Source: Pseudoflavonifractor sp. 60 (GTDB taxonomy: Bacteria > Bacillota > Clostridia > Oscillospirales > Oscillospiraceae). Taken from it: DNA of 43,581 nt. This document shows positions 1-43,581 of this stretch, piece after piece. Positions within the stretch are counted from its first letter, which is position 1. Each line of letters starts with the position of its first letter. The stretch is taken from positions 1 through 43,581 of the forward strand of contig NZ_QWKI01000125.1 of the NCBI RefSeq assembly GCF_009911645.1. The letters run 5' to 3'. The notes beneath the pieces are model-generated. The model worked only from the letters and a program-made list of their open reading frames with translations, was not told the DNA's origin and searched no databases. Both the position numbers and the translations under genes were made by a program.

Positions 1-416
1 CTGCGGAACTCTTTCTTAAACCCTCCTGACTCCTCCTTTTTCTTTTTTGTTGCACTTCATTGACAATCTGCCCTCCGGCGAAGCCGGTGGGGATTGACCG
101 TCAGAAGCAATTCTAAGGTCCCAGGGTCGTGCGCTGTAAAACGACAATCCCCCGCCCTCGCGTCGCTCGGGCACCCCCTTTGCCAAAGGGGGCAAGCGGC
201 TGCGCCGCTTGGGGGACGCCGGGCTGTACCTCTTGGACAAGGGAGCGGGGCAGTCACATGGGGCGTTTTATAACATAATATCAAACTACCGCGCAAAAAT
301 CCTCGTGACCGGGTGGAGTACCTGCGATTATGGCAAGAGTGTCAGAGCTTTGCTTCTTTTCTTTTCAAAGAAAAGAAGGCCTGTCCGGCGAGGACAAAAT
401 GACAAGGAGGAATTGC
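1..416. other. Non-coding leader with two hairpins before phage-like operon
   Basis: I see no convincing gene here. Two adjacent perfect hairpins stand out: 174-192 (CCCCCTTT / AAAGGGGG) and 194-210 (AAGCGGC / GCCGCTT). Such stacked GC hairpins look like dispersed intergenic repeats rather than a single terminator, because no T-tract follows. The segment 250-330 is AT-richer and could hold the operon promoter, but I cannot define convincing -35 and -10 boxes. No terminase gene is found directly upstream of the portal gene, where it usually lies. Confidence 0.5.
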
Positions 417-1556
417 ATGAAGTGGTGGAAGCAAAAGCGAAGAGAGCCCCCTGCTCCCGTGGTTCAGGTGCGGCAGGGGGCGGGGAACCCTTTCGGTATG
501 CTGGACCGGTACGTCCCCCTGCACACCGGGGAGACCGCCCTGTACCGGGCCATCCGGGAGGGGATTCCCATTGTGGACGCCGCCATCTGGAAGCTAACCC
601 GGCTGTGCGGCGGCGTGGGGGTGAAGTGCGCCGGCTCCGAGGCTCAGGCCGGGCTGGAGCGGTTCTTTCAGACGGTGGATATCGGCTGGGGTCAGAGGGG
701 AGTGCAAGCCTTTCTGGACCGCTATCTGGACGACCTGTTTACCTGCGGCCACGCCCTGGGGGAAATTGTGCTCACCAGAGACGGCGGGGATATTGCCGCT
801 TTGTTGTGTGCGGACCCGGAACAGGTCGAGGTGAAAATCGGGGACAGCCCCCTGGACTTCCGCCTGTGCCAGGCGGGGTTGGGGGAGGACCGGGAGCTGC
901 CCTGGCAGGACCTGCTCCTCTTCACCCCCTTCCAGCCCACGGCGGACGCCCCCTGCGGGGTGTCGCTGCTGCGGTCCATGCCCTTTCTGACAGGCATCCT
1001 GCTGAAGATCTTCCAGGCTACCGGGCAGAACTGGGAGCGGGCCGGCAACCTGCGCTTCGCCATGGTGTACAAGCCAGGCGAGGGAGAGGATACCTTTGCC
1101 CAGGAGCGATGCAATCTCCTGGCTCAGGAGTGGTCCGCTGCCATGCAGGCGGGACGTGAGGGTAGCGTCCGGGACTTTGTGGCGGTGGGCGACGTGGACA
1201 TTCGGGTCATCGGCGCAGACAGCCCCGTGCTGGACAGTCAGGTCCCCGTGCGGCAGATCCTGGAACAGCTGGTGGCCCGCACCGGCATCCCGCCCTTTAT
1301 GCTGGGGCTGTCCTGGTCGTCCACCGAGCGGATGAGCGCCCAGCAGGCCGATATGCTCACCAGCGAGATCACCGCCATCCGCCGGGCCGTGGAACCCGCC
1401 TTGTGCCGGGTCGCGGAGCTGTGGCTGAGGCTCCACGGCTATGACCAGCGGGCGGAAATTTTCTGGGAGGACATTAATCTCCAGGACATTGTGGAGGAGG
1501 CCAGGGCGGAGCTGTACCGGGCCCAGACGGAAAAATTGAGGAGGGAAATCCAATGA
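417..1556 (+). CDS. Phage portal protein (XkdE/DUF935-like)
   Basis: Portal proteins form the dodecameric ring at the capsid vertex through which DNA passes and to which the tail attaches. The ATG at 417 is chosen because AAGGAGG lies at 404-410, six bases upstream; longer upstream readings have no such site. The 379-residue protein has an early helical part followed by a region with FLDRYLDDLFTCGHALGE and a C-terminal part with TGIPPFMLGLSWSSTERMSA, which is the pattern of the clip and stem region in Phage_portal family proteins. Length fits the shorter members of the family. Its stop overlaps the next start (ATGA), so it is the first gene of a translationally coupled operon whose order matches the PBSX xkdE-xkdU block. 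The assignment rests on motif pattern plus synteny. Confidence 0.85.
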   Translation: MKWWKQKRREPPAPVVQVRQGAGNPFGMLDRYVPLHTGETALYRAIREGIPIVDAAIWKLTRLCGGVGVKCAGSEAQAGLERFFQTVDIGWGQRGVQAFLDRYLDDLFTCGHALGEIVLTRDGGDIAALLCADPEQVEVKIGDSPLDFRLCQAGLGEDRELPWQDLLLFTPFQPTADAPCGVSLLRSMPFLTGILLKIFQATGQNWERAGNLRFAMVYKPGEGEDTFAQERCNLLAQEWSAAMQAGREGSVRDFVAVGDVDIRVIGADSPVLDSQVPVRQILEQLVARTGIPPFMLGLSWSSTERMSAQQADMLTSEITAIRRAVEPALCRVAELWLRLHGYDQRAEIFWEDINLQDIVEEARAELYRAQTEKLRREIQ

Positions 1557-2446
1557 ACATCATCAAAGAAGCCCAGGGAGGCGAGAGCGCGGCCCTGAGC
1601 GCCGGCGATTTGGAGCTGATCGGCGGGCTGGCCAGACGGCCCCTGAAACCGGAGGAGGTGTACACCTTCTCCGTGCGGCTGTGCGACAACGAAATCGACC
1701 GGGACTTTGAGCGCTTTACGACCGGGACCCTGGAGGAGCTGGCCCCCATGTTCGTGGGGAAGTGCGGCATCTTTGACCACCGGTGGTCGGCCCAGGGACA
1801 GGCGGCCCGGATCTACAAGACCAAGGTGGTCCGGGAGCCCCAGCGGCTTACCAGAGCCGGAGACGAATATTGCTGGCTGAAGGGATTTGCCTATATGATG
1901 CGTACCGACAGCACAAAGGACCTGATTGCCGAAATCGAGGGGGGCATCAAAAAGGAGGTCAGTGTGGGCTGCGCGGTGCGGCACTCCATCTGCTCTGTGT
2001 GCGGCGCGGACCGGATCGCCGCCGGCTGCGGCCACCAGAAGGGACAGGAGTATGGCGGCCAGCTGTGCTACGCAGCCCTGGAAGGGGCTGAGGACGCCTA
2101 TGAGTTCTCCTTTGTGGCAGTGCCCGCCCAGCCCCGGGCCGGGGTCGTCAAGAGCGCCTGCCGGGAGGAACGGGACCTGGAGCGGCTGGAACAGGAGGCC
2201 GCCCTGGGCCGGAGGTATCTGGAAAACCTCCGGGGCGAGGTGGTGCGGCTGGCTCTGCTGGCCGACCGGGAGCTGGATGGCCAGACCATAAAATCCTTGG
2301 CGGACAAGCTCTTGCCCGGGGAGCTGGAGGAGCTGCGCAAATCCTACGCCCGCCGGGCGGAAGAGCGGCTGCCGGTGAAGACGCAGCTGGCCTATGGAGA
2401 ACAGAATAAACTCCCCCAGGAGCGGGACAGCGCATTTATGATTTGA
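1553..2446 (+). CDS. Prohead maturation protease (XkdF/HK97-protease-like)
   Basis: This is the likely capsid-assembly serine protease that trims scaffold or capsid protein. The 297-residue protein has FDHRWS with His76, KKEVSVGC with Ser137, and EFSFVAVPAQP starting at Glu184, matching the His/Ser and E-S-x-V-x-x-P-A signature of HK97-type prohead proteases. A Cys/His cluster follows the serine (Cys147, Cys150, Cys159, His161) and may bind zinc; a similar knuckle occurs in XkdF-type proteins as I recall them. The tail beyond residue 200 is Arg/Glu-rich and helical, resembling a scaffold extension. It overlaps the portal gene by four bases and lies directly before the capsid gene, as expected for a protease-capsid pair. 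Confidence 0.8.
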   Translation: MNIIKEAQGGESAALSAGDLELIGGLARRPLKPEEVYTFSVRLCDNEIDRDFERFTTGTLEELAPMFVGKCGIFDHRWSAQGQAARIYKTKVVREPQRLTRAGDEYCWLKGFAYMMRTDSTKDLIAEIEGGIKKEVSVGCAVRHSICSVCGADRIAAGCGHQKGQEYGGQLCYAALEGAEDAYEFSFVAVPAQPRAGVVKSACREERDLERLEQEAALGRRYLENLRGEVVRLALLADRELDGQTIKSLADKLLPGELEELRKSYARRAEERLPVKTQLAYGEQNKLPQERDSAFMI

Positions 2447-2469
2447 TTGATTAAAGGAGGATACACAGC

Positions 2470-3483
2470 ATGGCTTTTTACTACGACAATCTGAAGCTGG
2501 ACAAGGGGATGTATCAGGAGGCGGGCCGCTCCTTCAGCCAGGTGCTGGAGAGCCAGGACCCCAGTGAGCGCTACAAGGGGACCGGTCTGGAGGGGCTGGA
2601 CGCCTTCCAGCGGCAGCTGAAACGGTTCGACATCAAAGTGAAGGGTGCGGCCAGCGACGTGGTGGAGAAGTTCTTCCAGACCTCCGACGCCGCCGTACTC
2701 TTCCCCGAGTACATCGCACGCACCGTGCGCCAGGGGATGGAGGAGGGGGATATCCTCCCCCACATCACCGCCGCTGTCACCAAATTCGAGGGCCTGGACT
2801 ACCGCTCCATTACCTCTGAGGCCGGCGGGGAGGAGAAGGAGCTGAAACCGTTGGCCGAGGGTGAGGCTATCCCGGAGACCACTGTGAAGGTACAGTCTAA
2901 CCTGGTGCGGCTGCACAAGCGGGGCCGGATGCTGGTGGCCAGCTATGAGGCGGTCCGCTTCCAGAAGCTGGACCTGTTCTCCGTGACCCTGCGGCAGATC
3001 GGCGCACACATTGCCCGGGCCCAGCTGGAGGACGCGGTGAATGTGCTTATCCACGGCGACAACGGGGAAAACGCCGCGGAAGTGACCAGGCTGGAGGCGG
3101 AGACCCCCTTTGACTACAACGCCCTGGTGGACTTCTGGGCCCGTTTCGACCCCTATGAGATGAACGCCCTGCTGGTGTCCGGCGACGTGCTGGTGCAGAT
3201 GCTGAAAATGCCCGAGTTCCAGAATCCCCTCACCGGCCTCAACTTCCAGGGCACCGGCAAGCTGACTACCCCCCTGGGGGCCAATCTGCTGCGTACCAGT
3301 GTACTGCCCGCCAGGACTGCTATCGGCCTGGACAAGCGCTTTGCCCTGGAGATGGTGCGCAGCGGCGGCGTGATGGTGGAGTATGACAAGCTCATCGACC
3401 GCCAGCTGGAGCGGGCCGCTATTACCGAGATCAGCGGCTTTACCAAGATCTTCCCCCAGGCCAGCCGGGTCCTGGAGCTGTAA
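2470..3483 (+). CDS. Major capsid protein (XkdG-like, HK97 fold)
   Basis: The predicted shell subunit has 337 residues, which is typical of this class. It begins at ATG 2470 after AAAGGAGG (2453-2460). An N-terminal helical segment of about 60 residues precedes AAVLFPEYIARTVRQGM and DILPHITAAVTKFEGLDYRS, then a basic strand-rich part (VRLHKRGRMLVASYEAVR), which resembles the E-loop and spine helix region of XkdG and Mu-type capsids. The C-terminal LDKRFALEMVRSGGVMVEYDKLIDRQLERAAITE is a familiar end pattern for phage capsid proteins. Position after the protease supports the call. No cleavage site is obvious by eye. Confidence 0.85.
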   Translation: MAFYYDNLKLDKGMYQEAGRSFSQVLESQDPSERYKGTGLEGLDAFQRQLKRFDIKVKGAASDVVEKFFQTSDAAVLFPEYIARTVRQGMEEGDILPHITAAVTKFEGLDYRSITSEAGGEEKELKPLAEGEAIPETTVKVQSNLVRLHKRGRMLVASYEAVRFQKLDLFSVTLRQIGAHIARAQLEDAVNVLIHGDNGENAAEVTRLEAETPFDYNALVDFWARFDPYEMNALLVSGDVLVQMLKMPEFQNPLTGLNFQGTGKLTTPLGANLLRTSVLPARTAIGLDKRFALEMVRSGGVMVEYDKLIDRQLERAAITEISGFTKIFPQASRVLEL

Positions 3484-3485
3484 AC

Positions 3486-3839
3486 ATGGAGCGGGAGATT
3501 TTGTCCCTGTGCAGGGCAATGGGGGCCGGAGAGGAGCAGGAGGAACTGACCCTGCTGCTGGTCCAGGCGGTTTGCAGGCAGTTGGCCGCACGGCTGCGGG
3601 AGGGGACCCTCCCCCAGGACTGCGGCCCCGCCTTCCCCCTGGCCGCCGCTATGCTGGTGATGGACCGGCTGTCCCGGATGGCAAAGAGCGGCGGCAAGAT
3701 CGCCTCCTTTACCGCCGGGGACCTGACCATCCGCCAGGAGACGGGGGGCGCCGGAACACAACTCTCTGACCATGCGGAAGTGCTGCTGGGGCCGTGGCTG
3801 AGAGACAGAGGATTCTTTTTTCAGGGGGTTGAGGGCTGA
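3486..3839 (+). CDS. Head-tail connector-like protein (YqbG position)
   Basis: A 117-residue mostly helical protein that begins two bases after the capsid stop, at ATG 3486. Motifs such as LLLVQAVCRQLAARLREG and FPLAAAMLVMDRLSRM suggest a helical bundle of the kind seen in gp6/gp15-like head-tail adaptors. The sequence alone does not identify a family. The position, immediately after the capsid in a PBSX-like order, corresponds to YqbG-type completion proteins. Its stop overlaps the next start by one base, so expression is coupled to the operon. Confidence 0.55.
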   Translation: MEREILSLCRAMGAGEEQEELTLLLVQAVCRQLAARLREGTLPQDCGPAFPLAAAMLVMDRLSRMAKSGGKIASFTAGDLTIRQETGGAGTQLSDHAEVLLGPWLRDRGFFFQGVEG

Positions 3840-4156
3840 TGGAACAAGCTTGGCGGGGGCTGCTGGCACAATACGGACAGCCTGTGACCCTGCGCAGCGG
3901 GGAGTATGAGACCGCAGTCCGGGCGTTTGTCCAGCCGCTGCTGGAGGGGAAAAGCCAGCAGCTCCCCGCCCCTCTGGGCCTGGAGCGGCAGGACCGGTTC
4001 CGCTACCTGGGACCGGCGGACTGTCCCCTGGACCTGGATACCCTGGTGAAGTGGAAGGGGACCATCTATCGGGTTTGCTCCGCCCATCTGGTGGGGGAGG
4101 GTGTTTGCCCCCACTGGCGGGCGGTGCTGGCCCCCAGAGAGGAGAGTGCGCTGTGA
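3839..4156 (+). CDS. Head-tail joining protein (XkdH/YqbH position)
   Basis: A 105-residue protein that starts at ATG 3839, sharing the A of the upstream stop. It has a beta-rich pattern (PVTLRSGEYETAVRAFVQPL and LDLDTLVKWKGTIYRVCSAHL) consistent with the small beta-barrel stoppers that close the portal channel. In PBSX-type loci the second gene after the capsid encodes this stopper. The C-terminal VCPHWRAVLAPREE resembles the end of such stoppers. The function is inferred mainly from size, secondary structure impression and gene order. Confidence 0.55.
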   Translation: MEQAWRGLLAQYGQPVTLRSGEYETAVRAFVQPLLEGKSQQLPAPLGLERQDRFRYLGPADCPLDLDTLVKWKGTIYRVCSAHLVGEGVCPHWRAVLAPREESAL

Positions 4157-4656
4157 GTGCGGGACTGGAAAATATTCGCCAGGTGATGGCGGACTTCCTC
4201 CGGGAAAAGGGGATCTGCGCGGTGACCACTTGGCCCATGGAGCCCAGAGCAGAGCGGGACGGGCCGGTGGTAGCGGTGTCCCTGCGCAAATGCAAGGCCC
4301 AGCCGGCCAGCTTCCAGGACTACCTGGGGGAGCGGTATGACCCGGCGGCGGACCGGTGGGAGGAGCGCTTCGGAAAACGGGCGGAGCTCACCTTTGGTCT
4401 GGATATCTACGGCCCGGAGAAGGGGGACGGGGAGAAAATTCAGGCCGCCTTCGACAAACTGGCCGGGGCCCTGCTCCTGGGCGGACCGGAGGGGATGGAC
4501 CTGCGGGAGTTCTCCTGTGGGGAGACCGTCCGGGACGGGGAGAGCCGCCGGTTAAAACGGCACGTGGAGGCGGTCTGTAACGCATGGCTGTGTGCCGTCA
4601 CCGACGCAGGCGGCGGATTTATCGATTTTGAATTGAGAGGTGTGATGAGACAATGA
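4153..4656 (+). CDS. Tail completion/terminator-like protein (XkdJ position)
   Basis: The start is the GTG at 4153, which overlaps the upstream stop as GTGA; a longer reading from 4051 would overlap the preceding gene by about 100 bases. The resulting 167-residue protein has a helical start (GLENIRQVMADFLREKGI), then alternating strands with VVAVSLRKCKAQPASF and AELTFGLDIYGPEKGDGEKI. This alpha-beta pattern fits tail terminator proteins of the gpU/XkdJ kind, which cap the tail tube. Its own stop overlaps the sheath start (ATGA). Confidence 0.5.
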   Translation: MSAGLENIRQVMADFLREKGICAVTTWPMEPRAERDGPVVAVSLRKCKAQPASFQDYLGERYDPAADRWEERFGKRAELTFGLDIYGPEKGDGEKIQAAFDKLAGALLLGGPEGMDLREFSCGETVRDGESRRLKRHVEAVCNAWLCAVTDAGGGFIDFELRGVMRQ

Positions 4657-5711
4657 GTATTTCCGTGCATCAGCGTCCGGGGGTGTACTCCTCCTATGAC
4701 GCGTCCGCAGTGGTCAGCGGATCCGGAACCGGCAGGCTGGTGGGACTGGTGGGAATCAATCACCAGGCCCCCGCCGGGGAGGTCCTGACGGTGACCAGCT
4801 ACGACCGGGCGGTGGCCCTGTTTGGTTCCCAGGGGAGCGAGGATATGGCGGAGCTCATCCGGCTGGCGCTGAAAAATGGGGCCTCCGGAGTGGCGGCCGT
4901 TCCGGTGGCCGACAGGAGCGGCTATGAGGCGGCCTTTGCCAAGCTGGCCGGGGTTGAAAACATTGCCCTGGTTTTGTGTGACAGCACCGATGTGGAGGTG
5001 CAGAAAAAGATGCGGGACAGCGTGGTTTCCGCCTCTGAGCTGCGCCGGGAGCGGCTGTGCGTGGCCGCAGGGGCCAAGGAGGAGAGCGTGGAGGAGCTGA
5101 TTGCCCGGGCCGGAGAGCTCAACCACGAACGGGCGGTCCTGGCGGCTCCCGGCGGTCTGGATGGCCAGGGGAACCCCATCTCCGGACTGCCTCTGGCCGC
5201 CGCCATTGCGGGGGTTATCGCCGGGGAGGGCGACCCGGCTGTTCCTCTGGGCGGCGCACGGCTCCAGGGACTCCATGGGCTGTCCAGCCGGCTGGAGGAC
5301 AACGACATCGACCTGCTGGTGCTGGGTGGGGTCACACCGGTGGAGAGCCTGGGGGGTGTGGTCAGCGTGGTGCGGGGCGTGACCACCCGGACCAGCACCG
5401 CGGGGACGGCGGACGCCTCCTGGAGGGACCTGTCCGCCATCCGCGTGGTGGACGACGTGATCCCCAGTCTGCGCACCGCCCTGCGCAGCAAGTTCTATCG
5501 GGCCAAGAACACCGCCCAGAGCCGGGGGGCGATCCGGGCCCAGGTGGTGCTGGAGCTGGAGAACAAGCTGACCCGGGAGATCATCACCGATTACGACGGC
5601 GTGTCGGTGGCCGCCGACCCGGAGGACCCTACCCGGTGTCTGGTGGACTTCTCCTTCGCTGTCGCCCACGGGCTGAACCAGATTTGGCTGACGGCGCATA
5701 TCACCGTATAA
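4653..5711 (+). CDS. Contractile tail sheath protein (XkdK-like)
   Basis: The sheath surrounds the tail tube and contracts to drive it through the target envelope. The 352-residue protein opens with QRPGVYSSYDASAV, the usual P-G-V-Y start of sheath proteins. It continues with a GTxxGLVGIN-like strand and the domain with RAVALFGSQGSEDMAELIRLALKNGA. It ends with a strand-rich C-terminus (FSFAVAHGLNQIWLTAHITV) of the type that exchanges strands between sheath subunits. It is shorter than many sheaths (400-490 residues) but close to small PBSX/Mu-type ones. It is the clearest evidence that this locus encodes a contractile tail. Confidence 0.88.
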   Translation: MSISVHQRPGVYSSYDASAVVSGSGTGRLVGLVGINHQAPAGEVLTVTSYDRAVALFGSQGSEDMAELIRLALKNGASGVAAVPVADRSGYEAAFAKLAGVENIALVLCDSTDVEVQKKMRDSVVSASELRRERLCVAAGAKEESVEELIARAGELNHERAVLAAPGGLDGQGNPISGLPLAAAIAGVIAGEGDPAVPLGGARLQGLHGLSSRLEDNDIDLLVLGGVTPVESLGGVVSVVRGVTTRTSTAGTADASWRDLSAIRVVDDVIPSLRTALRSKFYRAKNTAQSRGAIRAQVVLELENKLTREIITDYDGVSVAADPEDPTRCLVDFSFAVAHGLNQIWLTAHITV

Positions 5712-5778
5712 GCGTCCGAGCCGTAGCGAACAGCGCGGATGAATCTGGAAACCCCATCATTTTGCAAGGAGGGATTTT

Positions 5779-6168
5779 ATGAGCATTGCGGGATTTCCGA
5801 CCAGCAGTGATATCTATCTGGAGGTGGACGGGATGCGGGTCGCGGTGGTCCAGAGCTACGCCGCCAAGACCACCAAGAACAGCACGGCGGTGGAGGCCTT
5901 CGGTGAGGCGGAGCCGGTGGCCACCGTCCCCGGGCAGGCCGCCCACGTCATTGAGCTGACCCGGCTCTACGCCACCGATGAGGCCATCCGGGACGGGGTC
6001 GACTTCTACTCCCTGGAAAACTTCTCCCTGGTTATCTGCAAACCGGACCGGAAAATTATCTACTCCGACTGCCAGTGGAGCGCCATTCAGGAGAGCGCCA
6101 ACATTGGGAGCATGGTGCTGGAAAAGGTGACCCTGGTGGCCTCCCGGCGGATTGAGACGGGGGTGTGA
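5779..6168 (+). CDS. Tail tube protein (XkdM-like)
   Basis: A 129-residue protein with SD AAGGAGGG at 5765-5772 and ATG at 5779. It has the all-beta pattern of Hcp-like tube subunits: DIYLEVDGMRVAVVQSYAAK at the start and IGSMVLEKVTLVASRRIETG at the end. The E-x-V-T-L-V-A-x-R ending is typical for PBSX and Mu tube proteins. It follows the sheath gene directly, as is normal for contractile tails. The 67 bases between the two genes contain no further gene. Confidence 0.8.
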   Translation: MSIAGFPTSSDIYLEVDGMRVAVVQSYAAKTTKNSTAVEAFGEAEPVATVPGQAAHVIELTRLYATDEAIRDGVDFYSLENFSLVICKPDRKIIYSDCQWSAIQESANIGSMVLEKVTLVASRRIETGV

Positions 6169-6554
6169 CCGTGGTACTGTCTATGTTGGCGGGGCGGGAC
6201 CGGATGTCCCTAGGAAACGGCTTCGACCTGCGGCTGCTGTCGGCGCTGGAGGTGCTCCAGGCCCGGCGGGAGGCCCGGGAGCTGGCTTCCGGAGACCGGG
6301 AGCGGGCCCTGTGCTCCAACGCCTGCCTGCTGGCCCGGGCGCTGGAGAAGTCGGAGGACCACACCCCCGTGTTTGCCGGGGGGCAGGAGGTGCTGGCCGG
6401 GCTGACAGTGGAGGAGATCGCCTCTCTGGCCGGACGGTGGAGCGCCTTCCGGAGGGAAAACGACCCGGGGCTGGACCTGTCCCGGGAGGAGCTGGAACAC
6501 GTAAAAAAAAACTCCGCAGCGACCCCGGACAGCGGCTGCGGTGGCGGGTCCTGA
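6165..6554 (+). CDS. Tail assembly chaperone, unshifted product (XkdN/gpG-like)
   Basis: The zero-frame product has 129 residues and starts at GTG 6165, which overlaps the tube stop as GTGA. It is helical and acidic (LRLLSALEVLQARREAREL; LTVEEIASLAGRWSAF), as tail assembly chaperones are. It sits exactly between the tube gene and the tape-measure slot, where phages encode a G/GT chaperone pair. Near its end it carries the slippery run at 6506-6512. If ribosomes do not slip, translation ends at TGA 6552-6554. Confidence 0.75.
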   Translation: MTVVLSMLAGRDRMSLGNGFDLRLLSALEVLQARREARELASGDRERALCSNACLLARALEKSEDHTPVFAGGQEVLAGLTVEEIASLAGRWSAFRRENDPGLDLSREELEHVKKNSAATPDSGCGGGS

Positions 6555-6799
6555 GAGATTTCGGCGCTCTGCCCACAGAGAAGCGGGCCAGAGCGATGAA
6601 GGAACGGGACTTTCTGTGGTGTCTGGCCAACGGTCTGCTGGACCGGGAGGAGAAGCTGGAGGGGCTGTGTCCCAGCTGCCGGACCAGGGCGCTGGAGCGG
6701 CGCTGTCCCGTCTGCGGCCGGGCGGAGGAGGACTGTGAGGTCAATTCCTCCTTCGACCCGGCCCGCTTTGAACAGCTGAAGGAGGGAAGCCGTGACTGA
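6165..6799 (+). CDS. Tail assembly chaperone, -1 frameshift fusion (gpGT-like)
   Basis: The frame -1 relative to the chaperone stays open from before the slip site to TGA 6797-6799 and has no good start of its own. A -1 slip at A AAA AAC (6506-6512) would give a 211-residue fusion: 116 residues of chaperone plus 95 new residues. The extension contains CPSCRTRALERRCPVCG, a four-cysteine zinc-ribbon pattern, then an acidic tail. Lambda G/GT and many contractile phages use the same mechanism; the longer form is thought to bind the tape-measure protein. The fusion itself is an inference; the slippery heptamer and open -1 frame are visible. Confidence 0.75.
6485..6541 (+). promoter_or_regulatory. 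Programmed -1 ribosomal frameshift signal
   Basis: The heptamer A AAA AAC at 6506-6512 is in the correct phase of the chaperone reading frame (codons GTA AAA AAA AAC from 6501). A perfect 7-bp stem CCGCAGC (6514-6520) / GCTGCGG (6535-6541) follows, only one base after the slip site. An SD-like GGAGGAG at 6485-6491 lies 14 bases upstream. Both flanking elements are known to stimulate bacterial -1 frameshifting, although the hairpin spacing is shorter than usual. Confidence 0.75.
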
Positions 6800-7448
6800 C
6801 TATCTGGAGGAACTGTTGGAGGACGCCGGCGTGCTGCTGGAAGAGGTGAAGCGGCTGGAGAGGAGCGGGGCCGTCCCCCTTTCGGAGGAGGCACCGAGGT
6901 TTTTGCCGCTGCCGGGAGAGAGAGGAAACAGAGGGCGGAACACCCGGGAGGATGCCGCTGTGTTTGCGGAGGAGAGCCGCCCGGAGGGGGAAGCGGCAGA
7001 GGTCCAGACACGGCGGGCGCTGGAGGAGCGCTTTTCCTCAGGAGAGAGACCGGGCGAGACCGGCCAGGTGGACGCGCCGAAGGGGGAGACGGCGAGGGAG
7101 CTGGTCCCGGAGGAGCCTGACGCCCGGGAGACGGGGGACGTCCCACTGCTGGAGGAGCTGGCGCGGCTGGAGCGGGCGGCGGCGGTGCTGGAGGGGAGTG
7201 GACTGGAACGGACGCAGACCTTTTTGCCGGAGCAGAGAGGAGAGAGACGGACGGACTATCCCCTGGCGCTGGTCCGAGGCGGCGGAAACGTCCCGCCTGA
7301 GCTGGAGCCTCCGGAGAGATGGGGCGGGCGGAGCTGGCCCGAGAATGCTCAGGATTCCTCCGGCGGGGCCCTGAGCCTGGCGGAACAGACCGACCAGGCC
7401 TTCCGCCGGGACAGCCGCCGGTATGACGGGGGCTTCAGCCTCTATTGA
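6792..7448 (+). CDS. Acidic coiled-coil protein in the tape-measure position
   Basis: I do not recognise a family. The start is GTG 6792, just inside the end of the chaperone fusion. The 218-residue product is rich in Glu and Arg with two related helical stretches, LEELLEDAGVLLEEVKRLER near the start and PLLEELARLERAAAVLEGSG in the middle. In the PBSX order the gene between the chaperone (xkdN) and the LysM protein (xkdP) is xkdO, the tape measure, normally above 600 residues. If this is the tape measure, it is extremely short, and a tail of roughly 30 nm would be implied by the usual 0.15 nm per residue rule. It might instead be an unrelated accessory protein that replaced a lost tape measure. 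Confidence 0.5.
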   Translation: MTDYLEELLEDAGVLLEEVKRLERSGAVPLSEEAPRFLPLPGERGNRGRNTREDAAVFAEESRPEGEAAEVQTRRALEERFSSGERPGETGQVDAPKGETARELVPEEPDARETGDVPLLEELARLERAAAVLEGSGLERTQTFLPEQRGERRTDYPLALVRGGGNVPPELEPPERWGGRSWPENAQDSSGGALSLAEQTDQAFRRDSRRYDGGFSLY

Positions 7449-7479
7449 GACGGTGGAGAGCTTTGAGAGGAGTGATGGC

Positions 7480-8046
7480 ATGAATCTTTCGCCCATGCGG
7501 TATCGCGGCTACACCTGGCCCCACAACCCTAGGGTGTATACCATCGAATACAACCGGACTATGGCCGCTCACAAGATCCCCTTCGGTCAGTACCAGCTCC
7601 AGGACCTGGGGCGGAGCAGCCGGATCATGAGAGGGGAGGGAGAGTTTGTGGGCGAGGGGGCTTACAGTCAGTTCGGACAGCTGGCCAACACCTTCTACGA
7701 GGAGGGGCCAGGACTGCTGGTCCACCCCCTGTGGCAGGCCGCCAGTGCCTATTTTGTCTCCCTGAAGGTGGAACAGGCCCCCAGACCTGACTATGTGCGC
7801 TACTCCTTCGAGTTTTGGGAGGGGAACGGCCCAGTAAATGGTATGGTGGTCCAAAGGATTGAGACAGCCCGCAGCAGCGGAGAGGCCCAGGGCAGCTCCA
7901 GCGCCTGTCATCGAGTCATAAAAGGGGATACCCTCTGGGCCCTGGCGCAGCGCTACGGCCTGTCCCTGGAGGAGTTGATTGCCCTCAATCCCCAAATCAA
8001 AAATCCAAACCTGATCCGGGTCGGGGAGGAGGTGCGGGTGCGTTGA
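7480..8046 (+). CDS. LysM baseplate/tail protein (XkdP-like)
   Basis: The start is ATG 7480 after a GAGAGGAG site. The 188-residue protein has an N-terminal baseplate domain (YTIEYNRTMAAHKIPFGQYQ; YSFEFWEG). A C-terminal LysM domain covers about residues 138-188, with VIKGDTLWALAQRYGLSLEE and NPNLIRVGEEVRV. XkdP of PBSX and gp53 of Mu-like phages combine these elements; LysM may anchor the baseplate hub or bind peptidoglycan during injection. It follows the tape-measure position and overlaps the next gene by four bases (TTGA), as in PBSX. Confidence 0.85.
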   Translation: MNLSPMRYRGYTWPHNPRVYTIEYNRTMAAHKIPFGQYQLQDLGRSSRIMRGEGEFVGEGAYSQFGQLANTFYEEGPGLLVHPLWQAASAYFVSLKVEQAPRPDYVRYSFEFWEGNGPVNGMVVQRIETARSSGEAQGSSSACHRVIKGDTLWALAQRYGLSLEELIALNPQIKNPNLIRVGEEVRVR

Positions 8047-8720
8047 CAGCCTATGTGACCGACGCCGCCGGACAGAGGTGGACCCTGCCGGACCAGGTGG
8101 CCTGGCGGCTGGAGTACACCGCCGGTATCCCCTGTGACAGCTTTTGGATGCGCTGCCTCTGGGATGGGGAGAACACCGCCCGGCCAGGGGACTGGGTGGA
8201 ATTTGCCGCCGAATATCAAGGGGAGCGGGTGTTTACCGGTCTGGTGGACGAGTGTGAGGTGAAGATGAGCGCTAAGGGACAATTTCTGGAGCTCTCTGGC
8301 CGGGGAATGGCCGCCCGCCTGCTGGACAATGAGGCTCTGGGTCAGGATTACCTGCTGGCAACTCAGGCGGACATTATCCGGGACCATGTGATACCTTATA
8401 GAGTGGGGGTGGCGGTCGGGACCAGGCTGCCCCCCATTGCCAACTTTTCCGTGGAGACAGGGAGCAGTGAGTGGTCGGTGGTCAGCGATTTTGCCCAGCG
8501 GAGCCAAGGACTCGTCCCCCGGTTTGACCGCCAGGGGCGGCTGGTGCTGGACCAGTGGGACGACAGCCAGACGCGGGTTGTGGACGACAAGGCCCTGGTA
8601 CTCTCCATGCTGCGGCGGGACAGGCGGTACGGCGTACTGTCCCAGATCCTGGTGCGGGACCGGTGGAGCGGCAAGGTGGAGCTGGTGAAAAACAACGCGT
8701 TTCTGGACGCCGGAGGGTAG
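8043..8720 (+). pseudogene. Baseplate hub protein N-terminal part (XkdQ/gpD-like), ends at in-frame amber
   Basis: The start is TTG 8043, overlapping the LysM stop. The 225 residues show the hub domain pattern of gpD/XkdQ (RPGDWVEFAAEYQGERVFTGLV and the later ADIIRDHVIPYRVGV). The frame meets TAG at 8718-8720, but translation in the same frame continues with ARRIVTMPARSSFKSMRYSG and the rest of the family C-terminus. Together the two parts would give about 316 residues, the normal XkdQ length. The gene is therefore broken by a single amber codon, split in two, or read through. TAG is used as a real stop elsewhere in the operon (11416-11418), so general recoding is unlikely. Confidence 0.7.
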
Positions 8721-8738
8721 GCGAGAAGGATCGTCACC

Positions 8739-8993
8739 ATGCCGGCCCGAAGCAGCTTTAAGAGTATGCGCTATTCAGGACAGTTTCAGTTGGACAAGTC
8801 AGCGGCGGAGCTGGAGCGGGTGGAGGTGACCCTGGGGGAGCCCTTCTGTGCCTGGCCTGGTGAGCTGGTGGAGCTGAAACGCAGCGGCTGGGGCTGGAAC
8901 GGGCGGTACCGGGCGGCTCAGGTGGTGGTGGGGATGGACAGCCAGGGCTGCTGGAGCAGACTGGACCTGGCCAGACCGGATTTCACCCCGTGA
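8739..8993 (+). CDS. Baseplate hub protein C-terminal part (XkdQ/gpD-like)
   Basis: This 84-residue reading is in the same frame as the upstream hub fragment and follows the amber codon after 18 bases. An ATG at 8739 with AAGGA at 8725-8729 (nine bases away) could allow separate translation. The sequence SMRYSGQFQLDKSAAELERV and the strand-rich part with LVELKRSGWGWNGRYRAAQV correspond to the last domain of gpD/XkdQ-type hubs. It ends at TGA 8991-8993, and the next gene starts 40 bases later. Whether it is made as a separate chain is not known. Confidence 0.6.
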   Translation: MPARSSFKSMRYSGQFQLDKSAAELERVEVTLGEPFCAWPGELVELKRSGWGWNGRYRAAQVVVGMDSQGCWSRLDLARPDFTP

Positions 8994-9033
8994 ACCGGTA
9001 TCATTAATAACAATTAGGATGAGGTGTGGATAG

Positions 9034-9432
9034 ATGTGGACATCGGAACGCAATCGAAATCTGCCGGTGCAGGAGGCGGCGGCGGAGCTGGGCACCGTGA
9101 CCCTGGGGGGTGATCCTGCGGGCGTGAGCCTGGGGGGTGAGCGGCGGTGGCTGAATGTGTACAGCCCCGGCGGGTACGGCTGGCGGCCCACGGCGGGGGA
9201 CAAGGTACTGGTGCTCAAGGCCGGGGCAGAGGGGGAGTCCCCCTGTATTTTGGGTACGGTCCAGGAGGAGGACGGGGAAAACCCCTTGAAGTCGGGAGAG
9301 GTCCGGCTGAAGGGCGGGGAGAGCGCCCTCTTTTTGGGACAGGACCGGCTGGAGCTCACCGGAGAGGTGTACCTAAACGGCCAGCCCCTGCGCGGCGCGA
9401 TCGAGGAGATCGTGCGGTCGCTTTTGAGATAA
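9034..9432 (+). CDS. Baseplate spike/OB-fold protein (XkdR/gpV-like)
   Basis: A 132-residue protein that begins at ATG 9034. It contains LNVYSPGGYGWRPTAGDKVLV followed by CILGTVQEEDG, the G-D-x-V-L-V-L turn pattern of the OB-fold found in gpV-type spike bases. The C-terminal part is strand-rich (EVRLKGGESALFLGQDRLELTGEVYLNG), consistent with a short beta-helix spike. It is smaller than gpV of P2 (211 residues). It lies between the hub gene and the gp25-like gene, the expected order for a baseplate cluster. Confidence 0.7.
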   Translation: MWTSERNRNLPVQEAAAELGTVTLGGDPAGVSLGGERRWLNVYSPGGYGWRPTAGDKVLVLKAGAEGESPCILGTVQEEDGENPLKSGEVRLKGGESALFLGQDRLELTGEVYLNGQPLRGAIEEIVRSLLR

Positions 9433-9444
9433 GGAGGGGATGGC

Positions 9445-9789
9445 TTGGAACGAAAGCTGGTGAACGGCGACTATGTGCCCGACGGGTCGGGGGGGCTGAC
9501 CGTGCTGTCCGGGGGCGAGGAGGTGCTGGCCAGGGTCCTCTACCGCCTCACCGCCCGGCGGGGGGCGTTGCCCTTCCTTTCCGAGCTGGGGAGCAGGCTG
9601 TATCAGCTGGGCCGGGAGAAGCCCTCCGCCCGGCAGGCGCTGGCGGTGCAGTATGTGGCCGAGGCCCTGCGGGAGGAGCCGGAGCTGGCGGTGGAGTCGG
9701 TGGAGCTGGTCCAGACAGAGGAGATGGGCCTGCTGACCGTCCGGCTGGCCTGGCAGGGGGAGGAGCTGACCGCCCAGGTGGCGGTATGA
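9445..9789 (+). CDS. Baseplate wedge protein (XkdS/gp25/gpW-like)
   Basis: The start is TTG 9445, seven bases after AAGGAGG (9431-9437); an ATG at 9440 is in the wrong frame. The 114-residue protein has LARVLYRLTARRGALPFLSELGSRLYQL, the hallmark segment of the gp25-like lysozyme-related wedge family, followed by a helix (ARQALAVQYVAEALREEP) and strands (LTVRLAWQGEEL). These proteins join the sheath to the baseplate. It precedes the baseplate J gene, as in PBSX (xkdS-xkdT). Confidence 0.8.
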   Translation: MERKLVNGDYVPDGSGGLTVLSGGEEVLARVLYRLTARRGALPFLSELGSRLYQLGREKPSARQALAVQYVAEALREEPELAVESVELVQTEEMGLLTVRLAWQGEELTAQVAV

Positions 9790-9802
9790 CAGGAGGGGAT
9801 GG

Positions 9803-10858
9803 ATGAAAACCATTGAGGAAATTTATCGGGAGCTGCTGGACTGCTTTGGGGAGCGGACCGGCCTGGAGCCCCGGGAGGGGTGCGACCTGTCCGCACGGAT
9901 GTACACGCTGGCGGCCCAGATCTACGCGCTGTATGTCCAGGCCGACTGGGTGAAGCGGCAGGCCTTTCCCCAGACGGCTCAGGGGGAGTATCTGGATTAC
10001 CACGCCCAGCTGCGGGGCCTGGAGCGCAAGCCACCGGTGGCCGCCACAGGGATTGTGCGGTTTACCGCTGGGGATGTGTCCGACTCCAGCCGGGAGATCC
10101 CACTGGGGACGGTGTGCATGACCACCGGCCTGGTGCGTTTTGAGACCACACAGCCCGGAGTCATCGGGGCGGGGGCCATTGAGGCGGACGTCCCTGTTCG
10201 GGCGCTGGAGGCGGGCACTGGAGGCAACGTGTCTGCGGGTACCATCGTATCCATGGCGGTGGCCCCCATGGGGGTGGCCTCCTGCGTCAACCCGGAGCCC
10301 TGTATCGGAGGGGCGGACGGAGAGGAGGACGACACCCTGCGGGAGCGGGTGTTAGAGAGCTTCAAGCGCCTGCCCAACGGGGCCAACGCCGCCTTCTACC
10401 AGCAGGGGGCCCTGTCCTTTGAACAGGTGGCCGCGGCGGCGGTGATCCCCAGACCCAGAGGGATTGGCTCGGTGGACGTGGTGCCCGCGATCCTGGCGGG
10501 ACCGCCCAGCCAGGGACTGCTCCAGGAGATGCAGGTCTACTTTGAACAGCGGCGGGAGATCGCCGTGGATGTGAAGGTGCGGGCCCCGGAGACGGTGACG
10601 GTGAATGTGTCGGTCCAGGTGGAGCCTCAGGAGAAGCAAAATGGGGCCCAGGTGCGGGAGCGGGTGGAGGAGACCATCCGGAACCGCTTCAATGGCCGGC
10701 TGCTGGGGCGCCGGGTTCTGCTGGCCTGGCTGGGCAGTCTCATCTATAATTGTGAAGGGGTTGCCAACTATGCCATTACCGCTCCGGCGGCGGATGTGGC
10801 GGTGGCTGAGGACCAGCTGCCTGTGCTGGGGACGCTAAAGGTGGAGGTAACAGGATGA
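9803..10858 (+). CDS. Baseplate J protein (XkdT-like)
   Basis: A 351-residue protein starting at ATG 9803 behind GGAGGGG. It shows the Baseplate_J pattern: EYLDYHAQLRGLERKPPVAA near the start, AGTGGNVSAGTIVSM in the middle and GADGEEDDTLRERVLESFKR after it. The usual size is 340-380 residues. Baseplate J proteins form the wedge arms that trigger sheath contraction. Its stop overlaps the next gene (ATGA). Confidence 0.9.
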   Translation: MKTIEEIYRELLDCFGERTGLEPREGCDLSARMYTLAAQIYALYVQADWVKRQAFPQTAQGEYLDYHAQLRGLERKPPVAATGIVRFTAGDVSDSSREIPLGTVCMTTGLVRFETTQPGVIGAGAIEADVPVRALEAGTGGNVSAGTIVSMAVAPMGVASCVNPEPCIGGADGEEDDTLRERVLESFKRLPNGANAAFYQQGALSFEQVAAAAVIPRPRGIGSVDVVPAILAGPPSQGLLQEMQVYFEQRREIAVDVKVRAPETVTVNVSVQVEPQEKQNGAQVRERVEETIRNRFNGRLLGRRVLLAWLGSLIYNCEGVANYAITAPAADVAVAEDQLPVLGTLKVEVTG

Positions 10859-11418
10859 GACATGCCCAGTGCATGAGGGAACTGCTGCTGCCTCTGGGGG
10901 TCTACGACCTGGGGGCGCCCTTTAACGGCGGAGAGCTGGACGCCCAGGGGGAGGCACTGGACCATATGATGGCCTGGGCGGAGGAGATCCAGCGGGAGTC
11001 CTCCCTGGTTACGGCGGAGAGCTGGGGGCTGGAACAGACAGCCTCTCTCTTCCTCCGCCGCCCCGTGGCCGGTGAGCCCCGGAAACTGGCTGCCGCTCTG
11101 GCCGCCCTGCTGCGCATTGGCGGAGACAGCTTTACCCTGGCCGCCATCAACGACACCATCTCGGGCTGCGGCGTCCCGGCCCGGGTCCAGGAGCTGGGAG
11201 TCGAGCGGGTGTCCGTCACATTTCCCGGGATTGCGGGGATTCCAGACAATTTCGAGGAGCTGAAAAAGATTGTGGAGGATATCCTTCCCGCCCACCTGGG
11301 CATTCAATACGATTTCTGGTTCCTTACCTGGAAGGAGCTGGAGGAAAATTTCCACAGCTGGAAGGAAATTGAGGATTTTTCCTGGCATGGTCTGGAGACC
11401 TGCGTGGAATACCTGTAG
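10855..11418 (+). CDS. Baseplate assembly protein (XkdU/DUF2313-like)
   Basis: A 187-residue protein overlapping the baseplate J gene by four bases. SLVTAESWGLEQTASLF and the ending LPAHLGIQYDFWFLTWKELE are typical of the YmfQ/XkdU (DUF2313) family. These proteins act at the outer baseplate where tail fibres attach. It is the last gene of the operon and ends with a real TAG stop. In phages a tail fibre gene follows; here a terminator follows after about 40 bases. Confidence 0.85.
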   Translation: MRHAQCMRELLLPLGVYDLGAPFNGGELDAQGEALDHMMAWAEEIQRESSLVTAESWGLEQTASLFLRRPVAGEPRKLAAALAALLRIGGDSFTLAAINDTISGCGVPARVQELGVERVSVTFPGIAGIPDNFEELKKIVEDILPAHLGIQYDFWFLTWKELEENFHSWKEIEDFSWHGLETCVEYL

Positions 11419-11460
11419 CCAGGGGCCCTCGGCCCAGATCAAATAGACCGGTCCCGAAGA

Positions 11461-11497
11461 GGGTCCTCCTTGTAAATGAGGAGGGCCCTTTTTTTGT
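11461..11497 (+). terminator. Terminator of phage-like operon
   Basis: GGGTCCTCCT (11461-11470) pairs with AGGAGGGCCC (11479-11488) around an eight-base loop, followed directly by a run of Ts. It closes the phage-like operon. Confidence 0.9.
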
Positions 11498-11639
11498 TCA
11501 CAAAATACTTAAAAATCCCCCGGGAAAATTCAAAAAGTTATTTGTTTTTCTTCATGCTTTTTTCATAATTTGGAGGTATGATAGCATCAGTTCAAGGGAA
11601 CACCTCATTATAAACCGTTTCAAAAGGAGCGTTTTGATT

Positions 11640-13043
11640 ATGGAAGAGTTCAATTTCTACAACAGTGAAAACGATGGCTATCGGGGCAGCTTTGGCGGCT
11701 ATGTGGACCCGGAACCCACGCCGCCCCCCACTCCCTTCCAGACCGGAGGCCAGCCCCCGAGGAAGAAAAAAAGCGGCGCGGCACGGGCCGTGGCTCTGGT
11801 GCTGGCCTGCGCCCTGGTGGGAGGGTCCGCCGGCGTAGGGGGGGCGTACCTCTACAATCGGACGGCGGGCGCGAATAACACCACCACCATCTATGAGGAG
11901 AACCGGCCCCAGATCCAGACGGTGGTCAACACCAACAGCGGCCAGCCCATGACCCCAGAGCAGCTCTACGCCGCCAACCTGGCCTCCTGCGTGGGCATCA
12001 CCGTGAACACCACCGTAAACGTCTGGGGCCAGACCACCACCTCCGCCGCCTCCGGCTCCGGCTTTGTGCTCAGCCGGGACGGCTACATCGCCACCAACTA
12101 CCATGTTATTGAGGAGGCGGTGGACAAGTCGGACGTGGCCATTGAGGTCTCCTTCGCCAACGGGGACAAGTACAACGCCAAACTGGTGGGCGGCGAGAAG
12201 GACAACGATGTGGCTGTTTTGAAGATAGAGGTCACCGGCTTGACCCCGGTGACCCTGGGCGACAGCTCCAAGCTGGTGGTGGGCGAGGCGGTGTACGCCA
12301 TCGGCAACCCCCTGGGCGAGCTGACCTATTCCTTTACCGACGGCATCGTCTCCGCTCTGGACCGGCTGATTTCCACCACCAGCACCAACGCCAACGGCCA
12401 GCGGGAGACCACGACCCTCAACGTACTCCAGACCAACTGCGTCATCAACCCGGGCAACTCCGGCGGCCCTCTCTTTGACAGCTACGGCAATGTCATCGGC
12501 ATCACCACCGCCAAATATACCCAATCCTCCTCCGGCGTCAATGTGGAGGGCCTGGGCTTTGCACTGCCCATCAACGACGTGAAGGAGATCTTTGCCGACC
12601 TGATTGCCCACGGCTATGTCACCGGCAAACCCTACATGGGCGTCCGGGTTGACAGCGTGTCCTCCGAGGCCCAGCGCTACGGCATCTCCGCCGGCGCGGT
12701 CATCGTCTCGGTGGCCGACGGCTCCTGTGCCCAGAAGGCTGGCCTCCAGCCCAACGACATTATCACCGCCATTGACGACACCGCCATCGACTCCTCCACC
12801 GCCCTCACCGCCGCCCTGTCCACCAGCTATAAGGCCGGCGACACCGCAACCCTGACGGTCATCCGCAGCCAGGAGGAGTTGAAGCTGACCATCACCTTCG
12901 ATGAGAAGAACGCCGAGACCGAGGCCAACAATCAGGCCCAGCAGCAGGAGGAGGAGCAACAGCCCTCTCAGAACTACGGCGACAGCAATCAGGGCAATGG
13001 CTACTACTATCAGTGGCCCTTCGGAAATCTCTTCCCCTGGTAA
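11640..13043 (+). CDS. htrA: HtrA/DegP-type membrane-anchored serine protease
   Basis: The start is ATG 11640, ten bases after GGAG; a TTG at 11634 is too close to it. The 467-residue protein has an acidic/proline-rich cytosolic tail and a membrane segment near residues 46-70. A trypsin-like domain follows, with the triad His155 (NYHVIEEA), Asp190 (KDNDVAVLKI) and Ser274 (NPGNSGGPLFD). A PDZ domain covers roughly 330-430 and the protein ends in a Gln/Glu-rich tail. This matches surface HtrA/YkdA proteases of Firmicutes that degrade misfolded exported proteins. It is a single-gene unit. In Bacillus such genes answer to the CssRS system; I see no operator I could assign here. Confidence 0.92.
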   Translation: MEEFNFYNSENDGYRGSFGGYVDPEPTPPPTPFQTGGQPPRKKKSGAARAVALVLACALVGGSAGVGGAYLYNRTAGANNTTTIYEENRPQIQTVVNTNSGQPMTPEQLYAANLASCVGITVNTTVNVWGQTTTSAASGSGFVLSRDGYIATNYHVIEEAVDKSDVAIEVSFANGDKYNAKLVGGEKDNDVAVLKIEVTGLTPVTLGDSSKLVVGEAVYAIGNPLGELTYSFTDGIVSALDRLISTTSTNANGQRETTTLNVLQTNCVINPGNSGGPLFDSYGNVIGITTAKYTQSSSGVNVEGLGFALPINDVKEIFADLIAHGYVTGKPYMGVRVDSVSSEAQRYGISAGAVIVSVADGSCAQKAGLQPNDIITAIDDTAIDSSTALTAALSTSYKAGDTATLTVIRSQEELKLTITFDEKNAETEANNQAQQQEEEQQPSQNYGDSNQGNGYYYQWPFGNLFPW

Positions 13044-13051
13044 ATTTCCTC

Positions 13052-13081
13052 TTGCATATCAGGGGAGACGTGTGGTATAAT
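13052..13081 (+). promoter_or_regulatory. Promoter of putative antitoxin RNA (plus strand)
   Basis: TTGCAT (13052-13057), an 18-base spacer and TATAAT (13076-13081). It begins just after the htrA stop and points at the 3' end of the minus-strand small peptide gene at 13180-13275. Confidence 0.65.
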
Positions 13082-13087
13082 CAATGC

Positions 13088-13168
13088 GGTTAAGAAGGTA
13101 TCCAGTATCCAATATCTTCACAAAAGACAAGCTCCCGGAGAGTGGCCGCTCTCCGGGAGCTTGCTTTG
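13088..13168 (+). ncRNA. Putative type I antitoxin RNA
   Basis: A short transcript of about 80 bases is expected from the promoter at 13052-13081 to the perfect hairpin at 13129-13162. It contains no good reading frame. It would converge with the mRNA of the 31-residue membrane peptide on the minus strand and could pair with its 3' untranslated region. This is the layout of txpA/RatA and bsrG/SR4. No expression evidence is available here. Confidence 0.45.
13129..13162. terminator. Shared bidirectional hairpin between toxin and antitoxin genes
   Basis: AAGCTCCCGGAGAG (13129-13142) pairs perfectly with CTCTCCGGGAGCTT (13149-13162). T-tracts on both sides are weak (CTTTG on plus, GTCTTTTG on minus). 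It may end both convergent transcripts. Confidence 0.65.
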
Positions 13169-13179
13169 CATTGGCAGGC

Positions 13180-13275
13180 TTACTGGCCCCTGTTGTGCCG
13201 GTCAAGCCATTTGCAGATGTAGTAGGCCGCTACATTTACTCCGACCGACAAGAAAAAGTTAAGAACAGTATCCAT
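13180..13275 (-). CDS. 31-residue membrane peptide, type I toxin-like
   Basis: This small gene has ATG at 13275, an excellent SD (GGGAGGGGG) and TAA at 13180-13182. The peptide has one hydrophobic span (VLNFFLSVGVNVAAYYIC) followed by a charged end, KWLDRHNRGQ. Short peptides with a single span ending in a KWLD-type tail are frequent in Clostridia genomes as I recall, and the arrangement is that of membrane-acting type I toxins. A promoter is at 13322-13350. Upstream of the SD the mRNA carries CCCCACCC, which could pair with GGGTG at the SD and delay translation. The function is inferred from architecture only. Confidence 0.6.
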   Translation of the reverse strand: MDTVLNFFLSVGVNVAAYYICKWLDRHNRGQ

Positions 13276-13321
13276 ATCTTCACCCCCTCCCTGTTGCCAG
13301 TTTGGGTGGGGCAGCGGAGAC

Positions 13322-13350
13322 ATTGTAACAGGTTTCGTCAAAATTTGCAA
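13322..13350 (-). promoter_or_regulatory. Promoter of the 31-residue peptide gene
   Basis: On the minus strand TTGCAA (13350-13345), a 17-base spacer and TACAAT (13327-13322). Transcription would start about 40 bases upstream of the peptide start. Confidence 0.6.
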
Positions 13351-13381
13351 GAAAAGAACCCCCTGTGTGGGCGGGAGGGGA

Positions 13382-13409
13382 TGGACAATCCCGAAAAAAC
13401 AGGTATAAT
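13382..13409 (+). promoter_or_regulatory. Promoter of DEAD-box helicase operon
   Basis: TGGACA (13382-13387), a 16-base spacer and TATAAT (13404-13409). The resulting leader is about 140 bases long before the helicase gene. Long leaders are common for RNA helicase genes that are cold regulated, but no specific structure is evident. Confidence 0.6.
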
Positions 13410-13554
13410 AGAAACTGGATGACTGCTGGGGCGGGGAACTGCCTCAAGGATTCGGGGCCGCGCCTGGAAGAGAGGCGTTTCGTCACTGTCTGTGTCGGTT
13501 GGGAGGCCTTGAATCGCCGGACCTCACCGTATAGACAGAAAGGAACGAAATAAT

Positions 13555-14736
13555 ATGGAGATTAACGGACAAACTGTAAACAGTACAGCCCGCTATGACC
13601 AGATGGACCTGTCCCCCGCGCTGATGCAGGCTATCGGGAAGAAAGGCTATGTAGAAGCAACCCCCATCCAGACCGGGGCCATCCCCTATTTCATGGACTG
13701 GAAGGACGTGATTGCCAAGGCCCCCACGGGCACGGGCAAGACCTTCGCCTTCGGAATCCCCATGGTGGAGCACACCGACCCCGCCGCCGAATGGGTCACC
13801 GGTCTGGTGCTGGCCCCCACCCGGGAGCTGGCCATTCAAATACGGGATGAGCTGCGGGACCTGTGCGCCTTTAAAGAGGGGATTCGGGTCGTGTGCCTCT
13901 ACGGCGGTCAGCCCATCAACACCCAGATCAATCAGCTCAAGAAGAAGCCCCAGATCGTGGTGGCGACCCCGGGGCGGCTGATGGACCACATGAAGCGGCG
14001 TACCGTCCGGCTGGACAAGGTGGAGACGGTGGTGCTGGACGAGGCGGACCGGATGCTGGACATGGGCTTTGTCCGGGATGTGACCCACATTCTGGACCAG
14101 ATGCCCAAGCGGCGCAACCTGGGGATGTTCTCCGCCACTATTTCCCGGGAAGTGCTGGACATCTCCTGGGTCTATCAGCGGGACCCGGTGGAGATCACCG
14201 TCCAGGCCGACCAGGAGAACCGGCCTGACATTGCCCAGTACCGCCTGGATGTGGACCGGGGCGAGAAGGCGGACGTTATGGCGCGGCTGCTGGAGATGGG
14301 GGACTACGAGCGAGTGATCGCCTTCTGCAACACCAAAAATATGACCGACCGGCTGGCGGGACTGCTGGAGATGCGGGGGGTGACCTGCGAGGCTATCCAC
14401 GGCGATATCACCCAGTCTCTCCGGGAGCGTACCCTGCAAAGATTTCGGGACGGCAAGCTGCGGGTTCTGGCGGCTACCGATGTGGCGGCCCGGGGGCTGG
14501 ATATCGACGACGTAGACGCCGTGTTCAACTACGACGTGCCCGACGAGAACGAGTACTATATCCACCGCATTGGCCGTACGGGCCGGGCACGCCGCCACGG
14601 AGTCGCCTTCTCCCTGGTGTCCACCATCACCGAGGGCCTGCGCCTGGATGATATTGTAAAATCCACCGGCAGTCAGATCCGGACGGTCCATTTCAATGAA
14701 AAGGGCGACCTTGTGGCCGCCGTGGAGCATCCATGA
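13555..14736 (+). CDS. DEAD-box ATP-dependent RNA helicase
   Basis: A 393-residue helicase core with all motifs visible: Q motif (GYVEATPIQTGAIP), motif I APTGTGKT at 56-63, Ia PTRELA, Ib TPGR, DEAD at 162-165, SAT at 193-195 and HRIGRTGR in the C-terminal RecA domain. There is almost no extension after the second RecA domain, unlike CshA or DbpA, so it is a minimal helicase. Start ATG 13555 follows AAAGGAA. It would unwind RNA duplexes in ribosome assembly or mRNA decay. The next gene overlaps by four bases, so they form an operon. Confidence 0.92.
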   Translation: MEINGQTVNSTARYDQMDLSPALMQAIGKKGYVEATPIQTGAIPYFMDWKDVIAKAPTGTGKTFAFGIPMVEHTDPAAEWVTGLVLAPTRELAIQIRDELRDLCAFKEGIRVVCLYGGQPINTQINQLKKKPQIVVATPGRLMDHMKRRTVRLDKVETVVLDEADRMLDMGFVRDVTHILDQMPKRRNLGMFSATISREVLDISWVYQRDPVEITVQADQENRPDIAQYRLDVDRGEKADVMARLLEMGDYERVIAFCNTKNMTDRLAGLLEMRGVTCEAIHGDITQSLRERTLQRFRDGKLRVLAATDVAARGLDIDDVDAVFNYDVPDENEYYIHRIGRTGRARRHGVAFSLVSTITEGLRLDDIVKSTGSQIRTVHFNEKGDLVAAVEHP

Positions 14737-15299
14737 GCAAAGTCAAACGTTTTTTGCTGGACTTTTTTGCCTGCTTTCTCATTCCTGGCTACACGCTCCT
14801 GTTTGCCGGGAGCGTACAGTGGTTCAGCACCAACTTTTCCGTGATTGCCGTCACCGGGCCGGACCACTACCGGGGCTTTGTCTACTGGGGCCTTCTGGCT
14901 GGAGGGTACTTCCTGTTCGTTCTCAGCGGTCTGGCCGTAGGCCTGCCCCAGCCCGGGGCTCGGCTGACCGTCCGCGTGCTCACCGCGGTTGCCCTGCTGT
15001 CCTTGGCCTATGCCGTGGCCATTCCCTACCTCCCGGCCTACTTCCCCAAGCACGCCGTCCTCCATGTGGCCCTGGCCGCTGAAGCCTGCGTGCTGCTGAT
15101 GGTGGCTCTGCTGCTTGTCATCCTCTTCCGTCGGCAGGAGGAGCCGGACCGCTGGCAAAGACCTTTTCTGGTCTGGAAGCTGATCGTTCTGGGCTGTGCG
15201 GTCATCTTTCTGATCCCCCGGATGGTGTCCACCGCCCTGGAGGTGTTCTTTACCATCTCTGCCGCCCTGCTGGCGCGGAAGATGCTGCTGCAAAAATAA
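14733..15299 (+). CDS. Multi-pass membrane protein of unknown function
   Basis: I do not recognise the family. The 188-residue protein overlaps the helicase stop (ATGA). It has five hydrophobic spans: about 7-30, 45-70, 78-100, 105-130 and 145-180. Charged residues are restricted to short loops, such as RRQEEPDRWQRP before the last span. The coupling with an RNA helicase gives no clear hint of function. Confidence 0.65.
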   Translation: MSKVKRFLLDFFACFLIPGYTLLFAGSVQWFSTNFSVIAVTGPDHYRGFVYWGLLAGGYFLFVLSGLAVGLPQPGARLTVRVLTAVALLSLAYAVAIPYLPAYFPKHAVLHVALAAEACVLLMVALLLVILFRRQEEPDRWQRPFLVWKLIVLGCAVIFLIPRMVSTALEVFFTISAALLARKMLLQK

Positions 15300-15362
15300 G
15301 CTTCCTCTTCCATATCCCTGTTGGCTGTGTTATCATAAGCCCAGACGACCTGATGACTAAAA

Positions 15363-15396
15363 GCCTCCGGAGAGATTGAAGCTTTCCGGGGGCACT
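15363..15396 (+). terminator. Hairpin between helicase operon and PspC gene
   Basis: GCCTCCGGA pairs with TTCCGGGGGC (with one G-T) around a 12-base loop. There is no strong T-run, so it may be a weak terminator or an RNA stability element. Confidence 0.4.
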
Positions 15397-15538
15397 TGGG
15401 GACTGCTGGACCTTGTACCGGGCGGCCAAAATTTTAATCAATTCTTCATCCTTTCCCTATCGTATTTTCAATCCTGAAGGAGTATCATGTAGACAGAACG
15501 AATCCCCAACAACATAAAGGCAAAAGGAGCGATAATAT

Positions 15539-15748
15539 ATGGGAAGCAAGAGACTGTATCGGACGGAGGGCCCCTACAAGATGCTGTGCGGCGTGTGCGG
15601 CGGCATTGCGGAGTATTTCGATATTGACCCCACCCTGGTGCGGGTTGGCTGGGTGATCGCCGCTTTCTGCGGGAGCGTGGGCTTCTGGGCCTATCTGATC
15701 TGCGCCCTCATCATGCCCAAGAAGAGCGACATCTACCCGGGCTACTGA
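15539..15748 (+). CDS. PspC-domain small membrane protein
   Basis: The 69-residue protein is a single PspC domain: KRLYRTEGPYKMLCGVCGG followed by IAEYFDIDPTLVRVGW and a membrane span ending in CALIMPKK. PspC-type proteins sense envelope stress in the phage-shock response or serve as standalone membrane components. It has a strong SD AAAAGGAG (15522-15529) before ATG 15539. The following GNAT gene starts 21 bases after its stop and is probably cotranscribed. Confidence 0.85.
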   Translation: MGSKRLYRTEGPYKMLCGVCGGIAEYFDIDPTLVRVGWVIAAFCGSVGFWAYLICALIMPKKSDIYPGY

Positions 15749-15769
15749 TTGACAAAGGAGGACCGCGCT

Positions 15770-16666
15770 ATGGTCACTGTCCGCCCCTCTGTGTTCGAGG
15801 ACGTCCCCACCCAGCGGGAGCTGTGGAAGCTGGCTTTTGGGGACAGCGACGCCTATATTGACAACTTCTACCGCACCTACTACCGCCCGGAGCGGGTTGT
15901 GGTGCTGGAGGAGGAGGGCGCGGTCTGCTCCATGACCGCCTGGTTCGACACCACCTTTGTGGTCCCCGGTCAGGGGGAGTATCGGGCGGCCTACCTCTAC
16001 GCCGTGGCTACCCATCCCGACTGCCGGGGGCGAGGACTGGCGGGAGAGCTGCTGGCTGGGGCGGATGAGTTTTTCCGCGGCCTGGGCATCCCCGCCGTCA
16101 CCACCGTCCCGGCAGAGCCCTCCCTCCACAACTTCTTCGGGGCCAACGGCTTTCGGGAGTGCTTCCGCGTTCTGGAGAGCTATCAGTACCGGGAGGAGCT
16201 GGAAAAGCTGTCCCCTGCCAATGCCCTCCGCCCCGCCTCTGTGGAGGAGTACGGCCAGGTGCGGGAACAGCTGCTGGCGGACATCCCCCACATCGCCTAC
16301 CCGGAGGACGCCCTGGCCTATCAGGCGGGGTGCTGCGCCCTGGGGGACGGCGGCCTCTTTGTGGGGGACACCCCAGCGGGCCCCATGTGCCTGTGCGCCG
16401 AGCGGGCGGACGGGGAGCTGGTGATGATGAAGGAATTTCTGTGTCCCAGGCAGAGGAGCCTCCAGGATATGGCCCGCATCTGGCTGGACTTTCAGCGAAT
16501 TGCCCCGGCCCGGAGATGGCAGGTCCGCCAGCCCCGGTCCCTGGAGTGGAGCGTGGGCGTCAACGAAGATCTGGGAAAATTCGCCATGCTCAAGTGGCTG
16601 GATTCGGCCATGGAAAAGAGCTGGAATTGGGACACGGTGGGCTACTTGGGCCTGGCGTTTGACTGA
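15770..16666 (+). CDS. GNAT-family N-acetyltransferase, two-domain
   Basis: The start is ATG 15770 behind AAAGGAGG (15754-15761). The 298-residue protein carries a GNAT domain with the acetyl-CoA loop in YAVATHPDCRGRGLAGELL (near residue 80) and the familiar LHNFFGANGFRECF at the end of that domain. The remaining 150 residues resemble the second, inactive GNAT-like domain of Eis-type proteins. The substrate is unknown. A strong terminator follows the gene. Confidence 0.8.
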   Translation: MVTVRPSVFEDVPTQRELWKLAFGDSDAYIDNFYRTYYRPERVVVLEEEGAVCSMTAWFDTTFVVPGQGEYRAAYLYAVATHPDCRGRGLAGELLAGADEFFRGLGIPAVTTVPAEPSLHNFFGANGFRECFRVLESYQYREELEKLSPANALRPASVEEYGQVREQLLADIPHIAYPEDALAYQAGCCALGDGGLFVGDTPAGPMCLCAERADGELVMMKEFLCPRQRSLQDMARIWLDFQRIAPARRWQVRQPRSLEWSVGVNEDLGKFAMLKWLDSAMEKSWNWDTVGYLGLAFD

Positions 16667-16683
16667 GAACTTGCAGAATGACC

Positions 16684-16723
16684 AAAAACGGCTTCTTCTT
16701 TTTGTAGAAAAAGCCGTTTTTTG
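16684..16723 (+). terminator. Terminator after GNAT gene
   Basis: AAAACGGCTT (16685-16694) pairs with AAGCCGTTTT (16711-16720), with a T-tail. Confidence 0.9.
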
Positions 16724-16780
16724 TATTCTTCGCTTTTTGCTACAATTGTTTTGTTGTGGTAACCTCCACAAAAATAGTTC

Positions 16781-16808
16781 TTTACTTTGCGGGATTTTGT
16801 GGTATGAT
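16781..16808 (+). promoter_or_regulatory. Promoter of gdhA
   Basis: TTTACT (16781-16786), a 16-base spacer and TATGAT (16803-16808). An imperfect inverted repeat built on TTTTGTGG/CCACAAAA lies immediately upstream (about 16748-16774) and TTTTGTGG recurs inside the spacer, which could be a regulator site. Confidence 0.6.
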
Positions 16809-16906
16809 ATACACATCAACGCGCAGAGGAAGTCCTTTCCATGGGGGAATGAAGGATTTCCGTCAAAAAAGAGAGTACCCACATATTTTTTAGGAGGAAT
16901 GCCGCT

Positions 16907-18280
16907 ATGAACAAGTACATTGAGAAGGTTCTGAACGAGACCCGCGCCAAGAACGCCAACGAGCCCGAGTTCCTGCAGACCGTGGAGGAGGTCCTCTCCT
17001 CTCTGGAGCCGGTGATCGAGGCCCACCCCGAGTATGAGAAGGTCTCCCTGCTGGAGCGCATGGTGGAGCCCGAGCGCGTCATCGAGTTCCGCGTGACCTG
17101 GGAAGATGACAACCACAACTGGCAGGTCAACCGCGGCTACCGCGTGCAGTACAACGGCGCTCTGGGCCCCTACAAGGGCGGCATCCGTTTCGATCCTTCT
17201 GTCAACCTGTCCATCATCAAGTTCCTGGGCTTCGAGCAGACCTTTAAGGACGCCATGACCGGCCTGCCCATCGGCGGCGCCAAGGGCGGTTCCGACTTTG
17301 ACCCCCGCGGCCGCAGCGAGGCCGAGGTCATGCGCTTCTGCCAGGCTTTCATCACCGAGCTGTACCGCCACATCGGCCAGGACATCGACTGCCCCGCCGG
17401 CGACCTGGGCTGCGGCGGTCGTGAGATCAACTATATGTACGGCCAGTACCGCCGCATTGTGGGCGCTTCCGAGTTCGGCGCTCTGTCCGGCAAGTCTGTG
17501 GCCACCGGCGGCTCCCTGATGCGTCCCGAGGCCACCGGCTACGGCGCTGTGTACTATCTGGACGAGACCCTGAAGTTCCATGGCGACGACATCAAGGGCA
17601 AGAAGATTGCCATCTCCGGCTACGGCAATGTGGGCTGGGGCATCATGCAGAAGGTGGCTGAGCTGGGCGGTATGGTCACCTACTTCGCCGGCCCCGACGG
17701 CTACATCCACGATCCCGACGGTGTTGTTGGCGACGAGAAGCTGAACTACATCCTGGAGATGCGTGCCAAGGATCCCATGCACTGCGCGCCCTATGCCGAG
17801 AAGTTCGGCTGCGAGTTTGTGCCCGGTCAGAAGTGCTGGGGCGTCAAGGATGTGGACGTTTATATGCCCGCCGCGACCCAGAACGACGTCAACATGGAGT
17901 GGGCCGAGAAGATCGCCGCCTCCGGCGTGAAGTACTACATTGAGGTGGCCAATATGCCCACCACCAACGACGCCCTGGAGTTCCTGAAGAAGCAGCCTCA
18001 CCTGGTTGTTGCCCCCTCCAAGGCCGTCAACGCCGGCGGCGTGTCCGTCTCCGAGCTGGAGATGGCCCAGAACGCCGAGCGGCTGTACTGGACCGCCGGA
18101 GAGGTGGACGAGAAGCTGAAGGGCATTATGAAGAACATCTTCAACAACTCCGTTGAGGTGGCCAAGCGCTACAACCTGACCCGCGGCGAGGGCGGCAAGT
18201 TCTACGACCTGGTGGCCGCCGCCAACATCCTGGGCTTCCAGAAGGTGGCCGACGCCATGATGGCTCAGGGTATCTTCTAA
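16907..18280 (+). CDS. gdhA: Glutamate dehydrogenase (hexameric, NADP-type)
   Basis: The enzyme interconverts 2-oxoglutarate plus ammonia and glutamate. The 457-residue protein has the family signature PYKGGIRFDPSVN and LPIGGAKGGSDFDPRGRSE with the substrate-binding lysines, and the nucleotide-binding GYGNVGWG in the second domain. Length fits the hexameric class of about 450 residues. Start ATG 16907 follows TAGGAGG. Codon use is very C/G-ending and uniform, as expected of a highly expressed gene. Its own promoter and terminator make it a single-gene unit. NADP preference is inferred from overall similarity, not from a measured residue. Confidence 0.95.
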   Translation: MNKYIEKVLNETRAKNANEPEFLQTVEEVLSSLEPVIEAHPEYEKVSLLERMVEPERVIEFRVTWEDDNHNWQVNRGYRVQYNGALGPYKGGIRFDPSVNLSIIKFLGFEQTFKDAMTGLPIGGAKGGSDFDPRGRSEAEVMRFCQAFITELYRHIGQDIDCPAGDLGCGGREINYMYGQYRRIVGASEFGALSGKSVATGGSLMRPEATGYGAVYYLDETLKFHGDDIKGKKIAISGYGNVGWGIMQKVAELGGMVTYFAGPDGYIHDPDGVVGDEKLNYILEMRAKDPMHCAPYAEKFGCEFVPGQKCWGVKDVDVYMPAATQNDVNMEWAEKIAASGVKYYIEVANMPTTNDALEFLKKQPHLVVAPSKAVNAGGVSVSELEMAQNAERLYWTAGEVDEKLKGIMKNIFNNSVEVAKRYNLTRGEGGKFYDLVAAANILGFQKVADAMMAQGIF

Positions 18281-18313
18281 GACGCTCTCCTGAAGCCGCA
18301 GCACGAAAACAGC

Positions 18314-18350
18314 AAAAACCCGGGTGTCTTGCGGGGCATCCGGGTTTTCT
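18314..18350 (+). terminator. Terminator of gdhA
   Basis: AAAACCCGGGTG pairs with CATCCGGGTTTT (one mismatch), followed by CTTC. Confidence 0.85.
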
Positions 18351-18405
18351 TCAGCGTCCAATGTCCCTTCAGCCTTTCGTTGGAAGAGAAGGGATTTCCG
18401 CAGAC

Positions 18406-18434
18406 TTGACATTTCGCTCCATCTTACATATACT
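18406..18434 (+). promoter_or_regulatory. Promoter of Cys/His repeat protein gene
   Basis: TTGACA (18406-18411), a 17-base spacer and TATACT (18429-18434). It is near consensus. Confidence 0.8.
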
Positions 18435-18467
18435 GTTCTACAAATTTCTTTATGAGGTGAAAATGGT

Positions 18468-18974
18468 ATGCACACCAAAAAAATGATTTACTGCGCAATG
18501 GCCTTTGCACTTGCGGCTGCTCTGCTGGTGTCTACGGGTTTTGCCTGCGGCAGACATCACGGCGGAAACCGGCAGCGGGTTTCCCCTGCGGTCTACCTGT
18601 GTCCTGTGGAGGATTGTGAGGAGTATGGACGGCATATCCATGACGGCGTGACCTATTGCGGCTATGACCACAGCGGCGGAGTCTGCAATGGCCAGTGTGC
18701 CGCTCTGTGTTCGGTGGAGGACTGTCAGATTGCCGGACGGCATACCCATGATGACGCCATCTGCTGCGGCTATGACCACGAGAGCGGATTCTGTGACGGG
18801 ACCTGTGCCGCCCTGTGTACCGTGGAAAACTGCGAGATCATTGGCCGGCATACCCACAGTGGTACCGTTTACTGCGGATATGCCCACGGCGGTTGCTTCT
18901 GTGATGGCACCTGCGCCAACGCCGCTCCTGTGGCTTCACGCGGCTTCCGCCAGCACCATGGCGGGCACTGCTGA
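18468..18974 (+). CDS. Secreted protein with three Cys/His-rich repeats
   Basis: I do not recognise a named family. The 168-residue protein has an N-terminal signal peptide with cleavage likely near Ala26. Three tandem 36-residue repeats follow (45-80, 81-116, 117-152). Each repeat follows the pattern L-C-x-V-E-[DN]-C, G-R-H-x-H, C-G-Y-x-H and G-x-C-x-G-x-C, giving at least five Cys and three His per unit. The tail is His-rich (RQHHGGHC). The spacing suggests metal binding or disulphide-stapled modules outside the membrane. The start at ATG 18468 has GAGGTG eight bases upstream. A near-consensus promoter and its own terminator make it an independent, possibly strong, unit. Confidence 0.75.
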   Translation: MHTKKMIYCAMAFALAAALLVSTGFACGRHHGGNRQRVSPAVYLCPVEDCEEYGRHIHDGVTYCGYDHSGGVCNGQCAALCSVEDCQIAGRHTHDDAICCGYDHESGFCDGTCAALCTVENCEIIGRHTHSGTVYCGYAHGGCFCDGTCANAAPVASRGFRQHHGGHC

Positions 18975-18992
18975 TCAATACCTGAATTGCCG

Positions 18993-19028
18993 CGAGGTCC
19001 GGAACATTCTTCCGGGCCTCGATTTTAT
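18993..19028 (+). terminator. Terminator after Cys/His repeat gene
   Basis: CGAGGTCCGGAA (18993-19004) pairs with TTCCGGGCCTCG (19010-19021), followed by ATTTTAT. Confidence 0.85.
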
Positions 19029-19198
19029 CGCCTATGCGTTTTTTGGAAAACTTACTTTAATTCGTAAAGTATCTTTTGTAGGATAGGACGACCCTAGTCT
19101 GCCGCTTGTGCGCTCCTGCGGCATCACAAAGTGGAACTACCCCGGCAGTTCTGCAAATTTTCTCTACATTGCGAATGAAAGAAAAACTTTAAAATCCC

Positions 19199-19227
19199 TT
19201 GACAAAAGACTTTTTCATTGATAAAAT
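19199..19227 (+). promoter_or_regulatory. Promoter of rplU-prp-rpmA operon
   Basis: TTGACA (19199-19204), a 17-base spacer and TAAAAT (19222-19227). Confidence 0.8.
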
Positions 19228-19232
19228 ACTAC

Positions 19233-19300
19233 AGCCGCGTTGAACAGGTCCGCAAGAGGGGAGACCCCGCCTGGGAGAGCGAGCCCGTAATAAAGGAGTT
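19233..19300 (+). promoter_or_regulatory. L21 leader-like ribosomal protein leader
   Basis: Between the promoter and the rplU start lies a structured leader: CAGG ... CCTG encloses the hairpin GGGGAGACCCC near 19258-19268. Firmicutes rplU mRNAs carry a conserved L21 leader thought to mediate feedback by L21. Location and structure fit; I did not compare it with the Rfam model. Confidence 0.55.
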
Positions 19301-19307
19301 GAATACT

Positions 19308-19619
19308 ATGCAGGCAATTATTGTGACTGGCGGCAAGCAGTACAAGGTGGCGCAGGGTGATACCCTGTTCATTGAGAAGCTGGAGGCCGAGGCCGGCCAG
19401 ACCATCACCTTCGACCAGGTGCTGGCAGTTCTGGACGGGGACAAGGCCACCTTTGGCGCTCCCACTGTGGAGGGCGCTTCCGTGGACGCCACTGTGGTCA
19501 AGAACGGCAAGGGCAAGAAGATCCGCATCTTTAAGTACACCCCCAAGAAGGGCTACCGCAAGCGCCAGGGCCATCGTCAGCCCTACACCAAGGTGGAAAT
19601 CGGCGCGATCAAGGCCTGA
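19308..19619 (+). CDS. rplU: 50S ribosomal protein L21
   Basis: The 103-residue protein starts [18 protein letters not shown] and contains [23 protein letters not shown] across its signature region, both typical of bL21. L21 binds 23S rRNA in the large subunit. ATG 19308 follows AAAGGAG; longer upstream readings run into the leader. Its stop shares a base with the next start. The order L21, Prp, L27 is characteristic of Firmicutes. Confidence 0.97.
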
Positions 19620-19948
19620 TGACCACCGTCACATTTCATTCTGAGGGCAGCCGCATGACTGGCTTTGACATGCAGGGCCACAGCGGCTACGCCCCCCAGG
19701 GAGAGGATATTGTGTGCGCTGCCCTCACCAGCGCCGTTCGCCTGATTGCGTGTGCAGTCAACGACGTGCTGGGGCTGGAGGCCTCGGTGAAGGTGCGGGA
19801 CAAGGACGCGCTGATCTCCCTGAAGCTCCCCAAGGCCCTGGACCCGGACAGCGAGAGCGTTTGCCAGACTCTGCTGGCGGCCCTCATGGTCCACTGTGTC
19901 CAGCTGGCTGAGGAGTACCCTGAAAATATATCCGTTATGGAGGTGTAG
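19619..19948 (+). CDS. prp: Ribosomal-processing cysteine protease Prp
   Basis: The 109-residue protein (YsxB/Prp family) removes the N-terminal extension of ribosomal protein L27. The catalytic pair is visible as His in GHSGYA and Cys in DIVCAALTSAV. It lies between rplU and rpmA and its substrate is the next gene product. It starts at the ATG overlapping the L21 stop and ends with TAG three bases before rpmA. Confidence 0.93.
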   Translation: MTTVTFHSEGSRMTGFDMQGHSGYAPQGEDIVCAALTSAVRLIACAVNDVLGLEASVKVRDKDALISLKLPKALDPDSESVCQTLLAALMVHCVQLAEEYPENISVMEV

Positions 19949-19951
19949 AAG

Positions 19952-20242
19952 ATGCTGAATATTGGTTTGCAGTTTTTCGCCCATAAAAAGGGCGTGGGCT
20001 CCACCCGCAACGGTCGTGATTCCAAGGCCAAGCGGCTGGGCGTGAAGCGGGGCGACGGTCAGTTTGTGCTGGCCGGCAACGTCCTGGTCCGCCAGCGGGG
20101 AACCCATATCCATCCCGGCGTCAACGTGGGCAAGGGCAGCGACGACACCCTGTTCGCCATGAAGTCCGGCCGCGTGAAGTTCGAGCGCCTGGGCAAGGAC
20201 CGCAAGCAGGTCTCCATTGTGGAAGAGGCCGCTGCGGAATAA
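19952..20242 (+). CDS. rpmA: 50S ribosomal protein L27 with cleavable N-terminal extension
   Basis: The 96-residue protein begins [18 protein letters not shown]. The LQFFA segment is the Prp cleavage motif of Firmicutes; processing between Phe and Ala exposes the mature end that reaches the peptidyl transferase centre. The rest ([17 protein letters not shown]) is a textbook bL27. Prp is encoded immediately upstream. A strong terminator follows. Confidence 0.97.
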
Positions 20243-20253
20243 TCACCAAACAT

Positions 20254-20286
20254 AAAGCCGCAAACGAACGCCGTTTGCGGCTTTTG
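20254..20286 (+). terminator. Terminator of rplU operon
   Basis: AAAGCCGCAAACG pairs with CGTTTGCGGCTTT around a short loop, followed by TGC. Confidence 0.92.
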
Positions 20287-20325
20287 CTTCATATGGATTG
20301 TTAATCTGTCAAAAGGAGGCAGTTT

Positions 20326-20760
20326 ATGGAGTACAGAAAATTTCCCCAGGGCTACGCCATGCGCCTGGACCCCGGGGAGGAGGTGGTGGCCTGTCTGACC
20401 CAGCTGGTGGACCGGGAGAATGTCCGGCTGGGTTCCGTCTCCGCCCTGGGTGCGGCCAACGATGTGACCATCGGTATTTTTAACACATCGGAGAAAAAAT
20501 ATTACTCCCGGCGCTATCAGGGGGAGTATGAGATCTCCGCCCTGGTGGGGAACGTGACCCGGCAGGAGGGGAAGCCCTACCTCCACCTCCATATTACCAT
20601 CGGCAATCCGGTGACCGGGGAGGTCCACGCCGGCCACCTGTCCTCCTGCACCATCAGCGCCACTCTGGAGCTGTTCTTGCAGGTGTGGGAGGGGGAGCTG
20701 GGCCGGAAATTCAGTGATACTGTGGGCCTGAACCTGTTGGACTTTGAGGGAGGAAGCTGA
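20326..20760 (+). CDS. PPC/DUF296-domain protein
   Basis: The 144-residue protein is a single PPC (DUF296) domain, found in plant AT-hook proteins and in bacterial standalone trimers. YLHLHITIGNPVTGEVHAGHL carries the conserved histidines that bind metal in the bacterial proteins. RLGSVSALGAANDVTIGIF is another family-typical strand. The biological role of bacterial members is not known. ATG 20326 follows AAAGGAGG. The stop shares a base with the next start, so they are coupled. Confidence 0.85.
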   Translation: MEYRKFPQGYAMRLDPGEEVVACLTQLVDRENVRLGSVSALGAANDVTIGIFNTSEKKYYSRRYQGEYEISALVGNVTRQEGKPYLHLHITIGNPVTGEVHAGHLSSCTISATLELFLQVWEGELGRKFSDTVGLNLLDFEGGS

Positions 20761-21377
20761 TGGACATCAAGACACGCCAGCACAGCGGAATGCTCTACCT
20801 GCCCGGGGACCCGGGGCTTCAGCGGGAGCAGCTCCAGTGTCTGGACAAGCTGTTTGCGTTCAATCAGGTGCGCCCCTCTGACCTGGAGAGGAAGGCGGCG
20901 CTGCTCAAGGAGATGTTCGCCGAGATCGGGGAGAACTGCTATATCGAGACCCCCTTCCACGCCAACTGGGGCGGAAAACACGTCCACTTTGGGAGAAACA
21001 TCTACGCCAACTTTAACCTGACTCTGGTGGACGACACCCACATCTACGTGGGGGACTACACCCAGTTTGGCCCCAATGTGGTGCTGGCCACGGCGGGCCA
21101 CCCCATTGACCCGGAGCTGCGGGAGCAGGCTTATCAGTACAACGCCCCCATCCGCATTGGCCGCAACTGCTGGCTGGGGGCAAATGTGGTGGTGGTCCCT
21201 GGCGTCACCATCGGCGACAATGTGGTGGTAGGCGCGGGGGGCGTGGTGACCTGGGACCTGCCCTCCAGTGTGGTGGCGGCGGGCAACCCCTGCCGGATTC
21301 TGCGGGAGGTAAACGACCGGGACCGGGAATACTACTTCAAGGACCGAAGGATTGATTGGAGCGACATGGGAGGCTGA
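20760..21377 (+). CDS. Maltose/galactoside O-acetyltransferase-type hexapeptide enzyme
   Basis: The 205-residue protein has an N-terminal Mac domain (QCLDKLFAFNQVRPSDLERK) followed by left-handed beta-helix hexapeptide repeats (IYVGDYTQFGPNVVLATAGH; IGRNCWLGANVVVVPGVTIG). The catalytic His lies in the ATAGHP segment. Such enzymes move acetyl from acetyl-CoA to sugars. It overlaps the PPC gene by one base. Confidence 0.88.
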   Translation: MDIKTRQHSGMLYLPGDPGLQREQLQCLDKLFAFNQVRPSDLERKAALLKEMFAEIGENCYIETPFHANWGGKHVHFGRNIYANFNLTLVDDTHIYVGDYTQFGPNVVLATAGHPIDPELREQAYQYNAPIRIGRNCWLGANVVVVPGVTIGDNVVVGAGGVVTWDLPSSVVAAGNPCRILREVNDRDREYYFKDRRIDWSDMGG

Positions 21378-21381
21378 CTAT

Positions 21382-21681
21382 ATGGAACCATGGCTGTATG
21401 TGATGTTTATTGAGAAAACCAAATCCTACAACAAGCTGACAAAAGCCGCCGTGGAACGGCATGTGGCTAACCTGAAAGCCCTGGATGAGGCCGGACACAT
21501 CGAACTGGCCGGAGTGTTCAAGGGCTACACCGGCGTGGCAGGGATGTATATCCTCAAGGCGGAGAGCTACGAGGCGGCGGAGGCACTGTGCAGACAGGAG
21601 CCTCTGGTGGTAGAGGGCTTCGCTACTTACAAGCTGAAAGCCCTCCAGCCGGCGAACCGGGAAAACAATTATCTGCTGTAA
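21382..21681 (+). CDS. YciI-like small protein
   Basis: The start is ATG 21382, after GGGAGG, five bases beyond the previous stop. The 99-residue protein has the YciI ferredoxin-like pattern: LYVMFIEKTKSYNKL, ERHVANLKALDEAGHIELAG and AAEALCRQEPLVVEGFATYK. YciI-type proteins are small dimers whose reaction is usually unknown. It is probably the last gene of the 20326 operon. Confidence 0.75.
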   Translation: MEPWLYVMFIEKTKSYNKLTKAAVERHVANLKALDEAGHIELAGVFKGYTGVAGMYILKAESYEAAEALCRQEPLVVEGFATYKLKALQPANRENNYLL

Positions 21682-21710
21682 ATCAGTTTTGACAGAAGGA
21701 GGTGCCCAAC

Positions 21711-22991
21711 ATGGCAGCACCCTTTGTAGATACCGCGAAGATCACCGTCCGCTCCGGGAACGGGGGCAACGGTGTGGTGTCCTTTCACCGGGAGAAATAC
21801 GTGGCCAACGGCGGCCCTGACGGCGGCGACGGGGGTCGGGGCGGCGACATTGTGGTGGAGATCAACGACCATATGTCGACCCTGATGGACTTCCGCTACA
21901 AGCGTAAGTATGTGGCGGGCAGCGGCGCCGACGGTGCAGGCAAGAAGTGTACCGGCAGGGACGGGGAGGACCTGGTCATCCGGGTCCCCCGGGGGACGGT
22001 GATCCGGGACGCCGAGACCGGGGAGATCATCCAGGATATGTCCCAGACCGACCGGTTTGTCCTGTGCCGGGGGGGGCGGGGAGGCTGGGGCAACCAGCAC
22101 TTTGCGACCCCCACCCGGCAGGTGCCCCGCTTCGCCAAGGCGGGCCTGCCCGGGGAGAGCCGGGATGTGGTGCTGGAGCTGAAGCTGCTGGCCGACGTGG
22201 GGCTGGTGGGCTTCCCCAACGTGGGCAAATCCACACTGCTCAGCGTGGTCAGCCGGGCCCAGCCCAAAATCGCCAACTACCACTTTACGACCCTCTTCCC
22301 CAATCTGGGCGTCGTCTTCGTGGAGGAGGGGGTCTCCTTCGTCATGGCCGACATCCCCGGCATTATCGAGGGGGCTGCCGAGGGGGGGGGTCTGGGCCAC
22401 GACTTCCTGCGGCACATCGACCGCTGCCGGCTGCTCATCCATGTGGTAGACGTGTCCGGCTCAGAGGGGCGGGACCCGGTGGCTGATTTCCAGGCCATCA
22501 ACGCCGAGCTGGCCCAGTACTCCCCTGAGCTGGCCGCCCGGAAGATGATCGTGGCGGCCAACAAGACGGACATTATGACCGACCCCGCCCTGCTGGACAA
22601 GCTGCGGGCCCATGTGGAGGGACAGGGACTGGAGCTCCTTGAGATTTCCGCCGCCGCCCACCAGGGGACCCGGGAGCTGGTACTAAAGGCTGCCCAGGAG
22701 CTCCAGGATCTGCCCCCTGTGGCGGTGTATGAGCCCACCTATGTGGAGCGCCCCCCCCAGGTGGACACCAGCGGCGAGGTGGAGATCCAGGAGTTTGACG
22801 GTACCTGGGTCGTGGACGCCCCCTGGCTCCAGCGGCTCATTGCCAACGTAAACTTCGGCGACTACGAGTCCCGGAACTGGTTCGATCAGAAGCTGCGCCA
22901 GTCGGGGCTGTTCGACAAGCTGGAGGAGATGGGCATCAAGGACGGGGACATTGTGTCCATGTACGACCTGGAGTTTGAGTATCAGAGATAA
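21711..22991 (+). CDS. obgE: GTPase Obg/CgtA
   Basis: The start is ATG 21711, eight bases after AAGGAGG; a GTG at 21702 overlaps the SD. The 426-residue protein has the glycine-rich Obg fold (NGGNGVVSFHREKYVANGGP), then a GTPase domain with GFPNVGKSTLL near 165-175, DIPGIIEGA and NKTD. A full OCT C-terminal domain ends it (GTWVVDAPWLQRLIANVNF). Obg works in 50S ribosome assembly and stress control. It ends with a strong terminator. Confidence 0.96.
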   Translation: MAAPFVDTAKITVRSGNGGNGVVSFHREKYVANGGPDGGDGGRGGDIVVEINDHMSTLMDFRYKRKYVAGSGADGAGKKCTGRDGEDLVIRVPRGTVIRDAETGEIIQDMSQTDRFVLCRGGRGGWGNQHFATPTRQVPRFAKAGLPGESRDVVLELKLLADVGLVGFPNVGKSTLLSVVSRAQPKIANYHFTTLFPNLGVVFVEEGVSFVMADIPGIIEGAAEGGGLGHDFLRHIDRCRLLIHVVDVSGSEGRDPVADFQAINAELAQYSPELAARKMIVAANKTDIMTDPALLDKLRAHVEGQGLELLEISAAAHQGTRELVLKAAQELQDLPPVAVYEPTYVERPPQVDTSGEVEIQEFDGTWVVDAPWLQRLIANVNFGDYESRNWFDQKLRQSGLFDKLEEMGIKDGDIVSMYDLEFEYQR

Positions 22992-23046
22992 AGGCTTTGG
23001 TACTTCCCTGAAATGGGGCGGGAGCCTTTGCGGTATTTTTTTGTGG
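22990..23046 (+). terminator. Terminator of obg
   Basis: AAAGGCT (22990-22996) pairs with AGCCTTT (23023-23029), with an inner stem CCC/GGG; a seven-T run follows near 23036. Confidence 0.8.
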
Positions 23047-23070
23047 AAAAGGGAAATTTGAAAATAAGGA

Positions 23071-23099
23071 TTGATAATCGGGGAAAATTATAGTACAAT
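23071..23099 (+). promoter_or_regulatory. Promoter of SRP RNA
   Basis: TTGATA (23071-23076), a 17-base spacer and TACAAT (23094-23099). Confidence 0.8.
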
Positions 23100-23105
23100 A
23101 ACTCT

Positions 23106-23428
23106 CAGACATTGTTCCGCTTCGGCGCGGAGCAAGGCCGCACTAGTTGGGGAGATAGCGGTGCCCTGTACCCGCAATCCGCTACAGCGGGAATGAATCC
23201 CGGCCCCCGGACGTGTGGATGTACTGTCTGCCCTGGAAAAGCAGTGATGATAGACCGGTCCCGCGCAACGGGGCTGCCGTGAACCGTGTCAGGCGGGGAA
23301 CCGAGCAGCACTAAGCGGTTTGACCCGTGTGCCGCGGGGATACTGTTCTTGAGCCGGCTGTCCAGGTAACGGGTATGTCCCGCGCTTCAAAGGCCGGTGT
23401 GCGGTCTTGCTCCGCGCCGGATATTTTT
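23106..23428 (+). ncRNA. ffs: Signal recognition particle RNA, large Firmicutes type
   Basis: The sequence contains AGATAGCGGTGCCCTGTA and the apical domain GTCAGG-CGG-GGAA-CCG-AGCAGCA with the GGAA tetraloop at 23297-23300, the binding site for Ffh. The 5' stretch GGCGCGGAGCAAGGCCGCAC (from 23124) pairs with the complementary run ending at 23418, closing the Alu-Srp long helix. A T-rich tail ends near 23428. The Alu-containing large form is that of Bacillus and Clostridia. The gene lies directly upstream of dnaX, its usual neighbourhood. Confidence 0.93.
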
Positions 23429-23463
23429 ATGGGCCCGGCCAAAGTGAGCGTCGAGGAGATACC

Positions 23464-23739
23464 ATGAGATTTGTGTTAGATACCAGTTATTCAGAGGAAG
23501 AATTGCAATTTCTCAGAGAACATGACTGCGAAATTCTATCGGAAATAAAACTTTCCAAGACAAATTTTTCTGAAACCGAGACTCCGCGCCGGATATTCAA
23601 ATATGGCCGTACATATATTGCTGAGATTTTGGATGACGAAGCAGGAGAGCCGGTTTGGGCAGTTTTGACAAAATGGAAGGGCTTCTATCGGTTTTCAGAT
23701 TGCTATGACAGTTTAGAAGCATTGGAACAAGGACTGTAG
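23464..23739 (+). CDS. Hypothetical 91-residue protein
   Basis: I do not recognise this protein. It starts at ATG 23464 with GAGGAGA upstream, 36 bases after the SRP RNA. It is hydrophilic, with FVLDTSYSEEELQFLREHD at the start and VWAVLTKWKGFYRFSDC near the end. Its codons are clearly AT-richer than those of obg and dnaX on either side, which suggests recent acquisition. It ends with TAG 42 bases before dnaX. Confidence 0.55.
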   Translation: MRFVLDTSYSEEELQFLREHDCEILSEIKLSKTNFSETETPRRIFKYGRTYIAEILDDEAGEPVWAVLTKWKGFYRFSDCYDSLEALEQGL

Positions 23740-23781
23740 ATCCAGTTATTTGAGTTGGATCGACCTGGAGGTGAACAGTAG

Positions 23782-25485
23782 ATGTATCAGGCGTTGTACA
23801 GAAAATGGCGGCCCCGCACCTTTGAGGACGTGGTGGGGCAGGAGCATATCACCGATACCCTGCGGCGGCAGGTGGCGGCAAACCGGCTGTCCCACGCCTA
23901 CCTCTTCACCGGGACCCGGGGGACGGGGAAGACCACCTGCGCCAAGATCCTGGCCCGGGCGGTGAACTGCGAGAATCCCCAAAACGGGGACCCCTGCAAC
24001 GCCTGCCCCGCCTGTCTGGGCATTGAAAACGGCTCCATTCTGGACGTGCTGGAGCTGGACGCCGCCACCAACAACGGCGTGGACCAGGTGCGGGCTCTCC
24101 GGGATGAGGCGGTGTACACCCCCGCCGCCGTGGCCAAGCGGGTATACATCATCGACGAGGCCCACATGCTGACCCCCCAGGCCTGGAACGCTCTGCTGAA
24201 AATTCTGGAGGAGCCGCCCCCTCACCTGATGTTCATTCTGGCCACCACCGAGCCCCACAAGGTACTGGCCACCATCAAGAGCCGGTGCCAGCAGTTCTCT
24301 TTTAAGCGGATTTTGCCCATGAAGATCGCCCAGCGGCTGGAATATGTGGCCGAACAGGAGCACATTGAACTCACCGCCCCCGGGGCCGCTCTGCTGGCCC
24401 GGTTGGCGGACGGCGGAATGCGGGATGCCCTGTCGCTGCTGGACCAGTGCGCCGGCAGAGGCGGACCGGTGGACGAGCAGGCCATTCTGGACGCCCTGGG
24501 ACTGGCGGGCAATGTAGAGACCGCCGCCCTCATGGGACAGCTGGCCGCCCGGGACACCGAGGGGGCGCTGGAGACTCTGGGCCGGCTGTACGCAGGGGGC
24601 AAGGATGTGGGGTCGGTGCTGGGGGAGCTGTCCTCTCTGGCCCGGGACCTGCTGCTGCGAAAGACCGCGCCCCGCGGGGGAGCCGCCCTGATGGCGGGGG
24701 GCTATGACGAGGCGAGCCTGCGCAGGCTGGGGGAACAGCTCACCGGCCCGCGGCTGCTTCATATGCTCACCTGTCTCCAGCGGACTCTGGCCGACCTGCC
24801 CCGCAGCGGAAACCGGCGCACCGACACGGAGCTGTGCCTCATCCGCCTCAGCGATGAGAGCCTGGACGAGTCCGCCGCCGGTCTGTCCGCCCGGATTGCC
24901 CGGCTGGAGGAGCAGCTGGCCCGGGGGATTCCCGCACCAGCGCAGCAGTCCGGCCCGGCCTCTCGGGAAGGGGCGAAACAGCCTGCCCCTCCGCCGGACC
25001 CGTCCTCCTGGGAGGAGGAGAGGCCGCCCCTGCCCGAGGAGCCGCCGGAGGAAAGGGACTATGTCTTTGACGAGCCCCCTGTCCCCCCGTCTCCCCAGAG
25101 GCCGGTCCCCTCTGCCCCTGTGCCTCAGCAGCCGTCTGCCCCCGTTGGAGGCGGCGACCGGACATTCTGGTCCAGCTTTGCGGCGGGACTGCGGGGGAAG
25201 GTGCCGCCGGCGGTGTTCCCCTACTTGAACAACCCGACCAAGGTCACCGGAGTGCGGCAGAATGGCCGTCTTGGGCTGTGGGTGGACAGCGAGTTTACCC
25301 GCTCTATGCTGAACAAGCCCTCCGTGCTGGAGAAGCTGGCTCAGGCGGCGGAACCCCTCTTTGGTCAGCCGCCCCGGATTATCGTCACCGTGGGGACCCC
25401 GCCGGAACAGTCGGAGGCCCCGGAGGAGGACCCCTTGAACAAGCTGATGTCCTTTGGTGACCTGGATAATATTACCATTCAATAA
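23782..25485 (+). CDS. dnaX: DNA polymerase III subunit gamma/tau
   Basis: The clamp-loader ATPase of 567 residues. Walker A is GTRGTGKTT at 44-52, the zinc site uses Cys63, Cys72, Cys75 and Cys78, the DEAH Walker B lies at 125-128, and sensor I is in ATTEPHK. After domain III there is a proline-rich linker (about 390-470), then a tau-like C-terminal segment. ATG 23782 follows GGAGGTG. I found no A-rich slippery site at the gamma boundary, so only the tau form is expected. It is followed by ybaB, its usual partner. Confidence 0.95.
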   Translation: MYQALYRKWRPRTFEDVVGQEHITDTLRRQVAANRLSHAYLFTGTRGTGKTTCAKILARAVNCENPQNGDPCNACPACLGIENGSILDVLELDAATNNGVDQVRALRDEAVYTPAAVAKRVYIIDEAHMLTPQAWNALLKILEEPPPHLMFILATTEPHKVLATIKSRCQQFSFKRILPMKIAQRLEYVAEQEHIELTAPGAALLARLADGGMRDALSLLDQCAGRGGPVDEQAILDALGLAGNVETAALMGQLAARDTEGALETLGRLYAGGKDVGSVLGELSSLARDLLLRKTAPRGGAALMAGGYDEASLRRLGEQLTGPRLLHMLTCLQRTLADLPRSGNRRTDTELCLIRLSDESLDESAAGLSARIARLEEQLARGIPAPAQQSGPASREGAKQPAPPPDPSSWEEERPPLPEEPPEERDYVFDEPPVPPSPQRPVPSAPVPQQPSAPVGGGDRTFWSSFAAGLRGKVPPAVFPYLNNPTKVTGVRQNGRLGLWVDSEFTRSMLNKPSVLEKLAQAAEPLFGQPPRIIVTVGTPPEQSEAPEEDPLNKLMSFGDLDNITIQ

Positions 25486-25509
25486 AAAACCGGAAAAGGA
25501 GTTTTTGAT

Positions 25510-25863
25510 ATGGCAAAGGGTTATGGCCGCGGGAAGCCCGGCATGGGCGGCGGCATGAATATGAATATGATTAAGCAGGCCCAAAAGATGCAGCAGGATA
25601 TGCTCCGCATGCAGCAGGAGCTCCAGGAGAAGGAGTACCAGGCCGCCTCCGGCGGAGGGATGGTAAGCGCCACGGTGAACGGTAAGCACGAGCTGAAAAG
25701 CCTGGTTATCGACCCGGAGGCGGTGGACCCGGAGGATGTGGAGATGCTCCAGGATATGATTGTGGCTGCCGTCAACGAGGCCATGCGCGCCGCCGATGCC
25801 GATGCGGCCAGCTCCATGCAGTCCCTCACCGGGGGATTGAATCTGGGCGGCCTGGGCCTGTAA
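25510..25863 (+). CDS. YbaB/EbfC nucleoid-associated protein
   Basis: The 117-residue protein has the YbaB core: NMNMIKQAQKMQQDMLRMQQ then EYQAASGGGMVSATVNGKHE and MLQDMIVAAVNEAMRA. It binds DNA and is the standard downstream neighbour of dnaX. ATG 25510 follows AAAAGGAG. In most Firmicutes recR comes next; here a terminator and accessory DNA follow, so the operon was interrupted or recR is elsewhere. Confidence 0.92.
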   Translation: MAKGYGRGKPGMGGGMNMNMIKQAQKMQQDMLRMQQELQEKEYQAASGGGMVSATVNGKHELKSLVIDPEAVDPEDVEMLQDMIVAAVNEAMRAADADAASSMQSLTGGLNLGGLGL

Positions 25864-25944
25864 AGCTTTAAACATGAAATTGCCCGCCTGGGCGGTGTCC
25901 GTAAACAAATTTTTGAGAATGCAGAATATGCAGTGCTGTCAAGG

Positions 25945-25972
25945 GGCGGCGTGACTTCGGTCACGCCGTTTC
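25945..25972 (+). terminator. UUCG hairpin terminator after ybaB
   Basis: GGCGTGAC (25948-25955), TTCG loop, GTCACGCC (25960-25967), then GTTTCC. The T-run is short. Confidence 0.65.
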
Positions 25973-26026
25973 CATTTTCGTCTGTTTGAAACCCTGCGAT
26001 AAAGTGGTTCCATAATGGATTCCCGC

Positions 26027-26161
26027 GCTTTACATGAGATATGCAGAAACGCTCCTCAGTCTCTGATGTTTCACAGTGACCAAGGAGCGCAATATACTTC
26101 AAAAGCATTCCGCAAGCTGCTTCGGATGAACGGGATTGTCCAATCTTTTCCTGGTTTTTGA
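26027..26161 (+). mobile_element. IS3-family transposase remnant
   Basis: A short reading in one frame gives LMFHSDQGAQYTSKAFRKLL then MNGIVQSF, which is the DDE motif region of IS3-family OrfB, followed by a stop at 26159-26161. Upstream and downstream parts of the transposase are absent. It is a dead fragment at the left edge of the accessory region and explains part of the gap after ybaB. Confidence 0.7.
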
Positions 26162-26228
26162 TTGTAGATTTCAGAAATTTCGTCATAGGCTGTCTATCTT
26201 GACCTCCCAAGAGAACATTTGTCAAGGA

Positions 26229-26253
26229 GGATTTCACCATAAAGATGAAATCC
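26229..26253. other. Inverted repeat near left edge of island
   Basis: GGATTTCA and TGAAATCC flank a nine-base loop; it could be a terminator for the minus-strand HNH gene or an insertion-sequence end. Confidence 0.35.
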
Positions 26254-26292
26254 CCCGGTAAATAAGTAGTGGGGCGGTTAGATGCCTGTGAT

Positions 26293-28002
26293 CTATTCTA
26301 CAAATAGCATATCTCTGTGATAGGAAAGGTATTCATTCATACTTTTGTTTATTTGAAGGTTAAACTTCAACCCTTGGGATAGTCCAAGTCGCTTAATATT
26401 TTCAGCCCCAATCTGAGAAGATAAAATAATCTTGCCATATCTATCGAATGTAATGAGACCACGGTCAAAAAGTCTATCATAGGTAGCGCTAAGGAGGAGC
26501 CCGTTGTCAACACTTAAGCGCTCTTTATTAGAACTGGCTGCCCATGGCTTAATGTGGCTTGCAACAAGCAAATCGGGATGGTCAATTCCCGTTATAATAC
26601 AACGCCCATTATATTTATCAATAAGAGATTTTCTAAAGGCACCTTGACCTACTCGTGATTGAATGATGGCTGTTTTCTCGGTTTCAGGAATTTGCCTGTC
26701 ATTCTCTATTGTCTCCATATAAATACGATCGCCCGAATCTTCGGATATGGTATTGAGAAAATAGCGGTATTGCTTAAGCGCATTTCTGTACAACAGTTTT
26801 CTGCGAGTATTTTCTGTGGCAAAATCTCTATCGTTTATGATAAGAAAGATTGCAAGATCAAGTTCAAACGGTGACATAGTTTCAAGTGGTTTTTGGATTG
26901 TGCCTTTTTGATGCATTTCCTTCGATATTGCGCCTACTGCATCAGAGTATGTACCAATAGAACTCTCAGAAAACCCAATATTCTGAGCCAGCCAGTCAGA
27001 AAAGGGATTGCTACTATGAGTGGTAGATAATAATGCGGATGAACGGTTAGCGGAATCTGGATTGGCTTTCTTTTCTTCATTTACTCCGGTCGAACCTCTT
27101 TTCGATGCAATGCCAAGGTTACGTGCTCTTATCCATATAGCCGGTAGCGTTCTGTTGGGCAGATATTTTTCCTGCAATTCTTTACTTGACATCTTACCAT
27201 AGCATTTATTTAATATTTCATCATCTTCTTTAGTCCAGTCGGGACTCTTGGGCAACCCGATACCAAGACTCCCTGCTTTCCCAATAATAGCCTTTATCGT
27301 TCTGTTCGGTAGATATTTTTCCCGCAATTCCTCATTTGGCATTTTATTATAATATTTTCGTAATTTTTCAAGTTCTTCTTCAGTCCAGTTCAGGTTTCTT
27401 GTTTGTGTAATGCCAAGAATACTTGCTCTTCCCAATATAGCCTGTGACGTTCTATTAGGCAGATATTTTTCCCGCAATTCTTCATTTGATATTTTGCCAT
27501 AGTATTCTTGCAATATTTCATCATCTTCTTTAGTCCAGTCGGGACTCCTTGGTGACCCAATACCAAGGAGCACTGCTCTCCCAATAATAGCCTTTATCGT
27601 TCTGTCGGGCAGGTATGTTTTTTGCAATTCCTTATTTGGCATTTTGCCATAGTATTCTTGTAACTTTTCAATCTCTTCCTCGGTCCAGTCGGGACTCTTT
27701 ACTAATGTGAGGCCAAGGTCAGATGCTTTCCCAAGGATAGCATCTACTGTTCTGTCAGGCAGACATGTTTTCTGCAATTCTTCTATTGATATTTTACTAT
27801 AGTTTTCTTGTAACTTTTCAAGCTCTTCTTTGTTCCATTCTGGTCTCTTTGCTAATGCAATGCCAAGTTCAGATGCCTTCCGTCTGATAGATTGCGGTGT
27901 CCTGTTAGGTAGATATTTTCTCTGCAATTCTTTATTTGGCATCTTACCATAGTGTTCTTGCAACTTTTCAAGTTCTTCTTTCGTCCAGTCTTGGCCTTTC
28001 AA
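26293..28002 (-). CDS. HNH endonuclease with six Myb/SANT-like DNA-binding repeats
   Basis: The 569-residue protein starts at TTG 28002 behind GGGAGGGG. Residues 6-300 are six repeats with an exact 50-residue period (Trp at 6, 56, 106, 156, 206 and 256). Each runs W-[TN]-x-E-[ED]-x-E-x-L, then K-[MI]-x-x-x-E-L, L-P-[ND]-R-T-x-x-[AS]-I-x-x-[KR]-A-x-x-L-G, the pattern of a three-helix Myb/homeodomain-like module. After a linker, a C-terminal domain holds RCIITGIDHPDLLVASHIKP and VDNGLLLSATYDRLFD, an HNH_2-type nuclease core. The gene is markedly AT-rich compared with its neighbours, so it was probably acquired. Possible roles are defence, homing, or a mobile-element nuclease; none is proven. 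Confidence 0.8.
   Translation of the reverse strand: MKGQDWTKEELEKLQEHYGKMPNKELQRKYLPNRTPQSIRRKASELGIALAKRPEWNKEELEKLQENYSKISIEELQKTCLPDRTVDAILGKASDLGLTLVKSPDWTEEEIEKLQEYYGKMPNKELQKTYLPDRTIKAIIGRAVLLGIGSPRSPDWTKEDDEILQEYYGKISNEELREKYLPNRTSQAILGRASILGITQTRNLNWTEEELEKLRKYYNKMPNEELREKYLPNRTIKAIIGKAGSLGIGLPKSPDWTKEDDEILNKCYGKMSSKELQEKYLPNRTLPAIWIRARNLGIASKRGSTGVNEEKKANPDSANRSSALLSTTHSSNPFSDWLAQNIGFSESSIGTYSDAVGAISKEMHQKGTIQKPLETMSPFELDLAIFLIINDRDFATENTRRKLLYRNALKQYRYFLNTISEDSGDRIYMETIENDRQIPETEKTAIIQSRVGQGAFRKSLIDKYNGRCIITGIDHPDLLVASHIKPWAASSNKERLSVDNGLLLSATYDRLFDRGLITFDRYGKIILSSQIGAENIKRLGLSQGLKFNLQINKSMNEYLSYHRDMLFVE
27103..27990 (-). repeat. Six tandem 150-bp coding repeats
   Basis: The repeats of the HNH gene have a 150-bp period. 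Within them, repeats 3-4 resemble repeats 5-6 as dimers: a stretch of more than 30 bases ending in the codons for SPDW is shared at about 27215-27247 and 27515-27547, exactly 300 bases apart. This suggests duplication of a two-repeat unit. Confidence 0.8.
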
Positions 28003-28027
28003 TAGAACCCCTCCCTTTTATAATTTC

Positions 28028-28057
28028 ATTATAGTCAACGCGGTTAATCAAAGTCAA
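28028..28057 (-). promoter_or_regulatory. Promoter of HNH repeat gene
   Basis: Minus strand TTGACT (28057-28052), an 18-base spacer and TATAAT (28033-28028). Confidence 0.75.
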
Positions 28058-28137
28058 GGTCAAGCATGAAAGTATAGCATCAATATGGGCAATATTTTAC
28101 CCTTGTTTTTGGACGTTGCGGTAGTGGCAAGCAATGC

Positions 28138-28440
28138 GCCGGTATATACCCGGTGCCGCTTGTTGGTGGCTGTAGGTCCCCAAGCCCCCAGTGCATCGGA
28201 GCAGCTCCGCCCGATGCACAAGCCGCCGTTGGTGTCTGCTGGTATATACCGGCAGGGGAAGGACGCCCCCGGCGGAGCCGCCCTCTGAGGGCGCACGATG
28301 GCCGCAGGCCATACCACCGCCAGCTTGCTGGTGGTGAGTAAGTGCGCTCTTAGCAGAGAGCCCGGCAAAGAGAACGGAGCGCCCAGGTCATCCCCGGACG
28401 CTCCCACTTCGGTTCTCTCCTGCTGATCGATCACCGCCCC
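28138..28440. other. Palindrome-rich non-coding segment
   Basis: No credible gene is present. Two copies of the palindrome GGTATATACC lie at 28141-28150 and 28241-28250, with CCGG flanks in opposite orientation. Between them is a hairpin with stem GTGCATCGG/CCGATGCAC (28191-28219). GC-rich short hairpins follow (GGCCGCAGGCC near 28300; CCACCGCCAGC/GCTGGTGGTG near 28314-28336). The composition differs from the AT-rich DNA on both sides. It resembles the mobilisation or regulatory segments of Firmicutes mobile elements, but I cannot identify it. Confidence 0.35.
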
Positions 28441-28635
28441 TCAAGCCTGTGTCATTCTGCCACAAATGAGCCTCAGTCAATGTAATGTAGTGGTCTGGTG
28501 AAACCACCCTTTACACAATACATCTCATTAAGAAATATAGAAAAACCCAACAGCACAAGAATTTGCAAAATAAGATAAGGATAGAAATATTAGACAGTCC
28601 AGCTTAACTGTTCAATACTCCTACCCTCATTCAGT
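28441..28635. other. AT-rich spacer before tRNA-Gln
   Basis: No gene or clear signal beyond a weak nested inverted repeat (AATGAG ... CTCATT, enclosing GTGGT ... ACCAC, about 28465-28531). Confidence 0.35.
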
Positions 28636-28709
28636 TGGCAGCCGGAGAAGGATTCGAACCCTCACAAACAGAGTCAGAGTCTGTCGTGCTACCCTTACAC
28701 AATCCGGCT
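28636..28709 (-). tRNA. tRNA-Gln (CUG anticodon)
   Basis: The minus strand folds as a cloverleaf: acceptor stem AGCCGGA/TCCGGCT, anticodon stem ACAGA/TCTGT with loop CTCTGAC (anticodon CTG), T-arm GAGGG-TTCGAAT-CCTTC, discriminator G and encoded CCA. Its 3' end faces the accessory region at lower coordinates, the usual side for element integration. No second copy of the tRNA 3' end is visible near 25870-26290. Confidence 0.93.
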
Positions 28710-28739
28710 ATGGCCCCCACTCTCGCAGGGACAAGAGCT

Positions 28740-28767
28740 ATTATAACAAATGATTGAAAAATGTCAA
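28740..28767 (-). promoter_or_regulatory. Promoter of tRNA-Gln
   Basis: Minus strand TTGACA (28767-28762), a 16-base spacer and TATAAT (28745-28740). Confidence 0.85.
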
Positions 28768-28882
28768 GAGTATTTTTCAACTTTTTTCAGCAGAGGCTCA
28801 TCTTTCCAATATTCCCCAAATATTTAGGAATACAACGCGGTTTTTTGAGGCATAGCGTCCAAAAAAGTGGAAAACAGGAAAC

Positions 28883-29353
28883 TCATCCCGGCGGATGCAA
28901 GCAGTTCGCTGCCGCCTCTGCCTCTCTGCGGCGCAGGCCTCTGCCCTCCGGAATGGGAATCCAGCGGCTGCGCGCCTGGACATTCCCTCCAAAACAGTCG
29001 TGATCGTCCAGCACCACATACTGCATCTGCGACCGCTCGGCAAGCCAGGCCTGAATGTCCTCCCCCTTGTCTCCCACCTGAGGCGCCGCGTCCCAGATAG
29101 GGGTTCCATTTCGTTCCAAACGGCGGTACAGATTTTGGATAAAGGCGCGGCACAGAGGGTCGTCCACCGTCAAGGCGTCCCGCCAGGAGGAGCACAGAAC
29201 AATCCTGGCCCCGCTGTGCCTCACCAGCCAGCGTAACCAGAACAGGGACCGCGGGTCAAAAATCTGCCGTTCCAGGGGAAGCCGGAGCAGACCGCTGAGC
29301 CGGGTGCTGAGCTCCGTACAGATCACACCGTCAATGTCCAGAAAAATGACCAC
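28883..29353 (-). CDS. HAD-like hydrolase (HAD_SAK-type)
   Basis: The start chosen is GTG 29353, seven bases after GGAGGT (29366-29361); longer readings start inside the ptsI terminator. The 156-residue protein begins VIFLDIDGVICTE, the HAD motif I with its nucleophile Asp. GARIVLCSSWRDAL is motif II with Ser. QYVVLDDHDCF is the motif IV acidic pair. This short form with a CSSWR motif resembles the HAD domain of Swiss-army-knife RNA repair proteins. The substrate is unknown. It follows ptsI in the same direction but behind a terminator. Confidence 0.75.
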   Translation of the reverse strand: MVIFLDIDGVICTELSTRLSGLLRLPLERQIFDPRSLFWLRWLVRHSGARIVLCSSWRDALTVDDPLCRAFIQNLYRRLERNGTPIWDAAPQVGDKGEDIQAWLAERSQMQYVVLDDHDCFGGNVQARSRWIPIPEGRGLRRREAEAAANCLHPPG

Positions 29354-29415
29354 CTGCTCCACCTCCAGAATATAGGGGCGCTCCGCTTTCCATCCAGTCC
29401 CATTCTCCGGCTCAA

Positions 29416-29456
29416 GCAAAAAACCGGAGCAAACAAACTGGGTTCGCTCCGGTTTT
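29416..29456 (-). terminator. Terminator of ptsHI
   Basis: Minus strand AAAACCGGAGC pairs with GCTCCGGTTTTTT; a strong U-run ends the transcript. Confidence 0.92.
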
Positions 29457-29496
29457 CGTGTCAGATACGGGGTGTTGTTCTCGGATGGATTCGGGC

Positions 29497-31152
29497 TCAG
29501 CACTCCAGCTTTTCCAGGGTGCAGGTTTTGGCAATGGACTTGCGGATCTCGGCGCGCAGGGGCAGGACGGAGGTGGGTGAGACGGACAGCTCGTCAATAC
29601 CAATGGCCAGGAAGGTCTCCAGCAGACTGAGGTCCGCGCCCAGCTCGCCGCAGATGCCGATCCAGATACCCGCCTTGTGGGCGGCGTCGGTGGCCATTTT
29701 CAGCGCCCGCAGCACGGCGGGGTGGTGGGGGTCGAAGAACTTGCCCAGGTCGTTGGCCTGACGGTCACAGGCCAGGGTGTACTGGGTCAGGTCGTTGGTG
29801 CCCACCGAGAAGAAGTCCACTTCCTTGGCCAGCTCCTCGGCCACCAGGACGGAGGCAGGGGTCTCGATCATAATGCCGATCTCGGTCTCCTTGTTGTAGG
29901 GGACCCCCTCGGCGTCCAGCTCTGCCATCACCTTCTGACAGGCCCGCTTACACTCCTTCACCTCCCACACGGAGGTAATCATGGGGAACATAATGGCCAC
30001 CTTGCCGTAGGCGGAGGCCCGGTACAGGGCGCGCAGCTGGGTGCGGAAGACCTCGGGGCGGTTCAGACAGATCCGGATAGCCCGGACACCCAGGGCGGGG
30101 TTCTCCTCCTTGTGCAGCTGGAAGTAGTCCACCTGCTTGTCCGCGCCGATATCCAGGGTACGGATAACAACCCGCTTGCCGTCCATGGCGGCGGCCACAT
30201 CCCGATAGGCCCTGAACTGGGCGTCCTCGCTGGGATAGTCGTTGGTGGCCAGATACAAAAACTCAGAGCGAAACAGGCCGATGCCCTGGCCGTCGTTGGA
30301 CTGAACGGCGGCCACGTCTTCGGGGGAGCCGATGTTGCAGTAGACCATCATCTCCCGACCGTCCAGGGTCACGTCCTTCTGGCCCTTCATGGTCTCCATC
30401 AGCTCTTTCAGCTCTCTCTGCTTCTCCAGCTTGGCCTGGAAGGCGCCAAGTGTAATCTCATCAGGATCAATGGCCACCTGACCGGTCTCGCCGTCAATGT
30501 AGGCCGTCCGGCCGGCGCAGTCCTGCTTCAGTGCATCGCCCAAGCCGCAGATGGCGGGGATGCCCATGGTGCGGGCCAGGATGGCGGTGTGACTGTTGCC
30601 TGAACCGCCCTGGGTCATGAAGCCCAGGATTTTGCTCTTGTCCAACTGAAGGGTCTCGGAGGGGGCCAGATCGTCGGCGGCCAGGATCACGGGCTCCTGG
30701 GAGTCGATACCGCCCTCGGTGAGGCCCATCAGGTTGTTCAGAATGCGCCGGGTCACGTCCTTGATGTCGGCGGCGCGGCCCTGCATATAGGGGTCGTCCA
30801 TGGCAGCCAGCATGGCGGCAAACTCCTCACCGGCAATCTCCACCGCCTTCTCGGCGCAGCAGCCCTTTTCGGTCAGGGCATTCATCATGCAGTCCACATA
30901 GTCCTCGTCCTCCACGAACATGGCGTGGGTCTCAAAGAGGATGGCGGTCTCATCGCCGGTCTCCTCCCGGGCCTTGTCCGCAAGAGCGTTGAGCTGGTCG
31001 ATGGACTTCTCCTGGGCCTGGGTAATGCGGGCCTTCTCCGCCTCGATATCGGCGGCGGGAGCGTCCGAAATGGTGGTATCTGGGCGCTGGAAGAAGTAAA
31101 TCGGCCCGCTGGCCACGCCCTTGGAGACGCCCTTTCCCTGCATTAAGATCAT
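29497..31152 (-). CDS. ptsI: PTS phosphoenolpyruvate-protein phosphotransferase (Enzyme I)
   Basis: Enzyme I takes phosphate from PEP and passes it to HPr. The 551-residue protein starts at ATG 31152, eight bases after AAGGAGG. It has the N-terminal KGVSKGVASGP, the phosphohistidine His188 in GGSGNSHTAILAR and the PEP-binding barrel motifs (GLFRSEFLY; SVGTNDLTQYTLACDR). Length is close to the usual 540-575. It lies about 90 bases after ptsH. A 10-bp stem at 31200-31232 stands between the two genes and might adjust their ratio. Confidence 0.95.
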   Translation of the reverse strand: MILMQGKGVSKGVASGPIYFFQRPDTTISDAPAADIEAEKARITQAQEKSIDQLNALADKAREETGDETAILFETHAMFVEDEDYVDCMMNALTEKGCCAEKAVEIAGEEFAAMLAAMDDPYMQGRAADIKDVTRRILNNLMGLTEGGIDSQEPVILAADDLAPSETLQLDKSKILGFMTQGGSGNSHTAILARTMGIPAICGLGDALKQDCAGRTAYIDGETGQVAIDPDEITLGAFQAKLEKQRELKELMETMKGQKDVTLDGREMMVYCNIGSPEDVAAVQSNDGQGIGLFRSEFLYLATNDYPSEDAQFRAYRDVAAAMDGKRVVIRTLDIGADKQVDYFQLHKEENPALGVRAIRICLNRPEVFRTQLRALYRASAYGKVAIMFPMITSVWEVKECKRACQKVMAELDAEGVPYNKETEIGIMIETPASVLVAEELAKEVDFFSVGTNDLTQYTLACDRQANDLGKFFDPHHPAVLRALKMATDAAHKAGIWIGICGELGADLSLLETFLAIGIDELSVSPTSVLPLRAEIRKSIAKTCTLEKLEC

Positions 31153-31199
31153 CGTTTATTCCTCCTTATAGAAATCGGTCTCTCAGATCCAGATACAGC

Positions 31200-31232
31200 A
31201 GAGGGCGTCCGCCCAGTGGGCAGACGCCCTCT
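31200..31232 (-). other. Stem-loop between ptsH and ptsI
   Basis: AGAGGGCGTC pairs with GACGCCCTCT, with an inner GCCCACTGGGC. No U-run follows on the minus strand, so it is more likely an RNA stability or attenuation element than a full terminator. Confidence 0.5.
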
Positions 31233-31241
31233 GAGCGGCGT

Positions 31242-31505
31242 TTACAGGTTCTCCTTAAAGAACTGCTCCATGGCGGCGGCGTTGGCCTCCTCGTTGCCGC
31301 CCTCGATGGTGACGGTGACCGTTTCGCCGGTCTTGATGCCCATGCCCATCAGAGCCATCAGCTTGGTGGCAGCGGCGGACTTGCTGCCGTCGGCCTTCGT
31401 AATGGTGACGGTGCTGTCCAGCCCCTTGGCTGCCTTGGCCAGCAGGCCGGCGGGACGGGCGTGGACGCCTACGGGATCGGTAATGGTGTAGGTAAACTGT
31501 TTCAT
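31242..31505 (-). CDS. ptsH: PTS phosphocarrier protein HPr, Ser46 position not conserved
   Basis: The 87-residue protein is HPr: His15 in DPVGVHARPAG is the phosphate carrier and the end AAAMEQFFKENL fits the family. In Bacillus HPr the regulatory Ser46 lies in LKSIMGVMSLGI. Here the equivalent stretch is ATKLMALMGMGI, and by alignment on the Gly-Ile pair a Lys (residue 48, after a two-residue insertion) occupies that position. HPr kinase-based carbon catabolite control through this protein may therefore be absent or altered. Ser41 and Ser43 are nearby alternatives. It precedes ptsI in one transcript. Confidence 0.93.
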   Translation of the reverse strand: MKQFTYTITDPVGVHARPAGLLAKAAKGLDSTVTITKADGSKSAAATKLMALMGMGIKTGETVTVTIEGGNEEANAAAMEQFFKENL

Positions 31506-31617
31506 GGTGCATAACATCCTTTCTTGATATAGATTGATATCTGGATCGCGCCAGATTGCAGACGCCGCAGGGGCATTAAAATCAATTGCACGCTCTTGTG
31601 AGACTACGGCTTGTAAA

Positions 31618-31646
31618 ATTATAAATCTAAACAAAATTTTTGTAAA
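31618..31646 (-). promoter_or_regulatory. Promoter of ptsHI
   Basis: Minus strand TTTACA (31646-31641), a 17-base spacer and TATAAT (31623-31618). The leader is about 110 bases. No clear cre site was seen. Confidence 0.7.
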
Positions 31647-31737
31647 TTGGAGGGCGGGCCAAAATTTTAGACTCTGTTTTGTGCGAAATGATGAAATCAA
31701 TTTCAGCCATTTCCACTCATCTCCGGGGGAAATAGTG

Positions 31738-31777
31738 AAAAATCTGCTGTTTTTACGTGGAGAAGCGGATTTTTTTC
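31738..31777 (-). terminator. Terminator of LacI-family regulator gene
   Basis: Minus strand AAAAATCCGC pairs with GCAGATTTTT (one G-T), ending in a U-run. Confidence 0.75.
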
Positions 31778-31817
31778 CGTCAAGTCTGTGACAAACTTAT
31801 GATTCCCGTTCCCGCTT

Positions 31818-32813
31818 TCAGGGCCGTTCCTGCCCGGTGGAGCCGCAGGCTACAATGGTATAGCCCAGCTTGATCTCCTTGGCAGGGCTGCTGGGGTCCT
31901 TCAGCTGTTCCAGCAGCAAAGCGGCGGCGTTGGCCCCGCTCTCCTGATAAAAATACCGAATGGTGGTGATGGAGGGGACTGAGACCTCGCTGAGGCTGGA
32001 GGCCCCCTGTCCAGTCAGCCGGACCTGTTGGGGCACCGCAATGTTCTGACTTCTCAGATATTGCAGGGCCCCCACCGCCAGAGCGTCGGCAGCGCAGACC
32101 AGCGCGTCCAGGGGTCCCCAGCGTTCCCAGAGCTCCTGGGCCTTCTCCCGTCCAGAGGCAATGGTGAAGCTGGCAGCAGCAGTGTGGCTGGCCTGGTCCT
32201 CCAGGCCCGCGTCCCGGACCGCGTCCTGATAGCCGCGGCTGCGGGCCTGACCCGCCGCCTTATCCTGGGGCGGCGCGCCTATGTAGCCCAGCCGCTGGCA
32301 GCCCTGCTCCAACACCAGACTGGTCACGTCGTAGAAGGCGTGGTAGTCGTCGTGATAGACACAGGGAACCCCTGCCAGCTGCTGGCCCACCACCACCACG
32401 GGGACCCGGCTCTTCTTGATCATGGTGATATGCCTGGCGGTAAACACGGTGGCCAGCAGAATCACCCCGTCAACCCGCTGGTCGTCAAAGGTGTCCAGAT
32501 AGACCAGCTCCTTGGACGGGAGGTTGTGGGCGTCTGCCAGCAGAATCTGAAAGCCCTGCTCCTCCAGCACGGAGTCGATGCCAGACACCACGCTGCTGAT
32601 GGAAAAGGACTCGATGTTGGGGATGATAACCCCAACCGTCTTGCTTTTCCGCGTACGCAGGATCTGGGCCTGGACCAGGGGACGGTAACCGGTCTCCTCA
32701 ATCACTCTGCGGATGGCCTCTTTCTTTTCCGCCGACAGATAGCCGTTGTTTAAGTAGCGCGAAACGGCCGAGGGGGACACCCCTGCCAGCTTGGCGATTT
32801 CTGAAATGTTCAT
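31818..32813 (-). CDS. LacI-family transcriptional regulator
   Basis: The 331-residue protein begins MNISEIAKLAGVSPSAVSRY, a LacI-type helix-turn-helix, followed by the hinge helix (RPLVQAQILRTRKS) and a periplasmic-binding-protein-like core (VGVIIPNIESFSISSVV; QRLGYIGAPPQDKA; RYFYQESGANAAALL). The ending KEIKLGYTIVACGSTG resembles ScrR-type sugar regulators. The ligand is unknown. It lies next to ptsHI, which hints at sugar control. Its promoter carries an inverted repeat that may be its own operator. Confidence 0.92.
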   Translation of the reverse strand: MNISEIAKLAGVSPSAVSRYLNNGYLSAEKKEAIRRVIEETGYRPLVQAQILRTRKSKTVGVIIPNIESFSISSVVSGIDSVLEEQGFQILLADAHNLPSKELVYLDTFDDQRVDGVILLATVFTARHITMIKKSRVPVVVVGQQLAGVPCVYHDDYHAFYDVTSLVLEQGCQRLGYIGAPPQDKAAGQARSRGYQDAVRDAGLEDQASHTAAASFTIASGREKAQELWERWGPLDALVCAADALAVGALQYLRSQNIAVPQQVRLTGQGASSLSEVSVPSITTIRYFYQESGANAAALLLEQLKDPSSPAKEIKLGYTIVACGSTGQERP

Positions 32814-32848
32814 AGCCCTTCTCCCCGGTATCTTGAAATCCTTTTCAC

Positions 32849-32889
32849 ATTATACCACAGGAGCAAGTTTTGTCCAATCGTTTTGCTCC
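32849..32889 (-). promoter_or_regulatory. Promoter and possible operator of LacI-family gene
   Basis: Minus strand TTGGAC (32877-32872), a 17-base spacer and TATAAT (32854-32849). A perfect inverted repeat GGAGCAA/TTGCTCC (32860-32866 and 32883-32889, 16 bases apart) flanks the -35 box, consistent with autorepression. Confidence 0.6.
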
Positions 32890-33107
32890 AAACCCTCCCC
32901 CTTTTTCTCGGTCATTCTCACTAATCATTTTGGGGAGATTTTAGATAAAACGACGGACCCAATTCCGTTTGCCCTCCGGCGGACCAGGTGGAGCGATGCT
33001 CTCCTCGGGGTGACGCCCTCCCGGACGCGGCTTTTACCGCTCCCTCTTGCGCTGCCGCCGCCTCTGTGGTATGCTAAGGTCCAAATCCAATGCAAAGGAG
33101 AATTCTG

Positions 33108-33635
33108 ATGAGATTGGACCGTATAACATCCCCGGACCACCCCATGTACCCCCAGGCCAGGGAGCTGTATGCCCTCGGCTTTCCCCTCCACGAGCAGCGG
33201 GAGGAGGACTCCCAGCGGAGGATCATGGGCTGTTCGGACTACCAATACCATTTGATTTATGACCAGGAGCTGTTTGTCGGACTGCTGCTGTGTTGGGAGA
33301 CGGCGGAGTTTATCTATGTGGAACACTTCTGTATCCAGCCCCACCTGCGGAATCAGGCATACGGACGGCGCGCGCTGGAGCTGCTCCGCAGCCGGGGGAA
33401 GTCCATCATTTTGGAGATCGACCCGCCGGAGGACGGGGTTTCCCGGCGGCGGCAGGGCTTCTATCAGCGGCAGGGCTACCAGACCAACCCCTTCCCCCAC
33501 GTCCATCCCCCCTACCATTCGAACTGTCCTGGACACCGGCTGGTGGTCCTGTCCTGTCCAACCCCTCTGTCCCAGGGGGAGTACCAGATCTTTGACCAAT
33601 ATCTGAAAGGGGTTGTGATGGCAGACGCGGGCTGA
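33108..33635 (+). CDS. GNAT-family acetyltransferase
   Basis: The start is ATG 33108 behind AAAGGAG (33094-33100); the ATG at 33090 overlaps the SD. The 175-residue protein has a GNAT pattern: FIYVEHFCIQPHLRNQAYGR with the acetyl-CoA loop, followed by ALELLRSRGKSIILEIDPPE and GFYQRQGYQTNPF. The substrate is unknown. It stands alone between two divergent units. Confidence 0.75.
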   Translation: MRLDRITSPDHPMYPQARELYALGFPLHEQREEDSQRRIMGCSDYQYHLIYDQELFVGLLLCWETAEFIYVEHFCIQPHLRNQAYGRRALELLRSRGKSIILEIDPPEDGVSRRRQGFYQRQGYQTNPFPHVHPPYHSNCPGHRLVVLSCPTPLSQGEYQIFDQYLKGVVMADAG

Positions 33636-33714
33636 AAAAAATCATGTCAAATCCCCTTGTTTGTGCTATAATAGAACAGAGGCCGCCGGTTCAGAGCGGA
33701 TAGGGGAGGAAAAT

Positions 33715-34545
33715 ATGTACAGCGGAAGCATTTTGTATCACTACACCGATTTCCAGGCGCTGGACGGCATTCTCCGCTGCGCCCAGCTGCGGGTCAACAA
33801 CGTTCTGCGCATGAACGACTCAGCGGAGATGCGCCACTTCATGAAGCGGCTGGCCAGCGCCATTGTGGAGCGGCTGGAGGGGGAGGGACGCAGAGGACAG
33901 GCTCGGGCGGTCCAGCAGCTGTTTGAGCTGGAGCTGAAAAAGGAGTACTCCGCCTTTGCCGCTTGCTTCTCCTTCCAGCGGGACGATGCCGCCCAGTGGG
34001 AGCGGTACGGCAACCGGGGGCGAGGCATCTGCATTGCCTTTCAGCGGGAGTATTTACAAAAAATTGCCAAGGGGGCTCTGTCCCTTCAGACCGTCTTCTA
34101 CCAGGACGATATGGCGGGCCACCCCATGGTGGAGACCTTCTGTGAACTGGCCGGTCAGGATGGAAGTCTGTCCGCCGGCAATCCCGCCGTCCGGAAGGCT
34201 ATGCGGGACGCCTGGGCCTGCTCGGTGTCCTTCAAGCACCCCTCCTTCTCCTCAGAGTACGAGACCAGGCTGGTAGTTTCCCCCTTCGAGAAGGAGGAGT
34301 TCGGGGTTAAAGCCTGCTACCACGTGACCCAGGAGCGGATCAAAAAGTACTACCCCCTGGACCTGGCCGCCATGTGCCAGGAGATCGGCGTTGGCATAGA
34401 GGACCTGGTGGCAGAGCTTATTATTGGGCCGGAATCCGCTCAGTCCCTGGCTATTTTGCAGGACTATCTGGAGGACAACGGCCTCCACGCTCTGGTGGAC
34501 CGAGTGTCCCTTTCGGACTGTCCCCTGCGCCGCCTGTCCAACTGA
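33715..34545 (+). CDS. DUF2971 protein
   Basis: The start is ATG 33715 with GGGGAGG upstream. The 276-residue protein shows the DUF2971 pattern: LYHYTDFQALDGILRCAQLR, then NNVLRMNDSAEMRHF, and FAACFSFQRDDAAQWERYG followed by GICIAF. This fold is related to toxin-like ADP-ribosyltransferase folds in some predictions and is common in abortive-infection and mobile contexts, but the function is unknown. It ends at a strong hairpin shared with the convergent transporter gene. Confidence 0.75.
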   Translation: MYSGSILYHYTDFQALDGILRCAQLRVNNVLRMNDSAEMRHFMKRLASAIVERLEGEGRRGQARAVQQLFELELKKEYSAFAACFSFQRDDAAQWERYGNRGRGICIAFQREYLQKIAKGALSLQTVFYQDDMAGHPMVETFCELAGQDGSLSAGNPAVRKAMRDAWACSVSFKHPSFSSEYETRLVVSPFEKEEFGVKACYHVTQERIKKYYPLDLAAMCQEIGVGIEDLVAELIIGPESAQSLAILQDYLEDNGLHALVDRVSLSDCPLRRLSN

Positions 34546-34553
34546 ACGAAATG

Positions 34554-34581
34554 CGCCCGCCCTCCGGCTGGAGGGCGGGCG
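34554..34581. terminator. Bidirectional terminator
   Basis: CGCCCGCCCTCC pairs perfectly with GGAGGGCGGGCG around GGCT, between convergent genes. Confidence 0.75.
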
Positions 34582-34595
34582 TTCCATTTGTGCTG

Positions 34596-35987
34596 TCACT
34601 TGGGGCCGAACTGGTTCCAGTAGCCCATAACAAAAACGAAGAGGACGATCAGGGGCAGGATATAGCTGACATAGAACCGGACCCCCTTGGGGAAAACCAG
34701 CCCCTGACCCTCGTTGGCCTCGGCCAGGAAGTTCTCCCAGCCCCAGCCCCCCTTGCTGGTGCAGAACAGCACATAGAGCAGAGAGCCCAGAGGCAGAATG
34801 TTCTGGGAGACCAGGAAATCCTCAATGCCGGATATGTCCATCCCCAGTACGGTGAAACCGGACCACAGATTGCTCCCCAGCACACAGGGCATGGACAGCA
34901 GCAGTATGCCCACAAAGTTGACAATGACCGCCCGTTTGCGGTCGAGTCCCCACCGGTCCATGGTGAACGAAATGATGTTCTCAAAGACGGCAATCACCGT
35001 GGACAGGGCGGCGAAGGACAGGAACAGGAAGAAAGCTCCGCCCCACAGCCGGCCCAGTGCCATGTGATTGAAGATGTTGGGCAGGGTCATAAAGACCAGG
35101 GAGGGCCCCTCTCCGGTGGACACCCCAAAGGCGGAGCAGGCGGGGAAGATAATCAGTCCCGCCACAAAGGCCACGCAGGTGTCCAGCACGCCGATGCGCA
35201 GAGCTTCCCCGGCCAGACGGTGCTCCTTGCCGATATAGCTGCCAAAAATGGAGATGGCTCCAATGCCCAGGGACAGGGTGAAGAAGGCTTGCCCCATGGC
35301 GGCAAACACCGCCTCGCCCAGGATCCAGTTTCCCTCAGCGTCGTAAACCAGATTGTGGAAATTGGGCTGGAGGTAGAACCGCAGGCCCTCCCCGGCCCCC
35401 TCCAACAGGACGGAGTTGGCGGCCAGCACCACCATCAGGGCCAGCAGGCACACCATCATCACCTTGTTCACCCGCTCCACGCCGTTGCGCAGACCCTGGA
35501 CGCACACCAGCATTCCGACACAGACCACGATCACCATATACAGGGTCATGGTTCCCGGACGGCTCAGCAGGTCGCTGAACTCCGCCGCGACCCCCTGGGC
35601 GTCCAGGCCGGTAAACTCTCCCCGCAGCATTTTGACAAAGTAGTACAGCAGCCACCCGGCGATGACGGTGTAAAACATCATCAGCAGATAGTTGCCCGCA
35701 AAGCCGGCATAGCTGTACCAGTGCCATTTGCTCCCCTTGGGCTCCAGCCGCTGGAAGGACAGGGCAATGCTCCGCTGGCTGGCCCGGCCTACCGCCAGCT
35801 CCATCACCATAACGGGCAGACCCAGGATGACCAGGAACAGCAGGTACAGCAGCACAAAGGCCGCTCCGCCGTATTTCCCCGTGATGTAGGGGAAGCGCCA
35901 CACGTTGCCCAGGCCGATGGCGCAGCCCGCCGAGATGAGCACGAAGCCCAGGCGGGAGGAAAATGTCTCTCGTTTCTCCATTGACAA
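34596..35987 (-). CDS. Neurotransmitter:sodium symporter (NSS) family amino-acid transporter
   Basis: The protein of about 463 residues shows the NSS TM1 signature CAIGLGNVWRFPYITGKYGG with the unwound Gly-rich helix that binds sodium and substrate, and eleven or twelve membrane spans. It is a LeuT/MhsT-like importer of amino acids. The likely start is TTG 35987, seven bases after AAAGGAG; ATG 35981 is 13 bases away. A plus-strand promoter (TTGACA at 35981-35986) overlaps this start, so antisense transcription may influence it. Confidence 0.9.
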   Translation of the reverse strand: MSMEKRETFSSRLGFVLISAGCAIGLGNVWRFPYITGKYGGAAFVLLYLLFLVILGLPVMVMELAVGRASQRSIALSFQRLEPKGSKWHWYSYAGFAGNYLLMMFYTVIAGWLLYYFVKMLRGEFTGLDAQGVAAEFSDLLSRPGTMTLYMVIVVCVGMLVCVQGLRNGVERVNKVMMVCLLALMVVLAANSVLLEGAGEGLRFYLQPNFHNLVYDAEGNWILGEAVFAAMGQAFFTLSLGIGAISIFGSYIGKEHRLAGEALRIGVLDTCVAFVAGLIIFPACSAFGVSTGEGPSLVFMTLPNIFNHMALGRLWGGAFFLFLSFAALSTVIAVFENIISFTMDRWGLDRKRAVIVNFVGILLLSMPCVLGSNLWSGFTVLGMDISGIEDFLVSQNILPLGSLLYVLFCTSKGGWGWENFLAEANEGQGLVFPKGVRFYVSYILPLIVLFVFVMGYWNQFGPK

Positions 35988-36009
35988 AACCAAACTCCTT
36001 TGCTATAAT
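35981..36009 (+). promoter_or_regulatory. Promoter of putative antitoxin RNA (plus strand)
   Basis: TTGACA (35981-35986), a 17-base spacer and TATAAT (36004-36009), a full consensus promoter. No plus-strand gene follows for about 370 bases; the expected transcript runs antisense to the small toxin-like gene. Confidence 0.8.
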
Positions 36010-36015
36010 GAGGGA

Positions 36016-36120
36016 CAAGAGGGGCGACCTGCTGCAACAGGTCACACAGCTCTTCCTCAAAGATTTAGAATCTGGAGAAATGCCGGTTTCCTATTGCGGG
36101 GGGCCGGTTATTTCTTTAGA
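36016..36120 (+). ncRNA. Putative type I antitoxin RNA
   Basis: From the promoter at 35981-36009 a transcript of about 105 bases is expected. It would end at the hairpin CCGGTTTCC/GGGGGGCCGG (from 36083, G-T pairs included) followed by TTATTTCTTT. Its 3' end overlaps the stop codon and 3' untranslated part of the toxin-like mRNA on the minus strand, which is the txpA/RatA layout. A second dyad, GACCTG ... CAGGTC (36026-36043), lies near its 5' end. Confidence 0.55.
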
Positions 36121-36185
36121 TTGAGAATGCCGAAAATCACAACGGCGAGCAGATTAAGTAGTGTCAACACTTCTAATACTGACAT
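36108..36185 (-). CDS. 25-residue holin-like type I toxin peptide
   Basis: The peptide starts MSVLEVLTLLNLLAV and ends ILNLKK: one hydrophobic helix with a basic end, like the holin-like toxin family (MSVxEAL-type) that includes known type I toxins. ATG 36185 has GGAGGT six bases upstream. That SD is part of a perfect stem with ACCTCC (36205-36210 and 36192-36197 on the plus strand), so translation should be blocked until the RNA refolds, a typical type I toxin trait. A good promoter lies at 36237-36266. Confidence 0.7.
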   Translation of the reverse strand: MSVLEVLTLLNLLAVVIFGILNLKK

Positions 36186-36236
36186 CTCGTCACCTCCAGA
36201 ATCCGGAGGTCAAGCCGTTCCCCTCTTGCTTGGCGT

Positions 36237-36266
36237 ATTATACCATAATCGACATACTCAAGACAA
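36237..36266 (-). promoter_or_regulatory. Promoter of holin-like toxin peptide gene
   Basis: Minus strand TTGTCT (36266-36261), an 18-base spacer and TATAAT (36242-36237). Confidence 0.7.
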
Positions 36267-36294
36267 GCCCCACCGTATAATTCCCCGCCCAAGA

Positions 36295-36322
36295 AAAATC
36301 CCCCTTGACAGGGGGATTTTTT
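36295..36322. terminator. Hairpin containing a -35 box in its loop
   Basis: AAAATCCCCC (36296-36304 region) pairs with GGGGGATTTT (36311-36320) around TTGACA, followed by TT. It resembles a terminator, but the loop is the -35 box of the radical SAM gene promoter. Confidence 0.55.
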
Positions 36323-36332
36323 ACGTTATAAT
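36305..36332 (+). promoter_or_regulatory. Promoter of radical SAM gene
   Basis: TTGACA (36305-36310), a 16-base spacer and TATAAT (36327-36332). Confidence 0.85.
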
Positions 36333-36344
36333 GGTAGTACATAA

Positions 36345-36364
36345 GTTCTATAGAACATATTTTC
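36345..36364 (+). promoter_or_regulatory. Possible operator (LexA-like box and overlapping palindrome)
   Basis: GTTCTATAGAAC (36345-36356) is a perfect 12-bp palindrome. The overlapping GAACATATTTTC (36353-36364) differs in one base from GAACATATGTTC, a Firmicutes SOS box. Either could be a repressor site just after the transcription start. Confidence 0.45.
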
Positions 36365-36382
36365 TGCAAGGAGGTCCCGACC

Positions 36383-37651
36383 ATGGAGCTGCTGGACAAG
36401 CTGAATATCCTGGCTGATGCCGCCAAATATGACGCGGCCTGCACCTCCAGCGGACTGGACCGCTCCGGCAGGCCGGGGACCATCGGGAACACCACAATGG
36501 CGGGGTGCTGCCACTCCTTCTCCGCCGACGGACGGTGCATTTCGCTGCTGAAAGTGCTTATGACCAACGTCTGTGTCTACGACTGCCAGTACTGCGTCAA
36601 CCGCAAATCCAACGACGTGCCCCGGGCGGCCTTTACCCCCAGGGAGCTGTGCGAGCTGACCATGGGCTTCTACCGCCGCAACTACATTGAGGGGCTGTTT
36701 CTCTCCTCCGCTGTCATTCAAAATCCGGACCATACCACCGAGCTGATGATCCGTACCCTCCAGCTGCTGCGCAGAGAGTACCGATTCGGCGGCTACATCC
36801 ACGCCAAGGCCATTCCAGGGGCTGACCCGATCCTGACCCGGCGCCTGGGCCTGCTGGCCGACCGGCTGAGCGTGAACATTGAGCTGCCCTCCTCTCCCAG
36901 CCTGGCTCTGCTGGCGCCTGACAAGAAGCGGGAGGCGATTCTGGCCCCTATGAGGCAGATCCGGGACGGCATTGACGCCTCAAAGCAGGAGCTGGCCACC
37001 TGCCGCCACGCCCCCCGCTTCGCACCGGCGGGGCAGTCAACCCAGATGATTGTGGGGGCCACGCCGGAGAGCGACCGGCACATCCTCGCCCTGACTCAGG
37101 CACTGTACGACCGCTACCAGTTGAAGCGGGTCTTTTACTCCGCCTATATGCCTGTGTCCTCCAGTCCTCTGCTTCCCGTGCCGGAGAATTTTCAGCCGCC
37201 CCTGCTGCGGGAGCACCGGCTGTATCAGGCGGATTGGCTGCTGCGCTATTACCACTTCCGGGCGGAGGAGATATTGGACGAGGAGCAGCCCGACCTGGAC
37301 CCCCGGATGGACCCCAAATGCTGCTGGGCCCTGCGCCACCTGGAGTTCTTCCCGGTGGAGGTGAACAAGGCGGACTATGAGGCGCTGCTCCGGGTCCCGG
37401 GGCTGGGGGTCCGCTCCGCCAAGCGGATTTTGACCGCACGGCGGGTGGGACCGCTGAATTTCGAGGGGCTGAAACGGCTGGGGGTTGTGTTGAAACGGGC
37501 CCAGTATTTTCTTACCTGCTCCGGCCGGATGATGCAGGGCCTGCGGGTCAGTGAGGATGGCCTACTGCGTCACCTGATCTCCCTGGAGGCCCCCGCCCTG
37601 GCCGGCCCCGCGCCGGAACAGCTCTCCCTCTTTGACAGTCCTGGCGGGTAG
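36383..37651 (+). CDS. Radical SAM protein, putative DNA modification/repair type (TIGR03916-like)
   Basis: The 422-residue protein carries the iron-sulphur cluster motif C-x3-C-x2-C (Cys64, Cys68, Cys71 in VCVYDCQYCVNRKS). The start (LNILADAAKYDAACTSSG) and the C-terminal helix-hairpin-helix (LLRVPGLGVRSAKRIL) match a radical SAM family predicted to act on DNA and usually paired with a uracil-DNA-glycosylase-like protein. That partner is not seen here. ATG 36383 follows AAGGAGG. A possible SOS box in its promoter supports a repair role, as inference. Confidence 0.88.
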   Translation: MELLDKLNILADAAKYDAACTSSGLDRSGRPGTIGNTTMAGCCHSFSADGRCISLLKVLMTNVCVYDCQYCVNRKSNDVPRAAFTPRELCELTMGFYRRNYIEGLFLSSAVIQNPDHTTELMIRTLQLLRREYRFGGYIHAKAIPGADPILTRRLGLLADRLSVNIELPSSPSLALLAPDKKREAILAPMRQIRDGIDASKQELATCRHAPRFAPAGQSTQMIVGATPESDRHILALTQALYDRYQLKRVFYSAYMPVSSSPLLPVPENFQPPLLREHRLYQADWLLRYYHFRAEEILDEEQPDLDPRMDPKCCWALRHLEFFPVEVNKADYEALLRVPGLGVRSAKRILTARRVGPLNFEGLKRLGVVLKRAQYFLTCSGRMMQGLRVSEDGLLRHLISLEAPALAGPAPEQLSLFDSPGG

Positions 37652-37963
37652 CGGCTGACCGCTGTTTGCCCTCGCCGGGCGGGCCTTCCTTTTTCTTGTA
37701 AGAAAAGGGAAGCGAAAAAGAACGTTCCCCTCGCTCTGGAAGTCTTTGGGGCACTGGCAGTCCGCCGCCCGGTAACGAAGGCCCTTTGTGGGTGGATTTC
37801 TTTATTTTTGTAGGAGTGGCCCCATATGGCCGCCCGCTAATCTGAATCTCTCCATTTTGCTGCGCCTGATGCCCTGCTGCATGGGTTTTGTACTTTCTTT
37901 ACACAGAACAGCTCCCCGGCTTTCGCCAGGGAGCTGTATAGTTTATGGGATTGGGGATTCAGG
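37652..37963. other. Intergenic region with a terminator
   Basis: No gene is apparent. A weak stem CCTTTTTCTTGTAAGAAAAGG lies near 37690. The clear hairpin at 37908-37939 ends the minus-strand oadA-like transcript. Confidence 0.5.
37908..37939 (-). terminator. Terminator of carboxylase alpha-chain gene
   Basis: ACAGCTCCC pairs with GGGAGCTGT with an inner GGC/GCC; on the minus strand it is followed by TCTGTG. Confidence 0.75.
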
Positions 37964-39949
37964 TCAGCCCAGGGTCACCAGCAGGTCGTCAGTATTGACA
38001 GCGGTACCCACGGCGGCGGAGACAGACTTGACGGTGCCGTCCACGGGGGCGGTCACTTCAATTTCCATCTTCATGGCCTCCAGGACCACCAGCACATCGC
38101 CGGCCTTCACAGCCTGACCGGGCTTGCACTCCACCTTAAACACGTTGCCGGGCATGGGGCTGGGGACAGGGGTCTCGCCGGCGGCGGGGGCAGCGGGTGC
38201 AGGTGCTGCGGCAGGTGCAGGGGCCAGAGCCGGAGCGGCGGCGGGGGCAGGAGCCGGAGCAGGCGCGGCCACAGGGGCGGCGGCAGCGACCGGAGCCGCA
38301 ACAGTGGGCGCAGAACCATCCGCAGCGGCCACAGAGACAGCGTAAGCCTTGCCGTCAATGGTAATGGTGTAAGTGCCGGGGCAGTTGTCCCGGGCGCCCA
38401 TCACCAGGTGGGGGGGCTGATAGCTGGCGGCAAAGGGCTGAATGGGCCGGGAAGTCATGCCGTTGGCGGCGGAGGCGGGCACATTGGCGTAGTACACGTG
38501 GCCCTGCCAGGCGGGCATGGGGGGCAGGTCCTCCTGCCTGGGGGCGGCGGGGGCGCTGGCCTTCTTGGCGGGGTCTGCCTTCTTGGGGAAGCCGGCCTCC
38601 CGGTCCTTGAAGAAGGCCATAGCCACCTGGGGGAAGGCGATGTAGCTCAGCACGTCCTCGTCACACTTGGCGGTAGCGCCCAGCTCCTTCTTGGTCTTCT
38701 CGAACTCGGGCTCCAGAGAGTCGGCGAAGCGGCCCTTTACCACGGGAGTGTCGCCCAGGATCTTCTTCTGAATGGCGGGGTCGATGGGGGCGGGGGTGCG
38801 GCCATACTCGCCGCGGCAGTAGGCCTTGATCTCCTTGCCCACCACCTTGTAGCGCTCGCCGGCCAGCACATTCTGCACCGCCTGAGAGCCCACCATCTGG
38901 CTGGTGGGGGTGACCAGCGGGGGATAGCCCAGGTCGGCGCGGACCTTGGGGGTCTCGGCCAGGGCCTGGTCCAGCTTGTCGATGGCGTTCATCATCTTCA
39001 GCTGGGAGATCAGGTTGGACAGCATACCGCCGGGGATCTGATAGTTGAGGCACTGGGTGTCGGTGGCCATGGAGATGGGATCCAGGGTCCCGTCCTTGAT
39101 GAAGTCGGCCCGGACGCCCTTGAAGAAGTCGGCCATTTTGATGAGCACCTTGTCGTCCAGGTCCACCTGGTAGCCCAGGGAGCGCAGGGCATAGGCCAGG
39201 GTCTCGGTGGCGGGCTGGGCGGTGCCGCCGGACATGGGGGAGATGGCGGTGTCGATCACGTCGGCGCCCGCCTCCACGCCCTTCAGACAGGTCATAAAGG
39301 CCAGACCGGTAGTGCAGTGGGTGTGGATGACCAGGGGCAGCTCAGGCACGGCGTCCTTGATGGCGGACACCAAGTCATAGGACTCCTTGGGGCCCATAAT
39401 GCCGGCCATGTCCTTGATGCAGATGGACTTGACGCCCATGCTCTTCAGGTCCTTCACCATCTGGACGTTCTTCTCCAGGGTGTGGACCGGGCTGGTGGTA
39501 AAGCAGATGGTGCCGGAGGCATGGCCGCCCCGCTTGACGGTCTCGTCAATGGCCACCTCCAGGTTGCGGGCGTCGTTCAGGGCGTCGAAAATGCGGATAA
39601 TGTCGATGCCGTTCTTGATGGAGTACTCCACAAACTTGCGCACCACGTCGTCGGGATAGTGCTTATAGCCCAGGATGTTCTGGCCGCGCAGCAGCATCTG
39701 GAGCTTGGTGTTGGGCATCTTCTTGCGGATCTTCCGCAGCCGCTCCCAGGGGTCCTCCTGCAGGTAGCGCAGGCACACGTCGAAGGTGGCCCCGCCCCAC
39801 ACCTCGGCGGAGTAGTAGCCGGCCTTGTCCATGGTCTCCAGAATGGGCTCAAACTTGCTGTAGGGCAGGCGGGTTGCGATGAGGGACTGGTTGGCGTCGC
39901 GCAGGACGGTTTCGGTAAAGCCTACTTTTCTAGTCTTGCTCTTGCTCAT
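37964..39949 (-). CDS. oadA: Oxaloacetate decarboxylase alpha chain / pyruvate carboxylase subunit B, biotinylated
   Basis: The start is ATG 39949 (GGAGGTCG ten bases upstream). The 661-residue protein has a TIM-barrel carboxyltransferase domain (RDANQSLIATRLPY; KDMAGIMGP; IHTHCTTGLAF) and the conserved carboxylase domain. An Ala/Pro hinge and a biotinyl domain follow, with EAMKME carrying the biotin lysine at about residue 627. It transfers CO2 between oxaloacetate or another acid and biotin. The membrane beta subunit is not in the window. Its own promoter and terminator make it a single-gene unit. Whether it works as a sodium pump subunit or in pyruvate carboxylation cannot be told. Confidence 0.93.
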   Translation of the reverse strand: MSKSKTRKVGFTETVLRDANQSLIATRLPYSKFEPILETMDKAGYYSAEVWGGATFDVCLRYLQEDPWERLRKIRKKMPNTKLQMLLRGQNILGYKHYPDDVVRKFVEYSIKNGIDIIRIFDALNDARNLEVAIDETVKRGGHASGTICFTTSPVHTLEKNVQMVKDLKSMGVKSICIKDMAGIMGPKESYDLVSAIKDAVPELPLVIHTHCTTGLAFMTCLKGVEAGADVIDTAISPMSGGTAQPATETLAYALRSLGYQVDLDDKVLIKMADFFKGVRADFIKDGTLDPISMATDTQCLNYQIPGGMLSNLISQLKMMNAIDKLDQALAETPKVRADLGYPPLVTPTSQMVGSQAVQNVLAGERYKVVGKEIKAYCRGEYGRTPAPIDPAIQKKILGDTPVVKGRFADSLEPEFEKTKKELGATAKCDEDVLSYIAFPQVAMAFFKDREAGFPKKADPAKKASAPAAPRQEDLPPMPAWQGHVYYANVPASAANGMTSRPIQPFAASYQPPHLVMGARDNCPGTYTITIDGKAYAVSVAAADGSAPTVAAPVAAAAPVAAPAPAPAPAAAPALAPAPAAAPAPAAPAAGETPVPSPMPGNVFKVECKPGQAVKAGDVLVVLEAMKMEIEVTAPVDGTVKSVSAAVGTAVNTDDLLVTLG

Positions 39950-40033
39950 AATAGTTTCGACCTCCAAATTGCTCCCCGGAGCAAACCGGGAAAATTTGCC
40001 CCTTGGGGCGGACGTTTTAGTCGCTTGCCTATT

Positions 40034-40062
40034 ATTTTAGTATAATCCCTCTCAGAAAGCAA
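40034..40062 (-). promoter_or_regulatory. Promoter of carboxylase alpha-chain gene
   Basis: Minus strand TTGCTT (40062-40057), a 17-base spacer and TAAAAT (40039-40034). Confidence 0.65.
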
Positions 40063-40233
40063 GCCCCTTCCTTGGAATATTCTGACCTTTTTTCTGTATT
40101 TTCTTGTGCAAAAATGCGGAGGGCCTTTTTGACCGCCAGGGGTGGAAATATTTGACCTTCTGTAGTAAACTGTTTATTTTAATGATGTCTGTTCCCGCCG
40201 GGAATGATTCTCCCGATTCAGGAGGATATACCA

Positions 40234-40782
40234 ATGCTGTTTGACGGTTTTGTACAGGAATCCGCCGCCTCTGGGGCGCTGTGTGCCAGATTTTCGCCGC
40301 TGCTGCCTCCGGCGCTGACGGCGGTCTGGCAGAAATATGGCTTCGGTACGGTGCTGGACGGCTATTTGAAGGTGGTCAATCCGGAGGACTACCAGGACCT
40401 GCTTCAGGACACCTACGCCCTGGGCGGCGAGGCCATTCCCATCTTTGCCACCGCCTTTGCCGACCTGATTACCTGGGAGAAGGGCCGGTATATCCGCATG
40501 GTCAAATACAGGGAGGGCGTCTTCCAGGGCGTCGCCGCCGGCTTTGACTTCTTCTGGGAGGATGTGGAGAGCGGCGCCTTTGATGCAAGATTCTTTGACC
40601 TGGAGCTGTACCAGGCGGCGGTGAGGCGGTGGGGGCCTCTGCAATTCGGCCAGTGCTTCTGCTTTGTGCCCCTGCTGGGGCTGGGCGGACGGAAAGAGGC
40701 GGACTGTCTGCGCAAGGGAAATATCAAGGAGCAGATCGAGCTTATAAGGCAGTTTTTTGGGCGAGTCGGAGACGATCTGTGA
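40234..40782 (+). CDS. GAD-like/Tdi1-like immunity protein
   Basis: The start is ATG 40234 behind AGGAGG. The 182-residue protein begins with a GAD-like domain (FSPLLPPALTAVWQKYGFGT; LKVVNPEDYQDLLQ) followed by the Tdi1 C-terminal domain with PLQFGQCFCFVPLLGLGG, which is diagnostic. These proteins act as immunity factors against T6SS-type DNase toxins such as Tde1. No toxin gene is next to it, so it may be an orphan immunity gene protecting against other cells. A possible promoter with TTGACC lies near 40152. A small membrane protein gene follows. Confidence 0.75.
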   Translation: MLFDGFVQESAASGALCARFSPLLPPALTAVWQKYGFGTVLDGYLKVVNPEDYQDLLQDTYALGGEAIPIFATAFADLITWEKGRYIRMVKYREGVFQGVAAGFDFFWEDVESGAFDARFFDLELYQAAVRRWGPLQFGQCFCFVPLLGLGGRKEADCLRKGNIKEQIELIRQFFGRVGDDL

Positions 40783-40797
40783 GAAAGGGAGAGGATT

Positions 40798-41010
40798 ATG
40801 GGTCTGGGTTATTTCCTCATTCTGGTTATGATAGCCGGCGCGGCGGGAGGGGCCGTCTTCCTGCTCCTTCTGGCGCGGAATATTTGGAAGCGTTCGCGTT
40901 ACAGGGCGCTGGCGCTGTTCCCTCTGTTGGCGGCAGGGCCCTGTGCCGCTATGGCGGTGTGGCTGTTGGCTCTCTTTCTTCGGGAACCGCCCTGGAGCTT
41001 CCATTTTTAA
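40798..41010 (+). CDS. Small two-span membrane protein
   Basis: The 70-residue protein has two hydrophobic spans (LGYFLILVMIAGAAGGAVFL and ALFPLLAAGPCAAMAVWLLA) separated by a basic loop. ATG 40798 follows GGGAGAGG, 15 bases after the immunity gene, so they are likely cotranscribed. The function is unknown. Confidence 0.65.
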   Translation: MGLGYFLILVMIAGAAGGAVFLLLLARNIWKRSRYRALALFPLLAAGPCAAMAVWLLALFLREPPWSFHF

Positions 41011-41023
41011 CACCTGCCCACAA

Positions 41024-41052
41024 TACAAAACGCCGCCCCGGCTGGGGCGGCA
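41024..41052 (-). terminator. Terminator shared by convergent small genes
   Basis: GCCGCCCC (41032-41039) pairs with GGGGCGGC (41044-41051); the minus strand has GTTTTGT after it. Confidence 0.75.
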
Positions 41053-41084
41053 AATCATTCCTTTTTCAGCTGTATTCTGTCAGA

Positions 41085-41213
41085 TCAGCAGTCGCTGACT
41101 GTGTCGTCCTCACTGGTGTGATAGGCGTCGTAATTAAAGATCAGATCGTCAATGTCCACATCGTCGCGGACCCGGGCCCAAATGCTGTTTATTTCCCGTT
41201 TCGGCATCGTCAT
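41085..41213 (-). CDS. 42-residue acidic peptide, unknown
   Basis: The start is ATG 41213, nine bases after AAAGGAG; an ATG at 41222 touches the SD. The peptide is acidic in its second half (RDDVDIDDLIFNYDAYHTSE) and ends in VSDC. Its C-terminal Cys and acidic tail are unusual, and it could be a processed peptide or an adaptor. The terminator after it supports a real transcript. I do not recognise it. Confidence 0.5.
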   Translation of the reverse strand: MTMPKREINSIWARVRDDVDIDDLIFNYDAYHTSEDDTVSDC

Positions 41214-41330
41214 TTCTGCCATCTCCTTTCTGTAATCGTGGTGTTTACTTAAAAATGGGTATAAAAATACCACCGTCTGCCATGCAAACGATGGAGAAGA
41301 AGCTGTGTAGATGTTGGGACTCTGACTCCG

Positions 41331-41411
41331 TCAGGGGGCAGACACACGCACAGTATACTCCAATCGCTTGCAAATGAAGAGTGCTCCTTGGGTGACATAA
41401 CGCTGTTGCAT
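41331..41411 (-). CDS. 26-residue possible small ORF
   Basis: ATG 41411 with GAGGTG a few bases upstream, inside the transcript expected from the promoter at 41487-41515. It encodes MQQRYVTQGALFICKRLEYT plus six residues. It could be a leader peptide of the following 42-residue gene. Evidence is weak. Confidence 0.25.
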   Translation of the reverse strand: MQQRYVTQGALFICKRLEYTVRVSAP

Positions 41412-41486
41412 CTGTGCCCACCTCTTTCCTTGCAGAATTTTCAATCAGCAGGAGATACAACAAACACATCTCCAGCTGCTTCAGTC

Positions 41487-41515
41487 ATTGTAAACCCTTT
41501 TTCTCCATTTGTCAA
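41487..41515 (-). promoter_or_regulatory. Promoter of small-peptide transcript
   Basis: Minus strand TTGACA (41515-41510), a 17-base spacer and TACAAT (41492-41487). Confidence 0.75.
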
Positions 41516-41570
41516 GAGCTTTTGTGAGTTTTTTTAGAAGGCGATGAAATATAGGGTTTGCTCTCGTTTA

Positions 41571-41819
41571 TTATGCCAAAAAACGCCAAAAAGAGCGCAA
41601 CTTCTCCGAGATCTGCAACGCCGAATACGGTGCCTCCTCCTGTCGCTTGTCCGCGATCTGCTTAGGTCTATCTTCGAGGGCTTGGGTTCGCTTAACATGT
41701 ACTCCGGCTTCTGCGGCGACTCCGCATACCACTTTGCCGTCTGGGGATCCATGTGGTACTTCCGTCCTACCCTTTTGTCTGTCACTTCGGATATCCATTT
41801 TGATATGCTCCTTGTACAT
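41571..41819 (-). mobile_element. IS21-family istA remnant (frameshifted)
   Basis: One minus-strand frame gives HMDPQTAKWYAESPQKPEYM followed by PKPSKIDLS, the N-terminal region of IS21-family IstA. A second frame continues with RQEEAPYSALQISEKLRSF, the next IstA segment. The two parts are in different frames, so the gene is broken, and the catalytic domain is missing. It is a dead fragment next to the polymerase gene. Confidence 0.65.
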
Positions 41820-41837
41820 ATTTTTCGCATTTCTGAC

Positions 41838-41867
41838 TTGTCGCTCTGAATTAGGATATGCTATAAT
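41838..41867 (+). promoter_or_regulatory. Promoter of Y-family polymerase gene
   Basis: TTGTCG (41838-41843), an 18-base spacer and TATAAT (41862-41867). Confidence 0.7.
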
Positions 41868-41871
41868 AAAA

Positions 41872-41883
41872 GAACAAATGTTT
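41872..41883 (+). promoter_or_regulatory. LexA/SOS-type box
   Basis: GAACAAATGTTT matches the Firmicutes pattern GAAC-N4-GTTY and sits at the transcription start of a translesion-polymerase gene, the expected place for SOS control. Confidence 0.65.
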
Positions 41884-41903
41884 TAGAGAGGGGATAGGCC
41901 ACT

Positions 41904-42326
41904 ATGGCAGAACGCACCTACATTGCCATCGACCTGCGCAGCTTTTACGCTTCGGTAGAGTGTGTCGAGCGCGGCCTTGACCCTCTGACCACCAACCTGG
42001 TGGTGGCCGACCTGAGCCGAACGGAAAAGACCATCTGTCTGGCGGTTACCCCCTCTCTGAAAGCCTATGGCATTTATGGCCGCGCCAGATTATTTGAGGT
42101 CGTGCAGAGGGTAGAGGAAGTCAACGCCCGAAGGCTGCGGTGCGCGCCGGGGCGGCAGTTTACCGGTCCTTCCTCTGACGATACCAGGTTGAAAGCCGAT
42201 CCCAGCCTGGCGGTGGATTATATCGTGGCCCCGCCCCGGATGGCCCATTACATGGAGTGGAGCACCAGGGTCTACAACGTCTATTTGAAATACATTGCAC
42301 CGGAGGATATCCACAACTATTCCTAA
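41904..42326 (+). pseudogene. Y-family (UmuC/DinB-like) DNA polymerase, truncated
   Basis: The reading begins ERTYIAIDLRSFYASVECVE, the catalytic start of Y-family polymerases with the first metal-binding Asp10. It continues through VVADLSRTEKTICLAVTPSL and YNVYLKYIAPEDIHNYS. Intact homologues go on with SIDEVF, which supplies the second catalytic acids. Here the frame stops immediately after HNYS (TAA at 42324-42326), so only about 140 of over 400 residues remain and polymerase activity is not expected. The break coincides with the first base of the TAATCCGAG inverted-repeat cassette, so an element inserted here is the likely cause. Confidence 0.8.
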
Positions 42327-42432
42327 TCCGAGAACTCGGATTACGAATATAATCTGAGCAGTAATAATAATCCGAGTTACTCTTCACAGCCAGTGCAAAT
42401 ACTGGTTTTTCAACAGAATAACTCGGATTATT
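42324..42432. repeat. TAATCCGAG inverted-repeat cassette at insertion junction
   Basis: TAATCCGAG-AA-CTCGGATTA (42324-42343) is a perfect palindrome. It is followed by AATAATCCGAGTTA (42366-42379) and its exact complement TAACTCGGATTATT (42419-42432). Between these arms is a smaller hairpin CCAGT/ACTGG. The same core therefore appears four times in 110 bases. It may be an element end, a recombinase site or a protected structure. Confidence 0.7.
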
Positions 42433-42742
42433 GTAATTTTTTCTAAATCGTATAATTGTGGTTTTGAGAAACAAAATATAAAAATATAATAAAAATAGCG
42501 ATTTGGTTGCACTCTTATGTGCAACTAATGGCCAATTTCAACCAAAGGTATACGAGGTTGATATTACCAGATTGCGGCAGTACCTTATTCGAGAGTTTTC
42601 AATCAATTACAACAAAATAGTTGCTTTTCCTTTAAAATATGCTATACTTTTATTGAAGTAGCCATTTAATCCTAAGTTGCTTGCAACGCTTGACAAAGGG
42701 AAACAATATAAACAACAACAAAATGGACTGTCAACCTTACCG
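42433..42742. other. AT-rich non-coding region of putative element
   Basis: No gene is apparent. A hairpin GTTGCAC/GTGCAAC (42506-42525) is present. The base composition is far AT-richer than the flanks, as is usual for the end region of an integrated element. Confidence 0.5.
42621..42648 (+). promoter_or_regulatory. Promoter of first element gene
   Basis: TTGCTT (42621-42626), a 16-base spacer and TATACT (42643-42648). Confidence 0.65.
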
Positions 42743-42778
42743 AAAACGCCGCCCGGCTGTAAAAAGGGCGGCGTTTTT
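42743..42778 (+). terminator. Leader terminator/attenuator
   Basis: AAAACGCCGCCC pairs with GGGCGGCGTTTTT, inside the leader of the next gene. A second hairpin (CGGGGCCAAA/TTTGGCCCCG, 42814-42840) follows. Transcription must pass both to reach the gene, which suggests attenuation. Confidence 0.7.
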
Positions 42779-42872
42779 GCGTGACAGGGAAAGGAGGAAA
42801 AGGTATCAAGGGGCGGGGCCAAACTAAGGTTTTGGCCCCGTTCGCATTTGAAAAAGTAAGGAGGTCAAGCGA

Positions 42873-43541
42873 ATGGCAGAAGAAAAGAAAACGACCCCAG
42901 CCCCGGAGGAGCAGAGGCCGGAGCCTCCCGCGCCGGAAACGCCAAATGTCCCCACCCCACCGGGGCCGGAGGTGCTGACCGTGGAGGAACAGCTCATTTT
43001 GGAGCATGAGGGGCGGGCCGCCCTTTTTGAAATGGGTGAGGCGATCCCGGACGCCTCCGAACTTCCCGGCGTGACGATCCCGGACCCGCCCACCCCGGAG
43101 CCGGAGGCCCAGGGGGTGATCCCCGGCATGGAGGGTCCCCCGTCTCCGGAGAACAAGGTGATCGACCTGTCGTCGGTCCGGGCGGGGGCCGGGCAGGAGC
43201 AGACGGACTCCGCCAAGGAGGGCGGGCAGGATTGGGAGAAGCCCCAGGAGCAGCCGGAGACTCCACGCCGTGGCCGCCGTCCCAAGAACAAGGAAGCCCC
43301 GGCCCAGGGTGAGAAACCCAAACGCAAGGGCCGCCCGCCCAAGGCGGAGAAGCAGGCCCCCGGCGGGGGCGGCGCTGGCAAGGCGGCCAAAACTCCCAGG
43401 CAGGGCAAGACGGCCAGTCAGCCCGCCCCGGCGAAAGAGGAGGCCCCGCCCCCTCCCGCGCCCGCACCGGAGGAGCCGACCCAGCCCGAGGACGCCTCCC
43501 GTGGGGAAAAGTCTGCAAAGGAAAAGTCAATAGGAAAATGA
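42873..43541 (+). CDS. Low-complexity protein with AT-hook-like motifs
   Basis: The 222-residue protein starts at ATG 42873 after AAGGAGG. It is rich in Pro, Glu, Ala and Lys and appears disordered. Two AT-hook-like segments are visible, RRGRRPKNK and RKGRPPKAEK, which could bind the minor groove of DNA. A more ordered stretch is VLTVEEQLILEHEGRAALFE. Proteins of this kind are often the first gene of integrative conjugative elements in gut Clostridia, as I recall. Whether the rest of such an element follows lies outside the window. Confidence 0.6.
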   Translation: MAEEKKTTPAPEEQRPEPPAPETPNVPTPPGPEVLTVEEQLILEHEGRAALFEMGEAIPDASELPGVTIPDPPTPEPEAQGVIPGMEGPPSPENKVIDLSSVRAGAGQEQTDSAKEGGQDWEKPQEQPETPRRGRRPKNKEAPAQGEKPKRKGRPPKAEKQAPGGGGAGKAAKTPRQGKTASQPAPAKEEAPPPPAPAPEEPTQPEDASRGEKSAKEKSIGK

Positions 43542-43581
43542 AATAAATTTGTGGACATAGAGGAAGGAGAAAAAAGCAACA

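Follow-up and report, generated by a model that had tools for sequence, protein, structure and literature searches.

The window analysed here, a stretch of 43,581 bases that is contig C212 in its entirety, from a genome assembled in 394 contigs, carries a phage-like operon which appears to be vertically inherited and domesticated, and which probably acts as a GTA with a short contractile tail that would package host DNA without sequence choice. That the operon is domesticated and kept by the host, as an earlier note on this DNA had proposed, is well supported by its near-universal presence in the genus, usually as a single copy, and by its fixed position, open frames and purifying selection. 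Its packaging of host DNA, the sizes of its head and tail and its delivery of DNA are inferred. If true, a contractile GTA across a large gut-commensal family would provide a concrete set of genes with which host-DNA packaging there could be tested.

Open reading frames and family searches outline a run of coupled phage genes, all on the plus strand, from the portal gene at 417-1556 to an XkdU-like one at 10855-11418. The PBSX-like order described in the earlier note is borne out by the PHROGs and Pfam matches together with the gene order; its count of fifteen coupled genes is not, as 16 genes plus a frameshift extension were counted between 417 and 11418. The capsid, sheath, LysM/DNA_circ_N and Baseplate_J matches are above the Pfam cut-off, while the portal, hub, W and XkdU calls are based on PHROGs, their Pfam matches being absent or sub-threshold. 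NCBIfam gave no match for the ten operon proteins tried.

The portal protein (phrog_30703, E 4.6e-153; no Pfam match) is followed by gene 2 (1553-2446; phrog_16951), which by its position may be protease- or scaffold-like and has an invariant core rich in cysteine; a search of it against solved structures gave no match. Next are the major capsid protein (2470-3483; PF25209 over cut-off, phrog_3922) and the genes in connector position, namely two small ones without a PHROGs or Pfam family (3486-3839, its order conserved in relatives, and 3839-4156, placed by its position in relatives) and a third matching phrog_25177 (4204-4656), whose start codon is provisional. The tail sheath (4653-5711; PF17482 and PF04984 over cut-off, phrog_279) precedes a putative tail tube gene, so called by position (5779-6168; phrog_27038), and a gene located where the tail assembly chaperone (XkdN) would be expected, which has no PHROGs or Pfam family (6165-6554). 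Overlapping the latter is a cysteine-rich extension frame (6503-6799) with a run of nine A at 6503-6511, and it is likely that this frame is reached by slippage at the run; of 65 loci, 44 have the A-run pattern at the junction between the chaperone frame and its extension. The tape measure position is held by a short gene of 218 aa (6792-7448), assigned by position and without a PHROGs or Pfam family. The remainder of the operon encodes an XkdP-like protein with DNA_circ_N and LysM domains (7423-8046; Pfam over cut-off, phrog_184 baseplate hub), an XkdQ/gp44-like baseplate hub (8043-8993; phrog_177 with E 1.8e-26 for its first piece, Pfam gp44 below cut-off), a small protein in baseplate position (9034-9432; phrog_25991), a gpW/gp25-like baseplate wedge (9445-9789; phrog_43, E 2.1e-5), an XkdT-like baseplate J protein (9803-10858; PF04865 over cut-off) and, as its last gene, the XkdU/gp48-like tail protein (phrog_521, E 7.3e-14; Pfam gp48 below cut-off). 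The families phrog_16951, phrog_25177, phrog_27038 and phrog_25991 have no assigned function.

The operon ends, as had been claimed, in an intrinsic terminator (11456-11493, plus strand). This was missed by a simple consensus scan and detected by folding, with the stretch 11450-11497 giving an energy of -26.3 kcal/mol (z -4.69) that none of 200 shuffles equalled. The protease gene reported directly after it, which is trypsin/PDZ (HtrA-like), does start 3' of the operon in the window, at 11634; as a general neighbour it fails, since 42 same-genus loci extend at least 1.5 kb beyond XkdU and not one has it, and it is peculiar to the window's genome.

The earlier note saw no terminase, and this proved to be an artefact of assembly. 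The portal starts 416 bases from the contig end, so that an upstream terminase was invisible in the window. In the same genome the sole match of a relative's TerL (76% identity) lies at C267:29277-30527 and ends about 330 bases from the end of this 30,855-base contig, with TerS, dacF, glgB and glgC upstream of it in the order seen in relatives (the names dacF, glgB, glgC, hemW, ObgE, holin, endolysin and receptor-binding used here were assigned by eye). TerL lies immediately 5' of the portal at 50 of 52 same-genus loci, with a spacing of 15-451 nt in 49; at L064 the TerL frame ends early, which leaves 871 nt to the portal and no true gap, and at L084 and L086 the locus sequence starts within the portal. 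From the TerL and TerS on C267 and the gene order of relatives, the terminase is judged to be present and TerS and TerL would adjoin the portal in this genome also, with the non-coding stretch at 1-416, up to the contig end, lying between TerL and portal. A terminase-less operon is thereby ruled out. The ends of C267 and C212 have two short repeat-like matches of 38-40 nt in common, which may explain the contig break.

The genome's own TerL scores above the cut-off for two Pfam terminase models, and all 96 TerL sequences compared retain the Walker A and Walker B cores as well as the nuclease aspartates. The TerS of this genome, 99 aa long within a 110-codon frame, matches PF03592 below cut-off and at positions 63-129 only. 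The N-terminal (DNA-binding) half of TerS, searched for with a profile of this region from eight full-length relatives, was detected at none of 48 same-genus loci, the window genome's own included, and the C-terminal half at 45; at L068, L070 and L072 neither half was detected. In other genera of the family the N-terminal half is present at 12 of 52 loci. An apparently intact TerL accompanied by a TerS that is predicted to lack its DNA-binding domain is a trait of GTAs.

A second such trait is a set of chromosomal head and tail genes without integration or replication genes. The same-genus operon is bounded by host-like genes, and no integration or replication genes were seen between these and the operon in the flanks read, where translations were named by eye. 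As the earlier note had said for the window, no integrase, fibre or lysis gene was detected at the loci of this genus. The note had also held that a terminase, integrase and fibre set nearby would point to an ordinary prophage fragment; of such a set the terminase adjoins, going by gene order, and the integrase and fibre genes were not found. Lysis or receptor-binding matches are absent from all 52 same-genus loci, 42 of which extend past XkdU. Lysis-like or receptor-binding-like genes do follow XkdU at 10 of 138 loci, all outside the genus: five have an M15-type endolysin, with an XhlA-like gene also in three and a second holin-like gene in two, and the remaining five have a carbohydrate-binding-like protein. 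A search for a second lysis or fibre operon, using two candidate proteins against the window's own genome and 37 of the 60 same-genus genomes, found no uniform partner, although diverged partners could escape it. The endolysin candidate matched 21 of the 37 genomes, over a C-terminal stretch only, and not the window's own; the receptor-binding candidate matched the window's own and nine of the 37.

The in-frame TAG in the hub that had been pointed out previously is present in the window at 8718-8720. The hub is a single open frame at 42 of 42 same-genus and 24 of 24 other loci in which both halves were matched, and conserved recoding is ruled out by the finding of the TAG in the window's genome only. 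A mutation or a mistake in assembly may have given rise to it, and this genome's copy of the operon may be impaired by it. The tape-measure-position gene is hypervariable with a conserved C-terminus. Its median length is 206 aa in 43 same-genus loci (range 55-259, of which the low end is unreliable due to automatically chosen starts) and 170 aa in 43 loci outside the genus, which suggests that the contractile tail is short.

Six of the 60 same-genus species lack the portal (G037, G038, G039, G042, G046 and G050) and the other 54 have it; G060 has an additional portal fragment at a contig end, and in G016 and G049 the portal is divided between contigs. In a sample of the family, filtered by completeness (90% or more) and contamination (5% or less), it occurs in 128 of 294 genomes and 36 of 72 genera. 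By tallies made by hand, some genera are fixed or nearly fixed for it (g48 9/9, g75 7/7, g35 8/8, g89 9/12), others are mixed (g65 6/13, g77 8/13), and in g36, g40, g47, g57, g64 and g98 none was found in this sample. Core homologues also occur in other families of the order; across a sample of the whole order, the capsid profile matches 101 of 395 genomes and 52 of 172 genera, with a single match in 98 of the 101. Among a collection of named genomes there are 69 portal loci, the best of them from Oscillospiraceae, with Flintibacter muris, Colidextribacter sp. OB.20, a Lawsonibacter sp. and Pseudoflavonifractor phocaeensis among the best carriers; isolates with the locus include Flintibacter muris DSM 110149 and Pseudoflavonifractor phocaeensis An858.

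Comparison of the locus across relatives, which the earlier note had suggested, places it at the same site in related species. The gene dacF lies 5' of it at 42 of 43 same-genus loci and glgB at 35 of 36 with sufficient flank, L054 being the single exception for both. In the element-free G039, host-like genes are continuous from dacF to hemW and tblastn found no trace of the operon in this stretch, nor was any found in the examined stretches of G037, G046 and G050; those of G038 and G042 stop close to dacF and are too short for such a test. From genus to genus the site is mostly different. Other genera often have common neighbours within the genus: upstream ones are shared by 15 of 21 pairs in g48, 15 of 15 in g89 and 3 of 3 in g67, and by none of 10 in g75, where downstream neighbours are shared by 6 of 10; downstream sharing is 1 of 15 in g89, and in g45 it is 0 of 1 on both sides.

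All 17 scored segments (with two segments for the hub and none for TerS or the variable gene 10) were found in each of the 40 same-genus loci that cover TerL to XkdU. Frame lengths in these loci are near-constant, two LysM measurements excepted; the LysM frames of L067 and L069 are short, probably as the match begins ahead of the true start codon. The dN/dS comparison that had been proposed indicates purifying selection, with medians of 0.22-0.42 across ten operon genes (pairwise NG86, dS between 0.05 and 1.2 only), and selection on terminase, portal and capsid is equal in strength to that on the tail genes. The distances of nine operon genes follow those of glgB, itself a linked gene, with r of 0.66-0.93 over 32-38 loci, and none of 300 permutations was as high. 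Portal identity to the window's genome correlates with that of ObgE (Spearman 0.67, n=88; 0.54 for the 77 from other genera), the 88 being those of 130 positive genomes found among the matches listed. Long vertical inheritance under purifying selection is a further trait of GTAs.

Free phages that carry this capsid were considered and rejected. Capsid matches are limited to five of 50,697 phage records, and the two whose flanks were read (by eye) both have host-like genes, these being ribosomal-protein and secY-like genes in MT835508 and thymidylate-synthase-like and further host-like genes in MT835769. The portal matches six phage records, one being a Microcystis phage at 31%, and the sheath two. 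In IMG/VR, 35 portal loci were found, none of them on a contig longer than 18.1 kb. None of the titles and abstracts found on GTAs, PBSX or domesticated prophages in Oscillospiraceae, Clostridia or Bacillota describes the operon.

The full order of the operon would be TerS, TerL, portal, gene 2, capsid, connectors, sheath, tube, chaperone, short tape-measure-position protein, LysM protein, hub, baseplate and XkdU. In the GTA-like mechanism proposed, TerL, guided by a TerS without its DNA-binding half, would load small heads with host chromosome without sequence choice; the short sheathed tail would then dock onto related cells, with lysis and receptor-binding proteins presumably supplied from elsewhere. 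The earlier note had left a choice between tailocin-, GTA- and injection-like particles, and the retention of TerL with a TerS lacking its DNA-binding half shifts the reading from a tailocin or injection device to a GTA-like packager. Against it stand the retention of the TerS N-terminal half at 33 of 81 loci outside the genus (which count genome G090 twice and include two phage records), the lack of the portal in 6 of 60 species of the genus and in half of the sampled genera, the interrupted hub of the window's own copy and the fact that no gene for lysis or receptor binding was found at the same-genus loci.

The main rival to a GTA-like function is a PBSX-like killing particle, whose small head takes up host DNA and whose contractile tail kills competitors, the DNA remaining undelivered. 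The gene order and contractile tail are indeed PBSX-like, and PBSX packages host DNA fragments of 13.4 kb and acts as a tailocin, without injection (PMC12946183). However, terminase, portal and capsid, which a killer needs less, are selected as strongly as the tail, and the locus has no receptor-binding gene. This explanation is considered rather unlikely. Much more improbable is an ordinary prophage or prophage remnant that is common by chance. The genes are phage genes throughout, the hub is interrupted here and TerL in L064, and six of 60 species are without the element; yet across the genus it has the same site, usually one copy, near-constant open frames and host-like distances, and an integrase was not seen between the host genes and the operon. 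Similarly improbable is a satellite-like or helper-dependent module packaging another mobile element whose small terminase gives specificity: the locus lacks lysis and fibre genes and a partner could complement the truncated TerS, but none was identified and the genus-wide fixed position points to a function at the level of the host.

Among known systems, tailocins and eCIS have contractile sheath, tube and baseplate genes in common with the window operon. They are headless, whereas portal, capsid and terminase are kept here. PBSX of Bacillus subtilis has the same order from portal to XkdU and likewise a contractile tail. Its tape measure exceeds 1,000 aa, and genes for fibres and lysis lie 3' of its XkdU, unlike the window operon, in which the corresponding protein is of about 200 aa and no such genes follow in the genus. 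To our knowledge, few GTAs are known outside the alphaproteobacteria. RcGTA of Rhodobacter capsulatus is likewise a phage operon maintained by its host; its tape measure protein is very short, with about 216 residues judging by its segments, and its tail measures 49 nm (PMC7296036). This tape measure resembles those of siphophages and the needles of podophages; RcGTA differs in its alphaproteobacterial hosts and in that no contractile sheath is noted for its tail in the available text (PMC7296036).

The nearest published system is FpGTA of Faecalibacterium (PMC12946183). Likened by description, FpGTA and the window operon both have a TerS-TerL-portal-capsid core in a single operon and belong to related gut families; the TerS of FpGTA is also described as having no obvious DNA-binding domain, and FpGTA is likewise near-ubiquitous in its genus, with replication genes unreported in the available text (PMC12946183). 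It differs in being most likely podovirus-like according to its authors, whereas sheath, tube, J and other baseplate genes of a contractile tail are retained here, and in possessing another operon, which carries fibre and lysis genes (PMC12946183); no counterpart of this was found for the window operon. Its authors saw GTA-like packaging in Oscillospiraceae too; of four MAGs searched, a strong candidate operon was found in one, that of F. prausnitzii, and not in Onthomonas (Oscillospiraceae), and the main text of the paper never uses the word "contractile" (PMC12946183). A simple match between the two is opposed by read length, as Oscillospiraceae DNA is increased in longer reads of 20-40 kb, compared to 8.4-8.9 kb for FpGTA (PMC12946183). 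Tentatively, and with chances a little short of even, the window operon may represent an old Oscillospiraceae lineage of contractile-tailed GTAs, with a terminase-portal-capsid core common to families of the order, tails and lysis genes exchanged around it and the DNA-binding half of TerS lost in many lineages. If so, it would be the gene set missing for the GTA-like packaging reported in that family.

The terminase-portal-capsid core of the phage-particle operon is retained in loci L122, L123, L125, L126, L195, L198 and L252-L259, while matches to the tail genes of the window are few or absent in these loci, so that they seem to carry a tail of another kind. The order of core genes is changed in three loci, the portal following the capsid in L103 (genome G257) and gene 2, protease- or scaffold-like by position, following it in L258 and L259 (G497, G626). 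Two portal matches are full-length apart from a single in-frame stop, TGA in G100 (contig C48, 54016-55134) and TAG in G126 (C31, 11196-12296), and the large terminase frame of the same-genus locus L064 (G026) has a stop after approximately 129 codons.

The core is also present on two faecal scaffolds from Mexico labelled as phage, L250 (MT835508.1) and L251 (MT835769.1). Here it adjoins genes which, named by eye, are ribosomal-protein or thymidylate-synthase-like, so that both scaffolds are probably chromosome fragments. Their source may be a particle-enriched virome such as that of PMC8361208.

Elsewhere in the window, a 569 aa ORF (26293-28002, minus strand) is built from repeated units of approximately 50 aa (WTKEELEKLQE...).

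Gene 10 (6792-7448, plus strand, 218 aa), in the tape-measure position, is hypervariable in sequence when compared with 86 relative loci, and its protein looks disordered. The gene nevertheless closes with a conserved motif, approximately F(R)RDSRRYDG, which is unusual for a tape measure.
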